A DNA stretch of 64,000 nucleotides from Natronorubrum sulfidifaciens JCM 14089 (lineage in GTDB: Archaea; Halobacteriota; Halobacteria; Halobacteriales; Natrialbaceae): the NCBI RefSeq assembly GCF_000337735.1, contig NZ_AOHX01000039.1:175037-239036 (forward strand), written 5' to 3'. Under the pieces are notes generated by a model. It made no database searches and had not been told where the DNA came from. It worked only from the letters and a program-made list of their open reading frames with translations. The position numbers and the translations under genes are program-made. This document shows positions 1 through 64,000 of this stretch, piece by piece (position 1 is the first letter of the stretch; every line of letters starts with the position of its first letter).

Positions 1-440
1 TCGATGATGATCTTGTCCTTGCCGAAGGCGTCCATCGCCTTGACCGCGTCTGCGGTCGCCGTCGAGAGCCCACCGAGCGTGCCGCGGGCGCTCATCGAGC
101 GCACGAAGACGTCCATATCGCCGACCGTCGAGGCCATCCGGATTCGGTCACCGAGCACCGCGCCGCCCGAAAACGGCGACGACGGGTCGATCGCGATCAC
201 GCCGACCGTCTCGCCGCGTTCTCGGTAGGTCTCGGCGAGTTTGTCGACGAGCGTCGATTTGCCCGCGCCGGGGCTGCCCGTAATGCCGACGACGTCGGCG
301 TCACCCGTATGGGCGTAGAGTTCCGAGACGAGTTCTCGATACCCTGGCGAGCGATTTTCGATCTTCGAGATCACTCTGGCAAGCGCGCGGTGTTCGCCCT
401 CGAGCAGACCCTCGAGTAAGGCGTCGTCGTCTGCGTTCAT
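1..440 (-). CDS. meaB: MeaB/ArgK-family GTPase, methylmalonyl-CoA mutase chaperone (partial, 3' end outside window)
   Basis: G-protein chaperone that protects and reloads adenosylcobalamin-dependent methylmalonyl-CoA mutase. Only the N-terminal ~146 residues are in the window; the gene runs off the left edge. The reading begins MNADDDALLEGLLEGEHRAL, the usual N-terminal helix of this family, followed by a Walker A loop GSPGAGKST near residue 57 and the family segment IAIDPSSPFSGGAVLGDR. The ATG overlaps the stop of the upstream mutase small subunit by 4 nt, so the two are translationally coupled. ArgK was an older name; the neighbour makes the mutase role the better call. Confidence 0.93.
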   Translation of the reverse strand, partial: MNADDDALLEGLLEGEHRALARVISKIENRSPGYRELVSELYAHTGDADVVGITGSPGAGKSTLVDKLAETYRERGETVGVIAIDPSSPFSGGAVLGDRIRMASTVGDMDVFVRSMSARGTLGGLSTATADAVKAMDAFGKDKIII

Positions 441-853
441 CGCTCGGGGGCGTTCTCGCGGACGAACTCGATCGTCTCCTCGATCGACGTCCCGGGGCCG
501 AAGACGGCCGCGACACCCTGTGCTTTGAGTTCGTCGCGGTCTTCATCCGGAATAACGCCGCCGGCGAGGACGAGCGTGTCCTCTTTCGCGCCGTACTCCT
601 CGAGGCCGTTCATGATCTTCGGGACGAGCGTGTCGTGTGCGCCCGAGAGGATCGAGATCCCGAGGACGTCGACGTCTTCTTGGACGGCCGCCTGAACGAT
701 CTCATCCGGCGCTTTGTGCAGGCCGGAGTAGATGACCTCGAAGCCGGCGTCACGGAACGCACGGGCGATGACGTGTGCGCCACGGTCGTGGCCGTCGAGC
801 CCTACTTTCGCGACGAGACACCGAATCGACTCCTGCTCCTGTTCGCTGCTCAT
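437..853 (-). CDS. mcmA2: Methylmalonyl-CoA mutase small subunit (cobalamin-binding domain)
   Basis: 138-residue stand-alone B12-binding domain; it pairs with a separate large subunit to interconvert (R)-methylmalonyl-CoA and succinyl-CoA, the last step of propionyl-CoA catabolism. The signature GLDGHDRG near residue 19 supplies the cobalt-ligating His, and the Rossmann-like core with GAHDTL and LVLAGGVIP follows. In bacteria this domain is fused to the large subunit; split subunits are normal in archaea. The start is supported by a TATA-like element about 30 nt upstream. It is followed by meaB with a 4-nt overlap. The large subunit is not in the window. Confidence 0.94.
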   Translation of the reverse strand: MSSEQEQESIRCLVAKVGLDGHDRGAHVIARAFRDAGFEVIYSGLHKAPDEIVQAAVQEDVDVLGISILSGAHDTLVPKIMNGLEEYGAKEDTLVLAGGVIPDEDRDELKAQGVAAVFGPGTSIEETIEFVRENAPER

Positions 854-881
854 ACCACTACTTCCCGAGCCGCCTGTTTGA

Positions 882-889
882 CTTTAACG
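882..889 (-). promoter_or_regulatory. Probable TATA box of the mutase small subunit/meaB operon
   Basis: On the minus strand the word GTTAAAGT lies 30-36 nt before the ATG at 853, the spacing of a leaderless or short-leader haloarchaeal transcript. Inferred by position only. Confidence 0.4.
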
Positions 890-1136
890 GAAATTTGTGG
901 GTGTTTTCTCGAGTGTACTGGCGGAGAACTGGTCCACACACCGGTGGATGTGAGCGATCGATGCCACAGCCGGCGAGCCGTGTCATGCAGCCGGTGGTCA
1001 CTGGCAGGTATTCGGGTCACGGGGTGGTCTCGGACAGTCATGTTCGCGCAGAACTATTTTGAACCAAAGGCTAAAGAGCGAAACGACCGAACATTCCGGT
1101 AATGACTATCGTTCGTTTACTGCGGAGGGATCTCTC

Positions 1137-1811
1137 GTGGGCGTCGAAATAAAAGAAACCAGGGTGACCGACGCGGAGTTCGAGGAGATGAAGGGGTTCG
1201 TCTTCGAGTATCTCGCGGCCAGCGTGAAGAAAGAAGAGGAAGGTGGCCGCATGCGCTGGTACCCGTGGCACTCCGCCGAGTACCGACATAACCACATCCT
1301 CAACGTGGTCTCGCTGTCCGAAGAGATCGCGCGCAAGGAAGGCGCAGACGTCGACGTCACTCGCGTTGCCGCCCTGTTTCACGACGTGGCCAAACTCGAG
1401 ACCGATCAGGAACTCCACGCCGAAGCCGGCGCTCGAATCGCCCGTGAGTACCTCGAGTCCCGAGCCGGGTATCCCGAGTCGTTCATCGAGCAGGTGTGTC
1501 GCGCGATCGAACACCACTCGTTTCAGGGCGATCTGACCGATCTCGCCCTCGAGACGCAGTGTCTGATTGAAGCCGACCTCCTCGATAAGGTCGGCGCAAA
1601 CGGCACCGCGCTCATGCTGTTGCGCATGGGCTATGAGGCACGCACCCACATGGATGCCGGCGAGATGGTCGACCGCGTCCTAGAGCGCGGTTACGATGCC
1701 GCCTCGCGTGTCCAGAGCGAGACCGCAGAGAGCATCGCCCACCAGCGACTGAAACGCGTGACGTGGTTTCGCGAGTGGCTTGAGGACGAAATCGCGGCGA
1801 TGGGCGACTGA
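1137..1811 (+). CDS. HD-domain metal-dependent phosphohydrolase
   Basis: 224-residue soluble protein with the HD superfamily ligand set: HNHIL near residue 53, the HD doublet in LFHDVAK near 82, EHH near 126 and a later Asp. This predicts a metal-dependent hydrolase of phosphoester or nucleotide substrates; the substrate cannot be told. I start it at GTG 1137 because GGAGGG lies at 1124-1129, eight nt upstream, an unusual clear ribosome-binding site for this genome, and because the conserved-looking protein begins there. An ATG at 1059 in the same frame would add 26 residues of non-conserved-looking sequence. It is divergent from the mutase gene across a 283-bp gap. Confidence 0.8.
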   Translation: MGVEIKETRVTDAEFEEMKGFVFEYLAASVKKEEEGGRMRWYPWHSAEYRHNHILNVVSLSEEIARKEGADVDVTRVAALFHDVAKLETDQELHAEAGARIAREYLESRAGYPESFIEQVCRAIEHHSFQGDLTDLALETQCLIEADLLDKVGANGTALMLLRMGYEARTHMDAGEMVDRVLERGYDAASRVQSETAESIAHQRLKRVTWFREWLEDEIAAMGD

Positions 1812-1870
1812 GACGGACTGTTGTCCTCATGTCCTGACGCGACCGCGAGTCGGCCTCCAAGGTCGTTCGC

Positions 1871-1951
1871 TCACGAGCGAACGACCAGATAGAGCAGTCC
1901 ACCCATCAAAAGCGGGTACACCAGCGCGGCGAGATACCATTCGAGGCCCAT
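1871..1951 (-). CDS. Possible 26-residue single-span membrane peptide
   Basis: A very short frame reading MGLEWYLAALVYPLLMGG then LLYLVVRS, essentially one transmembrane helix with a positively charged end. The frame is open further upstream but that extension is Cys/Arg/Ser rich and does not look coding. It sits alone between the HD protein and the LysE exporter. Tiny one-helix proteins are common in haloarchaea, but there is no independent support here. Confidence 0.3.
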   Translation of the reverse strand: MGLEWYLAALVYPLLMGGLLYLVVRS

Positions 1952-2120
1952 ATACGGATCAGGACAGTGATGAGTACTGATTGTTTTGGTCGTCCCCAGT
2001 GAGTTGGAAACGGCGATTTCGCGCGACAGATCACAGACGGAGGCGTTCTCGGACGGCAGCCGACCCGAGTACACGACGGCACTGCGATCGGTGTGACACC
2101 GCTTCGGCCGGAGCGCTCCA

Positions 2121-2798
2121 CTACAGCAGTGCTGTCCCACCGGTCACTAGGAACCAGACGCCGAACCCGGCCAACACGGCCCCGCTTCCCGCAGCGATCA
2201 TCGGTGCGAAGGCATCGACGCGCTGGTCGGCCGCGACTAGCGCTGCCGGATAGACGACGATCCAAATCGCGATTCCCGCAAAGAAACCGGCCAGCAGCGA
2301 TGGCGACCCCGTTTGGACGACGAACACGTCCTCGAGGGCGTCGCCAGCGCCGGGGACATACGAGAGGACATCGAGCGTCCCGGACTCGAGTAAACCGACG
2401 CCGACGGTGAGCCAGAAGCCGATCTGGTAGGGGTTGGTCAGCGAGAGCGCGAACGTTTTGCGAAAGCCTTTCGAGGCGTGATCGCCGCCGTCGGTAAACG
2501 ATGTCGCGGCTCGTGCTTCCTCGAGCGCGCCGATGGCGAAATACAGCATGAGCAAGCCGCCAGCGAAGTAAAGTACGGGTCGAACGATCGGATAGCGGTC
2601 GATCACGGCCATCGCACCGGCGAGCGTGAGGACGAAAAAGAGCACGTCAGCGACCATTGCGCCGAGGCCAGCGCGAAAGCCGGCCGGCCAGCCGCTGACG
2701 ACGCTCTCTTCGGCGATGATGGCGTTCATTGGTCCCGGCGGTGCAGCGAGTGCGAGGCCGAAGACGACACCCGCAAGCGCTGTCGTCAGTGCAGTCAC
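2121..2798 (-). CDS. LysE/RhtB-family amino-acid exporter
   Basis: 225-residue inner-membrane protein with about six hydrophobic segments. The N-terminus carries the family hallmark APPGPMNA (residues ~19-26), followed by a second helix with the GxGAMVADVLFF pattern typical of LysE transporters. These proteins export amino acids or related solutes such as lysine, arginine, threonine or homoserine; the substrate is unknown here. Monocistronic as far as can be seen: flanking genes face other ways. Confidence 0.85.
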   Translation of the reverse strand: MTALTTALAGVVFGLALAAPPGPMNAIIAEESVVSGWPAGFRAGLGAMVADVLFFVLTLAGAMAVIDRYPIVRPVLYFAGGLLMLYFAIGALEEARAATSFTDGGDHASKGFRKTFALSLTNPYQIGFWLTVGVGLLESGTLDVLSYVPGAGDALEDVFVVQTGSPSLLAGFFAGIAIWIVVYPAALVAADQRVDAFAPMIAAGSGAVLAGFGVWFLVTGGTALL

Positions 2799-2920
2799 GT
2801 CAGGGTACTCTCCGTTCGGCTGTCAGCGGTGAAAAAGCCAGTGACTTCGGTTTCGGCCGCGAGCGTCTCGAGGACCCTCGGACGGCGACTTTCATGTATC
2901 TGCCATCGGTAGCTGGTGGT

Positions 2921-3589
2921 ATGGTCGAGATCCTTTCGGACGAGATTACCCGCTTTCTCCGTGCCGCTGGGCCAGCGCCCGACGATCACCTACGCGAGAT
3001 GGACGACTACGCCGAGCAGGAGGGGTTCCCCCACGTCGGCCCCGAAGTCGGCGCGTTCCTCCGGTTTGTCGCCCGCATGAGCGACGCCGAACGAATCTTC
3101 GAGTTCGGCTCGGGCTATGGCTACTCGGCGTACTGGATGGCCGAGGCGTTGCCCGCCGACGGCGAACTCGTTCTCACCGAAGTCGACGACGACGAACTCG
3201 AGTTAGCTCGCGAGTACATGACTGCGGGCGGCTACGACGACCTCGCGCGGTACGAACTGGGCGACGCACTGGCGACGATCGAGCGCTACGACGGCCCGTT
3301 CGACGTGGTGTTGATCGATCACCAGAAACACCGGTACGCCGACGCCTTCGAGGCCGTTCATCCGAAAGTCCCAGTTGGCGGCGTCGTCGTCGCGGACAAT
3401 GCGATCACCGCAGGTCCGATCGAGTTCGAGAAACTCCTCGAGATCGCAGACGGCGGAACGCCCGACGATGTCAACACCCACACACAGGGGATCGCCGACT
3501 ACCTCGAGCGCGTCGGCACCGATCCGGCGTTCGAGACGATCGTGTTGCCGCTCGGAGAAGGGATCGCAGTCAGTTATCGGGTCGAGTAG
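2921..3589 (+). CDS. SAM-dependent O-methyltransferase (family 3, catechol-type)
   Basis: 222-residue class I methyltransferase. The SAM-binding motif FEFGSGYGYSAYWMAEAL is at about residues 58-75, followed by the acidic ribose-binding segment LTEVDDDELELA and the DVVLIDHQKHRYADAF segment that in this family ends in a metal/substrate-binding Asp. The family methylates hydroxyls of catechols, caffeoyl-CoA or similar; here the substrate is unknown. I chose ATG 2921 (MVEILSDEI); an in-frame ATG at 2894 would add nine residues. Its 3' end overlaps the convergent membrane-protein gene by 16 nt. Confidence 0.85.
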   Translation: MVEILSDEITRFLRAAGPAPDDHLREMDDYAEQEGFPHVGPEVGAFLRFVARMSDAERIFEFGSGYGYSAYWMAEALPADGELVLTEVDDDELELAREYMTAGGYDDLARYELGDALATIERYDGPFDVVLIDHQKHRYADAFEAVHPKVPVGGVVVADNAITAGPIEFEKLLEIADGGTPDDVNTHTQGIADYLERVGTDPAFETIVLPLGEGIAVSYRVE

Positions 3590-4029
3590 TCGGACGTCTC
3601 ACCCTCGAGGATCTGTTCTTCGGGCGCGTCAGCACTCGAGGTGGCACCGTACTCTCGGAAGCCGAGAAACGCCGTCGTCGATCCAGCAGCGAGCAGTGTC
3701 GCCCACGTGGCCGCGGTCACCGAGTGGATAACGAAGTCGGTGACGCCGGGGACGGCCGCACTGACCGTTGCCAGACCGACTGCGTGAATCCCGGCAACTG
3801 CGAGAAATGCCCCCCAGAGGGCAAACGCAAGGATCGCAAGCGTTCGTCGAGAGATGCGGGCCGCATACTGTGCGGTACAGAAGACCCCCGCAATAGCGAC
3901 GAGCGTTGCCCCGACTGTCGGCACGAGTGCATCGGCCGCACCGACACTCCCGGCGACGCCAAAGCAGGCGAGCGATACGGCGAACAGCAGTCGGCCCGAA
4001 CAGGTGGTAGTCGGAATCACGTCGTGCAC
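3574..4029 (-). CDS. Small membrane protein of unknown function (four predicted helices)
   Basis: 151 residues with four hydrophobic segments separated by short loops and a hydrophilic acidic C-terminus (from ~residue 130). No family recognised. It starts with GTG at 4029; a strong TATA element lies 29-36 nt upstream, consistent with a leaderless transcript and therefore with this start. The 3' end overlaps the convergent methyltransferase gene by 16 nt. Confidence 0.6.
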   Translation of the reverse strand: MHDVIPTTTCSGRLLFAVSLACFGVAGSVGAADALVPTVGATLVAIAGVFCTAQYAARISRRTLAILAFALWGAFLAVAGIHAVGLATVSAAVPGVTDFVIHSVTAATWATLLAAGSTTAFLGFREYGATSSADAPEEQILEGETSDYSTR

Positions 4030-4057
4030 CGCTTTGCTGGGACGAATAGGCGATCAG

Positions 4058-4065
4058 ATATATAG
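4058..4065 (-). promoter_or_regulatory. TATA box for the GTG-start membrane protein
   Basis: CTATATAT on the minus strand, 29-36 nt before the GTG at 4029, in an otherwise GC-rich context. It supports the unusual GTG start and a leaderless mRNA. Confidence 0.55.
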
Positions 4066-4075
4066 CTGTTGGATT

Positions 4076-6040
4076 CTAGTGTGAACACGGCTCACACGAT
4101 TCGGGGTCGTCGACTGCCGGCAGCGTCATCGAAAACGTCGCCCCCGCTCCGGGTTCGGTTTCGACCCAAATGTCGCCGCCGTGACGCTCGACGATCCGAC
4201 GACACAGTGCCAGCCCGATTCCGGTCCCCGGATGTTCGTCGTGCGTGTGCAACCGCTGGAACACCTCGAAAATTCGCGTCGTCTCGTCCGGGTCTATCCC
4301 AATTCCCTCGTCGCGGACCGAGACGATCCACTCGGACCCGCTCTGTTCAGCCGAGACGTGGACCCGTGGCGGCTCATCACCGCTGTACTCGAACGCGTTC
4401 GACAGGAGGTTCTGGAACACCTGCCGCAGCTGATTTCCATCACCGCGAACACAGGGCAGCGACGACACCGTTACGTCCGCCTCCTGTTCGTCGATCCGAA
4501 GCGCGAGATCCTCTCGAGCGTCTTCAAAGACGGCTTCGAGGTCGACCGGTTCGAGTTCGCCCGCCCGTGTCTCGACGCGCGAGTACTCGAGCAGTCCATC
4601 GATCATCGCCGACATGCGCTCGGCACCATCGACCGCGTACTCGAGAAACTCGAGCCCGTCGTCGTCCAAGGCGTCGTCGTAGCGACGTTCGAGCAACCGC
4701 AGATAGCTCGAGACCATCCGCAGCGGTTCCTGCAGGTCGTGTGAAGCCGCGTAGGCGAACTGCTCTAACCGTTCGTTCGATGCCTCGAGTTCGCGTTGAT
4801 ACGCCTCGCGTTCGGTGACGTCGCGAACGATGCCAGCCCATTTGTTGCTACCATCCGCGGCGTCGGCTCGCGTGCGCTCACCGTCGCGCGGGGTGTCACT
4901 CGAGGTCCCCACAGCCGCATCCGGAGCCGTGTGCTCGGCCGTCGAAATCGTCGTCACGGTCGCTTCGATCGGAACCGGCGTCCCGTCTTTCGTCTCGAGT
5001 GTGGTCTCGAGCGTCGACGGCTCGTTGTCGTCGGTAGCCAGTTGCTTCGTCTGCTCGAGGGCGGGCTCGCTGCTAATGAGCGACGCGGGAGCACCGAGCA
5101 GCTCGTCGCGGTCGTAGCCGGTGAGCTCCGTATAGGCGTCGTTGACGGCCACGAATCGGTCGTCTTCGTCGAGGACGTAGATCCCGTCGTCGATGGTTTC
5201 GATGATCCGTTCGTACCGCTCGAGTTGTCGTTCCCGCCGTTTCCGAGCCGTGATATCGCGAAAGTACACCGACAGCCCCGTCTCCGAAGGGTACACCTGA
5301 ATCTCCATCCACAGCTCGAGCGACTGAGAGTAGCGCTCCCAAGAGATCGATTCCTGTGTCGCCATCGCCTCCTGATACCGGTCTGCAAGCTCCGACCGTT
5401 TGCCGCCGGGGAACACCTCCCAGATCCGTTCGCCGACGAGGTCGTCGCTCGAGTGGCCAAGCAACTCCTCGGCGCGTTCGTTGACGTGCGTGAACCGCCA
5501 CGACTCATCGAGTGCGTAGAACGCATCCGAGACGCGACCGAGGATCTCGCTTACCGTCGTCTCGAGGGCCATCGCGGTGGATTCAACGGCTGTCGATTTC
5601 GGTTGGTCGGGTACAGCGCTCGGCTCTGATTGCTCGACCGGCCGGACGATTCCCACGAACTCCGCGGTTCGACCGTCGGCTCGGAGACGGGTCAGCCGGA
5701 GGTCACAGCGAACTGTGTCACCAGCGGCGGTCCGGAGTGTTCGCTCGAGGGGAACGACGTTCGCTGTCCCATCGGGACGGTGCCCTCGAACGGCCTCCTC
5801 GAACTGCGCTGGCTCGAGTGACGGCAGAACCGTCGCCAGTCGTTCACCGAGAAGCTCCGAGCAGGAGTAGCCCGTCAACTCGAGGAAGGTGTCGTCGACT
5901 GCGACGAACCGGTCGTCGACATCGAGTCGGAAGACGCCACCGTCGACCGTCTCGACGAGTGCCTGACAGCAGCGACGCGCGGTCCGCTCGTCACCAGCCG
6001 ACCAGCACTCTGCGCCCGACGACTCTGTTCGGTCGCTCAT
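4076..6040 (-). CDS. Multi-PAS sensor histidine kinase
   Basis: 654-residue soluble kinase with no membrane segment, so it senses a cytoplasmic signal such as redox state or a small ligand. Order: PAS 1 (~25-130, FRLDVDDRFVAVDDTFLEL), PAS 2 (~165-270), PAS 3 with PAC (~285-420), HisKA with phospho-acceptor H-box ASHDLQEPLRM near 433, then HATPase_c with N-box NLLSNAFEYSG, G1 DEGIGI and G2 HPGTGIGLAL. Start at ATG 6040 (MSDRTESS); an upstream in-frame start at 6142 would run into the next gene's 3' end. No response regulator is adjacent; the orphan HalX regulator at 11.3 kb is a possible but unsupported partner. Confidence 0.92.
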   Translation of the reverse strand: MSDRTESSGAECWSAGDERTARRCCQALVETVDGGVFRLDVDDRFVAVDDTFLELTGYSCSELLGERLATVLPSLEPAQFEEAVRGHRPDGTANVVPLERTLRTAAGDTVRCDLRLTRLRADGRTAEFVGIVRPVEQSEPSAVPDQPKSTAVESTAMALETTVSEILGRVSDAFYALDESWRFTHVNERAEELLGHSSDDLVGERIWEVFPGGKRSELADRYQEAMATQESISWERYSQSLELWMEIQVYPSETGLSVYFRDITARKRRERQLERYERIIETIDDGIYVLDEDDRFVAVNDAYTELTGYDRDELLGAPASLISSEPALEQTKQLATDDNEPSTLETTLETKDGTPVPIEATVTTISTAEHTAPDAAVGTSSDTPRDGERTRADAADGSNKWAGIVRDVTEREAYQRELEASNERLEQFAYAASHDLQEPLRMVSSYLRLLERRYDDALDDDGLEFLEYAVDGAERMSAMIDGLLEYSRVETRAGELEPVDLEAVFEDAREDLALRIDEQEADVTVSSLPCVRGDGNQLRQVFQNLLSNAFEYSGDEPPRVHVSAEQSGSEWIVSVRDEGIGIDPDETTRIFEVFQRLHTHDEHPGTGIGLALCRRIVERHGGDIWVETEPGAGATFSMTLPAVDDPESCEPCSH

Positions 6041-6110
6041 TGTCCGCACCACGCCACTCGGAGGCATAAGTCCAACGTCGATTCGATCGTGGGACCGCTG
6101 GTCGCCCCCG

Positions 6111-6902
6111 TTAGCGACCGCTTCCGGGCTGTGGGTCCACATGGGGGGCCGGCATGAGCGCTTCGAAGGGCTGGGAATCGAGCCACTCGAGGAGCTTCAC
6201 GAGCTGTTCCGAGGCGGCGTCGAACAGCTGTGCGCCGATTTCGGGCGTCGCATCCGTCTGGTCGCCGAAGACGCCGTTTCGACTGTTCTCGATCGCATCG
6301 TAGAAGGTGGTCGCCCCGTGGACGCGTTCGGCGTCGTACTCGAAGACGGTGCCGCCGTCACGGGCGTCCTCGAGTCGATCATCGCGGACGAGGTGCTTGG
6401 CGATGTGCATGATCATGGCGGTCTCTTTGGGGCCACCGTGTGGACCGGGCGTCTCGAAGACCGCCTCGATCAGGTCGGGAATCGACTCGTCCCACATCCA
6501 CTCGATAGCGTAGGCCGTGGCGTCGTCGTGGAGCCGCCGGCCGACCTCCCGGAGATGGGCGACGTTGCCGCCGTGGGCGTTGACGTAGACGATCCGGTCG
6601 ATCCCATGGTAGGTAAGGTTCCGTGAAAAGCTCTCGACGAAGTCCCGAAACACCGGCGGCTCGACCCACATCGTCCCGTGAAACTGTCGATGGTGGGCGC
6701 TGACACCGATCGGTATTGGCGGGGTACAGAGATGCCCGGTCTGTTCGGTTGCCTCGCGGGCGAGTGCCTCCGCGATCATGTAGTCGGTCCCCTCCGGCAG
6801 ATGAGGGCCGTGTTGTTCGGTCGACCCGAGTGGAACGACCGCAAGCGATTCGTTCGCGACGTACTCCTCGAGATCCGGCCACGTCTGCTGTGGGAGATAC
6901 AT
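6111..6902 (-). CDS. Creatininase-family amidohydrolase
   Basis: 263 residues. Metal-binding and active-site motifs of the creatininase/MftE family are all visible: PLGSTEQHGPHLPEGTD near residue 25-41, the HHRQFHG segment near 70, and NAHGGN near 107. Members cleave cyclic or linear amides or act in peptide-cofactor and riboflavin pathways (ArfB-type formamide hydrolysis); the archaeal enzyme's exact substrate is not predictable. Start at ATG 6902 (MYLPQQTW); a further in-frame start at 6950 would add 16 unconvincing residues. A pair of 14-bp direct repeats lies just upstream. Confidence 0.82.
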   Translation of the reverse strand: MYLPQQTWPDLEEYVANESLAVVPLGSTEQHGPHLPEGTDYMIAEALAREATEQTGHLCTPPIPIGVSAHHRQFHGTMWVEPPVFRDFVESFSRNLTYHGIDRIVYVNAHGGNVAHLREVGRRLHDDATAYAIEWMWDESIPDLIEAVFETPGPHGGPKETAMIMHIAKHLVRDDRLEDARDGGTVFEYDAERVHGATTFYDAIENSRNGVFGDQTDATPEIGAQLFDAASEQLVKLLEWLDSQPFEALMPAPHVDPQPGSGR

Positions 6903-6928
6903 ACGTACTGCTCTGGCTGGAGTCTGAA

Positions 6929-6973
6929 AACTGTCTAGTACGATCGTCACACGGAGTGGAACTGTCTAGTACG
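6929..6973. repeat. Pair of 14-bp direct repeats, 31 bp apart, possible operator
   Basis: AACTGTCTAGTACG occurs exactly at 6929-6942 and again at 6960-6973. Start-to-start spacing is 31 bp, about three helical turns, so a protein could bind both on one face. Each copy contains CTAG, a word very rare in this window. The pair begins 27 nt upstream of the creatininase start. Confidence 0.6.
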
Positions 6974-7015
6974 CTCTTCATATGGGACGGACACCTGTCC
7001 CACAAGCGATACGCG

Positions 7016-7077
7016 TTCTCGTGGCCGGACTGATCGGCCTGTTCTCGTGGCCGAACTGATCTGAACTGATCGGCCTG
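7016..7077. repeat. Imperfect tandem duplication
   Basis: TTCTCGTGGCCGGACTGATC followed by GGCCTG (7016-7041) is repeated at 7042-7077 with a one-base change and an internal duplication of CTGAACTGAT. It looks like a replication-slippage product in non-coding DNA. Confidence 0.6.
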
Positions 7078-7247
7078 TCACCACCGCGTTCGCTCATCAC
7101 GGTCTCCGCTCGACTGATCGTCCGCCGTACCGACGCAGGCGCGGTCGGCGTATCGACGTGCCGAGAGACCGGGACAACTGGCAACTCGAGTTCTCAAACA
7201 CCGGTTTCCGGGCATCGTGACGGTCTGCCTCGAGGACGATGATAAGC

Positions 7248-7255
7248 CTTAATAG
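7248..7255 (+). promoter_or_regulatory. TATA box of nikR
   Basis: CTTAATAG ends 22 nt before the ATG at 7278, fitting a leaderless haloarchaeal promoter. A second AT-rich word overlaps the start region. Confidence 0.45.
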
Positions 7256-7277
7256 AATATGGCCGCCGAGTTATTAT

Positions 7278-7706
7278 ATGGCAGTCGTAAGCGTCTCAAT
7301 GCCGGACGAACTTCTCGAGCGACTCGATCAGTTCGCGGACGAACACGGCTACACTGGCCGTAGTGAAGTCGTCCGGGAGGCGTCCCGGAACCTGCTCGGT
7401 GAGTTCGAGGACACTCGCCTCGAGGATCGAGAGCTGATGGGAATCGTCACCGTGTTATTCGACTACGAGACGACCAGCGTCGAAGAGCGAATGATGCATC
7501 TGCGCCACGAGCACGAGGATCTCGTGGCCTCGAACTTCCACAGCCACGTCGGCGACCACTACTGTATGGAGCTGTTCGTCCTCGAGGGCGAACTCGAGGA
7601 CATCTCGACGTTCGTCGGCAAGATCCGAGCGACCAAGGATGCGCTGACGGTCGACTACTCGGTGATTCCCGTCGACAGTTTCGATCCGATCTCACAGGAT
7701 AGCTGA
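7278..7706 (+). CDS. nikR: NikR-type nickel-responsive transcriptional regulator
   Basis: 142 residues: an N-terminal ribbon-helix-helix (1-45, [20 protein letters not shown]) and a C-terminal ACT-like nickel-binding domain. The four nickel ligands align with the E. coli protein: His77, His88, His90 and Cys96 (RHEHE, NFHSH, DHYCMEL). It binds operators as a tetramer when Ni(II)-loaded, usually repressing nickel import. No nickel transporter or hydrogenase/urease gene is in the window, so its targets lie elsewhere or include the downstream cupin 80 bp away. Start at ATG 7278 rather than 7239 because the RHH begins there and the TATA spacing fits. Confidence 0.9.
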
Positions 7707-7786
7707 GATCGATTCCGGACGGGAAACGTGTCATTCGCTTCGACCGAACAGTATTGTTTTAGCGTTTGCCCACTCAATGGTCGAGC

Positions 7787-8164
7787 ATGAGCTATCGGAA
7801 GGTCAATTACGAGGAGGTCGAGCAGGTCTCCAGTGCGATGCACTTTCTGAGTGATCCGCTCGAGACCGAGCGGGTCGGTGTGACGGTGGCGCGGTGTGAC
7901 CCGGGCTGGAACAGCAAACCACACGACCACACGGACAACGATCACGAAGAAGTCTACGTGCTCATCGAAGGCGAAGCGACGGTGATCGTCGACGACGATC
8001 CGGTCGCCATGGAGACCGGGGACGCACTCTGGATCCCGCCAGCGTCGACGCGCCAGATCCGCAACGGGGACGAAGAGAGCGCGTTCGTCCTCGTCAGCGC
8101 ACCGAGTATCAGCGACGAGGACGGCGACGACGGCGAGTGGCTGCTGTCGGGATTTGCCGGCTGA
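7787..8164 (+). CDS. Cupin-domain protein
   Basis: 125-residue single-domain cupin. Motif 1 is intact (HDHTDNDHEEVYVLIEG, ~residues 47-63) and supplies two His and a Glu for metal binding. Motif 2 is recognisable (GDALWIPPASTRQIRN) but the usual metal-binding His is replaced (Arg/Gln at that point), so metal binding would be by three ligands or altered. Role unknown; small haloarchaeal cupins are often sugar- or metal-related. It follows nikR in the same direction, 80 bp apart. Start at ATG 7787 (MSYRKVNYEEV), with an in-frame 7766 start less likely. Confidence 0.8.
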   Translation: MSYRKVNYEEVEQVSSAMHFLSDPLETERVGVTVARCDPGWNSKPHDHTDNDHEEVYVLIEGEATVIVDDDPVAMETGDALWIPPASTRQIRNGDEESAFVLVSAPSISDEDGDDGEWLLSGFAG

Positions 8165-8220
8165 GCGCTCGAGTCCGTCGCCAGTGCGTCTCTCGGCTCA
8201 AGGGCGAGGCCTGTTCGTCC

Positions 8221-8240
8221 TAACATCGGAAGCGGTGGGG
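8221..8240 (+). repeat. Origin recognition box, copy upstream of cdc6
   Basis: TAACATCGGAAGCGGTGGGG matches the box at 9777-9796 in 18 of 20 positions and keeps the terminal G-string. It lies 80 bp before the cdc6 start. A half-copy, AAACAGCGGAACC, follows at 8272-8284. Confidence 0.75.
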
Positions 8241-8271
8241 TTGCTACCATATAAAATCACGGATACAACGG

Positions 8272-8296
8272 AAACAGCGGAACCAAAGGATAAAGA
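8272..8296 (+). promoter_or_regulatory. cdc6 promoter: ORB half-site abutting a TATA box
   Basis: The half-copy AAACAGCGGAACC (8272-8284) directly precedes GATAAAGA (8289-8296), which is 24-31 nt before the cdc6 ATG. A second AT-rich word (ATATAAAAT) lies at 8249-8257. The arrangement suggests that Cdc6 binding would occlude transcription-factor binding. Confidence 0.5.
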
Positions 8297-8319
8297 CATC
8301 CAACGAGACACGTCACGCA

Positions 8320-9507
8320 ATGTCGGATTTCAGCTTCAAGCCGACCGGGAGTATCTTCAAAGAGCGTGAAGCGCTCTTAGAGGAGTGGACACCCGACGAA
8401 TTGGTTGGTCGGGACGAAGAACTCAGGCAGTATCACGCTGCACTCCAGCCCGTGATCGAAGGCGAAACGCCATCCAACATCTTCCTGTACGGCAAAAGCG
8501 GCGTCGGGAAAACCGCTGCGACCCGGTTTCTCCTCCAACTGCTCGAGCGCGACGCCGGGAAGGTCGACGGGCTCGACCTCCACACCGTCGAAATCAACTG
8601 CGACGGCCTCAACTCCAGCTATCAGACGGCCGTTGCACTCGTTAACGAACTCCGCGATCCGACGAACCAGATCTCGAACACCGGCTACCCACAGGCCTCA
8701 GTCTACCAGTTTCTGTTCGACGAACTCGATACACTCGGCGGCACCGTCCTCATCGTCCTCGACGAGGTCGACCATATTCGAGACGATAGCCTCCTCTATA
8801 AGCTCCCGCGAGCGCGCTCGAACGGTGACGTGACGGCCGCACGGCTCGGCGTGATCGGCATCTCTAACGATCTCGACTTCCGGAATCAGCTCAGTTCGAA
8901 AGTCCGCTCGAGTCTGTGTGAGAAGGAGGTCTCGTTCAGCGCCTACGACGCGAACGAACTCTGTGAGGTGCTTCGCCAACGTGAGGCAGTCGCCTTCGAG
9001 AACGACGTCCTCGATACCGGCGTCATCGAGATGTGTGCCGCCTACGGCGCGAAAGACTCCGGTGACGCGCGACAGGCGCTCGATCTCTTGCTTGAGAGTG
9101 GCGACATCGCCCGCGAGACCAACACCGAACTGGTAACGGAAGCCCACGTCCGCGAGGCCAGAGAGCGACTCCAGACCGATCAGGTCGTCGAAGGGATCAG
9201 TAACTACTCGATGCACGGCCAACTCGTCCTGTGGGCGTTGACCATCTTAGAAGAGCAAGGACAGACGCCGGCGCGAACTCGTGACGTCCGCGACCCCTAC
9301 GAAATGCTGTGTGAACGCGAAGGCAACGATCCTGTCTCCGACCGCGCAGTGCGTGAGTATCTCGCCGAACTCGAGACGCTCGGCATCATCTCCTCGACAC
9401 AAGTCAACCGCGGGAAAGGCGGCGGAAAGTACAAACAACACGAACTCGATCAGTCCGTCTCGAGTGTGAAAGCCGGCCTGTCGGAGCTGTTGGATACCGC
9501 TGCGTGA
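8320..9507 (+). CDS. cdc6: Orc1/Cdc6-family replication initiator
   Basis: 395-residue AAA+ origin-binding protein: Walker A GKSGVGKTAAT near residue 56, Walker B VLIVLDEVDH near 145, sensor 1 GISNDLDF near 187, and a C-terminal winged helix (~300-390). It recognises origin recognition boxes and recruits MCM. It is flanked on both sides by copies of one repeat, which ties this paralogue to the adjacent origin. Haloarchaea carry many Cdc6 paralogues, each with its own box sequence, so a numbered gene name is not assigned. Confidence 0.95.
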   Translation: MSDFSFKPTGSIFKEREALLEEWTPDELVGRDEELRQYHAALQPVIEGETPSNIFLYGKSGVGKTAATRFLLQLLERDAGKVDGLDLHTVEINCDGLNSSYQTAVALVNELRDPTNQISNTGYPQASVYQFLFDELDTLGGTVLIVLDEVDHIRDDSLLYKLPRARSNGDVTAARLGVIGISNDLDFRNQLSSKVRSSLCEKEVSFSAYDANELCEVLRQREAVAFENDVLDTGVIEMCAAYGAKDSGDARQALDLLLESGDIARETNTELVTEAHVREARERLQTDQVVEGISNYSMHGQLVLWALTILEEQGQTPARTRDVRDPYEMLCEREGNDPVSDRAVREYLAELETLGIISSTQVNRGKGGGKYKQHELDQSVSSVKAGLSELLDTAA

Positions 9508-9551
9508 GTGAGACGGTCTGCTGTACCGAGACACCCGCAGGGACGTTTCTA

Positions 9552-9571
9552 CCCCACCACTTCCGCTGTTA
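9552..9571 (-). repeat. Origin recognition box 1
   Basis: On the minus strand TAACAGCGGAAGTGGTGGGG; 18 of 20 positions agree with the box at 9777. Ends in the G-string described for haloarchaeal ORBs. Confidence 0.8.
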
Positions 9572-9597
9572 CTGGGCGACTGTGTGGCTCACACCCA

Positions 9598-9617
9598 CCC
9601 CACTGCTTCCGCTGTTA
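9598..9617 (-). repeat. Origin recognition box 2
   Basis: On the minus strand TAACAGCGGAAGCAGTGGGG, identical to the plus-strand box at 9777-9796 and 46 bp from box 1. Confidence 0.85.
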
Positions 9618-9776
9618 GCTGAACTCGAGGTGACTCGAGGACTGCCGTTCCGGCCGGTACTGATCCACGAGACATATATAGAATTAAGTACTATAGCTAA
9701 AAACCATATCCGCATACCGTTTCTCACTAACTGCAAGGCACCCCCTCCCATGGGGGTGGTGCAGTCGTTTTCCCGC

Positions 9777-9796
9777 TAACAGCGGAAGCAGTGGGG
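9777..9796 (+). repeat. Origin recognition box 3, inverted relative to boxes 1 and 2
   Basis: TAACAGCGGAAGCAGTGGGG, a perfect 20-bp match to box 2 in opposite orientation, 159 bp away across the AT-rich segment. The G-string continues as GGGGTGGGTGGG. Confidence 0.85.
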
Positions 9797-9944
9797 TGGG
9801 TGGGTCCCACTGCTCGACAGTCCGCTGTGCTCGCAGGTCGACTCGCATGATGGGTTCATCCGCCCGTGACATCCCGTCGATATGCCAGTACGGCTTGCAC
9901 AGTTGCCCCGCGGCTATATTGATCGTGCGATCGTATGACAGGTT

Positions 9945-11096
9945 ATGGAGTTACTCGAGGACAGCATCGTCCCGAAACACGCACACGAGATCAAAGCCGA
10001 GGCGCGTGAGTTCGCGCGCGAACACATCGAACCGAACGCACAGGAGCACTTTCAGGACGGAACGTATCCCGAAGCAATCCTCGAGGCAGGTCAGAAGGCG
10101 AACCTCGTCGCACAGGACATTCCGGAGGAGTGGGGCGGGCGCGGGCTTGACCTCCCGCAGCTACTCGCGCTGACGGAGGAGTTCTATCGGGCGGATGCCG
10201 GGATCGCGCTGACTCTGCAACTGGCGAGTTTCGGCTGTGAGATCACGTACAAGTACGGCTCCGACGAGCAGTGTGCGGAGTACATCCGGCCGGTCGCGGA
10301 AGGCACACAGCGCTCCGGGCTCGCCGTCTCGGAACCCGAAACGGGCAGTGACCTCGCCGGAATGCAGACGACGGCCGAGAAAGACGGCGACGAGTACGTG
10401 TTAAACGGCGAGAAGTATTGGATCGGTAACGGCGTCGAAGCTGATTGGGTGACGGTCTACGCCCGAACGGGTGACGACGAAGATAACCGGTACGGCAACC
10501 ACTCGATGTTCATCGTCCCCACCGACACCGACGGCTACGAGGCCGAACACATCCCCGAGAAGATGGCGATGCGCGCCTCGAAGCAGGCTCACATCGAGTT
10601 CGACGACTGCCGGATTCCCGAGTCGAACCTCATCGGCCACGAAGGGGCCGGCTTCATGATGCTCGCGGAGTTTTTCAACCACGGCCGTGTCATCGTCTCC
10701 GGCCACAGCCTCGGTCTCGCCGCCGCCGCCATCGAAGAGACCTGGGAGTTCGTCCACGGCCGCGAGGAGTTCGGCCGAACGATCAACGAGTTTCAGGCGG
10801 TCCAACACGGACTGTCAGACATGCTCATCGCGTTCGAACGCGCTCGAGCGCTCGCCTGGCGGGCCTGCGAAAAGGTCCACAACGGAGAACAAGCGGGCTA
10901 CTGGGCGGCGTTGGCGAAGACGAACGCGACGGAGGCGGCCGTCGAAATCTCCGAACAGGGAATGCAGTTTCACGGCGGCCGTTCGGTCTTGGACGAGCGT
11001 CGGATCGCTCGCGTCTTCCGCGATGCCCGAATCCCCGTCATCTACGAGGGAGCAAACGAGATTCAGCGGAACCTGATCTACGGGCAAGCGCCCTGA
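9945..11096 (+). CDS. Acyl-CoA dehydrogenase
   Basis: 383 residues, normal length for the family. FAD-dependent alpha,beta-dehydrogenation of an acyl-CoA, electrons going to ETF. Visible motifs: SEPETGSDLAGMQTTAEKDG (signature 1, ~125-144), EFGRTINEFQAVQHGLSDM (~268-286), FHGGRSVLDE in place of the common GGxGY, and the catalytic-base region IYEGANEIQRN near the C-terminus with Glu. Paralogue of the enzyme at 14.2 kb but clearly diverged. It starts right after the replication origin; the chain-length preference cannot be inferred. Confidence 0.92.
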   Translation: MELLEDSIVPKHAHEIKAEAREFAREHIEPNAQEHFQDGTYPEAILEAGQKANLVAQDIPEEWGGRGLDLPQLLALTEEFYRADAGIALTLQLASFGCEITYKYGSDEQCAEYIRPVAEGTQRSGLAVSEPETGSDLAGMQTTAEKDGDEYVLNGEKYWIGNGVEADWVTVYARTGDDEDNRYGNHSMFIVPTDTDGYEAEHIPEKMAMRASKQAHIEFDDCRIPESNLIGHEGAGFMMLAEFFNHGRVIVSGHSLGLAAAAIEETWEFVHGREEFGRTINEFQAVQHGLSDMLIAFERARALAWRACEKVHNGEQAGYWAALAKTNATEAAVEISEQGMQFHGGRSVLDERRIARVFRDARIPVIYEGANEIQRNLIYGQAP

Positions 11097-11278
11097 GCGG
11101 ACTCGCCGCCGCCAGCGGCTGGTTGACTCGAGTGTCGACAGCGAACGAACACACAGCCGTCACAACGGGCTGCTCAGCAAGTCGGTCATTGGCCGTGTCA
11201 GCGCAGTCGCTGGCACGCACGGACACGCGATCGGATGAGAACGGGGGGATCGCTCGCGTTCGACTCGGCCGATGACGT

Positions 11279-11851
11279 TCAGTTTTCGGGCTGGAGGTCT
11301 TCGAACGCCCCAACGAACTCGTCGTGGGATTGCATCTCCGAGACCGTCTTGTCGACACGGCCGCGGAGTTCGGAGACCCGCTCACAGAGCTGTTGATACT
11401 CGTCGTTATCCGCGAGTTCGTGCTCGATTTTCTCGGATTCCAGCAGTGCTTTCTTCGAGACGAGGGCGTAGTACTCTCGGATGTCCGATTCGTACTCCGA
11501 TCTGCCGGCCACCTCGGCGACGATCTCGATGAGTTCGTCCTTCGAGACCGGCTTGACGAGATAATCGTCGAACCCCATCTCGATGATGTCGAAATCGGGA
11601 TCGACTGCGGTTACCATCACGACTCGCGAGTCGTAGCCAGTGTCTCTGATCTTCGTCAGGACCTGATCGCCGGACAGCCCCGGCATCCGTCGATCCAGCA
11701 AGACAACCTCGACGGAATCATCCATCTTCTCGAGGGCTGCGTCCCCGTCGTAGGCCGTGTCGACGACCCATTCGGTCTCGAGCCATGCAGCAAACAGGTC
11801 TGCAAGACGCGCTTCGTCGTCTACGACGAGTATCTCGAGCGTCTCACTCAC
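11279..11851 (-). CDS. Response regulator with HalX domain
   Basis: 190 residues. Receiver domain 1-120 with acidic pocket DDE (11-13), phospho-acceptor Asp53 in LLDRRMPG, Thr81 in MVTA and Lys100 in DDYLVKP. The C-terminal ~60 residues are the helical, charged HalX domain found in haloarchaea. Output function of HalX is not established in detail; these proteins usually respond to nearby or orphan histidine kinases. No kinase is adjacent. Confidence 0.88.
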   Translation of the reverse strand: MSETLEILVVDDEARLADLFAAWLETEWVVDTAYDGDAALEKMDDSVEVVLLDRRMPGLSGDQVLTKIRDTGYDSRVVMVTAVDPDFDIIEMGFDDYLVKPVSKDELIEIVAEVAGRSEYESDIREYYALVSKKALLESEKIEHELADNDEYQQLCERVSELRGRVDKTVSEMQSHDEFVGAFEDLQPEN

Positions 11852-12080
11852 CCGTTGTCCCCTCCGTTCTCGTCATCGGTTGAAGCCACGACTTACCAAT
11901 AGTACCTCCGGGTGATAAATCTCGCGACCATTTCGGTCGATGGCTGCCGACCTCCGAACGAACTGAACGCTGTCTCGAGTGGCAGTGTGACTCTATCCCA
12001 CCGTCGACTAAAAGTGAAACCGGTGGCGATCACTCGGTTTCGCCACTGAGACGGGCACAGCGGCTACGATCGTTCCCGTG

Positions 12081-14069
12081 TTACTTGCCCTCGAACTCGG
12101 GGTCGTCGTCGCCGAAGAAGGCGTTGATGCCCTCGTGGACGTCCTCGGAGTTGACGACGTGGCCGAAGCCCATCGACTCGACCTCGAGGCCGGCTTCGTG
12201 GTTGTCCCAGCCTTTCTGCATCGCGCGCTTGGTAAAGCGCATCGCGAGCGGTGGGCCACCAGCGAGCTTTGCGGCGTACTCCTGTGCAGCCGTCTCGAAC
12301 GCGTCCGGTTCGACGACCTCGTTGACGAACCCGAACTCGGCCATCTCGTCGGCGGGGAACCGCTCTGCCGTGAAGATGATCTCCTTTGCACGGCCCATCC
12401 CGACGATACGCTGGAGCCGTTGGGTTCCGCCCCACCCGGGGAGCAGGCCGAGGTCGAACTCGGGCTGGCCGAACTCCGAGCGCGAGGTCGCGATTCGAAT
12501 ATCGGCACACGTCGCAAGCTCCATCCCGCCGCCGAGACAGTAGCCGTCGATGGCGGCGACGACGGGCATCTCGATCTCCTCGAGGCGACCGAACGTCTCC
12601 TGACCGTACTTGGAAAGCTCGACCGCGTCGAACGGATCGGCCCCACCACCAGCGATGCTCATGAAGTCCGCGCCCGCGGAGAACGCCTTCGAGCCGGCAC
12701 CCGTCAGCAGGAGGGCGCGCACGCTGTCATCGTCGTCGACGAGGTCGATTGCGGTGTCGAGTTCGTCGATCAGTTCGAGGCTGATGGAGTTCATCTGCTG
12801 GGGCCGGCTGAGTTCGATCTGTGCGACCTTGTCGCCGGGGTAGGTCAGTTCGATCGTGTCGAACTCCACCGCGCCGTCTTCCTCGTCCGCGTCATCGTAG
12901 AAGCCGCCTTCTTCGACGACGGTCGCGAGGTGGTCGAACGGCTCGTATCGTGGGTGTTCGGCGTCCTCGTACGCGTCCTCGAGCGCGTCAGCAAGCGCCG
13001 CGACACCGTACTCGTCGGCGAACTTCGCGGGGCCTTTCGGCCAGCGGCCGCCGAGTTTGACGGCAGTGTCGATCTCTGCCGGTGAGGCGACATCGTCACC
13101 GACGAGGTAGGCGACTTCGTTTGCGAGCGCGGCGAGCAGCCGCTCTTTGACGGTCTCGTTGAACAGATCGTCGTCCATCGAGACGTCCGCGCCGTCACCG
13201 TCCTCGTAGTCGTAAAAGCCCTTGCCGGACTTCTGGCCGAACTCCTCGTTTTCGACTTTCGCTTTCAGCGTCGGCGACGGCTCATAGCGCTCGCCCGCGA
13301 CCTCGTGCATGTAGTCGAGGACGTGGTAGCCGACGTCGATGCCGACGTAGTCTGCGAGTTCGAAACTCCCCATCGGCAGCCCGATGTCGAACTTCGTCGT
13401 CGCGTCGACCTCTTCGATGGTGGCGACGTCGTCTTCGACGAGCCATGCGGCCTCGTTCATCAGCGGGACGAGAATGCGGTTGACGATGAATCCGGGGACG
13501 TCTTTACGCACGCGAACCGGCGTCTTTCCGATATCCTCCGCAAACGCCTCGATGACGTCGAGCGTGGCGTCATCAGTGTGCCCACCGGAGATGACCTCGA
13601 CGAGATCCATCCGGATCGGCGGGTTGAAAAAGTGCATCCCACAGAACTCTTCGGCCCGGTCCGTAAACTCCGAGAGATCCGTGATCGAGAGACTCGAGGT
13701 GTTCGTCGCGAAGATCGCGTCGTCGGAGGCGACCGACTCGAGTTCCTCGTAAACGTCTTGTTTGATCTCCATTTTCTCTGGAACGGCCTCGATGACGACG
13801 TCGGCATCGCCACAGGCTTCCGCCATGTCGACGAGCGGCGTGATCCGTTCTAAGGTGGCGTCGGCTTCCTCCTGGGTAAGCTGGTCGTTCTCGGCGAGCT
13901 TGTCGAGCGACCACTCGATCTGTTCGTACCCGTTCTGGACGAACTCGTCGTTGATATCACGTAGATTGACGTCGTAGCCAGCCATCGCGACGACCTCCGC
14001 GATACCGTGGCCCATATTTCCTGCGCCGAGAACTGCGACGGTGTTGATGTCTTCCAGCTCCATGGTCAT
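12081..14069 (-). CDS. 3-hydroxyacyl-CoA dehydrogenase fused to enoyl-CoA hydratase
   Basis: 662-residue bifunctional beta-oxidation enzyme. N-terminal NAD-binding domain with VAVLGAGNMGHGIAEV at ~12-27, the hydroxyacyl dehydrogenase signature region GMHFFNPP near 140 and a duplicated C-terminal dehydrogenase domain to ~390, then an enoyl-CoA hydratase/isomerase domain (~405-662) with oxyanion-hole GAGSKAFSAGADF and DGYCLGGGMELA. The order (dehydrogenase first) is the reverse of bacterial FadB and is the common haloarchaeal arrangement. Start: ATG 14069 or 14063 (MTMELEDI or MELEDI). Divergent from the acyl-CoA dehydrogenase at 14179. Confidence 0.92.
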   Translation of the reverse strand: MTMELEDINTVAVLGAGNMGHGIAEVVAMAGYDVNLRDINDEFVQNGYEQIEWSLDKLAENDQLTQEEADATLERITPLVDMAEACGDADVVIEAVPEKMEIKQDVYEELESVASDDAIFATNTSSLSITDLSEFTDRAEEFCGMHFFNPPIRMDLVEVISGGHTDDATLDVIEAFAEDIGKTPVRVRKDVPGFIVNRILVPLMNEAAWLVEDDVATIEEVDATTKFDIGLPMGSFELADYVGIDVGYHVLDYMHEVAGERYEPSPTLKAKVENEEFGQKSGKGFYDYEDGDGADVSMDDDLFNETVKERLLAALANEVAYLVGDDVASPAEIDTAVKLGGRWPKGPAKFADEYGVAALADALEDAYEDAEHPRYEPFDHLATVVEEGGFYDDADEEDGAVEFDTIELTYPGDKVAQIELSRPQQMNSISLELIDELDTAIDLVDDDDSVRALLLTGAGSKAFSAGADFMSIAGGGADPFDAVELSKYGQETFGRLEEIEMPVVAAIDGYCLGGGMELATCADIRIATSRSEFGQPEFDLGLLPGWGGTQRLQRIVGMGRAKEIIFTAERFPADEMAEFGFVNEVVEPDAFETAAQEYAAKLAGGPPLAMRFTKRAMQKGWDNHEAGLEVESMGFGHVVNSEDVHEGINAFFGDDDPEFEGK

Positions 14070-14178
14070 AGTTGCAATCGGCACGGGTTTCAACGTTTCC
14101 CTATTTCCTAAAGAAAACTATAGTTTCGTTTACTGTCGGTTACAAAGCTCTTTACCACTGGCCTAGGAACGTCTTGAC

Positions 14179-15330
14179 ATGGAATTCGGTCTCACCGAAG
14201 AACAGGAGCAGATTCGTGAGGAAGTCAGGCGATTCGCCGAGAACGAAATCGTCCCTGCAGCAGAGGAGTACGACGTCGAAGAGAAGTTCCCCCACGAGAT
14301 CGTCGATGAGGCCGCGAAGATGGGGCTGGTCGGCTCGTCGATCCCGATGGAGTACGGTGGCGCGGGCTACTCGACGCTCGAGACGGTCCTCATCGCCGAG
14401 GAACTATTCTCGTACGATCCCGGGATCGCGCTCTCGATCATGGCGTGTTCGTTCGGGACCGAAGCCATTCAGGAGTTCGGGACCGAAGAGCAGAAAGAGC
14501 GCTTCTTAGAGCCCGTTGCGATGGGCGAGAAGATTTCGGGGGCAGCGATCTCCGAACCCGACACCGGGTCGGACGTCTCCTCGGTGTCGACGCGCGCCGA
14601 GAAAGACGGTGACGAGTGGGTCGTCAACGGCAACAAGATGTGGATCACCAACGGGACCGTCGGTGACTTCTTCGTCATGCTGTGTAAGACCAACCCCGAC
14701 GCCGAGGGTCGGTACAACGGCTTCAGTCAGATCGTCGTCGAGTCCGACCGCGACGGCTTCTCGGCCGACAAGATCACGGGCAAGATGGGCATCCGCGCCT
14801 CGGACACCGCCGAACTCATCCTCGACGACGTCCGCGTCCCCGAGGAGAACCTCATCGGCACCCGCGACGCCGCCTTCATGCAGCAGATGCAGTTCTTCGA
14901 CGCCACCCGAACCGGCGTCGCCGCACAGGGCGTCGGTATCGCGAAAGGGGCACTGCGCGAAGCCCTCGAGTACGCCCAGGATCGCGAACAGTTCGGCCAG
15001 CCGATCAGCGAGTTCCAGGCCGTCCAGCACAAACTCGCCGACATCGCGACCGAGACCGAAGCCGCACGGAATCTGACGTACAAGGCCGCCTGGAAGGTCG
15101 ATCAGGGCGAGAACATCACCAAACTCGCCTCGATGGCCAAGGAGTACGCCTCACGCGTTGCCGTCGACGCGACAAACGAGGCCGTCCAGATCCACGGCGG
15201 GGCGGGCTACGTCAACGACTTCCCCGTCGAGCGACTCTACCGCGACTCGAAGATCACCCAGATCTACGAAGGAACCACCGAGATCCAGAAGAACATTATC
15301 GCGCGCGAACTGCTCGGCAAGGGCTTCTAG
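14179..15330 (+). CDS. Acyl-CoA dehydrogenase (short/medium-chain type)
   Basis: 383 residues. [20 protein letters not shown] start, [20 protein letters not shown] signature (~131-150), [38 protein letters not shown] (canonical GGxGY) and [13 protein letters not shown] with the catalytic Glu. Closer to canonical bacterial enzymes than its neighbour at 9.9 kb. It shares a ~110-bp divergent promoter region with the hydroxyacyl-CoA dehydrogenase fusion, suggesting co-regulation of beta-oxidation. Confidence 0.94.
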
Positions 15331-15459
15331 AGACGAAGTTTTGCGCTGCGGGTGCGCCCGCTGTGCACCCTCGGCAACAATTCGATGAAAAGCACTCCTC
15401 CGTTCTCTCCGCTCGTGTCACTCGCTCCGAGTCAGTCGTCGGCCCGCTCTCTCTGACTC

Positions 15460-15474
15460 ACGGCCTTCGGCCGT
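15460..15474. terminator. Hairpin ACGGCC-TTC-GGCCGT
   Basis: Perfect 6-bp GC stem with a 3-nt loop between an acyl-CoA dehydrogenase gene and the convergent Asp-rich membrane protein gene. No T-run follows, so a terminator role is only suggested by position. Confidence 0.3.
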
Positions 15475-15576
15475 TCGTCGTTTCGCGACGCGATGCGCCG
15501 CGCTTTCGTTCGCTCGAGTCGCGCTCCCGGCCAGTTGCCGTCTTCACCGTCGTCCAACGACGAACGCAACGACTGA

Positions 15577-16107
15577 TCAGCCGTCAGCATCCGAGTCGGT
15601 ATCACCGTCGTCGCTGTCCGAATCTGTGTCGCCATTGTCACGATCGAAATCGGTGTCGGTCCCGTCGGCGTCAGAATCGGTGTCAGTTCCGACACCGTCG
15701 AAATCCGTGTCTCCGTCGTCGCTATCGCTATCGGTATCTCCGTCACCAGTGGGTCGGCCCATGGTCGGTCCCAAAACGTCCGTGCTACTCGAGCCACCCG
15801 TCTCCGATTCCGTTGTCGCAGGGTCGACGGTGTGATCGGCATGGGTTGACGGCGACTCCTCGAGCACGTCCCCCTCGCCCTCGTCAGAAGCCGACTCGTC
15901 AGCGAGGACGTACAGCACGAGGGGTGGACCGACGTAACAGGCGATGGCAACCACTGCGAACCACGGATCGACGACCACGAGAATGCCGAAGATCGCGAGC
16001 GCTGCCGTCGCGGCCGTATGAACCGCGGTGGTGGTATAACGGCGGTAGAACAACCAGAGGCCACGGAGCCATGTCGTGACGGAAAGAGTCACCACCGACG
16101 ATGTCAT
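15577..16107 (-). CDS. Membrane protein with Asp/Ser/Gly/Thr repeat tail
   Basis: 176 residues. Two or three hydrophobic segments (~20-75) are followed by an acidic linker and, from ~125 to the end, tandem runs of DGDTDSDSDDGDTDF-type sequence. The DxDxD-rich spacing resembles calcium-binding thrombospondin-3/dockerin-like repeats; that is a resemblance, not a family match. Start at ATG 16107 (MTSSVVTLSV); the open frame continues upstream to 16248 but overlaps the divergent regulator. No enzymatic domain. DNA of the tail is itself repetitive, so copy number may vary between strains. Confidence 0.6.
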   Translation of the reverse strand: MTSSVVTLSVTTWLRGLWLFYRRYTTTAVHTAATAALAIFGILVVVDPWFAVVAIACYVGPPLVLYVLADESASDEGEGDVLEESPSTHADHTVDPATTESETGGSSSTDVLGPTMGRPTGDGDTDSDSDDGDTDFDGVGTDTDSDADGTDTDFDRDNGDTDSDSDDGDTDSDADG

Positions 16108-16166
16108 ACGGATCGTACACCATCCACCGAGAAACCCCTTTGGCGCGCGAGCCCCTTTTACATTCA

Positions 16167-16919
16167 ATGAGAGAATTCGTCTTCGCCCTCGAGTACGAGA
16201 CGGACACGAACCCAGTGGCCGACGTCCTCGCCGAGTATCCGGCGGCATCGATTCGGTCGCTGTCGTGTCACGTCACCGCGGACAGCCTCTGGCGAGTCGA
16301 CCACGCCGAGGGGCCGCCGGAGGCGCTCGAGGCGCTCGAGGAGGCCTACAAAACGGCCGACTTCTTCGCGGACTGTCTCGTCAAAGACGACTGTGGGGCC
16401 GAGTGTGAGGTGCAGGTACTCGATCGCTCGAGTGACACGCTGGTGGTCTACACCTACTGGGATCGCACGGAGGTCTGTACGTCGGTTCCCCACGTTGCCC
16501 TCGAGTATCTTGGCGAGGGACTGCTGTTCGAGACCTATCGCGAGGGGCGCCGGTACCGCTGGCGGATCGTCCTCGGGAGCGACGCGCCGATCCACGAGTT
16601 TTTCGACGCACTGGGCGAGGAAGTCGGCGAGTGTGCAGGGATGGAGATGCTGCGGCTGACAGAACTCGACCCCGAACGAAACGGTGTCGCCGCTGACCGC
16701 GACGAGTCACTACCGAGCGAACAACGGGACGCGCTGCAGGCGGCCGTCGAGTACGGCTACTACGAGACCCCCCGACGGATCGACCTCTCCGAACTCGCCG
16801 ACCGACTGGATGTGCCGCGGTCGACGCTGTCTTACCGGCTTCGACGGGCCGAAGCCAGTCTCGCGACGGCGTTCGTCGCCAACGAAGAATCGCTCGAGGC
16901 ACTACCTGCGGAGCTGTAA
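16167..16919 (+). CDS. HTH-10 (bacterio-opsin activator type) transcriptional regulator
   Basis: 250 residues. The C-terminal ~60 residues are a canonical HTH-10: SEQRDALQAAVEYGYYETPR, then LSELADRLDVPRSTLSYRLR. The N-terminal ~180 residues form a sensor-like domain with several Cys (SCH near 35; CLVKDDCGAEC near 71-81), which could bind a metal or sense redox. The gene runs into the P1B ATPase gene 98 bp downstream in the same direction, so regulation of that pump is the likely role. Start at ATG 16167; an earlier in-frame ATG (16101) would overlap the divergent gene's start. Confidence 0.82.
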   Translation: MREFVFALEYETDTNPVADVLAEYPAASIRSLSCHVTADSLWRVDHAEGPPEALEALEEAYKTADFFADCLVKDDCGAECEVQVLDRSSDTLVVYTYWDRTEVCTSVPHVALEYLGEGLLFETYREGRRYRWRIVLGSDAPIHEFFDALGEEVGECAGMEMLRLTELDPERNGVAADRDESLPSEQRDALQAAVEYGYYETPRRIDLSELADRLDVPRSTLSYRLRRAEASLATAFVANEESLEALPAEL

Positions 16920-16966
16920 GCGATTCGAGGGTCGCCGACAACGGATCGGACGGAGCGACGCCGAAG

Positions 16967-16988
16967 TTGGCGCACGCCAAATAAGTGG
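16967..16988 (+). promoter_or_regulatory. Palindrome TTGGCGCACGCCAA abutting a TATA-like element before the P1B ATPase
   Basis: A perfect 6-bp inverted repeat with a 2-bp centre (16967-16980) is followed at once by AATAAGTGG, 30-39 nt before the ATPase ATG. An operator touching the BRE/TATA region is the usual site for archaeal repressors or activators. Confidence 0.55.
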
Positions 16989-17017
16989 TATGGGAGACGA
17001 GCGATTACTGGCAGCTA

Positions 17018-19579
17018 ATGAGTGAGTCATCGCCGTCCACACCACCTGACTCGAGTCACACGCTCGAGTTGCGGGTGCCGGAGATGGACTGTCCGTCCTG
17101 TGCCGGGAAGGTGACAAACAGCGTCGAACGGCTGTCGGGAATCGACGGGATCGAGCCGCGGGTGACGAGCGGTCGCCTCATCGTCGAGTACGATCCGACG
17201 CAGACGAGCGACGCCGAAATCCGCGAGCGGGTCCGTGCGGCCGGCTACGAAATCGTCGACTCGGCGTCCGAACTGACGCTATCGGTCCCTGACATGGACT
17301 GTGCCTCGTGTGCCAGCAAAGTGGAGAACGCCCTCGAGAGCGCCGACAGTGTCGGCGAGATCGAGACGCGGCCGACGTCGGGCCGTGTCACCGTCTCAGT
17401 CGCCGACGGAACCGACCCCGAGTCGGTCGCCGACGCGATCGGCGCTGCCGGCTACGACGCAACGCCCATTCAGGACGGCACCGAGGTCGTCGCCGACGAG
17501 CAGCCGGTCTGGCAGAGCCGTCGAGCCATCGGGACCGCGGTCGGGGCTGCGGTCGTGACAGTGGGGATGGCTCTCGAGTTCGTCCTACCAGCACTCGATC
17601 CGACGCTTGGCACGGTTGCGGGCCGATCCTACGAACTCTCACACCTCCTGTTTATTCTGGCTGTGGTGGTTGCCGGCACGCCGATCCTGCGAAACGGCTA
17701 CTACTCCGCGCGCAATCGGAGTCTGGACATCGACTTCCTGATGAGCATCGGGATCGTCGCCAGCGTGGCGGCCCACCATCCCTTCGAGGGAGCGATGCTC
17801 GCAGTGCTGTTCTCGGTCGCCGAACTGCTCGAGCGATTCTCGATGGATCGGGCCCGCGACTCGCTGCGGGAACTGATGGACCTCTCGCCGGAGACAGCAA
17901 CCGTCAAACGCGCGGATGGTAGTGAGGAGACGATTCCGGCCGACGACCTCGCGGTCGGCGACACAGTCGTCGTCCGACCGGGTGAGAAGATTCCCGCCGA
18001 CGGCGTCGTCCGCGAGGGCTCGAGTGCGATCGATCAGTCCCCGATCACGGGCGAGAGCGTGCCCGCGGACAAGGCAGCCGGCGACGAGGTGTTCGCCGGA
18101 ACGATCCTCGAGTCGGGCTATCTCGAGGTCGAGGTCGAAAGCGAGGCCGACGAGTCGACGATCGCGCGGATCGTCCGGATGGTCGAGGACGCCGAACGCG
18201 AAAAGACCGAGCGCGAGCAGTTCGTCGATCGTTTTGCGAGCGTCTACACGCCGCTCGTCGTCGTCGGCGCGGTCGCGGCTGCGGTCCTCCCGCCCGTGCT
18301 CGTGGGTGCGTCCTGGAGCTACTGGTTTCTTGTCGGGCTCACGCTGTTGGTCATCGCCTGTCCCTGCGCGTTCGTCATTTCGACGCCAGTCAGCGTCGTC
18401 TCGGGGATCACCAGCGCCGCGCGAAACGGCGTCTTGATCAAGGGTGGAAAACATCTCGAGGCGGTCGGCGCGAGCGACGTCCTCGCGGTCGACAAGACGG
18501 GGACGCTGACCATGGGCGAACTCTCCGTGACCGACGTCATCGGGCTCGAGGGAGCCACCGAGACCGAGGTCCTCCGGCGTGCAAGCGCCGCAGAACGACG
18601 AAGCGAACACCCGATCGGGCAGGCCATCGTGGGCTACGCCGACGAGCAGGGAGCCGTGGCCGGCGGCGAGCACACGGTCTCGAACTTCGAAGCGCTGACG
18701 GGGAAAGGCGTCCGTGCCGAGATCGACGGCACGACCCACTACGTCGGCAAACCCGACCTCTTTGACGGCCTCGCAAATCTCGAGCACGTACATCGGACGA
18801 CCGACGGAGGAACGACACTCGAGTCGCCCGGCGGTGGCCGGCCCCACTGTGAGCGCGAGGGCTGTCTGGACGTCCTGAGCGAGGTCGTGCCCGACCTCGA
18901 GGCCGAGGGCAAAACCGTCGTGATCGTCGGCACCGAAGACGGGCCCATCGGCGTCATCGGCGTCGCGGATCGCGTGCGTCCCGAAGCCGAATGGGCCGTC
19001 TCGAGCCTGCAAGCACAGGGTATCCGCGTCGTCATGCTCACTGGCGACAACGAGGGTACGGCCCGCGCGATCGCCGACGAGGTCGGCATCGGCGAGTACC
19101 ACGCCGAACTCCTGCCCGACGAGAAACTCGAGTGGATCGACCGGCTCGCGGACGACCACGGCGGCACAGACGAGACAGGACGGGTCGCGATGGTCGGCGA
19201 CGGCATCAACGACGCACCCGCGCTCGCGACCGCCGACGTCGGTATCGCGATGGGGGCTGCGGGCACGGATACGGCCCTCGAGACGGCCGACGTTGCGCTG
19301 ATGGGCGACGATCTGACGCGCCTGCCGTATCTGTTTACCCTCTCGGGCAAGGCAAACAGCGTCATCCGCCAGAACATCTGGTCAAGTCTGGCCGTCAAAG
19401 CTGTTCTCGCCGCCGGCGCGCCGTTCGGGATCGTCACGGTGATCCACGCGGTCGTCATCGGCGACATGGGGATGAGCCTCGGCGTGACTGGCAACGCGAT
19501 GCGACTGGCGAACGTCGAACCCGAAACGCCGCCCGGTATCGAGCACGAGGGTAACACTCGAGTCGAAACGCGTCCCTGA
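17018..19579 (+). CDS. P1B-type heavy-metal-exporting ATPase (Zn/Cd/Pb type)
   Basis: 853-residue membrane pump. Two N-terminal HMA domains with metal motifs MDCPSC (~24-29) and MDCASC (~94-99); transmembrane region from ~165; actuator TGES; ion-path CPC (ACPCAF); phosphorylation DKTGTLT; N-domain SEHPIG; hinge GDGINDAP. The last helices carry DMGMSLGVTGNAMRL, resembling the Asp-containing motif of P1B-2 zinc/cadmium/lead pumps rather than copper pumps. An unusual His/Cys-containing insert (PHCEREGC) lies in the nucleotide-binding region. Start at ATG 17018. Preceded by an HTH-10 regulator and a palindrome. Confidence 0.92.
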   Translation: MSESSPSTPPDSSHTLELRVPEMDCPSCAGKVTNSVERLSGIDGIEPRVTSGRLIVEYDPTQTSDAEIRERVRAAGYEIVDSASELTLSVPDMDCASCASKVENALESADSVGEIETRPTSGRVTVSVADGTDPESVADAIGAAGYDATPIQDGTEVVADEQPVWQSRRAIGTAVGAAVVTVGMALEFVLPALDPTLGTVAGRSYELSHLLFILAVVVAGTPILRNGYYSARNRSLDIDFLMSIGIVASVAAHHPFEGAMLAVLFSVAELLERFSMDRARDSLRELMDLSPETATVKRADGSEETIPADDLAVGDTVVVRPGEKIPADGVVREGSSAIDQSPITGESVPADKAAGDEVFAGTILESGYLEVEVESEADESTIARIVRMVEDAEREKTEREQFVDRFASVYTPLVVVGAVAAAVLPPVLVGASWSYWFLVGLTLLVIACPCAFVISTPVSVVSGITSAARNGVLIKGGKHLEAVGASDVLAVDKTGTLTMGELSVTDVIGLEGATETEVLRRASAAERRSEHPIGQAIVGYADEQGAVAGGEHTVSNFEALTGKGVRAEIDGTTHYVGKPDLFDGLANLEHVHRTTDGGTTLESPGGGRPHCEREGCLDVLSEVVPDLEAEGKTVVIVGTEDGPIGVIGVADRVRPEAEWAVSSLQAQGIRVVMLTGDNEGTARAIADEVGIGEYHAELLPDEKLEWIDRLADDHGGTDETGRVAMVGDGINDAPALATADVGIAMGAAGTDTALETADVALMGDDLTRLPYLFTLSGKANSVIRQNIWSSLAVKAVLAAGAPFGIVTVIHAVVIGDMGMSLGVTGNAMRLANVEPETPPGIEHEGNTRVETRP

Positions 19580-19609
19580 CCCATGCCCCGTCGCGCGACT
19601 GGTGTCCGA

Positions 19610-19708
19610 TCAGGTGGCTGAGTCAGTGTCGCTGGTACTGCCGTCCCCTTCCGTATCTCCGAACCGCTGGATGAACGCATAGACCGTGAGCACTACGGCC
19701 GAGTTCAC
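19610..19708 (-). CDS. Possible 32-residue one-helix peptide
   Basis: GTG-initiated frame (MNSAVVLTVYAFIQRFGDTE, then an acidic Ser/Thr/Asp tail). Composition fits a haloarchaeal small membrane protein, with one short hydrophobic helix and an acidic tail, but nothing else supports it. It lies between the ATPase stop and the DUF457 gene. Confidence 0.22.
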   Translation of the reverse strand: MNSAVVLTVYAFIQRFGDTEGDGSTSDTDSAT

Positions 19709-19801
19709 CGCGAGCCTGAAAACGGGGAGACACTGGTCTCGTCGCGCTTTCCACGGCGTTCGCGGGCGCTCGTCTCACACGGATCGGACGTGTCTGTCCG
19801 C

Positions 19802-20335
19802 TCACCGATCGATCGCTTGCCAAAGCATACCGAGTCCCGGCCGCCCGTCGAGCCACCAGACGACGATACCGACCACAACGATGACGGCCTCGAGCCACAG
19901 CGTCGTCGCCTCGAGACCGACTCCCGGAATCGTCCCGAGGGGCTTGACACCGGTGTAGGCGGGCATCGGCGTGACGGGCCAGAGCAGAAAGCCGAGTTCG
20001 TGGTAGTCGCCCGAGATGACGTGCCACGGAACGTCAGTCGCGAGGTGCGAACCGTAGCCGATTGCGAAGGCGACGCCGAGGTGGGACCGATCGAACCGAC
20101 GGGCGAGCAGCCACAGGAGCAAGACGAGCGGGACGGCAAACAGAAGCGAGTGGCCGATGGTGCGCCCGACGGGAACGACACTTGCCGAGGAAAGCGGCTT
20201 GTCGAGCAGATCCGGCACCGCCGCACCGACGATGGCGACCCCTGCAGGTGCTATCGACGGTGGTTCGCCACGATCGAACCGTGTGTACGCCGCATAGCAG
20301 CAGTAGCCGACGACGAGGTGAACGACCGGCTGCAT
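19802..20335 (-). CDS. YdjM/DUF457-type membrane-bound metal-dependent hydrolase
   Basis: 177 residues with about four transmembrane helices. The family pattern of His/Asp residues near membrane faces is visible: VVHLVVGY at the N-terminus, GAAVPDLLDKP (~37-47), GRTIGHSLLF (~57-66) and GYGSHLATDVPWH (~93-105). Annotated in bacteria as LexA-regulated membrane hydrolases; the substrate is unknown. Faces away from the flavoprotein gene at 20459 across a 123-bp promoter region. Confidence 0.75.
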   Translation of the reverse strand: MQPVVHLVVGYCCYAAYTRFDRGEPPSIAPAGVAIVGAAVPDLLDKPLSSASVVPVGRTIGHSLLFAVPLVLLLWLLARRFDRSHLGVAFAIGYGSHLATDVPWHVISGDYHELGFLLWPVTPMPAYTGVKPLGTIPGVGLEATTLWLEAVIVVVGIVVWWLDGRPGLGMLWQAIDR

Positions 20336-20458
20336 CCGCTTTCACAGTAGTCTCTCTGTCATGCTAAATCCACCGTATAACTGTCCGTACCCTTCGTTTA
20401 CGCCCACCTGCGTAGTTTGGTGTGCGGCCTATATCCGGCCAGCCCATACTGTTTCGTG

Positions 20459-22318
20459 ATGACAAACCTACCGCCTGCCGACCACGGTGTACCGACGGCC
20501 GACGACCACGGCGGCGTCGATGGACGGCTGCCACAGGGCGGAGACGAAGCCGATAGCGACCGCGAGGTCCAGTACGACGTCGTCACGACGCCCGTCCTCG
20601 TCATCGGTGCAGGCGCTGCCGGGGCTCGAGTCTCCATCGAACTGGCCGAATCGGGCCTCGAGCCGCTCGTCATCGGCAAACGCGACTACGGCGACGCACA
20701 CACGACGTGGGCCGCCGGCGGGATCAACGCCGCGCTCGGCTCGCTCGATCCCGACGACGACTGGCCGATCCACGCCGCGGACACGCTGAACGAGGGCCAC
20801 CACCTGAACGACCCCGAGGCCGTCGAGCTAACGGCCAGACACATGCCCGACCGAATCCGAGAGCTCGACGAGTGGGGGGTGTCGTTCGCTCGGACCGACG
20901 ACGGGAAGATCAACCAGCGCTACTTCGGCGCGCAGTCCTACCGCCGAACCTGTTTCGTCGGCGATCGAACCGGCGAAGCCATGCTCGAGACGCTGATCGA
21001 CCGCGCGCAGGCGCTCGAGATCCCCTACCGCGAGAACGTGATGATCACGCGCCTGCTCTCTGATGGCTCCCGCGTCGATGGTGCGGTCGGCTTCGACATG
21101 GAGACCGGCGAGGGGCTGTTGTTCCGGACTAATCACGTCGTGCTGGCGGCAGGTGGGTTCTCGGCGGCCTATCATCGTCACTCCTCGAGAGACGACGAGA
21201 ACAACGGCGACGCACAGGCGCTGGCGCTCGAGGCAGGGGCTCGTCTGCTCGACACGGAGTTCGTCCAGTTCCACCCCACTGGCATGGTCGGGGAACGCTA
21301 CGGCGAGGAGTGGGATGGCCGACTCGTGACGGAAGCCGTTCGCGGAGAGGGTGGCCGACTCTACAACGCAGATGGCGAGCGGTTCATGGAGCGCTACTCG
21401 CCGGATCAGATGGAACTCGACGCCAGAGACGTCGTTGCACGCGCGATTGCCCAAGAGGTTCGGGAGGGGCGCGGAACCGAGAACGACGGCGTCTACCTCG
21501 ATATCTCCCATCGCGACCCCGAGTACATCCGCGAGCGACTGCCGACGATGGTCGACCGATTCGCCGAGCTCGGCGTCGAAATCACGGACGAGCCGATGGA
21601 GGTCGGGCCGACGGCCCACTACACGATGGGGGGTGTCGATATCGACTTCCAGACCGGCGAGACCGGCGTCGACGGACTGTACGCGGTCGGCGAGGCCGTC
21701 GCGGGCGTCCACGGCGCGAACCGTCTCGGCGGCAACTCGCTTGCCGAAACCGTTGCCATCGGAAAACTCGTCGGCGAACACGTCAGCGAACAGGTCGCTG
21801 CCGACGACCACGACCCCACGATCACTGACGGCCAGCGAGCACTGGCCGAACGCGAGTTTGCCGCACTCGCGGAGCTTGCGGCCTCGGACGGCGACGTCAC
21901 GCCTGAGACGCTGCTCGAGGAACTCGGTGACCTGCTGTGGACCCACGCCGGCATCCTCCGCGACGAGGCGGGGCTGCACGACGGGCTGGACCGACTCGAG
22001 GCTCTCCGCGCGCGGACCGCCGACCTCCGGGTCGACGGCGACCGCACCTCCCGGTCGTTCGAGTACGCCGTCGACCTCTCCGTGAGCCTCACCGTCGCCG
22101 AGGTGTTGCTCCGGACGGCCCTCGAGCGAACCGAATCCCGCGGCGCACACTACCGGGCGGATTACCCGGAAACGGAGCCTGACTGGCGACAGAACCTCGT
22201 CGTCGCTGCCGACGCGGGCGGGCTCTCGATCAAACGGCGCGGGGTCGCCGAACCCAGCGAGCCAGTCCGCGAGGCGCTCGAGGAAGGGTACGAACTCGAC
22301 TATCACCATCTCGAGTGA
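20459..22318 (+). CDS. SdhA/NadB-like FAD-binding oxidoreductase (orphan flavoprotein)
   Basis: 619 residues of the succinate dehydrogenase/fumarate reductase/aspartate oxidase flavoprotein superfamily. Dinucleotide-binding VIGAGAAGARVSIELAESG (~48-66), TTWAAGGINAALG, substrate-domain QFHPTG, HYTMGG and GANRLGGNSLAE, plus the C-terminal helical domain. It is longer than typical aspartate oxidase (~530) and has no iron-sulfur or membrane partner beside it, unlike the true SdhA at 34.4 kb. The residues for covalent FAD attachment (His-Thr-Gly in SdhA) are HTTWAAGG here. Possible roles are L-aspartate oxidation for NAD synthesis or a soluble fumarate reductase; I cannot decide. Confidence 0.78.
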   Translation: MTNLPPADHGVPTADDHGGVDGRLPQGGDEADSDREVQYDVVTTPVLVIGAGAAGARVSIELAESGLEPLVIGKRDYGDAHTTWAAGGINAALGSLDPDDDWPIHAADTLNEGHHLNDPEAVELTARHMPDRIRELDEWGVSFARTDDGKINQRYFGAQSYRRTCFVGDRTGEAMLETLIDRAQALEIPYRENVMITRLLSDGSRVDGAVGFDMETGEGLLFRTNHVVLAAGGFSAAYHRHSSRDDENNGDAQALALEAGARLLDTEFVQFHPTGMVGERYGEEWDGRLVTEAVRGEGGRLYNADGERFMERYSPDQMELDARDVVARAIAQEVREGRGTENDGVYLDISHRDPEYIRERLPTMVDRFAELGVEITDEPMEVGPTAHYTMGGVDIDFQTGETGVDGLYAVGEAVAGVHGANRLGGNSLAETVAIGKLVGEHVSEQVAADDHDPTITDGQRALAEREFAALAELAASDGDVTPETLLEELGDLLWTHAGILRDEAGLHDGLDRLEALRARTADLRVDGDRTSRSFEYAVDLSVSLTVAEVLLRTALERTESRGAHYRADYPETEPDWRQNLVVAADAGGLSIKRRGVAEPSEPVREALEEGYELDYHHLE

Positions 22319-22322
22319 GCAC

Positions 22323-22928
22323 TCAGGCCTCGTACTCCGCCCAGATGTATCGCGAGGCGAGACTGCGGTACGGTCGCCAGGGGTCGGCGATCGCGCGCAT
22401 CTCGGCTCGTGACAACGCTTCGCCGTCGTTGTAGAGGTGTTCGATCCCACGACGAACGGCGAGGTCACCCAGCGGCAACACGTCGGGTCGCTGGAGAACG
22501 AACATGAGGTACATGCGGGCGGTCCAGTCACCGACTCCTTTGATACGGGTGAGTTCGCGGCGGACGTCCTCGTTCGTGTGGTCTGCGAGCCCCTCGCGCG
22601 TGAGATCCCGCTCCTGAAACGCGCGAGCGGCGTTTTCGACGTAGTCGACTTTCGTTCGGGAGAGTCCAGCATCGCGCAGGTCGTCCCTCGATGCGGCGAG
22701 GACCGCCTCGGGAGTTACTTCGCCACCGAGGACGTCGAAGACGCGCTCGCGGACCGCAGCAGCACTCGCCGTCGACAGCTGCTGGTTGATGATCGACACG
22801 CAGAGGCGTTCGTACTCGTCGGGGTTCGGATCGAGCGGGTGTGGCTCGCGGCGGTCGATGACAGCCGCCATCACGGGATCGGTCCGAAGGACGGCCTCTG
22901 GATCGCGGTCGGGATCGGGGACGGACAT
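22323..22928 (-). CDS. AlkA-like DNA-3-methyladenine glycosylase
   Basis: 201 residues of the HhH-GPD base-excision repair superfamily. The helix-hairpin-helix is LTRIKGVGDWTARMYLMFVL (~131-150) and the catalytic Asp follows in LPLGDLAVRRGI, the AlkA-type pattern. No Cys cluster of the endonuclease III type is present. It would remove alkylated purines. Start at ATG 22928 (MSVPDPDRDPEAVL). Its stop is only 5 bp from the stop of the convergent flavoprotein gene. Confidence 0.88.
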   Translation of the reverse strand: MSVPDPDRDPEAVLRTDPVMAAVIDRREPHPLDPNPDEYERLCVSIINQQLSTASAAAVRERVFDVLGGEVTPEAVLAASRDDLRDAGLSRTKVDYVENAARAFQERDLTREGLADHTNEDVRRELTRIKGVGDWTARMYLMFVLQRPDVLPLGDLAVRRGIEHLYNDGEALSRAEMRAIADPWRPYRSLASRYIWAEYEA

Positions 22929-23199
22929 TCTCAGTGAATCGTCGGCTCGAGTATGCAAAAGAACGTTGCTCGGTAGCGAACTGACTGAAACAGTGTTCGA
23001 GTGAGCCACTGGTGGTGCCGCCAGCAGTAATAGACCACTGTCCTCGCCTCGAGCACCATCAGCCGAATTCGCTGAGCAGACAAGCGATGATTACATCCTC
23101 GACCGTGCAAGCCAGAAAAGGGGTCGGAAGAAATAAGAAACTGACCGGCTGAGACGGCCCCGCTGACTAAAGTTCGACTCGCCCGGGTGGGTAATCGAG

Positions 23200-24432
23200 A
23201 TGGCAAACGAGACACCCGACGACGGACCCGAACAGCGACGAATAACTACCGATCCCGAGCGAATCCGGGAGTGGGCGCAAGCCCACGACGCTGTTCCTGT
23301 AACGATTCGAGACAGCGACGATCACGGCTACTCCTTCGCCCGACAGGGCCAACTCGAAGCGGACCACGAGGAGTACACCTGGGACGAGTTCATAGAAACG
23401 TTCGACAACGAGAACCTGGTGTTCGTCTACCACGAGGACGACCCCTCGGGTGAGGAACTGGGCCACTTCGAAATCGTCGAACGCGAGGCGGCGTTCGATC
23501 GCGCGTCCCTTGGCCGCAACGAACTCGAGGATCAACTCCGAGAAGGCAAGACAGTGACGACCGAAATCGTCGAGACGCAGGTCGTCGAGACCGAGGTCGT
23601 CGAACGCGATACGATCGAGAGCGAGGTCGTCGACACCGAACTCGCCGAGCGCCGGGTCGTCGATTCGGAACTACTGAGCCGAGAACTCGTTGACACCGAG
23701 TTCGTCAGCGACGACGTCATCGAGGTGGTCACCGACGAAACGCGTCTCGAGACGATCGAGGAGATCGAACGCTACACGATCGAGAGCCAGGTGGTCGACG
23801 TCGACATCGAACAACGCGAGGAACTCGAGCACGACGAGATCGAGACGAATATCGAACTCGAGAGCGTCCAGCGCTCGATCCTCGAGAGCAATGTCGTGCG
23901 CGCAGACGTCACTGCGGACGAGGTTGTCGACCAAGAGGTCATCCGGAGCAAGCGCACCGAAGGCGACATCGTCCAAAGCGAACTGATCGAGCGCCGCACC
24001 ATCGAAGAACAGATCGATGAACGGACGCAGATGCGCTTTACGCTTGAGGAGACCGAACTGCTCGAGTCAACGGTGGTCAGCAGCGACGTCCTCGAGGGCG
24101 AGATCATTGACGTCGAAGAGTACGGTGCGACCGACACGACGGCAGAAACGGAAGCCAGTGCAGGAACGGATACGCCGACCGTCGATACGCCAGTCGAACT
24201 CTCGAGTGACGATCAGGGCAAAGACGTCGTCGACGAGACGGGCCAACAAATCGGCATCGTCGCAGAAGTCGAGGGTCAGACGGCGTACATCGACCCCGAG
24301 CCGGGACTGACGGACCGACTCAAGGCACGACTAAACTGGGGTGGACACGGTGACGACGATTATCCCGTCGATTCGTCGGCGATCGATCAGATCACCGACG
24401 ACGAAGTGGTCCTCGAGAGCGACGACGAGTAG
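23200..24432 (+). CDS. Acidic five-residue-repeat protein with C-terminal PRC-barrel domain
   Basis: 410 residues, in three parts. Residues ~10-115 are a globular-looking domain with no family recognised (RIREWAQAHDAVPVTIRD, YTWDEFIETFDNENLVFVYH). Residues ~122-305 are about 36 five-residue units of the form x-V/I/L-V/I-E/D-T/S/R (EIVET QVVET EVVER, for instance). After a Thr/Glu linker, residues ~338-406 look like a PRC-barrel (GKDVVDETGQQIGIVAEVEG, then YIDPEPG, ending DQITDDEVVL). Five-residue periodicity with two inward hydrophobics suggests a right-handed beta-helix like pentapeptide-repeat proteins, but the consensus differs. No signal peptide. Expressed alone, divergent from alkA. DUF2382-plus-PRC stress proteins are an alternative comparison. 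Confidence 0.72.
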   Translation: MANETPDDGPEQRRITTDPERIREWAQAHDAVPVTIRDSDDHGYSFARQGQLEADHEEYTWDEFIETFDNENLVFVYHEDDPSGEELGHFEIVEREAAFDRASLGRNELEDQLREGKTVTTEIVETQVVETEVVERDTIESEVVDTELAERRVVDSELLSRELVDTEFVSDDVIEVVTDETRLETIEEIERYTIESQVVDVDIEQREELEHDEIETNIELESVQRSILESNVVRADVTADEVVDQEVIRSKRTEGDIVQSELIERRTIEEQIDERTQMRFTLEETELLESTVVSSDVLEGEIIDVEEYGATDTTAETEASAGTDTPTVDTPVELSSDDQGKDVVDETGQQIGIVAEVEGQTAYIDPEPGLTDRLKARLNWGGHGDDDYPVDSSAIDQITDDEVVLESDDE

Positions 24433-24466
24433 TCGAAACAGCCGCTCTCGACCAGCTTACAGCTCG

Positions 24467-24488
24467 CGCTCGGAACGGTATCCGAGCG
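24467..24488. terminator. Hairpin CGCTCGGA-N6-TCCGAGCG between convergent genes
   Basis: Perfect 8-bp stem with a six-base loop in the 113-bp gap where the repeat-protein gene and katG converge. A structural terminator for either direction is plausible; no T-run is seen. Confidence 0.45.
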
Positions 24489-24545
24489 AGGCAGCCTACA
24501 GTGCCACAAAAACGGAACGCGAGTCAGCTGTGTCGCAGGGTCGCG

Positions 24546-26765
<2,220 letters not shown>

Positions 26766-26772
26766 TTATTGG

Positions 26773-26793
26773 ATTGAGAAAATTTTTCTCAAT
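26773..26793. promoter_or_regulatory. 21-bp perfect palindrome upstream of katG
   Basis: ATTGAGAAAA-T-TTTTCTCAAT: two exact 10-bp arms around a single base, an AT-rich island in GC-rich DNA. It lies ~55 bp upstream of the katG TATA box and ~174 bp past the 3' end of the gene upstream, so it is either a katG operator or, less likely, a hairpin terminator of the RimK fusion gene. Confidence 0.6.
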
Positions 26794-26966
26794 AGTTGGG
26801 TTACGGGCTGTCGCTTGAGACCGAATATCCACCGCTGCAAGCGTGAAAGCAAGTCAAACCGAGTGCGAAACCGCACGGCTCGAGAGCGGACACGAAATCC
26901 AATGGAAAAGCCACTCGAGACGGCGAGCAACGACCGTCAGCGTTCGGCGACGCCGATAACGGCGGG

Positions 26967-28310
26967 TTACTCCTCTTCTTCGGGCGTATCGTGGGTGTCG
27001 CTGTCAGTCCGTCGACTGACGTCGACCTGATAGTTCTCGAGGATGTCACGACCGAGAATGACGGGGTAGTCCATGTGGCTGCGGTCTTCGACGCTTGCAG
27101 TGACCGTATGCTGGTTCCCGCCGACGCCGACGACAACGTCGACGACGGGACGGCTCTTTGCGGTCTTGCTGCTGCCGGACCGGATTCGGGTGATGGACTT
27201 GATCGGGCCAGCACCGATATCCGCTGCGAGACCCGTGTCGATGCTCGTCCGGGTCGCACCGGTGTCGGATTTCGCCATCACGGATTTCGAGCCGCTGGTT
27301 CCCGAGAGAACGATCTCCTCGGTGTAGCCGATGATGGCTGGCTCCGCGTCGGATTTGGACGACCGACTCGGCTGAGCCGTCGGTCTCGAGTCGTCGAGGA
27401 CGTTCGAGAGCTCCTGGACGCGCTCGTCGTCGACCTCACCGCCAGCGCGCTCGATCGCGAGCTTTGCGATGTGGGGGGCCGGACTGACGTGGGTCGCCTC
27501 GTACAGTCCCTTGAATCCCGCCGTTGGATTGACCTCGAGGACGAACCAGCCGTCGTCGCCTTCGACGAGATCGACGCCGGCGTAGTCGAGTCCGATGGCG
27601 TCGGATGCTTGACGGGCCATCTCTCGGGCCTCCTCGGGGAGGTCGTCAGTCGCGTTTTCGACGGAGCCGCCGAGTGCGACGTTGGTTCGCCAGTCGTTGT
27701 CCGGGGCGTAGCGGTACATCGCGCTGATGATCTCGCCGCCGACGACGTAGACGCGAACGTCTCGGTGTTTGGCACCGTCACGGTCGATCAGTTCCTGTAA
27801 GAACGCATAGCGGTTGCCGACTTTCGCGTTGATCGGCTCGTCGTTGCCGACCTTCCACGTGCCGCCGCCGTGGGTCCCAATCGCCGTCTTGTAGACGGCC
27901 TCCTCACCGTATTTGCTTCGTGCGGCGTTGAGCTGCTCGCTGTTGAGCGCGAGGGTGACGTCCGGGGTCTGGACATCGTTCGCTGCGAGCGTCGTCGCCG
28001 TCGAGAGTTTGTGCATCGCCGTCAGGACCGTCGACGGCTCGTTGAGCATCGGCATCAGCTGTGCGAACGTGTTCGCAAGCCCGAGTTCCTCAGCGGGCTG
28101 TTCGGTGTTCGACAACAGCATTCGGTTCGCGATGATGTCGACGTCCGGCTCGAGGACGACGTCGCCGTCGGTGACGCTAACAGCCGTGTTCTCATTGCGA
28201 AGCCATTCAGTATCGTGACCCAGTGCCTCGACCGCGTTCAAAATCGCCTTTGTCTCTTTGCTCGTATGAAGACTCAATACCCCGACAGTGACAGGATCTG
28301 CAACAGCCAT
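26967..28310 (-). CDS. RimK-family glutamate ligase fused to a RimB-like retropepsin protease domain
   Basis: 447 residues, two enzymes in one chain. N-terminal pre-ATP-grasp (1-90), then ATP-grasp (~90-285: YKTAIGTHGGGTWKVG, LQELIDRDGAKHRDVRVYVV, YAGVDLVEGDDGWFVLEVNP), the RimK/LysX type that adds amino acids, often glutamate, to a protein or peptide tail. After a Ser-rich linker (~300-325), residues ~325-435 carry SDTGATRTS with the catalytic Asp-Thr-Gly of retropepsin-fold RimB and the closing VILGRDILENYQVDV. In gamma-proteobacteria RimK and RimB are separate operon genes; RimK adds Glu to ribosomal S6 and RimB trims it. S6 of that type is absent from archaea, so the target here is unknown. 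Confidence 0.87.
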   Translation of the reverse strand: MAVADPVTVGVLSLHTSKETKAILNAVEALGHDTEWLRNENTAVSVTDGDVVLEPDVDIIANRMLLSNTEQPAEELGLANTFAQLMPMLNEPSTVLTAMHKLSTATTLAANDVQTPDVTLALNSEQLNAARSKYGEEAVYKTAIGTHGGGTWKVGNDEPINAKVGNRYAFLQELIDRDGAKHRDVRVYVVGGEIISAMYRYAPDNDWRTNVALGGSVENATDDLPEEAREMARQASDAIGLDYAGVDLVEGDDGWFVLEVNPTAGFKGLYEATHVSPAPHIAKLAIERAGGEVDDERVQELSNVLDDSRPTAQPSRSSKSDAEPAIIGYTEEIVLSGTSGSKSVMAKSDTGATRTSIDTGLAADIGAGPIKSITRIRSGSSKTAKSRPVVDVVVGVGGNQHTVTASVEDRSHMDYPVILGRDILENYQVDVSRRTDSDTHDTPEEEE

Positions 28311-28523
28311 ACGGAGGTACAGGGCAACGTAGGCAAAAAGTATACTGTCATCGAAACCGACAGAACTCTGAGGTGTCGAGGCACATGATCGCCCGACGGC
28401 AGCGGAATCGGCGGCAACGGCATGTGTGTTGTCTTCTCACAGACTGTCAGATACGGTGATGCGTTCGCCGGTCGGCCTCGAGGAACACCCTCCAGTACGT
28501 CTCCCCACCGGTCGCCTCACAGC

Positions 28524-29993
28524 TCACGTCATCGCCGATCGAATCGCACGCGGGTCGACGAGCCCACTCGCGACGGCGAGGACCGCCCACGTCACCGCGC
28601 CGAGTGCAATCGCACCGATCAGCATGACGGGACTCGAGACCAGTGGGGTCACGAGCAACACGGCGAGCGCCATCACGCCAGTAATGGCACAGATCAGCCC
28701 CATTGTCCGCGCCAGTCGGCGAAGTCGCAGGGACAGTTCCGAGTGGACGATATAGAGGTTCACCGCCACGTACACCGTATGTGTCGCGACGGTCGCAATC
28801 GCCGCACCAACGACGCCCATTATCGGAATCAACACGAGATTTAGCCCGAAGTTGGCTGCCGATGTCCCACCTTTGGCGATCGCCCGTGATCGAGCACGGC
28901 CAAGATAATCCAGACTGTCACTCGTCAGGTTCGTAATCGCCTGCAGGATGATAAACACGGCGAGGATTTGCAAGACAGGGACTGCACCCGCATAATCGCC
29001 GCCGAAAACCATCGTGATGAGCGGTTCCGCGACGATGATGAGTCCCGCCGTCGCCGGGATGTACAACAACATCGTATGCGAGAGCGACGTCTCGTAAATC
29101 TGGCGCGCCTGCTCGAGTTGGCCCGTCGCTTTCTGCTCGCCGAAGTTCGGCGAGATGGTAAACCCGAGCGATTCAGCCGGTGCGAGGACGAAATCCGAAA
29201 TCTGCTTGCCGAGCGTGTAGAACGCGACCGCAGTCGGCGTCAGAAAGATGCCGACGAGAACGGTATCGATCTGCTTGTCGACGACGTTTGCGCTGCGTGT
29301 CGCCGTCAGCGGCACGCTGTACTCGAGCAGCCGCTTCGAGAGTCCCGCCTCGTACGTGTCGGCCGGCTCGTACTGGACGTAGAACTTGTAGTATAACAGG
29401 CCAAGCCCGATCACCGCCGAGATCGCATAGCCGACGATATAGCCGAAAAAGGCCCCCAGCGCACCCAGTCCCATGAGGACGAACCCGACTGCGAAGACAA
29501 GGCGAGCGGCGCCACTGATCGCCTGCACGATGGCGCTGTAGACGAGGTGATTGAACCCCTGAAAGGCGATTTGCGTGAACGTACTGAACGAGAAGACGGT
29601 GATGTAGATGACTCCCGCCGCAAGAAACGGGATCGCTGCTGGCTCACCCAGTGCGACCGCGATTCGTTCGTGAAACACCAACAGCAGATAGGCGACGAGC
29701 GAGATGATGACGATTTTGAACGTGATCGTCGTTCTGATCAGGTGCGGAATCTGCCCCGGCGCTTTCTCGCTGTACTCCGAAAAGTATCGGGCTGCGGACT
29801 TCCCGAGACCGAGATCCGCAACCAACTGAACGATCGCGAGCACCCCGATCACCCAGTACAGCGTCCCGTATCCGTCTGGATCGAGGAGATACCGCGCCAG
29901 CACGAACATTAATAGCGCACTCGAGAGCATATACACGGCTCGAGCGACGAGCGTTGCCTTGAATCCGTGAACGATGTGATCCAGTCTATTCAT
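28524..29993 (-). CDS. Polysaccharide/oligosaccharide flippase (MOP superfamily, Wzx-like)
   Basis: 489 residues with 12-14 hydrophobic helices, the length and pattern of Wzx/RfbX flippases that move lipid-linked oligosaccharides across the membrane. N-terminal FKATLVARAVYMLSSALLMF and a central loop FTISPNFGEQKATGQLEQAR are typical. It stands alone: no glycosyltransferases are near, so its role in S-layer glycosylation or exopolysaccharide is inferred only from family. Confidence 0.85.
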   Translation of the reverse strand: MNRLDHIVHGFKATLVARAVYMLSSALLMFVLARYLLDPDGYGTLYWVIGVLAIVQLVADLGLGKSAARYFSEYSEKAPGQIPHLIRTTITFKIVIISLVAYLLLVFHERIAVALGEPAAIPFLAAGVIYITVFSFSTFTQIAFQGFNHLVYSAIVQAISGAARLVFAVGFVLMGLGALGAFFGYIVGYAISAVIGLGLLYYKFYVQYEPADTYEAGLSKRLLEYSVPLTATRSANVVDKQIDTVLVGIFLTPTAVAFYTLGKQISDFVLAPAESLGFTISPNFGEQKATGQLEQARQIYETSLSHTMLLYIPATAGLIIVAEPLITMVFGGDYAGAVPVLQILAVFIILQAITNLTSDSLDYLGRARSRAIAKGGTSAANFGLNLVLIPIMGVVGAAIATVATHTVYVAVNLYIVHSELSLRLRRLARTMGLICAITGVMALAVLLVTPLVSSPVMLIGAIALGAVTWAVLAVASGLVDPRAIRSAMT

Positions 29994-30430
29994 TCGAAAT
30001 ACAGGTCATGTGATGAGTGGTTCGACCGAACAGCGTGCGTGATCGATTGACTCGAGATGAGGAGTGAGTAGCAAATTGTAATGCGGTGACAACAGGTGTA
30101 TGGACACGATACCACCGCAGATACTGTCGGTTATACTGCCCTTTTTCGGACTCCGACGGCGTCCGACCTCAGTGCACTGTCGTCTACTCGAAGTCTAGAC
30201 GGCCCCCAACGCGTTCTCGGCCTGCTCAATCGATTCGAGGTCAGCCGTCGGTTTCGCTCGAGACACCCCTGACTGACGTGGTAAGTGCTACGTACCGTGT
30301 CCCATTCATACGGATTGCTGTCCCTGTGTCCCGCCGATCGCCAGCACGGGTCGGCGATCGACGGGCAGTGACGACAGGAAACCGTATCAGTCCGTGTACA
30401 CGGTCTGTGATCCCGAACCGAGACGTGCCC
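29994..30430. other. 437-bp gene-free stretch
   Basis: Lies upstream of the flippase gene and beyond the 3' end of the acetyltransferase gene. No coding frame with normal composition. It contains one GC-rich inverted repeat, CGATCGCC at 30335-30342 and GGCGATCG at 30353-30360, possibly the acetyltransferase terminator. The flippase promoter should be at its left end. Confidence 0.6.
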
Positions 30431-31180
30431 CTAAAGGTACGACGAATCCCACCGTGTCGCTTTTCGACGGTTCCCACAGGCGTTACACTCGACGCGTCCC
30501 ATTGCGTCCATCGCGTTATCGATCGAATTACAGTTTCCACAGAGCAGCGCGTACTGCTCCGTTCGATCGTCGCTCGTGTAGACGTTGTAAAACGGTGCTT
30601 TTGCCCCGCGAGAGGCTTCGCCGTAGCTCACGTAGACCGTTTCGCCGTCGACCTCGAGTTCGTCGACGGCTCCCCAGCCGCCCTCGCCGAGGTCGCTTTC
30701 GACGTAGACGTTTTCGGTAAACGTCTCATCGCCAATTTCGACCTCGCGCTGGCCCGCCTGCTCGAAGCCATGGTCTCGGTAGAACTCGTTGCCTCCCTCG
30801 TTGTCCTCGAGGACGAGCCCTTGGATCTGGTCGGCTCCTTCCTCGAGCAGTTTCTCCCGGGTCCGGACGAGCAGGCGGACACCCGTGCCACCGCCGCGGG
30901 AATCGGGGTCGATGTGTAGCCAGAGGATCCGACCGGTGTCGTATCGTTGGCCGACCAGATCGCTCTGAGAGAAGCCGACGATGGTTCCGTCGCGCTCGAG
31001 AACGAGAACGAGCGAGTGATCGTCCTCGAGTTCGTCGGCAAACGAGTCCCCGTACCACTGTTCGACAGCGTCGTCGATCGTCGCGTCACCGAGGAAGTCC
31101 GTATACGTCGACCCAAGCGAACGGTGGGCGATCGAGCGGATGTCGTCGATATCGGCAACGGTCGCTTCACGAATCTCCAT
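30431..31180 (-). CDS. GNAT N-acetyltransferase with C-terminal zinc ribbon
   Basis: 249 residues. GNAT fold (~1-150) starts MEIREATVADIDDIRSIAHR, with the acetyl-CoA loop LHIDPDSRGGGTGVRLL and DNEGGNEFYRDHGF. The C-terminal ~45 residues form a CxxC-CxxC zinc ribbon (LCGNCNSIDN...VECNACGNRRK), likely for nucleic-acid or protein docking. The middle segment (~155-200) is a further beta-rich domain. Substrate unknown. Start at ATG 31180; the open frame to 31282 is not supported. Confidence 0.85.
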   Translation of the reverse strand: MEIREATVADIDDIRSIAHRSLGSTYTDFLGDATIDDAVEQWYGDSFADELEDDHSLVLVLERDGTIVGFSQSDLVGQRYDTGRILWLHIDPDSRGGGTGVRLLVRTREKLLEEGADQIQGLVLEDNEGGNEFYRDHGFEQAGQREVEIGDETFTENVYVESDLGEGGWGAVDELEVDGETVYVSYGEASRGAKAPFYNVYTSDDRTEQYALLCGNCNSIDNAMDAMGRVECNACGNRRKATRWDSSYL

Positions 31181-31343
31181 GTCTGTGGCTAACACATCAT
31201 CATACAAAACATATGCCCACGGGGAGACTTTTTCCCCGATCTTCGACCAATAGACTGACGGCTGGTTCCGTAAAATCAACACTGAGGGCGGCTCATCGGA
31301 CCAACAGGAGAAGATTCACATGGCTTCCGGGGGAGACACTGCT

Positions 31344-32444
31344 ATGAGCGACGACATCGACGAGCCGCCCGATTCGAACGGAGCAGATCGCACCGCCGAG
31401 CCGTTTACGTACAACGGTGGTCGTGTTGACCCCGGTGAGTCAGCAAATATTCGGTACGGTATCAGCGAGACGTATCTCGGCGATCCAGTTCGGATCCCCG
31501 TGACGGTGATCAACGGTGAACACCCGGGTCCGACCGTCTTTCTCTCGGCAGCGGCCCACGGCGACGAACTCAACGGGATCGAAGTCGTCCGCGAGGTCGC
31601 CCACGACTGGGATCACTCGAATCTCCACGGGACCTTGATCTGTCTGCCCGTAATGAACGTCCACGGCTTTCTCGCACAGGAGCGGTATCTGCCAATCTAC
31701 GATCGGGACCTGAACCGCTCGTTCCCCGGCCGCGAGGGGTCGACGAGTGCACGGCGGATGGCCCATCAGATCTTTACGAACTTCATCGAACCCTGTGATA
31801 TCGGGCTTGATTTCCATACGTCCACGCGCGGGCGAACCAACATGCTGCACGTTCGGGCGAACATGGAGAACCAGAAGGTGGCTCGTGTCGCCAAGGCGTT
31901 CAGTTCCAACGTCATCATCGCCGGCGAAGGACCATCGGGTACGCTCCGCCGGGAGGCGACGGCGGTCGGTATTCCGACGATCACCATCGAAATGGGCGAG
32001 GCACACCGGTTCCAGCGACAGCTGATCGACCGTGCGCTGACTGGTGTTGCAAGCGTCCTCGCCGAGTTCGGCCTCCACCCGGAGTCATCAGTTCACTGGC
32101 CCGGTTGGCGGACCATCATCGACGACGACAACGAGAAAACCTGGATTCGCGCGGACGCGGGCGGCATCGTCGACATGAAACGCGGCCGAAGCGAACTCGT
32201 CAAAGAGGGCGAGGTGATCTGTGTGATCACCAACCCGTTCAAAGAAGAAGAGGACATCGTCACCGTCGAAGCACCGTTTACCGGACTCATCGTCGGTGTC
32301 CTCGAAAACCCGGTCGTCTACCCGGGGAACCCGTTGTGCCACCTCGTTGGACTCACGCCAGACACACTCACGGCGCTCGAACGCGAACGGACGATGGAAC
32401 ACGCCGGCTCGGACCGTCGAATCTCGGAGTCGGCCCTCGAGTGA
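31344..32444 (+). CDS. AstE/AspA-family deacylase (succinylglutamate desuccinylase-like)
   Basis: 366-residue zinc-dependent deacylase of the M14-like AstE/aspartoacylase family. Zinc ligands HGDE (AAAHGDELNGIEV, ~residues 72-84) and the later FHTSTRG His, the DLNRSFPG loop, and the catalytic Glu in TITIEMGEAHRF are all present; the C-terminal half is a biotinyl/lipoyl-like beta domain (ADAGGIVDMKRG, EGEVICVITNPFKEEE). Known family reactions remove acyl groups from N-acyl amino acids. Homologues are found beside rimK/rimB genes in bacteria, and here a RimK-RimB fusion lies 3 kb away. Start at ATG 31344. Confidence 0.87.
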   Translation: MSDDIDEPPDSNGADRTAEPFTYNGGRVDPGESANIRYGISETYLGDPVRIPVTVINGEHPGPTVFLSAAAHGDELNGIEVVREVAHDWDHSNLHGTLICLPVMNVHGFLAQERYLPIYDRDLNRSFPGREGSTSARRMAHQIFTNFIEPCDIGLDFHTSTRGRTNMLHVRANMENQKVARVAKAFSSNVIIAGEGPSGTLRREATAVGIPTITIEMGEAHRFQRQLIDRALTGVASVLAEFGLHPESSVHWPGWRTIIDDDNEKTWIRADAGGIVDMKRGRSELVKEGEVICVITNPFKEEEDIVTVEAPFTGLIVGVLENPVVYPGNPLCHLVGLTPDTLTALERERTMEHAGSDRRISESALE

Positions 32445-32455
32445 TGCCCGCCTAA

Positions 32456-32565
32456 TACTGTCGGATAGCACGATTCGAAGATCGGTCGCGCTCCTGCGGC
32501 TGTCACTCTCAGAGACGGCCGCGAATTCGCGACCGACGTCTTACTATAACTTCTGTCCGACAGTA
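32456..32565. mobile_element. Possible MITE-like palindromic element
   Basis: Ends match as a 13-bp inverted repeat: TACTGTCGGATAG (32456-32468) and, reversed, TACTGTCGGACAG (32553-32565), one mismatch. Inner arms CGGTCGCG (32483-32490) and CGCGACCG (32528-32535) are also inverted, so the whole 110 bp can fold on itself. No ORF inside. It lies between the deacylase and sdhC. No target-site duplication is clear. Confidence 0.45.
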
Positions 32566-32732
32566 TGAGAACACGTCTGCGTGGAACGCGACGAGTTCGA
32601 CCCCTGACTCCCTCGATTCAGAGTTGCTAAATAGATTAACTCGGAAGCGACGAACTTTTCGTGATCAACCGGTCAGCGGGAGCGACAAAAGTAACTTCTA
32701 TACCCCAGCGGTCTAACGAACCACATGAGCGT

Positions 32733-33128
32733 ATGAGTCAGTCTTACAATCGCGGTCTCATCGAGGACTTCGGTCGCTGGAAGGAGTTCTCGGCCGGCAT
32801 GTGGGCGTGGATCTTCCACAAGTTCACCGGGTGGATGCTGATCGGCTACCTGTTCACCCACATCGCCGTGCTGAGTAGCGCCGTCACCGGCCCCGAAGCG
32901 TACACGAACACCATTCAAGGTCTCGAAAGTCTCTTTATCATCCGAGTGCTCGAGGTTGGACTGCTTGCGGTGGCAGTCTTCCATATCCTGAACGGACTCC
33001 GACTGCTGATGGTCGACCTCGGCGTCGGACTCGACGCACAGGACAAGAGTTTCTACGCCTCACTTGTCCTGACGGCGATCATCACCATCGCAAGCGTTCC
33101 AACCTTCATGGACGGGGTGACGATCTAA
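32733..33128 (+). CDS. sdhC: Succinate dehydrogenase cytochrome b subunit C
   Basis: 131-residue membrane anchor with three helices; SFYASL loop and haem-region residues [16 protein letters not shown] (~32-47) and [11 protein letters not shown] (~82-92). Transfers electrons from SdhB to quinone. First gene of sdhCDBA. Start at ATG 32733 ([14 protein letters not shown]). The stop and the next ATG overlap as TAATG. Confidence 0.9.
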
Positions 33129-33493
33129 TGGCGGAACGATACTCCTCGTTCACGCCGGGCGGGACGACGTGGCTCCTCCAGCGGATTACGGCGGCCTTCT
33201 TAGTCGTCGTGCTCGCGTTCCACTTCTTCCTCTTGCACTTCGTCAACCACGCGGCGGACGTGACGTTCGCCAGCACGCAAGCCCGAATGGAAAACGTCGG
33301 TTACTTCCTGACGATGGTGCTGTTCCTGGTCGCCGGGACGTTCCACGGCGTCAACGGCGTCTACAACGCGCTGGTCAATCAGGGACTCAAAGGTACCCAA
33401 AAGAAAGTCGTGCTTGCAGTCCTTACCATTGCGAGCGTGGCGCTCATCGCGCAGGGGACCTACGTTGCACTCGTCATGGCGGGGTGGACCTAA
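33128..33493 (+). CDS. sdhD: Succinate dehydrogenase membrane anchor subunit D
   Basis: 121 residues, three transmembrane helices, WLLQRITAAFLVVVLAFHFF near the N-terminus with the conserved Arg-Ile-Thr and His, and GTFHGVNGVYN near 75. Partners SdhC to hold haem b and the quinone site. Start overlaps the sdhC stop by one base. Confidence 0.88.
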   Translation: MAERYSSFTPGGTTWLLQRITAAFLVVVLAFHFFLLHFVNHAADVTFASTQARMENVGYFLTMVLFLVAGTFHGVNGVYNALVNQGLKGTQKKVVLAVLTIASVALIAQGTYVALVMAGWT

Positions 33494-33494
33494 T

Positions 33495-34373
33495 ATGAGT
33501 ACTCAACAACAGAAACCGGAAACGCAGGAGTCGCCGGACGACTCGGAGATGAACGGCACGGAGTCGCCACAGCAGGAGCGACTCGAGAAGAAAGAACGCA
33601 GCATGGTCGACGAGCGATCGGCCGACGAATCCGACCTCGAGGGCGATACGGTACACATCAAGGTGTTCCGGTACGACCCCGAAGTCGCAGACAAACAGGA
33701 GCCCCGCTTCGACGACTTCCACGTTCCGTTCAAAAAAGGGATGACCGTCCTCGACGCGGTCATGTACGCACGGGACACGTACGACTCCTCGTTGACGTTC
33801 CGCCACTCCTGTCGACAGGCCGTCTGTGGCTCCGACGCCTTCTTCGTCAACGGCAAACAGCGACTGGGCTGTAAGACACAGATTTCGGAACTCCAACAGC
33901 CGGTTCGAATCGAACCGCTACCCCACCAGGAGGTCGTCAAGGACCTGGTCGTCGATATGGACCACTTCTACGACCAGATGCATGCCGTCGAGCCGTACTT
34001 CAAAGACGAAGATACGCCCGACGCAAGCGACCTCGAGGAACAGCGCCAGTCCCGCGAGAACCGCGAGAAGGTCAAGATGTCGACGCGCTGTATCTGGTGT
34101 GCCTCGTGTATGTCCTCGTGTAACATCGCGGCCGGCGACAACGAGTATCTCGGTCCGGCGGCGATCAACAAAGCCTACCGGTTTGCGATGGACGACCGCG
34201 AAGGCGACGAGATTAAAGAGCACCGACTCCGTATCTTAGAACAGGAACACGGCGTCTGGCGGTGCCAGACCCAGTTCTCCTGTACCGAAGTGTGTCCCAA
34301 AGACATCCCGCTCACCGAGCACATTCAGGAGCTCAAGCGGGAAGCAGTCAAGAAGAACCTGAAGTTCTGGTAA
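33495..34373 (+). CDS. sdhB: Succinate dehydrogenase iron-sulfur subunit
   Basis: 292 residues. After an acidic ~55-residue N-terminal extension, a [2Fe-2S] domain with SCRQAVCGSDAFFVNGKQ and a later Cys (third ligand is Asp, as in E. coli SdhB), then CIWCASCMSSCN for the [4Fe-4S] cluster and RCQTQFSCTEVCP for the remaining cysteines of the second and third clusters. Passes electrons from FADH2 to haem/quinone. Start at ATG 33495, one base after the sdhD stop. Confidence 0.95.
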   Translation: MSTQQQKPETQESPDDSEMNGTESPQQERLEKKERSMVDERSADESDLEGDTVHIKVFRYDPEVADKQEPRFDDFHVPFKKGMTVLDAVMYARDTYDSSLTFRHSCRQAVCGSDAFFVNGKQRLGCKTQISELQQPVRIEPLPHQEVVKDLVVDMDHFYDQMHAVEPYFKDEDTPDASDLEEQRQSRENREKVKMSTRCIWCASCMSSCNIAAGDNEYLGPAAINKAYRFAMDDREGDEIKEHRLRILEQEHGVWRCQTQFSCTEVCPKDIPLTEHIQELKREAVKKNLKFW

Positions 34374-34376
34374 ACC

Positions 34377-36215
34377 ATGTACGAACACGACGTTATCGTG
34401 GTCGGCGCCGGCGGCGCTGGCCTCCGGGCTGCGGTCGCAGCGGACGAGGCAGGTGCGGACGTCGCACTGGTCTCGAAACTTCACCCGGTTCGCAGCCACA
34501 CGGGTGCGGCTGAGGGTGGCATCAACGCTGCCCTGCAGGAGGGTGACGACTGGGAACTCCACGCCTACGACACGATGAAAGGGTCCGACTACCTAGGCGA
34601 CGCCCCCGCAGTCGAGACCCTCGCGAAAGACGCCCCGGAAGACACGATTCGACTCGAGCACTGGGGGATGCCGTTCTCCCGTGAAGAGGACGGCCGTGTC
34701 TCCCAGCGGCCGTTCGGTGGGCTCTCGTACCCCCGGACGACCTACGCCGGTGCCGAAACCGGCCACCACCTGCTGCACGTGATGTACGAGCAGGTCGTCA
34801 AACGCGGCATTCAGGTCTACGACGAGTGGTACGTCATGGACCTCGCAACCACCGACGAAGACGACCCCAACGACCGCGAGTGTCACGGCGTCGTCGCCTA
34901 CGACGTCCAGTCGGGCAAGATTGAAGGGTTCAAAGCGAATCAGGGCGTCGTCCTCGCGACCGGTGGCCCCGGACAGGCGTTCGACCACACGACCAACGCC
35001 GTCTCCTGTACCGGCGACGGCCACGCGATGGCCTACCGCGCAGGTGCCCCACTCGAGGACATGGAGTTCATCCAGTTCCACCCGACCTCGCTGCCGTCGA
35101 CGGGTGTGCTCATCTCCGAGGGTGTCCGTGGCGAAGGTGGCATTCTTTACAACAACGAGGGCGAGCGGTTCATGTTCGAACACGGCTATGCGAACAACTC
35201 CGGCGAACTCGCCTCCCGCGACGTCGTCGCGCGTGCCGAACTGACCGAAGTCAACGAAGGCCGCGGCGTCAACGACGAGTACGTCCACCTCGACATGCGA
35301 CATCTCGGTGAGGAACGGATTCTCGACCGCCTCGAGAACATCCTCCACCTCGCGGAGGACTTCGAAGGCGTCGACGGTCTTATTGAGCCGATGCCGGTCA
35401 AGCCCGGCCAGCACTACGCCATGGGTGGCATCGAGACCGACGAGAACGGACAGACCTGTATCGACGGCCTCTATGCGGCCGGCGAGTGTGCCTGTGTCTC
35501 GGTCCATGGCGGCAACCGACTCGGTGGCAACGCACTGCCAGAGCTGATCGTCTTTGGCAAGCGCGCTGGCTACCACGCTGCCGGCAAAGATCTCGGCGAG
35601 CCACAGATCAAGACCGGCTACGGCGACGATGTCGAGGACGAAACCGACGCCGACCTGCCGGTCGCACCCGGCGCATCCGGACTCGACCAGTCCGGTGGCG
35701 TCGCTGCAGACGGTGGTGTCACGGCCGACGCCGAAGGCATCTTAGAGCGGACCGTCGAGCAGACCCGCGAACAGATCGATTACCTGATCGAGAAAGACGA
35801 CGGCGTCCAACACGCCGAAATCCGTGCGAAACTCCAGAAGGCGATGACCGACTACGTCAACGTCTTCCGTACCGAGGAGGGGATCAAGAAGGCGCTGAAG
35901 ATCATCCGTGAGTGTCGCGAAGAGTATCAGGACGTCTACGTCGACGACCCATCGCGCACGTTCAACACGGACCTCCAGCAGACGATCGAAACGCGCAACC
36001 TGATCGACGTCGCCGAGACGATTGCACTCGGCGCGCTCGTGCGCAACGAGTTCCGCGGTGCCCACTGGCGTCAGGAGAACCAGATCCGCGACGACGAAAA
36101 CTGGCTCAAACACACGCTCATCTCGTGGGACGACGGCGAGCCGTCGATCTTCTATCGCCCAGTAATTCTCGAGGGCGAAGACAAGACCTACGAGCCGAAA
36201 GTCCGCAGCTACTAA
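34377..36215 (+). CDS. sdhA: Succinate dehydrogenase flavoprotein subunit
   Basis: 612 residues. FAD-binding VGAGGAGLRAAVAADEAG at ~10-27, SHTGAAEGGINAAL (~41-54) with the His that binds FAD covalently, substrate-site QFHPTSLPSTGVL, HYAMGG, and HGGNRLGGNALPEL. A short Gly/Ala/Asp-rich insertion (~425-455) precedes the C-terminal helical domain. Oxidises succinate to fumarate. Last gene of the sdhCDBA cluster. Confidence 0.96.
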   Translation: MYEHDVIVVGAGGAGLRAAVAADEAGADVALVSKLHPVRSHTGAAEGGINAALQEGDDWELHAYDTMKGSDYLGDAPAVETLAKDAPEDTIRLEHWGMPFSREEDGRVSQRPFGGLSYPRTTYAGAETGHHLLHVMYEQVVKRGIQVYDEWYVMDLATTDEDDPNDRECHGVVAYDVQSGKIEGFKANQGVVLATGGPGQAFDHTTNAVSCTGDGHAMAYRAGAPLEDMEFIQFHPTSLPSTGVLISEGVRGEGGILYNNEGERFMFEHGYANNSGELASRDVVARAELTEVNEGRGVNDEYVHLDMRHLGEERILDRLENILHLAEDFEGVDGLIEPMPVKPGQHYAMGGIETDENGQTCIDGLYAAGECACVSVHGGNRLGGNALPELIVFGKRAGYHAAGKDLGEPQIKTGYGDDVEDETDADLPVAPGASGLDQSGGVAADGGVTADAEGILERTVEQTREQIDYLIEKDDGVQHAEIRAKLQKAMTDYVNVFRTEEGIKKALKIIRECREEYQDVYVDDPSRTFNTDLQQTIETRNLIDVAETIALGALVRNEFRGAHWRQENQIRDDENWLKHTLISWDDGEPSIFYRPVILEGEDKTYEPKVRSY

Positions 36216-36278
36216 CGACTCCACGCCGTTTTCTGCGGTTTTATCGCCGACCAGTAGCCCTAAGCCTGCCGACGGGCT

Positions 36279-37592
36279 ATGCTGGATCGAATGTTACTGT
36301 CGGGGACGGTTGTCGCTGATTCTGAAACGGTAATTCACGACGGGGCAGTCGTCGTCGAGGACGACGTGATCGTCGCTGTTGGGGACCGAGAGACCTGTCT
36401 CGAGCGGTATCCGGACCACGCTCACGAGTCATACGACGTGCTTATGCCGGGGACCGTCGGGGCACACGTCCACTCCGTCCAGAGCCTCGGTCGGGGGATC
36501 GCCGACGACACCGAGTTGCTCGAGTGGCTCTCCAAATACGTCCTCCCGATGGAGGCGTCGCTGTCGGCCGAGGAGATGCGGACGGCTGCCGAACTCGGCT
36601 ATCTCGAGTTGATTGAGAGCGGGACGACGACCTGCATCGATCACCTCTCGGTTGCTCACGCCGAGGAGGCGTTCGAGGCAGCCCGCGAGCTGGGAATCCG
36701 TGGCCGGCTCGGGAAGGTAATCATGGACAAGGATTCACCGCCGGGGCTGTTAGAGGACACTGACGAGGCGCTCGCCAAAAGCGAGCGACTCATTCGCCGT
36801 TACCACGGTATCGACGACGGTCGAATCCAGTACGCCGTAACGCCGCGATTCGCCGTCAGCTGCACCGAGGCCGCCCTTCGCGGTGCCAGAGCGCTCGCCG
36901 ACGCCTACGACGGCGTGATGATCCACACCCATGCAAGCGAGAACCGCGGCGAAATCGAGGCCGTCGAGGAGGACACCGGCCGGCGAAACATCCACTGGCT
37001 CGATGAGGTCGGGCTGACCGGCGAAGACGTCGTCCTCGCCCACTGCGTCTGGACTGACGACTCGGAGCGGGCGGTGCTCGCGGAGACCGGCACCAACGTG
37101 ACCTACTGTCCCTCTTCGAACATGAAACTCGCAAGCGGTATCGCGCCGATTCTGGACTATCTGGATCGGGGCATCAACGTCGCGCTGGGCAACGACGGCC
37201 CGCCGTGTAACAACACGCTCGACCCGTTCACGGAGATGCGACAGGCCTCACTGCTTCAGAAAGTCGATCGCCTCGAGCCACAGGCACTGCCCGCGAAGAC
37301 GGTGTTCGAGATGGCAACGACAAACGGCGCGCAGGCGGCGGGCTTCGACCGCGTCGGGAAACTCCGCGAGGGGTGGAAAGCCGACGTGATCGGCCTCGAG
37401 ACGGACGTGACCCGCGCGACGCCCATCCACGACGTGCTCTCGCATCTAGTGTTCGCTGCTCACGGCGATGACGTTCAGTTCACGATGGTCGGTGGAGAGA
37501 TGCTCATGCGCGATGGCGAGGTTCTCGTCGCCGACGCCGCTGCGATTAGAGCGCGGGCTCGCGAGTTTGCTGCCGATCTGGATCTCGACTGA
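36279..37592 (+). CDS. Amidohydrolase, SAH/MTA/5'-deoxyadenosine deaminase type
   Basis: 437 residues of the TRZ/ATZ amidohydrolase branch. Metal site HVHSVQSLGRG (~62-72), IHTHASENRGE (His plus Glu, ~211-221), HCVWTDD (~245) and GNDGPPCNN (Asp, ~302). Catalyses deamination of adenosyl compounds (S-adenosylhomocysteine, methylthioadenosine or 5'-deoxyadenosine) in related archaeal enzymes; guanine or chlorohydrolase-type activity is less likely. Start may be ATG 36279 or the in-frame ATG at 36291. It follows sdhA by 63 bp but is unlikely to be part of the same pathway. Confidence 0.83.
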   Translation: MLDRMLLSGTVVADSETVIHDGAVVVEDDVIVAVGDRETCLERYPDHAHESYDVLMPGTVGAHVHSVQSLGRGIADDTELLEWLSKYVLPMEASLSAEEMRTAAELGYLELIESGTTTCIDHLSVAHAEEAFEAARELGIRGRLGKVIMDKDSPPGLLEDTDEALAKSERLIRRYHGIDDGRIQYAVTPRFAVSCTEAALRGARALADAYDGVMIHTHASENRGEIEAVEEDTGRRNIHWLDEVGLTGEDVVLAHCVWTDDSERAVLAETGTNVTYCPSSNMKLASGIAPILDYLDRGINVALGNDGPPCNNTLDPFTEMRQASLLQKVDRLEPQALPAKTVFEMATTNGAQAAGFDRVGKLREGWKADVIGLETDVTRATPIHDVLSHLVFAAHGDDVQFTMVGGEMLMRDGEVLVADAAAIRARAREFAADLDLD

Positions 37593-37634
37593 TAGAACTC
37601 GGTTCGACAGCCGACGTATGGGAGTCGAGGCCGC

Positions 37635-37829
37635 TCAGAGCCCAAGCGAGTCGAGCACGTCGATACTGATGTCTGCAGCTTGGACCAGTTTGTAGCCCAC
37701 ATAGATGCCGATGATTCCCATCAGTCCCGGGAGTTCCGGTGGTGCCGGTATCGGGACATCGAACAGCGCAAAGAACGCGCCGGTGAGCGTGCCGGTCAGT
37801 AACCCGAGCGCGATAAGTTCGTAATTCAT
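37635..37829 (-). CDS. XapX-domain small membrane protein
   Basis: 64 residues, two membrane segments: ELIALGLLTGTLTGAFFALF and LPGLMGIIGIYVGYKLVQ, with the intervening VPIPAPPELPG that characterises XapX-domain proteins. Function unknown; domain name comes from a xanthosine-related locus. Start at ATG 37829 (MNYELIALG); the frame extends upstream without resemblance. Convergent with the amidohydrolase gene. Confidence 0.75.
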   Translation of the reverse strand: MNYELIALGLLTGTLTGAFFALFDVPIPAPPELPGLMGIIGIYVGYKLVQAADISIDVLDSLGL

Positions 37830-37978
37830 ACCGGTGAGGCGGGTCGGTGACGACAAAAATACACTGACTTGCGCGCGCACCTCTCGAGGAACTCTCGTTT
37901 TCGAAACCGAACGGGGTCACGAAACCGCACGCAGTGGCCGCCCTCGAGCCCCGGATTTCGACGACTGACGAAGCCTAG

Positions 37979-37986
37979 TTTTAATA
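37979..37986 (+). promoter_or_regulatory. TATA box of the small wHTH gene
   Basis: TTTTAATA ends 24 nt before the ATG at 38011, a textbook haloarchaeal leaderless promoter. Confidence 0.6.
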
Positions 37987-38010
37987 TCGTCGAACTACTG
38001 AGCGCGTAGT

Positions 38011-38235
38011 ATGCACTACGACGGACAGGCACGTTCGAGTGTATCGATTCCGACCGATCTCGAGTCGCCGCGAGCGAAACTCGTCTACCTCTATCTGTCC
38101 ACGTGGCCGACGGCGACGACGGAGGAACTCTGTACCGCGCTCGAACTCACCACTGGAACCGTCCTTTCGATTACCACCACGCTTCGGACTCGAGGCTATC
38201 TCGAGCGGACGGAGTCGGGGTTCGAACTCGCTTGA
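38011..38235 (+). CDS. Small winged-helix DNA-binding protein
   Basis: 74 residues, practically one wHTH: helix LESPRAKLVYLYLSTWPTAT, recognition region EELCTALELTTGTVLSITTT, then wing LRTRGYLERTESGFELA. Resembles MarR/TrmB-type archaeal mini-regulators. Target unknown; a well-placed TATA box suggests it is expressed by itself. Confidence 0.8.
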   Translation: MHYDGQARSSVSIPTDLESPRAKLVYLYLSTWPTATTEELCTALELTTGTVLSITTTLRTRGYLERTESGFELA

Positions 38236-38359
38236 ACGCGATTTACCGAGCGGTCTCACGCGATAGGTGCCATCTACGACCCATCAGAATGGCGAGTGGA
38301 GGGCCGATTGAACAGTGCAGGCACGCTGTGTGCAGCGAACCCGGTCGTCGTCGGACGGA

Positions 38360-39190
38360 CTAGAGTTCGATCCGTTCGACCAGTTGCTCGTGGTTTTCGT
38401 TCGTGTTGACCGCGACGATCCGAATCTGTTCTTCGAGTCCGGAGCCGTTGAGTTTCGCTTTCAACAGATTGTCGACCTGATAGACGCCGGCGGCGTTGGT
38501 CATCGCGATCTCGACCATCACGGGTGTCGTCTCCCCTTCCTGCAGCGAGACGCGACTGATCGCCTGACTCGAGAGGGTGTTGATGCCGCGGCCGCCGTGT
38601 TCGTAGGGAATCCGCGAGCGACCACGCTCCATATCCAGTGCGTCGGCGACGCGAATCACGCCCGCTTCGGTCGTCAGCGGCGTCTCGGATCGATGGTGAC
38701 AGAGAATCGCGTGGAGCACCTCGCCTTTGACGCGGACCGTTTCAGCGACATCGTAGAACTCGGGGAGCACGCGGTCGAGGATGTCCGACGCCAGCGGAAT
38801 CGAGTAGTAGGCGTGTTGATCGCGATGGACGACGTGGCCGACGTCGTGCAGCGTCGCCGCGAGCGCGATGATGACCGATTCGTCTTCCTCGGCAAGCCCC
38901 TGCTGACGTGCGCCGTTGAAGTCGACGTCGCCGGCTTTGAGCAGGTCGTACAGACATAGCGCTCGGTTGCGGACGATCTCGATGTGTTTCGTCCCGTGAT
39001 CGTTGTACTGCATCCGATCGACCGCGTTGACGTTTTGGGCCTCGAGATACGTCTCGATCTCGTCGTCTTCGGTAATGAACTCGAGGACGCGGTTGAGTTT
39101 TGCGTCGGGGAAATTGTGGTCGGCGTCAGGGGAGTAGACACGACGTGCGCGCTCGTCGGCTGCGACGTCGTCGCCGGCAGAATCGCTCAT
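38360..39190 (-). CDS. HD-domain phosphohydrolase
   Basis: 276 residues. HD site residues: DHGTKHIEIVRNR (His, ~65), ATLHDVGHVVHRDQHAYYS (HD ~113-114, further His), ILCHHRSETPLTTE (~177) and VADALDMERGR (Asp, ~202). The long C-terminal part (~215-276) is beta-rich and unassigned. Likely a nucleotide or phosphoester hydrolase. Start at ATG 39190 (MSDSAGDD). Distinct from the HD protein at 1.1 kb. Confidence 0.8.
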   Translation of the reverse strand: MSDSAGDDVAADERARRVYSPDADHNFPDAKLNRVLEFITEDDEIETYLEAQNVNAVDRMQYNDHGTKHIEIVRNRALCLYDLLKAGDVDFNGARQQGLAEEDESVIIALAATLHDVGHVVHRDQHAYYSIPLASDILDRVLPEFYDVAETVRVKGEVLHAILCHHRSETPLTTEAGVIRVADALDMERGRSRIPYEHGGRGINTLSSQAISRVSLQEGETTPVMVEIAMTNAAGVYQVDNLLKAKLNGSGLEEQIRIVAVNTNENHEQLVERIEL

Positions 39191-39340
39191 ACGGGAACGT
39201 CGGTTGCAGACTAAAAAAGCCCTGCGGCAACTGACGTTGGGGTGGAACTGGCGTGTTCTGACAGTCGATAAAATGAGTGTGAATGGCCGCACTCAAACGA
39301 CAGTAAGTGCGCCACTGCTGGCTGAATACTGGTGGGGCCG

Positions 39341-39820
39341 TTATGCTGCGTCTTCGACAGCGGCCTCGACCTCGTCGTAGTCGGGTTCGACGCCGGGGTC
39401 GTCGCTGACCCACGCGTAGGTGACCTCGACGTCGCCGTTGACGACGAAGACCGAGCGCTTTGCGACGCCGTAGACGCCGAGATCAGCGAAGTCCATCTCG
39501 ATGTCGTAGTCGGCAATAACGTCCTTGTTGTAGTCGCTGAGAAGGCCGAACTCGAGGCCGTTCTGGTTGCGGAACTCGTTCAGTGCGAACGGGGAGTCAC
39601 GGCTGACGCCGTAGACGGTGGCGTCGAGGTCGTTGAACGCGGCCAGACGGTCCTGGAACGTACACATCTCGTCGGTGCAGACGCCGGTGAACGCGCCCGG
39701 GAAGAACGCGAGGACGACCGGTGCCTCGTCCTCGAGACGCTCGGAGAGCGTAAAGGAGTCGACGTCGCCGTTTGCAAGCGGTACGGTGAAATCTGGTGCA
39801 GCATCGCCGGTTTCTGGCAT
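39341..39820 (-). CDS. Peroxiredoxin (AhpC/TSA, 1-Cys-like)
   Basis: 159 residues, thioredoxin fold. The peroxidatic motif is PGAFTGVCTDEMCTF with Cys near residue 48 (PxxxTxxC) and an additional Cys five residues later; Arg is in VYGVSRDSPFALNEF. Reduces hydrogen peroxide or alkyl hydroperoxides. No distal resolving Cys is seen, so an adjacent-Cys or external thiol would resolve. Start at ATG 39820 (MPETGDAAPDF); a GTG one codon earlier is possible. A 16-bp palindrome lies ~50 bp upstream. Confidence 0.9.
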   Translation of the reverse strand: MPETGDAAPDFTVPLANGDVDSFTLSERLEDEAPVVLAFFPGAFTGVCTDEMCTFQDRLAAFNDLDATVYGVSRDSPFALNEFRNQNGLEFGLLSDYNKDVIADYDIEMDFADLGVYGVAKRSVFVVNGDVEVTYAWVSDDPGVEPDYDEVEAAVEDAA

Positions 39821-39868
39821 CACTGGTTGCTTACGGGTAAGCCGGAAAGACAGTTTCGTTCGCGGAAC

Positions 39869-39884
39869 TGGTCGCTTGCGACCA
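39869..39884. promoter_or_regulatory. Palindrome TGGTCGC-TT-GCGACCA upstream of the peroxiredoxin
   Basis: Perfect 7-bp inverted repeat with a 2-bp centre, 49-64 bp before the peroxiredoxin start. Possible operator; otherwise nothing is recognised in this 287-bp divergent region except the tatA TATA box. Confidence 0.35.
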
Positions 39885-40072
39885 CTGCTACCCGTACGCT
39901 ACGCGTGGTCGCGTATCGACACAACTCCGAACTGACAGTTTGACGGCACTCGATCCGGCTTCGATCACGCTCGCACGAGATTATATTACTATGTCGGCCA
40001 GGTTGTAATTAGTTCGATAACCCGGCTCAAACGGACTGTCGTCGAGACTTGCCATACTGAGTGGTCCAAAAA

Positions 40073-40082
40073 GGTTATAATT
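40073..40082 (+). promoter_or_regulatory. tatA TATA box
   Basis: GGTTATAATT lies 26-35 nt before the tatA ATG at 40108. Confidence 0.55.
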
Positions 40083-40107
40083 GCCAGCGGGTAAGCCATG
40101 TATAGAG

Positions 40108-40407
40108 ATGGTAGCCGAAATCGCACCGCTGTTCATCCCCGGCGCACCCGGGGGGCCGGAACTACTGATCATCCTTTTCATCGCCATCCTGCTGTTCGGG
40201 GCGAACAAAATCCCGAAGCTGGCTCGGTCGACTGGCGAAGCCATGGGCGAATTCCAGAAGGGGCGTGAAAAGGTCGAAACGGAACTCGACGAAATGCGTG
40301 AATCGGGCTTCAAGGAGGACGAGGATGAAGACGACGACTTCGTCGACACGGAGCCGGTCACGCAGGAGGACGAAACCGAAACGGAAACGGAAACCGAAAC
40401 GAACTAA
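40108..40407 (+). CDS. tatA: Twin-arginine translocase TatA-type subunit
   Basis: 99 residues: one N-terminal helix (PELLIILFIAILLFG, ~18-32), the hinge ANKIPKLARSTGEAMGEF, an amphipathic helix to ~60 and an Asp/Glu/Thr-rich tail. Forms the pore for folded-protein export, the dominant export route in haloarchaea. TatC is not adjacent. Start at ATG 40108 (MVAEIAPLFIPG). Ends 18 bp before the tRNA, with a TTTTTCTC run between that may act as its terminator. Confidence 0.9.
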   Translation: MVAEIAPLFIPGAPGGPELLIILFIAILLFGANKIPKLARSTGEAMGEFQKGREKVETELDEMRESGFKEDEDEDDDFVDTEPVTQEDETETETETETN

Positions 40408-40425
40408 CACGTTTTTCTCGAGTGG

Positions 40426-40498
40426 GGGCGTGTGGCCTAGCGGAGAGGGCAGAAGGTTCCTAACCTTCTGATCGTGGGTTCGAATCCCGCCACGCCCG
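40426..40498 (+). tRNA. tRNA-Arg (anticodon CCU)
   Basis: Acceptor stem GGGCGTG (40426-40432) pairs with CACGCCC (40491-40497), discriminator G at 40498. Anticodon stem GAAGG/CCTTC around loop TTCCTAA gives CCU, reading AGG. T-arm GTGGG-TTCGAAT-CCCGC is canonical. No intron and no encoded CCA. Confidence 0.93.
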
Positions 40499-40633
40499 TG
40501 CAGCGAGCCACGGGGTGGCGAGCGAACCGGCATGGTGGGATTCGAACTCGATCGAGGCTCTGCAAGCACCAGCGACGAGGTTCCCGGGCGTAGTTTGAAT
40601 CCCGCCGCGCTCGCTTTCTCCTTGCGTTTGTCG
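40499..40633. other. Gap between tRNA-Arg and tnpB remnant
   Basis: 135 bp without a gene. It carries an antisense T-arm-like word (40534-40548) and a degenerate copy of the tRNA 3' end (40593-40613). Confidence 0.5.
40593..40613 (+). repeat. Degenerate copy of the tRNA-Arg 3' end
   Basis: GTTTGAATCCCGCCGCGCTC(G) matches the tRNA 3' segment GTTCGAATCCCGCCACGCCC(G) in 18 of 21 positions, about 115 bp downstream in the same orientation. This is the form left by integration at a tRNA attachment site. Confidence 0.45.
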
Positions 40634-40795
40634 AACGCGGACGTGAATGGTTCTGAGAACATCCGACAGAAAGTATCTCCGAGTCCCGCCACGGATGGTG
40701 GAGATAGGAGTAACGGCTGGTTGGCACAGCCATCGACGTACCTATTTGAGAAGAAAACTGGTGCGTTCGCACCTCAAGAACAGATCACGTCGTAA
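40634..40795 (+). pseudogene. tnpB: 3' remnant of an IS200/IS605-family tnpB (IS1341 type)
   Basis: The frame reads NADVNGSENIRQKV, then DRSNGWLAQPSTYLFEKKTG and AFAPQEQITS before the stop. The first part is the C-terminal RuvC-III region of TnpB (Asp of DxNxAxNI), and the rest is the tail typical of haloarchaeal TnpB. Everything upstream, including RuvC-I/II and the zinc finger, is missing. It is followed at once by the element's right-end hairpin. Assignment is from remembered family sequence; a protein search would settle it. Confidence 0.72.
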
Positions 40796-40856
40796 ACCAC
40801 AATATCCCAACGGCGGTCGGGAATCCCACGACTTCAGTCGTGTGGAGGATGTCAAG
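40796..40856 (+). ncRNA. Right end of the IS element with omega-RNA/sotRNA-like hairpin
   Basis: GGGAATCCCACGACTTCAGT continues to a stem CACGAC (40827-40832)/GTCGTG (40837-40842) with loop TTCA, then GGAGGATGTCAA (40844-40855). This is the usual end of haloarchaeal IS1341-type elements, where TnpB guide (omega) RNA and Halobacterium sotRNAs are made. The guide position would be the bases after 40855, inside the neighbouring permease gene. Whether it is transcribed is unknown. Confidence 0.65.
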
Positions 40857-41604
40857 CTGGGGTGTGCTGGCCGAAGAACGTGATGTTTCCGACGACGAGT
40901 AGTGCGCCAGCGCCGATGGCGACGACGGCGACGGAAAGGTGAAGCGGGAGGACGATTGCCAAGAGTGCCCCGACGACGGCACCGCCGACGAATCCGGCCT
41001 GCAACACGCCGATAGCGAGCGCAGCGATCGGACGCCCTCTCTCCGCGTACAACCCAGCCACGACGGCGGTCTCGAGGGTTGCGTGTCCAGCGATGACGAG
41101 TGCACCGGCCAGCCCGATGGTCGAACCGCTCTGGTAGAGCGCAACCAGTGCGACCCCTTCGATCGTCCGGTGGGTGACGAGGGTGCCCAACGCCAGTTCT
41201 GCGTGGTGGTCGTGCTCGGCGTGGGTCGTGAGCGATCGCGTGAGGAACCCGCCGCCAACGAGCCCGGCGACGGCAACAGTTGGGTACTCGGCCACCGCTG
41301 ACAGCCCGAGTGTCACGCCGAGGATGACGAGCAAGCCGCCGAGACACCGATCGAACAGCGTGTGGTGTCGCGCACGCAGCGACGTTTCCGTGAGAATTAC
41401 TGCCAGACCACCGAGGATGCCCACCGAGACCACGGCGACGACGACCGCCGCGAGCGACAGGGGATCGCCGTTGCTGGGCTGGTCGGCTACCACCTCGTGG
41501 GCCTGAACTGTCGTCGATCCCACAGCGACGAGCGCGAGCGCTGCCGCTATCGCGAGCCGCAAACGGCGGCCACCGACGGCGGATCGACGTGTCTCGGTCG
41601 TCAT
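40852..41604 (-). CDS. ZIP-like metal permease
   Basis: 250 residues. An N-terminal signal or first helix ends at AQAHEV-like sequence (RLRLAIAAALALVAVGSTTV, then QAHEVVAD), followed by about seven helices. Before helix four is a His-rich stretch HAEHDHHAE; then THRTIEGVALVALY and GHATLETAVVAGLY resemble the ZIP TM4 (HxxxEG) and TM5 (HxxxE) metal sites. Divalent metal uptake is therefore inferred. It overlaps the ferredoxin gene by 4 nt. Its stop codon TGA (40852-40854) lies within the neighbouring IS right end, so the C-terminus may have been altered by that insertion. Confidence 0.68.
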   Translation of the reverse strand: MTTETRRSAVGGRRLRLAIAAALALVAVGSTTVQAHEVVADQPSNGDPLSLAAVVVAVVSVGILGGLAVILTETSLRARHHTLFDRCLGGLLVILGVTLGLSAVAEYPTVAVAGLVGGGFLTRSLTTHAEHDHHAELALGTLVTHRTIEGVALVALYQSGSTIGLAGALVIAGHATLETAVVAGLYAERGRPIAALAIGVLQAGFVGGAVVGALLAIVLPLHLSVAVVAIGAGALLVVGNITFFGQHTPA

Positions 41605-41930
41605 CGCCACGGGTTCTCGAACAGATCCGCACGGACGTCGGCCCCGACCTCGAGCGTGCAGTCGGATGCCGGCGTGGCGATACACGGCAGGACGTAGTCG
41701 TTCGCGAGGTGACGACCCTTGAGCGCGCGCGGCTTTCGGCGGTGGGTAATCTCGCCCTCGAGACACCGTGCGGTACAGGTCCCGCAGACGCCGGTCCGAC
41801 AGCCAAAGGGAAGGCCAACGCCAGCGACATCGGCGGCCTCGAGGATCGACTCGTCGGGCGACGCCGTGATCGTCTCGTGACGACCCGAGCGCCACTGGAG
41901 GGCCACCGGAACGGTCGGGGTCACTGCCAC
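41601..41930 (-). CDS. Plant-type [2Fe-2S] ferredoxin
   Basis: 109 residues with the chloroplast-type cluster CRTGVCGTCTARC (~44-56) plus a further Cys in YVLPCIATP (~83). One-electron carrier. The location between a methanethiol oxidase-like gene and a metal permease, with overlaps on both sides, suggests it serves that oxidase. It is shorter than the usual haloarchaeal [2Fe-2S] ferredoxin with its long acidic insertion. Confidence 0.88.
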   Translation of the reverse strand: MAVTPTVPVALQWRSGRHETITASPDESILEAADVAGVGLPFGCRTGVCGTCTARCLEGEITHRRKPRALKGRHLANDYVLPCIATPASDCTLEVGADVRADLFENPWR

Positions 41931-43327
41931 ACGTCGCTGGTGCAGTCGCCACCGGGCCAGCGAATCTCGTGGGCGCGAGCGGGACCCGCTGGCAGGTCGC
42001 CGAAGTCGACCAAGAAGTCCTCGTCGAGTTCGAGCGTGCCCTGTTCCTGATCAACGTCGGCTTTGAGCATCACCGAGCCGTGCTCGGCCTCCTCGGGGAA
42101 GAACATATCGTCCCAACTCGAGTACAGCGACGTCGTCCAGTAGAGACGGCGTCCGTCGAGGCTCAACTGCACCATTTGGGGCCCAGCGACCAACTCACGG
42201 CCGTTGACTGCCTGTTTCTCACCGAAGTAGCCGCCGATCGAGATGGAGTCGGCGTGTCGCGGATTCGCCGGGTCCGAGATGTCGTACATCCAGACCTCGC
42301 CGTGGAGCCAGTTTGCGCCGAACAGATAGCGGTCGTTCATCGAGATCAGGATGTCCGTCGGAAGCGCGGGGACCGGCATATCCCAGCCCTCGAGGTCCCG
42401 TCCCTCGAAGTCGATGACCTTCTCCGCGCGCCACTCGCCATCCTCCTCGAAGAAGTGGAAAATGTTCGAGGAGAGTGCTGCGTTGACGTAGCCGTGGGTC
42501 GATTCCGGATTGTGACAGAAGCGCACCTCGAGGGGAACCAGTCCTTCTTCCCCGAGATCGATCGTCTGCTCGACCGTCCGGTCCGTCCAGTTCCAGAAGT
42601 GTAACCGCTGGCCGTACTTCCCGGCCTCGACGTCCTCGAGGTCGAACCCGGGCTGGTAGGTCTTCGGCGCGGCCCACTCCGAGGAGATCATCACGTTCTG
42701 GCGTGGCTGGTACCAGAAGTCGTAGTTCATCTCGATCTCACCGGGTTCGTCCCAGCGACCTTCGAGTTCGAGGTTTTCGTCGAGGAGGAGGAAGCCGCCG
42801 GGGAGGTCGCCGTCGGCGTTCCCGAGCATGCTGATCATCACGCCGCCGCCGGCCGGACAGTGAACGGTGTGTGGCGACGAGAGATCGTACTCGTGGATGG
42901 CCTCGGGCTCGATGACGTCGACGATTTCGGGGCCGTCGTCGGCGAGCGTATCGACGATGTGGATCCGCGAGGAGCGGTTCCCGGGAACGACCAGGTACCG
43001 TCGCTCGAGGTCGCCGACGTGGCAGGACGACGAGCAGGCGTTCCAGCCGAAGTGATGGAGTTCGTCGCCTTTCGTGGGCATCGAGAGTTGATCGACGATT
43101 TCGCAGTACGTCTCGGAGTCGGGATCGAGGTCGACGACGGCGAGGAAATCCGGTTCGTCGACGTCGCTACCCGTGTAGAGGCCGACGACGTAGGCGCGCG
43201 TCTCCCGTTCGGATTCCTCGATAGCCGCCTGCGGCGTCGCGTACCCGGGCCCTTCGACCTCGTGGTCGTGTTCGTGGTGGTGGTCGTGCGTGCTGTGCCC
43301 GCCAGACGGGTGCGAACTGTCGCTCAT
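41921..43327 (-). CDS. mtoX: Selenium-binding protein SBP56 family, probable methanethiol oxidase
   Basis: 468 residues, SBP56 seven-bladed propeller. Family segments seen: GDELHHFGWNACSSSCH (~86-102), RIHIVDT, SSPHTVHCPAGG, WAAPKTYQPGF, FCHNPESTHGYVNAALSS, DILISMNDRYLFGANWLHG and GPQMVQLSLDGRRLYWTTSL. Bacterial MtoX oxidises methanethiol to formaldehyde, hydrogen sulfide and hydrogen peroxide and needs copper. An added His-rich N-terminus (HSTHDHHHEHDHE) could handle metal. First gene of a three-gene operon with ferredoxin and ZIP-like permease, divergent from an HTH-10 regulator. The gene name rests on the family, not on activity. Confidence 0.8.
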   Translation of the reverse strand: MSDSSHPSGGHSTHDHHHEHDHEVEGPGYATPQAAIEESERETRAYVVGLYTGSDVDEPDFLAVVDLDPDSETYCEIVDQLSMPTKGDELHHFGWNACSSSCHVGDLERRYLVVPGNRSSRIHIVDTLADDGPEIVDVIEPEAIHEYDLSSPHTVHCPAGGGVMISMLGNADGDLPGGFLLLDENLELEGRWDEPGEIEMNYDFWYQPRQNVMISSEWAAPKTYQPGFDLEDVEAGKYGQRLHFWNWTDRTVEQTIDLGEEGLVPLEVRFCHNPESTHGYVNAALSSNIFHFFEEDGEWRAEKVIDFEGRDLEGWDMPVPALPTDILISMNDRYLFGANWLHGEVWMYDISDPANPRHADSISIGGYFGEKQAVNGRELVAGPQMVQLSLDGRRLYWTTSLYSSWDDMFFPEEAEHGSVMLKADVDQEQGTLELDEDFLVDFGDLPAGPARAHEIRWPGGDCTSDVWQ

Positions 43328-43558
43328 CGGCTTTCACCAGCTACTACTAATGTCAGTCGTCGGGACGCCGTTTGCCTTCAATAGTATCGACCAAGAGTCG
43401 AAGATAGTGGCACGGTACAACGACACAATAGACGAGTGGTCGAGCATCGACGTCGAACCGTCGAGACACCCCCAGACATCTTAGCCTTCGAAGTCGAACG
43501 TGCACGGGACTGGCACGGACTCGAGTGTCGAGCGCCGATAAGCCTATCAGGTGACCAA

Positions 43559-44212
43559 ATGACCGTTATCGCCGACATCACCGTCCCTGCGGACGCGTTC
43601 GTCTTGGGACGCGCCCTGCGGGACGTCCCGAACGTAGAGGTCGAACTGCAGCGTGTCGTCCCACTGTACGAACAGGTCGCCCTGCTGCTGTGGGTCGTGG
43701 AGGGCGACCGGCGAGCAGCCGAAATCGCCCTCCGTGACTCCCCGGAGATCGATGTCGTTACCATGATCACAAATACGGCCGGCGGAACGCTGTTCGAGGT
43801 CGAGTGGGCGAACGATCTCGACGGCGTCGTCCGGGCGCTCCGTGAGTCCAGAGCGCGGGTGCTCGAGGCCTCGGGAACGGCGGAAAGTTGGGACTTTCGG
43901 CTTCGGTTCACCACTCACGAGAACCTGTCTCGATGTAATATCCTCCTCACGGAGGACGGAATCCCCGTGACGTTGCGTCACCTGTACGATCCGGCACACC
44001 TTCCGAAACCGGAGTCGCTATCGACCAAACAACGCGATGCGCTCCTGACTGCCTACCGTAACGGTTACTTCGAGGTTCCACGGGGGATCACCCAGACCGA
44101 ACTCGCCAAGCGACTGGACCTCAGCGATAGCGCCTTCTCCCAGCGAGTTCGTCGGGGTGTTGCCTCACTCATCGAACAGACGCTGCTCTCCGAGGAGCAG
44201 CCACGACGGTGA
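43559..44212 (+). CDS. HTH-10 (bacterio-opsin activator type) transcriptional regulator
   Basis: 217 residues. N-terminal ~150-residue sensor domain begins MTVIADITVPADAFVLGRAL, the standard start of this group, and the C-terminal HTH-10 is LSTKQRDALLTAYRNGYFEV, then TQTELAKRLDLSDSAFSQRV. Divergent from the mtoX operon over a 231-bp gap, so that operon is its probable target. Start at ATG 43559; the longer open frame from 43436 lacks resemblance. Confidence 0.83.
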   Translation: MTVIADITVPADAFVLGRALRDVPNVEVELQRVVPLYEQVALLLWVVEGDRRAAEIALRDSPEIDVVTMITNTAGGTLFEVEWANDLDGVVRALRESRARVLEASGTAESWDFRLRFTTHENLSRCNILLTEDGIPVTLRHLYDPAHLPKPESLSTKQRDALLTAYRNGYFEVPRGITQTELAKRLDLSDSAFSQRVRRGVASLIEQTLLSEEQPRR

Positions 44213-44404
44213 GCAGGCCTCGAGACTCGACAAACCACGCCCCCGTCCTCGAGCGGTATCGATGCCGTCGAACTGCTCGCCGTCGTCGGCCCCCTCGAGA
44301 CGTGACCCCGTTCCGGTTTCCCGAAGTGTTTAACCTCGTTTGCCCGCAACATGAGAGCAGTGTTTGTTCAATGATGACTGTTCCCACTGTCTGCGGGTGG
44401 TTCG

Positions 44405-45508
44405 ATGAGCGATGAGACGTATCTCGATCGGTTGGTCGACCGAGATCAGCTCCGGTCGTATCTCACGGATGCACTCGGCCCGGCCGACCGACTCGAGGTC
44501 GAACGCGTCGACGCCGGTCACTCGAACGAGACACTGTTCGTGACGTGGGGCGGCCAGGACTTGGTCGTCAGGCGGCCGCCGCCGGGGAAGACCGCCGACA
44601 CGGCCCACGACGTCCTTCGGGAACACCACGTCGTCGACGCGTTACAGGAGACGGCCGTGCCGGTTCCGACGACCGTCCTCGCGTGCGACGACCACGAGGT
44701 CATGGGCAGTGATTTCTACGTGATGGAGAAACTCGAGGGCGACGTCATCCGTACCGAGGAGCCGTCGTGGCTCGCGCGCCCGGACGCCCGCAGACAGCTC
44801 AGTACCGAACTGGTCGATACGCTCGCAGCGATCCACGACGTCGACTACGAGGCCGTTGGCCTCGGCGAATTCGGCTATCCGGAGGGGTTCACACAGCGAC
44901 AGGTCGACCGCTGGGGCGAGCAGTTCGAGTGGGCCCGGGAGACGACGGCCGACCATCGCGACCTCCCAGCGCTCGAGCGGATCACGGAGTGGCTGCAGGC
45001 GAACGTCCCCGAAGACCACCCGGAGACGCTCGTGCAGGGCGATTACAAACTCGACAACGTGATGTTCGCTCCTGCCGACGAGGCGGTCGCGGCGGGTGAC
45101 GATGCGGCCGCCGACGCCAGGCCCGAAGTGATCGCCGTCTTCGACTGGGAACTGGCCACGCTCGGCGATCCGTTTACGGACCTCGGCTGGATGCTCTCGT
45201 TCTGGCACGACGAGAACGACCCTGACCCACCCGTCGAAGGGCTGTATCCGACGCTGACGGCACGCGAGGGCTATCTCACACGTAGCGAGCTGATCGAGCG
45301 CTACGAGGCACAGACCGGCCGTCCGTTCGATACTCCTCGCTTTTACACCGTGCTCGCGACCTACAAGATGGGCGCGCTCGGCGAGATGTTCTTCCGACGC
45401 TATCTCGAGGGCAACAGCGACGACCCACTGTATCCGAAGATGGAGGACGGCGTCCCACGGCTGCTCGAGCAGGCGACGGCGATCATCGACGGCGAGTACG
45501 ACATCTAG
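44405..45508 (+). CDS. Phosphotransferase-family protein (APH/ACAD10-kinase-like)
   Basis: 367 residues, aminoglycoside-phosphotransferase fold. P-loop-like GHSNETLFVTWGGQDLVVRR (~38-57), catalytic loop VQGDYKLDNVMF (~215-226) and metal motif VFDWELATLGDPFTDLGW (~245-262). The normal HGD of this family reads QGD here, with His replaced by Gln; the catalytic Asp and the Asn remain. Members near acyl-CoA dehydrogenases phosphorylate hydroxyacyl substrates; here acyl-CoA ligase and SDR genes lie next door but on the opposite strand. Substrate unknown. Confidence 0.82.
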   Translation: MSDETYLDRLVDRDQLRSYLTDALGPADRLEVERVDAGHSNETLFVTWGGQDLVVRRPPPGKTADTAHDVLREHHVVDALQETAVPVPTTVLACDDHEVMGSDFYVMEKLEGDVIRTEEPSWLARPDARRQLSTELVDTLAAIHDVDYEAVGLGEFGYPEGFTQRQVDRWGEQFEWARETTADHRDLPALERITEWLQANVPEDHPETLVQGDYKLDNVMFAPADEAVAAGDDAAADARPEVIAVFDWELATLGDPFTDLGWMLSFWHDENDPDPPVEGLYPTLTAREGYLTRSELIERYEAQTGRPFDTPRFYTVLATYKMGALGEMFFRRYLEGNSDDPLYPKMEDGVPRLLEQATAIIDGEYDI

Positions 45509-45579
45509 TCGGCTGCAGATCGAACGGAGATCGGCTCGAAAAAACGAATCAGTTGGATCGGACGCGGTCGTCAGTTCGA

Positions 45580-46347
45580 CTACCGCGACGTCCAGCCGCC
45601 GTCGACAGCGAGTACCGAGCCAGTAACGTAGCTCGCGGCGTCGCTCGCGAGGAAGACCGCCGGTCCGGCGATCTCTTCGGGCTCGGCGAAGCGCTCGAGT
45701 GGCGTGCGATCGATGATCGACTGGCGGAGTTCCTCGTTTTCTTGCAGGCCGGTCGTGAGTTCCGTCGCGACGTAGCCCGGCGCGATCGCGTTGACGCGTA
45801 CGTCGGGCGCCCAGTCCATCGACATGCTCTTGGTGAGGCCGACAAGGCCGTGTTTCGAGGCGACGTAGGGGTGCTGGCGCGGCAGGCCGACCAGTCCGCC
45901 GACGCTGGCGACGTTGATGACCGAGCCGCCGTCGCTCTCGAGCAGCGAGTCGGCCGCCGCCGTCGTCACCTCGTACGCCCCATTGAGGTTGACGTCGAGG
46001 ACCCGATCGAAGCTCTCGGTCGAGACGTCCTCCGGCCGACCGAGGGCATCTGCTGGATTGAAGCCGGCGTTGTTGACGACAACGTCGACGTTGCCGAACT
46101 CGGCCTCGGCTCGGTCGATGGCGCTCGTGACGGCATCCGGGTCGGTGACGTCAGCCGAGACGGCAAGTGCGTCGCCGCCGTTGGCTTCAATCTCGTCCGC
46201 CACAGCCTCGATTTCGTCGGTCGAGCGGGCCGACGGGACCACCGCGGCCCCGGCGTTTGCGAGTTCGACGGCAATGGCGCGGCCGATGCCGCGTCCGCCG
46301 CCGGTTACCAGTGCGACACGTCCGGAGAGGTCGAAGAGGTCACTCAT
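45580..46347 (-). CDS. Short-chain dehydrogenase/reductase (FabG-like)
   Basis: 255 residues. Rossmann motif TGGGRGIGRAIAVEL (~15-29), NNAGFNPA (~91), catalytic Ser in INVASVGG and Tyr/Lys in PYVASKHG (~158-165), and the usual DGGWTSR end. NAD(P)-dependent oxidoreductase of a hydroxyacyl or alcohol. The ATG overlaps the acyl-CoA ligase stop by 8 nt, making it the last gene of the importer operon. Confidence 0.92.
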   Translation of the reverse strand: MSDLFDLSGRVALVTGGGRGIGRAIAVELANAGAAVVPSARSTDEIEAVADEIEANGGDALAVSADVTDPDAVTSAIDRAEAEFGNVDVVVNNAGFNPADALGRPEDVSTESFDRVLDVNLNGAYEVTTAAADSLLESDGGSVINVASVGGLVGLPRQHPYVASKHGLVGLTKSMSMDWAPDVRVNAIAPGYVATELTTGLQENEELRQSIIDRTPLERFAEPEEIAGPAVFLASDAASYVTGSVLAVDGGWTSR

Positions 46348-47950
46348 CGTCTACCACCATGTCGATCCGATCGCGTAGTCCTTTCTTGTCGAACTTGCCG
46401 GTCGCCGTCTTCGGAATGGATTCGACCGTCCTGATCTCGTCGGGGAGCCACCAGTCGGGCTGGTCGAGTTCGGCTGCGAGATAGACCTGTAGTGTCTCCT
46501 CGTCGGTATCGCGTCCCTCCCCGAGCACGACGCAGGCCAGCGGCCGTTCCTGCCACGTCTCGTGGGGCACGCCGATGACGGCCGCCTCGACGACCGCCTC
46601 GTGAGCCATCAGCGCGTTCTCGAGTTCGATCGAAGAGATCCACTCGCCGCCGCTTTTGATGACGTCTTTGGCGCGGTCGACGACCTCGAGGTAGCCGTCC
46701 TCGTCGACGGTGACGATATCGCCGGTTTTGAGCCACGACTTTTCGAAATCGTCTGCGGTCGCGTCGGGTCGGTTGTAGTACTCCGAGACGACGGTGGGCC
46801 CGCGAACCCAGAGCTCGCCGACGGCCTGCCCATCCCACGGAACGTCCTCGCCGGCATCGTTCACGACGCGCATCTCGAGGCCCGGCGAGAGCAGTCCCTG
46901 CTTCTTGCGCTTGTCGTACTTCCGGCCGCGGTCCCAGTCGTCCATCTGCGATTTCGGCCGGGAGACCGAACCGATGCTCATCGTTTCGGTCATCCCCCAC
47001 GCGTGTTCCATCGTGACGTCGAACTCGTCTGCGTACCGGCGCATGACGTCTTCGGGGGCCGCGCTGCCGCCGACGACGATCCGCTCGAGAGAGGAGAGGT
47101 CGCCGCCGTGTTCGTCGATGTGCTCGAGGAGGTTGATCCAGACCGTCGGGACGCCGGCGGTTAGCGTGACGCCCTCGCGTTCGATCAGTTCGAGCAGGTC
47201 GGCAGACGTCGGAGACGGGCCGGGATAGACCTGGGTCGCGCCGGCCATCGTCGCCGCGTAGGGGAACTCCCAGGAGTTGACGTGGAACATCGGCACGACC
47301 GGCATCACAACGTCGCGCTCGTCGATGTTCAGCCCCGCGGGCGTCATCACCATCATCGCGTGGGCGTAGATCATCTTCTGGGTGTACTCGACGCCTTTCG
47401 GTCGCCCGGTCGTCCCGGACGTGTAACACATGCCAGCAGGAAGGTCTTCCTCGAGCGGTGGCAGCTGCTCGTCGGCGATTGGATCGTGCGCATCGAGCAG
47501 GTCCTCGTAGGCGACCGCGTCGATCTCGGTGTCGGGGACGGCGTCGGCCATGACGACGACCTCGTTGACCGGGAGGTCGTCCCAGAGTCGTTCGATCGTC
47601 TCAAACGGGTCCCCCGGATCGACGAACAGGATGTCGTCGGCGGCGTCCTCGACGATGTGGACGATGTCCTCGTCGCCGAGCACAGCGTTGATCGTGTGCA
47701 ACTGCGCGCCCGATAGCGGGGCCGCGAAGTAGGTCTCGAAGTGCCGATGATGGTTCCAGCCGACCGTGCCGATCCGATCGCCGGGGCCGAACCCGCGGTC
47801 GACGAGCGCGGCAACCAGTGATCGCACACGAGTACCGAACGCGGCGTACGTGTAGTCGGTGATCCCGTCATGGGTCCGGGAGACGACCCGCGTCTCGGGG
47901 TAGAGATTCGTCGGCCGCCAGAAAAACGGCCGGAGCGTCAGGTCGGTCAT
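46340..47950 (-). CDS. AMP-forming acyl-CoA synthetase (medium-chain type)
   Basis: 536 residues of the ANL superfamily. AMP-binding signature CYTSGTTGRPKGVEYTQK (~175-192), HAWGMTET (~316), AVGELWVRGP, TGDIVTVDEDGYLEVVDR (~405) and C-terminal Lys region PKTATGKFDKKGLRD. Activates a carboxylic acid to its CoA ester. Starts two nt after the livF stop, so the imported solute may be a carboxylate that is trapped as CoA ester. Start at ATG 47950 (MTDLTLRPFFWRPTNL). Confidence 0.93.
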   Translation of the reverse strand: MTDLTLRPFFWRPTNLYPETRVVSRTHDGITDYTYAAFGTRVRSLVAALVDRGFGPGDRIGTVGWNHHRHFETYFAAPLSGAQLHTINAVLGDEDIVHIVEDAADDILFVDPGDPFETIERLWDDLPVNEVVVMADAVPDTEIDAVAYEDLLDAHDPIADEQLPPLEEDLPAGMCYTSGTTGRPKGVEYTQKMIYAHAMMVMTPAGLNIDERDVVMPVVPMFHVNSWEFPYAATMAGATQVYPGPSPTSADLLELIEREGVTLTAGVPTVWINLLEHIDEHGGDLSSLERIVVGGSAAPEDVMRRYADEFDVTMEHAWGMTETMSIGSVSRPKSQMDDWDRGRKYDKRKKQGLLSPGLEMRVVNDAGEDVPWDGQAVGELWVRGPTVVSEYYNRPDATADDFEKSWLKTGDIVTVDEDGYLEVVDRAKDVIKSGGEWISSIELENALMAHEAVVEAAVIGVPHETWQERPLACVVLGEGRDTDEETLQVYLAAELDQPDWWLPDEIRTVESIPKTATGKFDKKGLRDRIDMVVDDE

Positions 47951-47951
47951 C

Positions 47952-48668
47952 CTAGGCGACTTCCTCCGGTGAGACGGCGAGGTACTTCTCGAGGAGATCC
48001 TCACGCGCTTGAATCTCCTCGACCGAGCCCTCGAAGACGATCGAGCCGGTGTCGATGACGTAGCCGCGACTCGCCAACTCGAACGCGAAGTTGACGTTCT
48101 GCTCGGAGAGCAAGACGGTTACGTCCTCTTCGACGACCGCCTGAAGCATCTCCTGTAAGTCGTCGACGATGACCGGGGCGAGCCCCTCGGTCGGTTCGTC
48201 GAGCAAGAGCAACGAGGGGCGTTGCACGAGCGCGCGTGCGACGGCGAGCATCTGCTGTTCGCCGCCGCTCAAGTTCTGGGCGTTGCTCGTTCGCAACTCG
48301 TCGAGGATCGGGAACAACTCGTACATCTCCGCGACCGGTTTCGGGTCGGCCGCGAGTTTGTGCGCGAGGACGAGGTTCTCGTGAACCGAGAGGGTCGGGA
48401 ACACCCGTCGATCTTCGGGCACCAGATTGATGCCGCGCTGGTTGAGCTTATCGGGCGATTTCCCGACGATGTTCTCGCCGCGGTAGACGATCGAGCCGCG
48501 CCGCGGCGGCGTCACGCCCATGATCGATCGCATTGTCGTCGTCTTCCCGGCCCCGTTGCGGCCGAGCAAGGCGACGACTTCGCCCTCGGCGAGCTCGAGT
48601 GAGACGCCGTGGAGGACGTGGCTATTCCCGTAGTACGTGTCGATGTCGTCGAGTTCGAGTACTGTCAT
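47952..48668 (-). CDS. livF: Branched-chain-amino-acid-type ABC transporter ATPase (LivF)
   Basis: 238 residues. Walker A GRNGAGKTTT, signature LSGGEQQM, Walker B SLLLLDEPTEG, H-loop replaced as usual for LivF (LLSEQNVNFAFEL). Couples ATP hydrolysis to import through LivH/LivM. Overlaps livG by 4 nt. Confidence 0.93.
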   Translation of the reverse strand: MTVLELDDIDTYYGNSHVLHGVSLELAEGEVVALLGRNGAGKTTTMRSIMGVTPPRRGSIVYRGENIVGKSPDKLNQRGINLVPEDRRVFPTLSVHENLVLAHKLAADPKPVAEMYELFPILDELRTSNAQNLSGGEQQMLAVARALVQRPSLLLLDEPTEGLAPVIVDDLQEMLQAVVEEDVTVLLSEQNVNFAFELASRGYVIDTGSIVFEGSVEEIQAREDLLEKYLAVSPEEVA

Positions 48669-49432
48669 ACTGCCTCACTGCCAAGGTAGGCTTCCGTCAC
48701 GCGTTCGTCGGAGAGGACCGCCTGTGGATCGCCGTCAGCGAGGACCGCCCCGTCGGCGAGGACGACGATCCGATCGGAGATGTCGGTGACGACGTCCATG
48801 TCGTGTTCGGTGACGACGAACGTCGCGTCGATATCCTCGTTCAGTTCGTGGATGAGTGAGACGATCTCTTTCGTCTCGGTCGGGTTCATTCCGGCCGTCG
48901 GCTCGTCGAGCAAGAACACTGTCGGCTCGATCGCGAGCGCGAGGGCGATCTCGACGTTGCGCTTTTCGCCGTGGCTCAGTTCGTCACACGTGACCTCCGC
49001 CATGTCGGCGAGGTTCGTGAGTTCGAGTAACTCGTCGACATCCGCGTTGAGTTGCTCGTCATTGGCCGCCCGCGAACGGATATCGAGCGTCCGCCCCTCG
49101 TGGGCGATCCGAGCGACTTGGACGTTCTCTCGAACCGTTAGCCGCTCAAAGACGTTCGAGATCTGGTACGACCGCGAGAGGCCGCTTTGGGCCACCTCGT
49201 GTGGTGGGGCGTCGGTGATATCCGCGAGTTCGCCGTCCTTTTGGAGCCAGATCTCCCCCGAAGTCGGCTCGAGCACCCCCGTCAGCAGGTTGTAGAACGT
49301 CGTCTTTCCGGCCCCGTTTGGGCCGATGATACTGGTAATCTCGTCTTCCTCGAGTTCGAGCGAGACGTCGTTGACGGCGACGAGGTCACCGAACTGTCGT
49401 CGCAGGTTTTCGGTCTTGAGAACTGTCGTCAT
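48665..49432 (-). CDS. livG: Branched-chain-amino-acid-type ABC transporter ATPase (LivG)
   Basis: 255 residues. Walker A GPNGAGKTTFYNLLTG (~38), signature LSHGEKRNVEIA, Walker B VFLLDEPTAGMNP, H-loop VTEHDMDVV. The signature has His for the usual second Gly, as in many LivG. Start at ATG 49432, overlapping the livM stop as TAATG. Confidence 0.93.
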   Translation of the reverse strand: MTTVLKTENLRRQFGDLVAVNDVSLELEEDEITSIIGPNGAGKTTFYNLLTGVLEPTSGEIWLQKDGELADITDAPPHEVAQSGLSRSYQISNVFERLTVRENVQVARIAHEGRTLDIRSRAANDEQLNADVDELLELTNLADMAEVTCDELSHGEKRNVEIALALAIEPTVFLLDEPTAGMNPTETKEIVSLIHELNEDIDATFVVTEHDMDVVTDISDRIVVLADGAVLADGDPQAVLSDERVTEAYLGSEAV

Positions 49433-50646
49433 TAGGTAGCACCTCTCTGGCCGATCGATCGCAGACGATTCCACACCGATCGAAGTCTCGCGACGATCAC
49501 ATCCCTCGCATTACGGAGCTTTGTGGTGATCGAGTCGCCGACAAACGACGCTGCAGCGCCAGCACCGTCGCGTTCGTACACCGTCTGGACCTCGAGAAGC
49601 CATGCGTGGAGCATGACCAGCCCACCGACAGCGCCCTGCTTGAAGTAGAGCACGACGAGGATGAGCATGACCCCGAAGAAGAACTCCCAGTGGGCCTCGA
49701 GCGCCGGGTAGCGGCTGATCCCCCAGCGGACGTAGAGGTAGATGAACGCGCCGACGATCGGCCCGGCGAAGAACGTCGCACCACCGATGACGGTGGCGAC
49801 AACGGCGATCGCGCTCTGTGTCCAGTGGGAGTGATACGGCGAGGCGACGCTCGCCAGTCCCGCGATCAGGACACCGGCGACTCCGACGAAAACCGCCGAG
49901 AGGATGAACGTCATCCACCGGTGGTATCGAACGTCGACGCCGAGTGCAGCGGCTCGATCAGGACTCTCGCGGATCGACTTGCAGATCGTCCCGAACGGTG
50001 AGTTGACGATCCGCCAGAGGGCGTACGTCGACGCGAGGACGATCGTCAGCGTCAGGTAGTAGTAGACCCGTCGATCGCCGAGTCTGAACTCGAGGCCGCC
50101 GAGTTCGACGAACCCGAGCAGGACGAGGACACCGTCGGTGCCGTTTGTCAGTCCGGCGGGGTTCTGGACGATCAGCGAGTAGCCGAGCATCCCGAACGCC
50201 AGCGTGATCAACGCAAAGTAGATCTCCTCGAGTCGGACGGACAGCCAGCCGACCGGGATCGCGATCAGGACGACCAGCAGGACACCGACGAGACCGCCGA
50301 TAACGAATGTCACGAGCGGCGCGACGCCGCTGCCGAGCGCGTCTGCGATCGTCGGCTGGAGGTCCCGGATGACGATTGCGAGCCCGTAGGAGCCACCGGC
50401 AAAGAACAGCGCGTGGCCGAACGAGAGGAGGCCGGTGTAGCCGTACAGGAGGTTAAAGGCAAGCGCGAACAGCGCGATGATCATGAACTCGGTGAACAGG
50501 TACACTTGGAAGGAGGGACCGAGTCCGATCAGGACCAGTCCGACCAATCCGAGCAGGGTAAATCGCTCTCTGGTCCAGCCGTTCTGGACAGCTTCCCGGC
50601 CGAACGTACCGATCCGCGCGCCGATGCTGTTGTCTTGTGTACTCAT
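49432..50646 (-). CDS. livM: Branched-chain-amino-acid-type ABC transporter permease (LivM)
   Basis: 404 residues with ~9 hydrophobic segments; the LivM EAA-like loop region ICKSIRESPDRAAALGVDVR is visible (~232-251), as is LLYGYTGLLSFGHALFFAGG (~66-85). The C-terminal ~60 residues beyond the last helix are an extra hydrophilic extension. Overlaps livH by 4 nt at its start. Confidence 0.92.
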   Translation of the reverse strand: MSTQDNSIGARIGTFGREAVQNGWTRERFTLLGLVGLVLIGLGPSFQVYLFTEFMIIALFALAFNLLYGYTGLLSFGHALFFAGGSYGLAIVIRDLQPTIADALGSGVAPLVTFVIGGLVGVLLVVLIAIPVGWLSVRLEEIYFALITLAFGMLGYSLIVQNPAGLTNGTDGVLVLLGFVELGGLEFRLGDRRVYYYLTLTIVLASTYALWRIVNSPFGTICKSIRESPDRAAALGVDVRYHRWMTFILSAVFVGVAGVLIAGLASVASPYHSHWTQSAIAVVATVIGGATFFAGPIVGAFIYLYVRWGISRYPALEAHWEFFFGVMLILVVLYFKQGAVGGLVMLHAWLLEVQTVYERDGAGAAASFVGDSITTKLRNARDVIVARLRSVWNRLRSIGQRGAT

Positions 50647-51530
50647 TCGCCGAACCCTCCGAACAGCCCTTCTGGACGGAACAGTAACACGAGTACCATT
50701 GCGAGGAACGGAATCGCGATGTGTCCGGCCGCCATGAACTGCGGCCCGAGTGCTTGCATCATACCGACGAACATCGCTCCCACGAACGCCCCTGAAAGCG
50801 AACCGAGGCCGCCGATGACGACGATAATGAACGCGTCGATAATGACTTGATCTCCGAGTGCTGGACTAACGGATTGCAGCGGTGCAGCGAGTGCTCCGCC
50901 GAGTCCGGCGAGGAAGCTTCCGAAGAAGAACACCCCGGTGTACAGCCGCGGGACGTCGACCCCGAGAATCGAGGCCATCTCCCGGTCCGACGATGTCCCG
51001 CGCACGAGTGCGCCGAAGTACGTCTTCGTGATGAACACCCACAGACCGAGCATGACGACGAACGCAGCACCGATAACGAACAGTCGGTAGGCGGTGAACG
51101 TACCGCCTCCGACCGACACGGAGAAATCGAGTGCTGCCGGTGCGTCCACCGAATACGGCTGTGAACCCCAGATGAAGCGGATCACTTCGTGGATGATGAG
51201 GACGAAGCCGAACGTGACGATCAACTGGTCGAGGTCTCCCTCGAGTCGACCGTACAGCGGCCGGATCGTACTGACCTCGATGAGAACGCCGATGACTCCA
51301 ACGGCCGTCGCGCCGATAACGACCGCGAGCCAGAAGTTGCCGATCAAACTGTTCGTCACTGCCAGTGCGACGTAGGCCCCGATCATGTAGAAGGCCCCGT
51401 GTGCGAAGTTCAGTACCCCCAACACGCCGAAGATCAAGCTCAGACCGACGGCGATCAGGAACAGGCGACTTCCGAGGCTGAGACCAATGATAACGTCTGA
51501 CAGCCCGATAAATGCAATTGTATTCGTCAT
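50643..51530 (-). CDS. livH: Branched-chain-amino-acid-type ABC transporter permease (LivH)
   Basis: 295 residues, ~8 helices; FGVLGVLNFAHGAFYMIGAY (~34-53) and RGTSSDREMASILGVDVPRL (cytoplasmic coupling loop, ~177-196), both LivH hallmarks. Pairs with LivM. Separated by 43 nt from the binding-protein gene. Confidence 0.93.
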   Translation of the reverse strand: MTNTIAFIGLSDVIIGLSLGSRLFLIAVGLSLIFGVLGVLNFAHGAFYMIGAYVALAVTNSLIGNFWLAVVIGATAVGVIGVLIEVSTIRPLYGRLEGDLDQLIVTFGFVLIIHEVIRFIWGSQPYSVDAPAALDFSVSVGGGTFTAYRLFVIGAAFVVMLGLWVFITKTYFGALVRGTSSDREMASILGVDVPRLYTGVFFFGSFLAGLGGALAAPLQSVSPALGDQVIIDAFIIVVIGGLGSLSGAFVGAMFVGMMQALGPQFMAAGHIAIPFLAMVLVLLFRPEGLFGGFGE

Positions 51531-51573
51531 TCTTGTATAAGTGTCATGTTGTATAACAGCGGCGACGGGTTCG

Positions 51574-52875
51574 TTAGACCCCCGAAGGGAGGTCGGAGTC
51601 GCCGAGTGCGTCGTTTACCACGTCAGGTGTGGCTTCGTAGACCTCGACCGGATCGAGGACGTTGCTTTCCCAGTCGTCGTCGTAGCTGACCGTTCCCCAG
51701 ATCGAGGGCACGGTTGCCTGATTCGTCTCCTCGTTGAACCGGTAGTCGCCGACCGGGCCGGAGTGTTCCATGCCGGTGAACGTCTCCACCAGATCGTCCG
51801 CATCGGCGCTGCCGGCCGACTCGATAGCCTCCTTGTACAGGTACACTGCCCGGTAGGCACCCTCGGCGTTGTACGTCGGAAGGGTCTCGTACTCGTCGTA
51901 GTACCGATCGCGGAACGAGTTGTTCTCGTCAGTGTCCGGGACGAACGGGTCGTACCGCGTCGAGGCGTACTCACCTTCGGGAAGCGGCGATCCATCCGCG
52001 GGCAGATCCGTCCCCATACCGACGCTGAAGAGGGTGTAATCGATCTGGTCGAACCAGCCGGCGCTCTCGGCCTGTCCGAGGAACGTCGTCAGGTCGGCCC
52101 CCCACAGCGGCGTGATGACGCCGTCCGGCTCTGCATCCATGATCGAACTGATGTACGGCGAGTAATCACCCGTCTCGAGTCCGGGGTACTGTTCTGCCGT
52201 GAACTCTGCGTCGACGCCGAGTCCCTCACAGAACGCCTGGAAGTAGTCCCAGGTCTCGTATCCGAACGCGTAGTCCGGCCCAATCGTCGCCCACTCGGTC
52301 GCATCGAGTTCCTCAGCCGTCCGTGCAGCGCCGTAGATGTCCTGTGCGAGGCTGTTTGCGTTCCGGAAGACGTAGTCGTTTCCGACCGAATCCTCGTGTT
52401 CACCCTCCGGTGACGTCAGAAACGGCGTCGCCGCGTGTGTGACCATAAACGGAATCTGGAACTGGGCGACCTGTGGTGCCAGCGCCTGTGCGACACCACT
52501 GCTGTCCAGCCCAAACAGGCCGTCGACACTCTCCTCTTCGATCAGGCTCCGCATCTGGCGGCCTGCCGTATTGGCGTCACTTTCCGTGTCACGGGAGATG
52601 ACGGTAACCTCTTCACCGTCTATTCCACCGTTGTCGTTGATTTCATCGACAGCAAGCTCGTAGCCTCGAGCTCCCTCCTCACCATACAGTGACGCAAACC
52701 CGGAGGTGATGTAGAGTGCACCGAGCGTGATCCCGTCGTCGTCGCCTCCACCGAGACAGCCTGCAACCGTCGCGAGCCCAGCCCCGGCAGCGGTCGTCTT
52801 CAGAAACGTTCGCCGATCGACGCCCAGTGAGTTCGGTGCTGTTCGCGACCCATTGTTCTCGTGACCATTCCTCAT
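51574..52875 (-). CDS. livJ: ABC transporter substrate-binding lipoprotein (Liv type, Tat-exported)
   Basis: 433 residues. Tat signal DRRTFLKTTAAGAGLATVAG followed by a lipobox Cys (AGC, ~residue 40), then acidic GGGDDDG and a periplasmic-binding-protein type I fold (LGALYITSGFASLYGEEGAR, VISRDTESDANTAGRQ). Would capture the solute outside the cell. Start: ATG 52875 (MRNGHENN) preferred over TTG 52896. The ligand may be a short-chain carboxylate or aromatic acid rather than an amino acid, judged by the operon partners. Gene symbol is by position. Confidence 0.9.
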   Translation of the reverse strand: MRNGHENNGSRTAPNSLGVDRRTFLKTTAAGAGLATVAGCLGGGDDDGITLGALYITSGFASLYGEEGARGYELAVDEINDNGGIDGEEVTVISRDTESDANTAGRQMRSLIEEESVDGLFGLDSSGVAQALAPQVAQFQIPFMVTHAATPFLTSPEGEHEDSVGNDYVFRNANSLAQDIYGAARTAEELDATEWATIGPDYAFGYETWDYFQAFCEGLGVDAEFTAEQYPGLETGDYSPYISSIMDAEPDGVITPLWGADLTTFLGQAESAGWFDQIDYTLFSVGMGTDLPADGSPLPEGEYASTRYDPFVPDTDENNSFRDRYYDEYETLPTYNAEGAYRAVYLYKEAIESAGSADADDLVETFTGMEHSGPVGDYRFNEETNQATVPSIWGTVSYDDDWESNVLDPVEVYEATPDVVNDALGDSDLPSGV

Positions 52876-53236
52876 GTTATTGCTAACCACAGACAATCAC
52901 GAACTCAACTCCGTATGATGGATATAAATAAATTATGTTAATAATCTTATATTGTATTTATTGTTGTCATGATATTGGTGGTGATTGACGTACTCTCGTT
53001 AGGACTCGACACAGATCTCTCGACGGGATTAACGCCGATACGGACACATGTTGGAAGAGTAATATTAGAGGTAGTGGCACACATGTCAAACTACTCAGTA
53101 ATCAATCACGGAGGTGACGATCAGTCGACGTTGTTCGCACCACACCCGTCATTCTACGGGCTTTTCGGCCGCGGGGTTATCAGATGTGGTAATCTGCACG
53201 TGACTTTTTTGAAGGGGGAACAATAGGTTGAATTCA
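52876..53236. promoter_or_regulatory. AT-rich divergent promoter region between the liv operon and the pilus operon
   Basis: 361 bp. The left part (52918-52970) is unusually AT-rich and holds overlapping TATA words; TTTATTTATA at about 52925-52934 on the minus strand fits the liv operon. A TAATATTAGAG element at 53061-53071 and other AT-rich words could serve the pilus operon. An open frame at 52969-53226 (85 residues) has odd composition and is not called. Confidence 0.5.
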
Positions 53237-56200
53237 ATGGCTATTGACGAGGCCGACCACTCAGATGCCGGGAATTTTTCTGACGACGAAGCATCTGAAT
53301 CAGCGTCGGTGGACGAAAAATCCCACGAGTCGGACTCGGATCCGGGCGTCCGCGTCGGAGCGTACACGTGGGCGGATTTCATGGCAGAACACGGCTACGG
53401 TGACGAGGTTTCTGCACTCTATCCCGACGATTCTGAATCCGAGGTCGACGACCAACTCGGACTCGATACCGACGAAGCGGTCGAACCGACAGTTCCCAGC
53501 GGGGACGACTGGACTCGAGTCTCGTTCGATCCAACCGCCTATCTTGGCAGACATCCGGACACTCTCGAATCAGTCATCGCCGATCCCGCGAAGCCAAACG
53601 CCGAAATCCTGCAGGACGCGTTCCTCGAGTACGTCGACCCGGAGACGACACCCGTCACGAAAGACGTCTGGACCTGGGAACACTACAAGTGGGAGTACTA
53701 CTACGAAGACGACGGCTCCCGCCCGCGGGATGCAGACGGCGAGATTATTCGACACGACGAAGAAGACGCGCTCGGTTTCGACCCGGACACTATCGAACAG
53801 CGACTGTTCGCTGGCGACGAGGCCGCGATGGTGTTGGACGACCTCGTCGAGGAACGAACCGTCAACATCCAAGACGAACTCGACGAAGACGACTTCTTCT
53901 CGACGGCTTCGGGCAACACGACCGTCACCAACCGCTACGACCTTGAGAAGGCCGTCCCGATGGACAAGAAGACCCACTTTCGGGAGGTCGAACGTTACTG
54001 GGTCAACAAACCCTACGCGTGTGTCGTTATTTTCCATTCGGAGAAAGAAAACGAGAAGAAGTACTACATGATCGAGCCGTACCGAAACGAGATCGAGCAG
54101 GAACTCCAAGAGTTCCTCTCGGGCAAACTCCGGACGGCGATCAAATACTCCGAGGACGGCATCAAAGAGAAGGCGACCGAGGACGGCCGCCGAGCGGTCA
54201 TCGAAGACGAAACTCGCCGCCTCCTGAAACGGTACGATCTCTTCGAGAAATCCTCCGGACGGACGAAAAAGAGCCTCCTCGAAACGCTGCAGACGTTGCT
54301 CGACGACGACGAGGACACCGAGGACGAGGAGGCAGGTCCGAAACCGCTCGAGGGACTCTCTGTCCGGCCCGAGCCCGCGATTCTTGAGGACGATCCGGAC
54401 ACGCTGTCGGAGTATCAGGTCGAAAAGCTCCTCTACCTGCTCAAGCGTAATTTCATCGGCTACGAGCGCATCGACGGCATCAAACACGACATCAACGTCG
54501 AGGACATCTCCGTCGACGGCTACAACTCCCCCGTCTTCGTCTACCATTCGGAGTACGAGCAGATCATCTCGAACATTTATCATGGTGAGGACGAACTCGA
54601 CGACTTCGTCGTCAAACTGGCCCAGCGCTCGGGCAAAGGGATCAGTAAACGGCTCCCACAGGTCGACGCGACCCTCCCCGACGGTTCGCGTGCCCAGTTG
54701 ACGCTGGGGCAGGAGGTCTCCGACCACGGGACTAACTACACCATCCGTCAGTTCAAGGACGTTCCGTTCACCCCGATCGACCTCATCAACTGGAACACCT
54801 TCAGCCTCGATGAGATGGCATTTCTCTGGCTCGCCATCGAGAACCACAAGAGCCTGATCTTCGCCGGCGGGACAGCATCCGGGAAAACGACCTCGCTGAA
54901 CGCTGTCTCGCTGTTTATTCCAAGCAGCGCCAAGATCGTCTCCATCGAGGACACTCGCGAGGTCGAACTCCCACAGCGAAACTGGATCGCGAGCGTGACG
55001 CGGCCGTCGTTTACCGACGACGAGCAGGGTGACGTCGACGAGTTCGACCTGCTCGAGGCCGCACTGCGCCAGCGACCCGACTACATCGTGATGGGTGAGA
55101 TCCGTGGTGAGGAAGGCCGGACGCTGTTCCAGGTCATGTCGACGGGCCACACGACGTACACCACGTTCCACGCCGACTCCGTCGACGAAGTCCTCAAACG
55201 ATTTACGACGGACCCGATCAACGTCTCGAAGACGATGTTCACCGCGCTGGATCTGGTCTCGATCCAGACGCAGACGCGGGTGCAAGGCCGGAAGGTCCGC
55301 CGGAACAAGTCGCTCACGGAGATCAACCATTACGAGGCCGAACACGACGAGATCAACGTTCAAGACGTCTACCAGTGGCAGGCCGAAACCGACGAGTTCC
55401 TCAAGATGGGGGACTCCAACACCTTAGAGGAGATCCAGTTCGACCGCGGCTGGAGCAAAGAGAAACTCGAGGAGGAACTGTTCAAACGCGAGGTCATCAT
55501 CGCCTACCTCATCAAAAACGGGCTCAACACGTACGCGGAGGTCGCGGCGACGGTTCAGGCGTTTATCAACGATCCGGACACGATCTTGACGCTGATCGCG
55601 AACGGCTATCTCGAGGACAGCCTCGAAGACCTCCGCGAGATGGAGAGCGTCCTGATCGACGTCGATCAGGAGAAAGAGGAACTCGTCCCACGACCGGAGG
55701 CGACCGACGAGACCTACAACCTCTCGATGGACCTCTTAGAGCGGGCCGAGGAGTCGCTGTTCGAAGAGTACCGCGGGAAGGTCCCGAGCGGCCTCGCAAG
55801 CGCGCTCAGTGGGATCGAACAGGAAGAGACGATCGACGTCGATCGTGCCGATACCGACGAGTTCGAGTTTGCCGGCGAGGTCGACACCAGCATCGACGAG
55901 GAGACGTGGGAACTGGGCGATAGCTCGAGCGCGTTCGACATCGACTCGAGCGAGGAGCCCGACGAACCGGCTTGGCTCAGTGATGACGCTGCGTTCGACA
56001 TTAGTGACGAAAGCGAGGCGACCACGAGTAGCGACGCTGCGACAGCCGACGCCGAGACAGGTGACACCCCCTCGACGGGCTTCGATCAGGACGCCCCTCC
56101 GGAGACCGCGACTGACGGGCCAGCAGCTGACGGCGCACTACCAGCGCCGAGTACGGAACTCGAGTCGTCTCAGTCGACTCCCGAGGCCGACAGCGAGTCG

Positions 56201-56953
56201 GCAGCCGACACTGAGACGCCTTCCGACGCACACGCTGAGGGCGGACACGATCAGTCTACGACAGCTGCCGACTCGACGGCATCGTCGACCGACACGACCG
56301 ACGACACCGAGTCGACGAGTCGCCCTTCGGACGGTCCCACGGACGAGGACCTCGGCGGTCTCTTCGACGACATGGGCGATGCAGTCGAAACGCTCGAGGG
56401 CGACCCGGATCACACGACGGCCGAGTCCACAGATACCGACACAGCCGCGGACCCGATGATCCGAGAGGACGACTTCGAGTCGATCTTCGACCCCGACTCG
56501 GCCGACGATGCGGTCGGCGATTTCAGCGACCACCTCGAAGAAGCCGAGGCTGATGACCCCGAGTCGGAGACGGACGAGACGTCCGGCGGCGACACGGCGA
56601 CTGGTGACGGTTCGGAGTCGTCCACCGCTGCCGACGCGACAACGGAGCCGTCGATAACGATCGACCTGCCGCCGACCGAGGGCGACAAACCGGATGCAGG
56701 TGCCGACAGTAAGTCCTCTCAGGCCGAATCCGCTGACGACTCCGATGGTGAGTCGACGACTGAATCCAGTGGTGAGTCGATCTTTGCAGCTGATGACTCC
56801 ATCTTTTCCGACGACGGAGCGGACGAGACAGACGACGCCTCGCTGTTCGACGACAGGAGCCGTCCGGCCACGACGGACGATTCGATTTTCAGGCAAAGCG
56901 ACGAGGCTGACGACGAGGACACGGACGAACCCGATGAGGAGACCGACAGATGA
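53237..56953 (+). CDS. Type IV pilus/secretion ATPase (PilB/TadA family) with long acidic tail
   Basis: 1238 residues, far longer than the ~550-900 of ordinary members. An acidic N-terminus (~1-100) precedes the N-domain (~130-500); the secretion ATPase core has Walker A GGTASGKT at ~544-551, an Asp box region SIEDTREVELPQRNW (~575), Walker B DYIVMGEIRGEE (~615) and His box TTYTTFHADSVDE (~640). From ~860 to the end (~380 residues) is Asp/Glu/Ser/Thr-rich, low-complexity sequence, probably disordered. Drives pilus assembly together with the TadC/PilC protein whose gene overlaps its stop by 4 nt. Start at ATG 53237. Confidence 0.92.
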   Translation: MAIDEADHSDAGNFSDDEASESASVDEKSHESDSDPGVRVGAYTWADFMAEHGYGDEVSALYPDDSESEVDDQLGLDTDEAVEPTVPSGDDWTRVSFDPTAYLGRHPDTLESVIADPAKPNAEILQDAFLEYVDPETTPVTKDVWTWEHYKWEYYYEDDGSRPRDADGEIIRHDEEDALGFDPDTIEQRLFAGDEAAMVLDDLVEERTVNIQDELDEDDFFSTASGNTTVTNRYDLEKAVPMDKKTHFREVERYWVNKPYACVVIFHSEKENEKKYYMIEPYRNEIEQELQEFLSGKLRTAIKYSEDGIKEKATEDGRRAVIEDETRRLLKRYDLFEKSSGRTKKSLLETLQTLLDDDEDTEDEEAGPKPLEGLSVRPEPAILEDDPDTLSEYQVEKLLYLLKRNFIGYERIDGIKHDINVEDISVDGYNSPVFVYHSEYEQIISNIYHGEDELDDFVVKLAQRSGKGISKRLPQVDATLPDGSRAQLTLGQEVSDHGTNYTIRQFKDVPFTPIDLINWNTFSLDEMAFLWLAIENHKSLIFAGGTASGKTTSLNAVSLFIPSSAKIVSIEDTREVELPQRNWIASVTRPSFTDDEQGDVDEFDLLEAALRQRPDYIVMGEIRGEEGRTLFQVMSTGHTTYTTFHADSVDEVLKRFTTDPINVSKTMFTALDLVSIQTQTRVQGRKVRRNKSLTEINHYEAEHDEINVQDVYQWQAETDEFLKMGDSNTLEEIQFDRGWSKEKLEEELFKREVIIAYLIKNGLNTYAEVAATVQAFINDPDTILTLIANGYLEDSLEDLREMESVLIDVDQEKEELVPRPEATDETYNLSMDLLERAEESLFEEYRGKVPSGLASALSGIEQEETIDVDRADTDEFEFAGEVDTSIDEETWELGDSSSAFDIDSSEEPDEPAWLSDDAAFDISDESEATTSSDAATADAETGDTPSTGFDQDAPPETATDGPAADGALPAPSTELESSQSTPEADSESAADTETPSDAHAEGGHDQSTTAADSTASSTDTTDDTESTSRPSDGPTDEDLGGLFDDMGDAVETLEGDPDHTTAESTDTDTAADPMIREDDFESIFDPDSADDAVGDFSDHLEEAEADDPESETDETSGGDTATGDGSESSTAADATTEPSITIDLPPTEGDKPDAGADSKSSQAESADDSDGESTTESSGESIFAADDSIFSDDGADETDDASLFDDRSRPATTDDSIFRQSDEADDEDTDEPDEETDR

Positions 56954-59007
56954 GTTTACAAACCGATACCAGCGGCGGGGATGGAACGCTCTCGGGTGGC
57001 TCCGACATCCTTGGTGAGACGTTCTACCCACTGTACGCCCGGCTGTTCAGCGAGGATAGCGAGTTCGTCGGCGACGTCGAGACGAAACTCGCACAGGCCC
57101 GGATGACCGATACGGTCGAACTCTACCTCTCGCGGGCGCTCGGGATCGGCTTCATCAGCGGGCTGGCGCTCTGGCTGCTTGGCCTCCTGCTCGGCTACGG
57201 ACTGTTCGCAACGGGACTCATTCAGGTCGACGTGATCATCGGGTTCCCCGTCGGCAGCGAGACGGTCCTCGCGATCATCGATACGCTTCGAATCCCGGCG
57301 CTGGTCTTCGTGACCGGCCTCGTCTTCGGCTCGATCGGCTTCGGGATCGGCTTCGGCTCGCTGGTCGCGATCCCCTACTCGCGTGCGTCGACTCGCAAAC
57401 GCGAGATCAACATGCTCCTGACCGATTCGGTGTCGTTCATGTACGCGCTGTCGGTCGGTGGCCTGAACCAACTCGAGATCATCGAGGCGATGGCCCAAGC
57501 CGACGACACCTACGGCGAGGTGGCAATGGAGTTTCAGAGCATCGTCAAAGAGACCGAGTACTTTGATATCGACTACCGAACGGCGATCAGAAAGCAGGCG
57601 CTCGAAACACCGAGTGACGAACTCTCGCAGTTCCTGACGGACATGCTCTCGATCGTCAACAGCGGCGGCGACATGGAGAGCTTCCTCGAGGACAAGAAAG
57701 AAAAGCACCTGCGAACCGCGAAACAAGAACAGGAACTCACCCTCGAGACGCTCGAGTTGTTCGGCGAGATGTACATGACGCTGTCGCTGTTTCCGCTGTT
57801 GTTGATCATCATCATGGTCGTCATGCAGATGATTCCGCAGGCGGACGTGACGAATGAGATGCTGTATATGACCGTCTACGGACTGATTCCGCTGATCGGC
57901 ATCGCGTTTCTCGTCTTGGTTTCGACGGTCAAACACGACGAGCCGGGTGATGGATTCCTCTCGATGGGAGAGACGGACCAGCGAGTCGAAACCCAGCGGG
58001 ACCAGGGGCTGTTGAACCTCGGCCTCGTCGAGCAGTTCACTGGCGAGCACAGCGTCTTCGACCGGATCAAAAACCGTGAGGGGACCTACGAGACCAAAGA
58101 GGTGCTTCGGCGGCCACACATCTTCTTCCGGGACAATCCGCTCTTTACGCTCGCGTTGACACTGCCCGCCTCGCTCGTGATCGTCGCCACGGCAATGGTC
58201 AACGGCTCGGCACCGACGTCGTGGGACCAACTGCTCGGCAACGCCGTCTGGGGGACGTTCATCTACGTCTACGTCCCGCTGTACGTCATGGCGATCCCGC
58301 TCGCGATTTTCCGCGAGTGGAACGTTCGTCACCGAAACGCCGTCGTCAGTCAACTCTCCGAAGACCTCCGGAAACTCTCGAGTTCGAACGACACCGGGCT
58401 GACCTTGCTCGAGTCACTGAAAGCCGTCTCGGATACGACGAGTGGCAAACTCGCCCGCGAGTTCGAGATGATGCACACGAAGGTCAACTACGGGACGAGT
58501 CTGAAACAGGCGTTTATCGAGTTCAACAACAAGTATCACATCCCGCGACTCGCCCGAACGACCCGACTGATCACCGAGGCACAGGAGGCGTCGAACCAGA
58601 TTTCGAACGTCCTCCGGACGGCCGCCCGCGCCAGCGAGAACCACGACGATATCGAACGCGAACGCAAGTCCCGAACCCGAATGCAGGTCGTGATCATCAT
58701 CATGACGTTCATGACCGTCCTCGCGGTGATCGCGATCCTCAAAACGCAGTTCATCGACACGATGGCCGGCCTCGAGTCGACCAGCAGCGACTCCGGTGGC
58801 GGCGGTGGTGAACTCGCACAGGCCGATCTGAGCGAGAACATTCAGGTCGATATGCTGGCGGTGTTGTTCTTCCACGCCGTGACGATGCAGGCGATCATCT
58901 CCGGGTTCATCTGTGGCTACATCCGGGATGCCGACCTACTCAGCGGGCTGAAATACGCGGTTGCACTGGCAACGATCGCACTCGTCGGCTGGACGCTGGT
59001 GGCCTGA
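56950..59007 (+). CDS. Type IV pilus/secretion membrane platform protein (PilC/TadC, duplicated T2SSF domain)
   Basis: 685 residues with two GspF/TadC units: helices at ~55-140, ~265-320, then ~395-450 and ~580-685. Cytoplasmic motifs EINMLLTDSVSFMYALSVGG (~150) and QLSEDLRKLSSSNDTGLTLL (~465) mark the two units. Anchors the ATPase and the growing pilus. Overlaps the ATPase stop by 4 nt; pilin-like genes follow directly. Confidence 0.93.
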   Translation: MSLQTDTSGGDGTLSGGSDILGETFYPLYARLFSEDSEFVGDVETKLAQARMTDTVELYLSRALGIGFISGLALWLLGLLLGYGLFATGLIQVDVIIGFPVGSETVLAIIDTLRIPALVFVTGLVFGSIGFGIGFGSLVAIPYSRASTRKREINMLLTDSVSFMYALSVGGLNQLEIIEAMAQADDTYGEVAMEFQSIVKETEYFDIDYRTAIRKQALETPSDELSQFLTDMLSIVNSGGDMESFLEDKKEKHLRTAKQEQELTLETLELFGEMYMTLSLFPLLLIIIMVVMQMIPQADVTNEMLYMTVYGLIPLIGIAFLVLVSTVKHDEPGDGFLSMGETDQRVETQRDQGLLNLGLVEQFTGEHSVFDRIKNREGTYETKEVLRRPHIFFRDNPLFTLALTLPASLVIVATAMVNGSAPTSWDQLLGNAVWGTFIYVYVPLYVMAIPLAIFREWNVRHRNAVVSQLSEDLRKLSSSNDTGLTLLESLKAVSDTTSGKLAREFEMMHTKVNYGTSLKQAFIEFNNKYHIPRLARTTRLITEAQEASNQISNVLRTAARASENHDDIERERKSRTRMQVVIIIMTFMTVLAVIAILKTQFIDTMAGLESTSSDSGGGGGELAQADLSENIQVDMLAVLFFHAVTMQAIISGFICGYIRDADLLSGLKYAVALATIALVGWTLVA

Positions 59008-59008
59008 A

Positions 59009-59527
59009 ATGAGTCGAAAACGAACGCAGAACGGATCGAAGCGCACTCGAGGCCGACGCCAGCGGACGGTCTCGCTCTCGTTGCGTGATCGTGGCCAGAC
59101 CACGCAGGATTTTGCGGTCGGGATCGGCGTGTTCATTCTGGCCGTTGCCTTCGTGTTCTCGTTTCTCCCCACGATTCTGACGCCGTTCGACTCGTCGGTC
59201 AGCGGCGGGCAGACGGCGCAGGCGGATCGGATCGCGGATCGGCTGGTGCACAATCTGTCGGATTCGGATACGTCACCGAACGCGATCAACGACACTGCAT
59301 TCAACGAGACTGATGGTGAGTTAGAAGATCGCGTTGGCCTTCGAACCGCAGGCGATCAAGTGAGCGTGCAGATCGAACAGCTCAACGAGAGCGAAACGGT
59401 CAACGACATGGTGATCGGAGACCAGTACAACGGCCAGTCAGCGGCCAGTTCGGCTCGGATCGTGACACTTGATGATAACCCAGAGGGCTGTGAAACAGCG
59501 TGCCGACTCGTCGTGAGGGTGTGGTAA
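59009..59527 (+). CDS. Pilin-like protein 1 with class III-type signal
   Basis: 172 residues. A basic N-terminus with RDRGQTTQDFAVGIGVFILA, i.e. Arg-Gly-Gln then an acidic residue and a hydrophobic helix (~37-65), fits an archaeal prepilin-peptidase site. The rest is a secreted acidic beta domain with two late Cys (CETAC). Similar proteins in other haloarchaea carry a DUF name (I recall DUF7287). Follows the TadC gene by one base. Confidence 0.75.
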   Translation: MSRKRTQNGSKRTRGRRQRTVSLSLRDRGQTTQDFAVGIGVFILAVAFVFSFLPTILTPFDSSVSGGQTAQADRIADRLVHNLSDSDTSPNAINDTAFNETDGELEDRVGLRTAGDQVSVQIEQLNESETVNDMVIGDQYNGQSAASSARIVTLDDNPEGCETACRLVVRVW

Positions 59528-59529
59528 CC

Positions 59530-60165
59530 ATGTCCCGAATCGACCCCACACACGACAGTGACCGAGGACAGGCCTACACCCTCGAGGGGTTCATCAGCGC
59601 GATGGTCGTCCTGATGGCGATCCTGTTGGCACTGCAGTCGGTCGTCATCACGCCGACGACCGGTGGCCTTGCGGATCGGACGGTTCAATCTCAAGTTCAG
59701 CAGGAGACCCAAGATGCGCTCGTCGTCGCTGCGGCGGCAGACGATGGTGACCTCTCTGCGATGGTTCGGCACTGGAACGACTCTGAAGAAGAGTTCCACA
59801 ATGCGAGCGAAAGCGACGATGTACCAGGCTACTACAACGCCTCGAATCAGACGGAACTGTACGATGAGTTCGTCCTCGGGGAGATCCTCTCGGATCGATT
59901 CACGGAGCGCGGGATGAGTTACAACATCGAACTCGTCTATCAGGACCAAGATGGTGAGTTTGATACAGACACTAGTACGTATCTCGTTTATCAGGGCGAG
60001 TCCGAAGCGGTAACTGCGAGTTACATGGTGACGTTATTCGACGATCAAGAACTCGAAGACGGGACGGAACTGGGGGAGGAGAATCACGACTACCCAATTC
60101 CTCGAGCAACTGATGGTGACTCCAAAGTATACAACGTGGTGGAGGTGCGCGTCGCCGTATGGTAA
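59530..60165 (+). CDS. Pilin-like protein 2
   Basis: 211 residues. DSDRGQAYTLEGFISAMVVL with helix ~12-45 and Arg-Gly-Gln before it; then a secreted domain rich in Asp/Glu and Tyr, ending YNVVEVRVAVW. I recall this family as DUF7288, unverified. Begins two nt after gene 1; its 3' end overlaps the next start (ATGGTAA). Confidence 0.72.
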   Translation: MSRIDPTHDSDRGQAYTLEGFISAMVVLMAILLALQSVVITPTTGGLADRTVQSQVQQETQDALVVAAAADDGDLSAMVRHWNDSEEEFHNASESDDVPGYYNASNQTELYDEFVLGEILSDRFTERGMSYNIELVYQDQDGEFDTDTSTYLVYQGESEAVTASYMVTLFDDQELEDGTELGEENHDYPIPRATDGDSKVYNVVEVRVAVW

Positions 60166-60722
60166 CTGATCGCCTTCGAGAACGTCGAGAGCGAGATCGT
60201 CCGTGTGAGTCTAGTCGAACCGAGCGCGGACAGGTGATCCTCATCGGTGCCATTGCACTCGCGTTCATCATCCTCGGCGTCGTCGTCGTCTTCAACGGCG
60301 TCGTCTACACTGAGACGCTGTCGTCATCTGAGACGGGCCAAAGCGCGACCACCGCCGAAGCGACGGAACTCGAGGTTACACAGGGAGTTGCGTGTGTCCT
60401 CGATCGCGAAGACATGGCGTCGGGTGGAGTATCGATAGAAAACATAGATGGGAATGAGCTGACGGACGACGATCCTGAGGCTGCGAACGACCATTGGGAC
60501 GATACTGCTGGCGCAGAGATCGAGACGTTCAGCGACCAGTACCGCAACGCGACAGCTCACTCGAGACCAGCAGTGGTGGCTATCGACGACGATCCCGACT
60601 TCATCCTCGATGGGGATAACGTCATATTGGATGGTGACCTGACAGTCACGATTACGTACGATACCAACGACCTCAGGTACGAACGAACGGTCGACGTCAA
60701 TCCGGAGGCGTGTCCATCATGA
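60159..60722 (+). CDS. Pilin-like protein 3
   Basis: 187 residues. RTERGQVILIGAIALAFIIL (~21-40): Arg-Gly-Gln and a hydrophobic helix; the secreted domain holds Cys pairs (CVLDRED..., CPS end). I recall this family as DUF7261, unverified. Starts 7 nt inside the end of gene 2 and ends in an ATGA overlap with gene 4. Confidence 0.72.
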   Translation: MVTDRLRERRERDRPCESSRTERGQVILIGAIALAFIILGVVVVFNGVVYTETLSSSETGQSATTAEATELEVTQGVACVLDREDMASGGVSIENIDGNELTDDDPEAANDHWDDTAGAEIETFSDQYRNATAHSRPAVVAIDDDPDFILDGDNVILDGDLTVTITYDTNDLRYERTVDVNPEACPS

Positions 60723-61210
60723 TCGGACGCCCCCACGATGGGACGGACCGCGGGATGTCGATCGCGCTCACGCACGTCCTGACGATCGGGATCACGACGA
60801 TCCTCATTGCGATGCTGTTGATGAGTGGCAGTACGATGCTGGATTCGGAAACTGAACGGTCGACGCAGACGTCACTCGAGACCATCGGCGAACGGTTGGC
60901 CGGCGACATCGACAACGTCGATCGGGCCGCATCGACGGACGACAGCGTAACGCTCACTACTGACCATCCACAGACGGTGACGAATTCGCGATACACCGTC
61001 GAGTTACTCGCGGCAGCTCAGTGTGACGACGCACCCTTGCTCGATGGAGACGAACCCTGTCTCAAACTCTCGGCCACCGACATCGACGTGACGGTGTATA
61101 TCCCAGTCGTGATCGATGCCGACATTGGTGACGAGCAGTCGGCATCGGGCGGTTCGATCGAAATTAGCTCCGACGGCGACGTGATCGAACTCACGGAGGC
61201 GAACCGATGA
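60719..61210 (+). CDS. Pilin-like protein 4
   Basis: 163 residues. DRGMSIALTHVLTIGITTIL with the Arg-Gly and a hydrophobic helix (~13-38), then a small beta-rich domain with a Cys pair (QCDDAP...PCLKL). I recall DUF7266 for this group, unverified. ATG 60719 overlaps the previous stop by 4 nt; the same overlap recurs at its own end. Confidence 0.72.
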   Translation: MIGRPHDGTDRGMSIALTHVLTIGITTILIAMLLMSGSTMLDSETERSTQTSLETIGERLAGDIDNVDRAASTDDSVTLTTDHPQTVTNSRYTVELLAAAQCDDAPLLDGDEPCLKLSATDIDVTVYIPVVIDADIGDEQSASGGSIEISSDGDVIELTEANR

Positions 61211-62025
61211 TCGACCGCCGAGCCGACTCGAGAGCGAACGACCGGGCAGTCTCGGAGGTCGTCGCCTTCGTCCTCGTCTTCGCGATTATCCTCGGTTCCG
61301 TCGGTATCCTGTATTCGACCGGGTTCCAGGCGATGGACGACTATCAGGAAAACGAACAACTCGTCAACGCCGAGCGGGCGATGGACGCGCTTGCGGACAA
61401 CTTCAACGACGTCATCCGGTACAACGGCGTCAATCAGCGTTACGGCGAACTCTCGCTGCGTGATGGGGCTGTCAGGACAAGTGACAGTGGAACCAATCTC
61501 GACATTTTGATCGAGAAAGGTGGTGAGAACAGGTCAATTGCTGACAGAGATGAGACGAAGCTCTCTCAGTATTACACTACCGACGAAACGCTCGATTTGG
61601 GCGAGTTCGCTTATACGTCGGATGGTGATCGGATCGCCTACGAAGGCGGTGGCCTCGTCCGTGGCGATGACTCCGAAGACTGGAGTCTCGTTCGTAAACA
61701 GCCCCACATAACGTGCAGCGATGATCGCGAGGCAGCGGTCATCTCACTCGTTACGATCTCGGCGGACGACCGATCGGTCCAGAGCAGCAGCGGACTGGGC
61801 GTCACGATGTCCGTCGAAAACCGCAGTAGTGCGGTTTACACCGACGATGTCGATAGCGTGTCCATCACCATCGAGGACGACGATACCGCATACAACGACG
61901 CGTGGGATTCGACTCTCGACACTGATCGTGGCTGGACGGACAACGACAACGGAGACGATCTCAGACGAACGTGTCCTGCCGACCGAGTCGTCGTCACCAT
62001 CGTCGAAGTCGATCTTGAGTACTGA
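61207..62025 (+). CDS. Pilin-like protein 5 (archaeal type IV pilin N-terminus)
   Basis: 272 residues. NDRAVSEVVAFVLVFAIILG is close to the canonical archaeal pilin start RAVSPVIGVILMVA, so cleavage just before is likely. The large secreted domain (~45-272) contains two Cys and is Asp-rich. I recall DUF7289 for it, unverified. Last gene of the pilus operon; its stop lies 6 bp from the stop of the opposing gene. Confidence 0.75.
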   Translation: MIDRRADSRANDRAVSEVVAFVLVFAIILGSVGILYSTGFQAMDDYQENEQLVNAERAMDALADNFNDVIRYNGVNQRYGELSLRDGAVRTSDSGTNLDILIEKGGENRSIADRDETKLSQYYTTDETLDLGEFAYTSDGDRIAYEGGGLVRGDDSEDWSLVRKQPHITCSDDREAAVISLVTISADDRSVQSSSGLGVTMSVENRSSAVYTDDVDSVSITIEDDDTAYNDAWDSTLDTDRGWTDNDNGDDLRRTCPADRVVVTIVEVDLEY

Positions 62026-62031
62026 CGCCGA

Positions 62032-63237
62032 CTACGCTCGCTCCCAGTCGCCGGTCAACATCGCTCGGAGGCCGGCTCGAGCCGCCAGCGCTTCGACCCG
62101 AGCGGCACGCTCGTCGACGGTTCCGCCAGTCTCGAGATAGAGCCCGTTCGAAAGCTGCTGGGGGGCGATCATCGACGTCCCGTCGGGGTGTGTCGGAGAG
62201 TCGTTCAGGACGGCTTGGTCGTCGGCTGCGTCGTCGAGCTGCCAGGGAACGGAGAGGCCGGAGAGGCCGCGATCGAAGAGATATGCCGCAGCGCTGTGAA
62301 GCGCCTGATCCGAACTCGAGTGGCCGATCGCGCCGATCGACCCACGATCGTTGAAAAATCGAACGACGTACTCGGTGTCGTCGTCCACCGTCGCGTCCCC
62401 GTTTGCGCGGCTGTCATCGACGCCTATCGGGGTGGCTGATTCGGCTGTCGACTCTCCATCGGCGTCTTCGCGGGGTGGCTCGGAATCGGCTGGCGGCTCT
62501 GGCCGGCGGTCGGCCGCTTCGCTGTCGTCGTCGGAAATTTCGCGTTCGGAGAACTGCACCGAGACAGCGGTGTCAGTATCGGATTCGAGCGCACCAGCCG
62601 GCTGGTCGTCGCCAGTGTCGGCGAACGAAGCGACGAGTTGCTCGAGAAACCGGTCGGTGGCGGATTCGAACTCCGTGCGGTAGGCGTCGCCCTGTTCGGT
62701 TGCCGCCATGAGTTCCGCGGAGATCGTCTCAACGAGCGTCGGTCGGTCGACGGCGAGCTGGCGGGCGACGAACTCGCGGGAGTGGCGCTTGAGACGACGA
62801 GCACTGGCGTCGCGCGAGTAGTGTGTGAGTGCGGGTTCGTGGTCGGGAAGCGCTGCCCGACGACAGGCCAACTGTTCGATGTCGGTCGTGCCGGCGAGCA
62901 AGAGAAAATCACGACCGTTGGTGTAGATCGCGCGGTCGACGCCCGTCCAGGCCATCGCCTCGAGGAGGGCCACGGCACGGGATTTGTTCAGTGAGTCGTC
63001 GAACGCCTCGACGGCGACGAACAGCGCCGGGATTCCACCGACCGAGCAGACGTACTCAAGTGGTGTCTCGTCGACGGTCGTGTCGGTCACACACGAGTCG
63101 GCGTGGACAGTCCAGCCGAGTGTCTCGAGAAAGGGGTCGATGAGCCAGAGACGTGTGTCTCGCTTCGTCGCCGGTGGTGTCGAATCGACGACGACCGCAG
63201 AGCGGCTGACAAAGGCATGGAGGTCAAGCGGAGGCAT
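62032..63237 (-). CDS. Protein with a degenerate HsdR_N/PD-(D/E)XK-like N-terminal domain
   Basis: 401 residues. The N-terminal ~130 residues follow the type I restriction R-subunit N-domain layout: RDTRLWLIDPFLETLGWTVH, then VCSVGGIPALFVAVEAFDDS and GVDRAIYTNGRDFLLLAG. Where a nuclease has a metal-binding Asp and E-x-K, this one has neither (VAVEAF), so it looks catalytically dead. A disordered acidic linker (~215-285) separates a C-terminal domain (VVRFFNDRGSIGAIGHSSSD) unknown to me. Between the pilus operon and cheR; role unknown. Confidence 0.6.
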   Translation of the reverse strand: MPPLDLHAFVSRSAVVVDSTPPATKRDTRLWLIDPFLETLGWTVHADSCVTDTTVDETPLEYVCSVGGIPALFVAVEAFDDSLNKSRAVALLEAMAWTGVDRAIYTNGRDFLLLAGTTDIEQLACRRAALPDHEPALTHYSRDASARRLKRHSREFVARQLAVDRPTLVETISAELMAATEQGDAYRTEFESATDRFLEQLVASFADTGDDQPAGALESDTDTAVSVQFSEREISDDDSEAADRRPEPPADSEPPREDADGESTAESATPIGVDDSRANGDATVDDDTEYVVRFFNDRGSIGAIGHSSSDQALHSAAAYLFDRGLSGLSVPWQLDDAADDQAVLNDSPTHPDGTSMIAPQQLSNGLYLETGGTVDERAARVEALAARAGLRAMLTGDWERA

Positions 63238-63389
63238 TATCGACTATTCGGAGTGCCAGTATGTAAGCCTCCGCGTGTGTTTCATTCTGTCGAAGAACGC
63301 GTCCACACTCGAGGAGGGGTGCTGCCCGACAGTCACCAGTACAGCCGCCGTGTGTACCAGTTCGGACTGAGTGTTGTGATCCGACGAAC
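63238..63389. other. Short intergenic region between cheR and the HsdR_N-like gene
   Basis: 152 bp, no gene seen. Contains AT-poorer sequence without a clear TATA box for the minus-strand gene that follows. Confidence 0.4.
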
Positions 63390-64000
63390 TCACTCGGGAG
63401 TGAGTCCGTTCGTTTCCATCGGCTCTCGATGATAGATCCGGAGACGGGAATCACGAACGGTAAACGCGGATTTGAGCGTTGGCGGAATCGTCTCCGCTTT
63501 TCCGATGACGAGCGTGCCGTCGCGGCGGATCGATCGAGCGATCGTTCGGAGCATCGACTGTTTGTACTCGTTGTCGATGTAGATAAACAGGTTCCGACAG
63601 ATCACGAGATCGAACCCCGTTTTGGGCTCGTCGTTGATCAGATCGTGGCGTTCGAAGGTGACGTTGTGTTTGATGTCGTCGCTGACCCGGAAGGTGCGGC
63701 CATCCCGGTCGACGTACGCGGTGTAGTCGTCGAGAAACCCGAGTTGCTCGTCGAGGTCGACGGTTCGAGACGCTTCATAGACGCCGTTTCGGGCCGTCTC
63801 GAGCGCCGGTTCGCTGATGTCCGTCCCGAGGATTTCGACGGCTGATTCGTCGATGGCGGGATCGTCGTGGGCGAGCATTGACACCGAGTACGGTTCGCGC
63901 CCGTCGGCACAGGCAGCACTCCAGACACGAACGGTCTCGTTGGCGTCGGTCAGCGCTACTAAGACGTCACGGATTCCCGACCAGACGTCGGGATTGCGAA
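63390..64000 (-). CDS. cheR: CheR-type chemotaxis protein methyltransferase (partial, 5' end outside window)
   Basis: C-terminal ~203 residues; the gene enters from the right edge, reading RNPDVWSGIRDVLVALTDAN. Motifs: VWSAACADGREPYSVSML (SAM-binding, Gly-Glu variant DGREPYS), ILGTDISEPALETARNGVY, DLVICRNLFIYID and the end RDSRLRIYHREP. Methylates glutamates of chemoreceptors. Its presence suggests further chemotaxis genes beyond the window. The N-terminal all-alpha domain is not visible. Confidence 0.92.
   Translation of the reverse strand, partial: RNPDVWSGIRDVLVALTDANETVRVWSAACADGREPYSVSMLAHDDPAIDESAVEILGTDISEPALETARNGVYEASRTVDLDEQLGFLDDYTAYVDRDGRTFRVSDDIKHNVTFERHDLINDEPKTGFDLVICRNLFIYIDNEYKQSMLRTIARSIRRDGTLVIGKAETIPPTLKSAFTVRDSRLRIYHREPMETNGLTPE

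Follow-up and report, generated by a model that had tools for sequence, protein, structure and literature searches.

A predicted Orc1/Cdc6-ORB replicator module in a haloarchaeal chromosome, with a conserved arrangement of ORB elements around the cdc6 TATA box

Introduction

The closest described relative of the locus reported here is one of two origins of the Haloarcula hispanica minichromosome, oriC6-cdc6I or oriC7-cdc6J. Both replicate plasmids and depend on their cognate cdc6 genes; one origin of this pair is essential (PMC3528665, PMC3936714). The same minichromosome has been described as carrying cdc6G, cdc6H, and Cdc6H_C (PMC4441112). Also in H. hispanica, oriC2-cdc6E has boxes on both sides of its cdc6 gene, the downstream cluster oriC2D being a titration site devoid of origin activity (PMC3936714). 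A further relative is origin II of Halorubrum lacusprofundi (Hla_3512, on a megaplasmid) and Haloquadratum walsbyi (Hwa_HQ2959A), in which two box types flank one cdc6; the ORB common to the two species, TAACAGCGGAAACAGTGGGGTGGGGGGGT, was published in 2012, and the co-occurrence of box and initiator has been reported for haloarchaea generally (PMC3528665). Outside this group, Sulfolobus Orc1-2 has been found bound to its own promoter (PMC9738581).

We analyzed a 64,000-nucleotide stretch of the Natronorubrum sulfidifaciens JCM 14089 assembly (contig NZ_AOHX01000039.1, positions 175,037 to 239,036), hereafter the window, whose numbering is used throughout. A sequence-only reading had proposed a replication origin marked by four copies of a 20-nt box around a cdc6 gene. 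Our analysis indicates, with a probability of roughly 90%, that positions 8165-9891 form a complete Orc1/Cdc6-ORB replicator-initiator module belonging to the family of a functional H. hispanica minichromosome origin. The system is thus of a known kind, and what is new concerns mainly its movement between replicons and the layout of the cdc6 switch.

Results

The initiator gene (8320-9507, plus strand) encodes 395 residues with intact AAA+, lid, and winged-helix domains, as judged from profile matches (TIGR02928, 425.9 bits; PF22703; PF09079), and a sequence relationship links its product to archaeal Cdc6 (PDB 2QBY and 2V1U). The 20-mer occurs exactly at 9598-9617 (minus) and 9777-9796 (plus), and with two mismatches (18/20) at 9552-9571 (minus) and 8221-8240 (plus), which places three ORBs downstream of cdc6 and one upstream. 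Both the intact gene beside the boxes and the coordinates and strands of all four copies had been given correctly by the sequence-only reading. At up to three mismatches, 100 dinucleotide shuffles gave no match at all, while the whole 3.46-Mb host assembly gave six, four of them at the cdc6 locus and two weak ones elsewhere, with none for the reversed pattern. The box is thus concentrated at this site, and chance can be neglected as an explanation.

Of the 13 Orc/Cdc6 loci of the host that score above or close to the family cut-off, only the present one carries the 20-mer box. The nearest paralogue, L017, is 55% identical, lies on a 33-kb contig, and has a related but distinct box, GAACAGCGGACAAAGTGGGG; another paralogue has a single match at five mismatches and the remaining ones have none. 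At L017 (G000 contig C61, 862-1430), the GAACAGCGGACAAAGTGGGG boxes are arranged in inverted pairs. Membership in the oriC1 family was considered and rejected, as the putative oriC1 initiator of the host, which is in two pieces (L026/L029), is only 35-39% identical.

The two exact boxes delimit what we take to be the origin core. They form part of a 36-nt inverted repeat (9584-9619 and 9775-9810, 92% complementary) that takes in the box pair and the adjoining G-strings, with GGGGTGGGTGGGT following the 9777 box and GGGGTGGGTGTG following the 9598 box as a G-string at the ORB end. With these extensions the left core ORB spans 9590-9617 (minus) and the right one, with its G-string TGGGTGGGT, 9777-9805 (plus). 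The putative unwinding region between them (9618-9776) contains the AT-rich patch that had been read from the sequence, 9671-9716 (46 bp), with 28% GC against 62% for the window; only 61 of the 63,955 stretches of this size are as AT-rich. The copies had also been said to point toward each other. Instead, the exact pair diverges, since the 5' TAACAG ends of both boxes face the AT-rich patch and the G-strings point outward, the orientation in which both G-strings of oriC1 in H. hispanica are written. The locus nevertheless combines the features of origins adjacent to haloarchaeal orc/cdc6 genes, namely an intact initiator, at least two adjacent ORBs, and G-strings, with inverted boxes (9598 minus, 9777 plus) around an AT-rich patch (9671-9716), so that the assignment to the known haloarchaeal Orc1/Cdc6 and ORB origin type with G-string ends holds. 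By analogy with the family, Cdc6 would use its winged-helix and AAA+ domains to bind three boxes (9552, 9598, and 9777), melt the AT-rich patch at 9671-9716, and then load MCM. AT-richness in the window peaks elsewhere, at 52907-52932 (down to 11% GC over 46 bp), where no origin boxes were found. It is intergenic, upstream of a gene for a predicted transporter substrate-binding protein, and a second origin at ~52.9 kb was rejected, the site being a promoter region devoid of boxes.

The closest tested relative was traced through a genome in our survey, G131, whose contig 1 (488,918 bp) carries four cdc6 genes. One is N-truncated (matching from profile position 16), one lacks the winged helix, and a C-terminal fragment lies ~123 kb from the latter. 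Because this is exactly the cdc6 set described for the H. hispanica minichromosome (PMC4441112), G131 is in all likelihood H. hispanica. Its orthologue, at 383 kb of the contig, is an 80.05% identical Cdc6; with two of the four genes incomplete, it should be one of the intact pair, cdc6I or cdc6J, and map order favors cdc6J/oriC7 over cdc6I/oriC6. The criterion of Wu 2012 groups origins whose Orc/Cdc6 proteins are at least 80% identical and whose ORBs are the same, and it places the present locus, right at the identity threshold, in the cdc6J/oriC7 family. The two loci share the 20-nt box family (TAACAGCGGAACCAGTGGGG, TAACAGCGGAAGTAGTGGGG, and TAACAGCGGAAGCGGTGGGG in H. hispanica, each with one mismatch), a core pair 180 bp apart around an AT minimum, and a promoter box (at -81 there) accompanied by half-boxes. 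However, the H. hispanica core lies upstream of cdc6 rather than downstream, there are nine boxes instead of four (at up to four mismatches, a half-box match included), and the replicon is a minichromosome rather than a chromosome. Since this ARS-active relative has an 80% identical initiator, the origin reading of our locus gains experimental support by analogy. The likeness to oriC2-cdc6E is limited to boxes flanking cdc6 on both sides; initiator and replicon are different, and there is no large downstream cluster here.

In a survey of 392 genomes of the order, with 95 genera sampled, the box (at up to two mismatches) was found in 114 genomes and 38 genera, with the reversed-pattern control near nil. 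Orthologues of the initiator (E <= 1e-175; 72-98% identity) occur in 43 genomes, and 41 of these carry the box, compared to 73 of the 349 genomes that have no orthologue at this cut-off, which indicates that box and initiator travel together. Several of the latter 73 (Halorussus and Haladaptatus; plasmid records) possess a more distant relative (60-62% identity) whose box is slightly changed. The distribution also bears on the suggestion that this is a lineage-specific origin-initiator pair with a novel box unlike that of Haloarcula. Although the box does differ from those of the other initiators in the same genome, this idea is already refuted: in its first 20 bases the published TAACAGCGGAAACAGTGGGGTGGGGGGGT (PMC3528665) differs from ours at one position, the box is spread over more than a third of the sampled genera and is found on many named plasmids, and in H. 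hispanica it lies beside an 80%-identical Cdc6 on the minichromosome. Indeed, the plasmid search also found the box on NC_012030, a 431-kb H. lacusprofundi replicon, and origin II shares the near-identical box and the same G-string, a comparison that concerns the box alone. A viral connection was sought without success: no exact box was present in IMG/VR contigs, nor did phage records include a related Cdc6.

Several genomes in the survey show the box arrangement twice. Contig C1 of G194 has identical three-box spacing at 1826205-1829085 and 2378054-2380934, 552 kb apart, an apparent duplication of an origin within a single 3.8-Mb contig. Near-identical box pairs lie ~387 kb apart on one megaplasmid of G181 (contig C2, 434,135 bp; 12.5-14.4 kb and 399.9-401.8 kb), and the plasmid record of equal length (Halorussus aquaticus) has cdc6 in two places too. 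The same cdc6 and boxes at both ends of a 113-kb contig (L107/L108, G006 contig C10) are probably the terminal overlap of an unclosed circular plasmid.

The core architecture is well preserved. Among 33 close relatives (17 from two families, the host's included, and 16 Haloarculaceae), 28 have the lowest-GC intergenic stretch between a minus and a plus box whose starts are 175-196 bp apart, mostly 179-182 bp. The side on which the core lies, however, differs, a further new observation: it is downstream of cdc6 in the host's family and in Halalkalicoccus, whereas Haloarculaceae have it upstream and retain minus boxes immediately past the stop codon. With P denoting the promoter box, the order (+P)cdc6(-)(-)AT(+) could hypothetically be converted to (-)AT(+)(+P)cdc6(-) by a single inversion of cdc6 between inverted boxes. 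The flanks of the distant relatives are non-syntenic.

The fourth box (8221-8240, plus) had been counted as part of the origin, but it lies outside the core and is instead a cdc6 promoter box, which ends 9 nt short of the TATA box (TATAAAA, 8250-8256, plus) and 80 nt short of the ATG. On the other side of the TATA box follow two plus-strand half-boxes, CAACGGAA at 8266-8273 (-54 from the ATG) and CAGCGGAA at -45, the latter with a conserved tail, ACCAAAGG(T/A)TAA, in the interval 8275-8294. This arrangement, in which the cdc6 TATA box is closely preceded by an ORB and closely followed by two half-boxes, recurs in all 42 loci inspected, with an ORB-type half-site at about -96 and half-boxes at about -54 and -45. 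The TATA box, conserved at about -70 to -75, was found by pattern near -72 in 40 loci, and 39 have a full box (at up to five mismatches) at the first promoter position. In two loci the elements are displaced 9 nt upstream and an extra half-box is present. In the Halorussus and Haladaptatus relatives, which are ~61-74% identical in the compared part, the half-boxes are retained downstream of a sequence resembling a TATA box. Because the relatives are not independent samples, we attach no probability to this conservation.

Such fixed spacing argues for a function. Since the boxes enclose the cdc6 TATA box, Cdc6 bound to the 8221 box and to the half-boxes at 8266-8282 should hide the promoter and would thereby limit its own synthesis. 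From the conserved position of the elements we therefore predict self-repression of cdc6; the simplest function of the spacing would be that the cdc6 product keeps TBP/TFB off the promoter. In the literature searched, we found no report of such a layout for an archaeal cdc6 promoter. Sulfolobus Orc1-2 provides a precedent for the principle, as an Orc1-family protein at its own promoter, although it is a damage-response regulator rather than an initiator and its motif is unrelated.

That ORB elements, one full box and a pair of half-boxes, surround the TATA box at each of the 42 loci could also mean that the boxes serve only to control cdc6 transcription or to titrate the initiator, as oriC2D does in H. 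hispanica (PMC3936714), with no origin present. We regard this as very improbable, because the inverted core pair around the AT-rich patch keeps a fixed spacing on whichever side of cdc6 it lies, and because the H. hispanica relative is ARS-active.

The cassette comprising cdc6 and all boxes (8165-9891) extends from a cupin gene to the promoter of an acyl-CoA dehydrogenase gene. These flanks are syntenic in seq­uenced relatives, namely seven same-genus genomes, and the cassette is present in three of the eight genomes, host included: G326 (on a 3.35-Mb contig) and G359 have it at the same site. In the other five (G189, G200, G229, G312, and G371), the region between cupin and acyl-CoA dehydrogenase genes contains no box. 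The gap is ~110 bp in G200 and G371, and in the remaining three it is filled by other sequence, which in G229 and G312 includes a different reading frame. A remnant origin that had lost its cdc6 was considered for G229 and rejected: a membrane-protein-like frame, unrelated to the module, fills the gap, and a box is absent even at four mismatches. The same type of frame occupies the slot in G312 (L100 2529-3005 and L101 2262-2732 for G229 and G312) and probably in G189; an alternative frame in the same slot suggests that the cupin-acyl-CoA dehydrogenase junction may be an insertion hot spot.

Within 8165-9891 there is no integrase or transposase, and the named plasmid relatives (25 records) are all megaplasmids of 100-620 kb. 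New here is that a ~1.7-kb cassette occupies a chromosomal position found empty in five genomes of the genus, while many relatives are on megaplasmids. The empty sites and the plasmid relatives suggest placement from plasmid to chromosome, in which a replicator module often found on megaplasmids would have entered this site in one branch of the genus, unaided by a mobile gene of its own. A gain in a single branch explains the distribution most simply, the alternative being loss in several.

We consider use of the module as a chromosomal origin in vivo somewhat more probable than its disuse. Neither a GC-skew signal nor an AT-skew reversal was seen at the locus in the complete chromosome of G326 (20 of every 40 kb sampled) or in contig C39 (20-kb stretches), AT-skew in G326 having the same sign on both sides; skew is a weak and indecisive proxy here, as AT-skew at this scale follows gene direction. 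The number of ORBs, three in the core and one at the promoter, is at the low end, and any of about a dozen other Orc/Cdc6 genes of the host may drive replication. An origin that is complete in structure yet dormant, retained so that the initiator is expressed or as a reserve while oriC1 and others do the work, is a substantial possibility, if one below even odds. It would fit the lack of skew reversal, the presence of the cassette in only three of eight sampled same-genus genomes, and the fact that haloarchaea often have predicted origins that are inactive (PMC3528665, PMC4595724). On the other hand, the initiator has an intact frame and its promoter and core boxes are intact too, and three genomes have retained the cassette with a 98%-identical initiator, which speaks against dormancy.

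Discussion

The promoter layout and the position of the core can be combined into one proposal: that a fixed order of ORB, TATA box, half-box, and half-box mediates self-repression of cdc6 in at least six haloarchaeal families, and that the core changed sides by inversion of cdc6. As a joint claim, we put this only just short of an even chance. If true, it would give an archaeal initiator a DnaA-like feedback loop and provide a simple route for origin rearrangement. The promoter layout makes autoregulation of archaeal initiators, little studied so far, testable with reporters, and L017 and the present locus constitute a natural pair for examining how initiators discriminate between boxes. More broadly, the analysis connects a chromosomal locus not studied before with a family of origins for which experiments exist, and it offers a probable example of a chromosome having captured a megaplasmid-type replicator, the empty sites being still visible in sister species.
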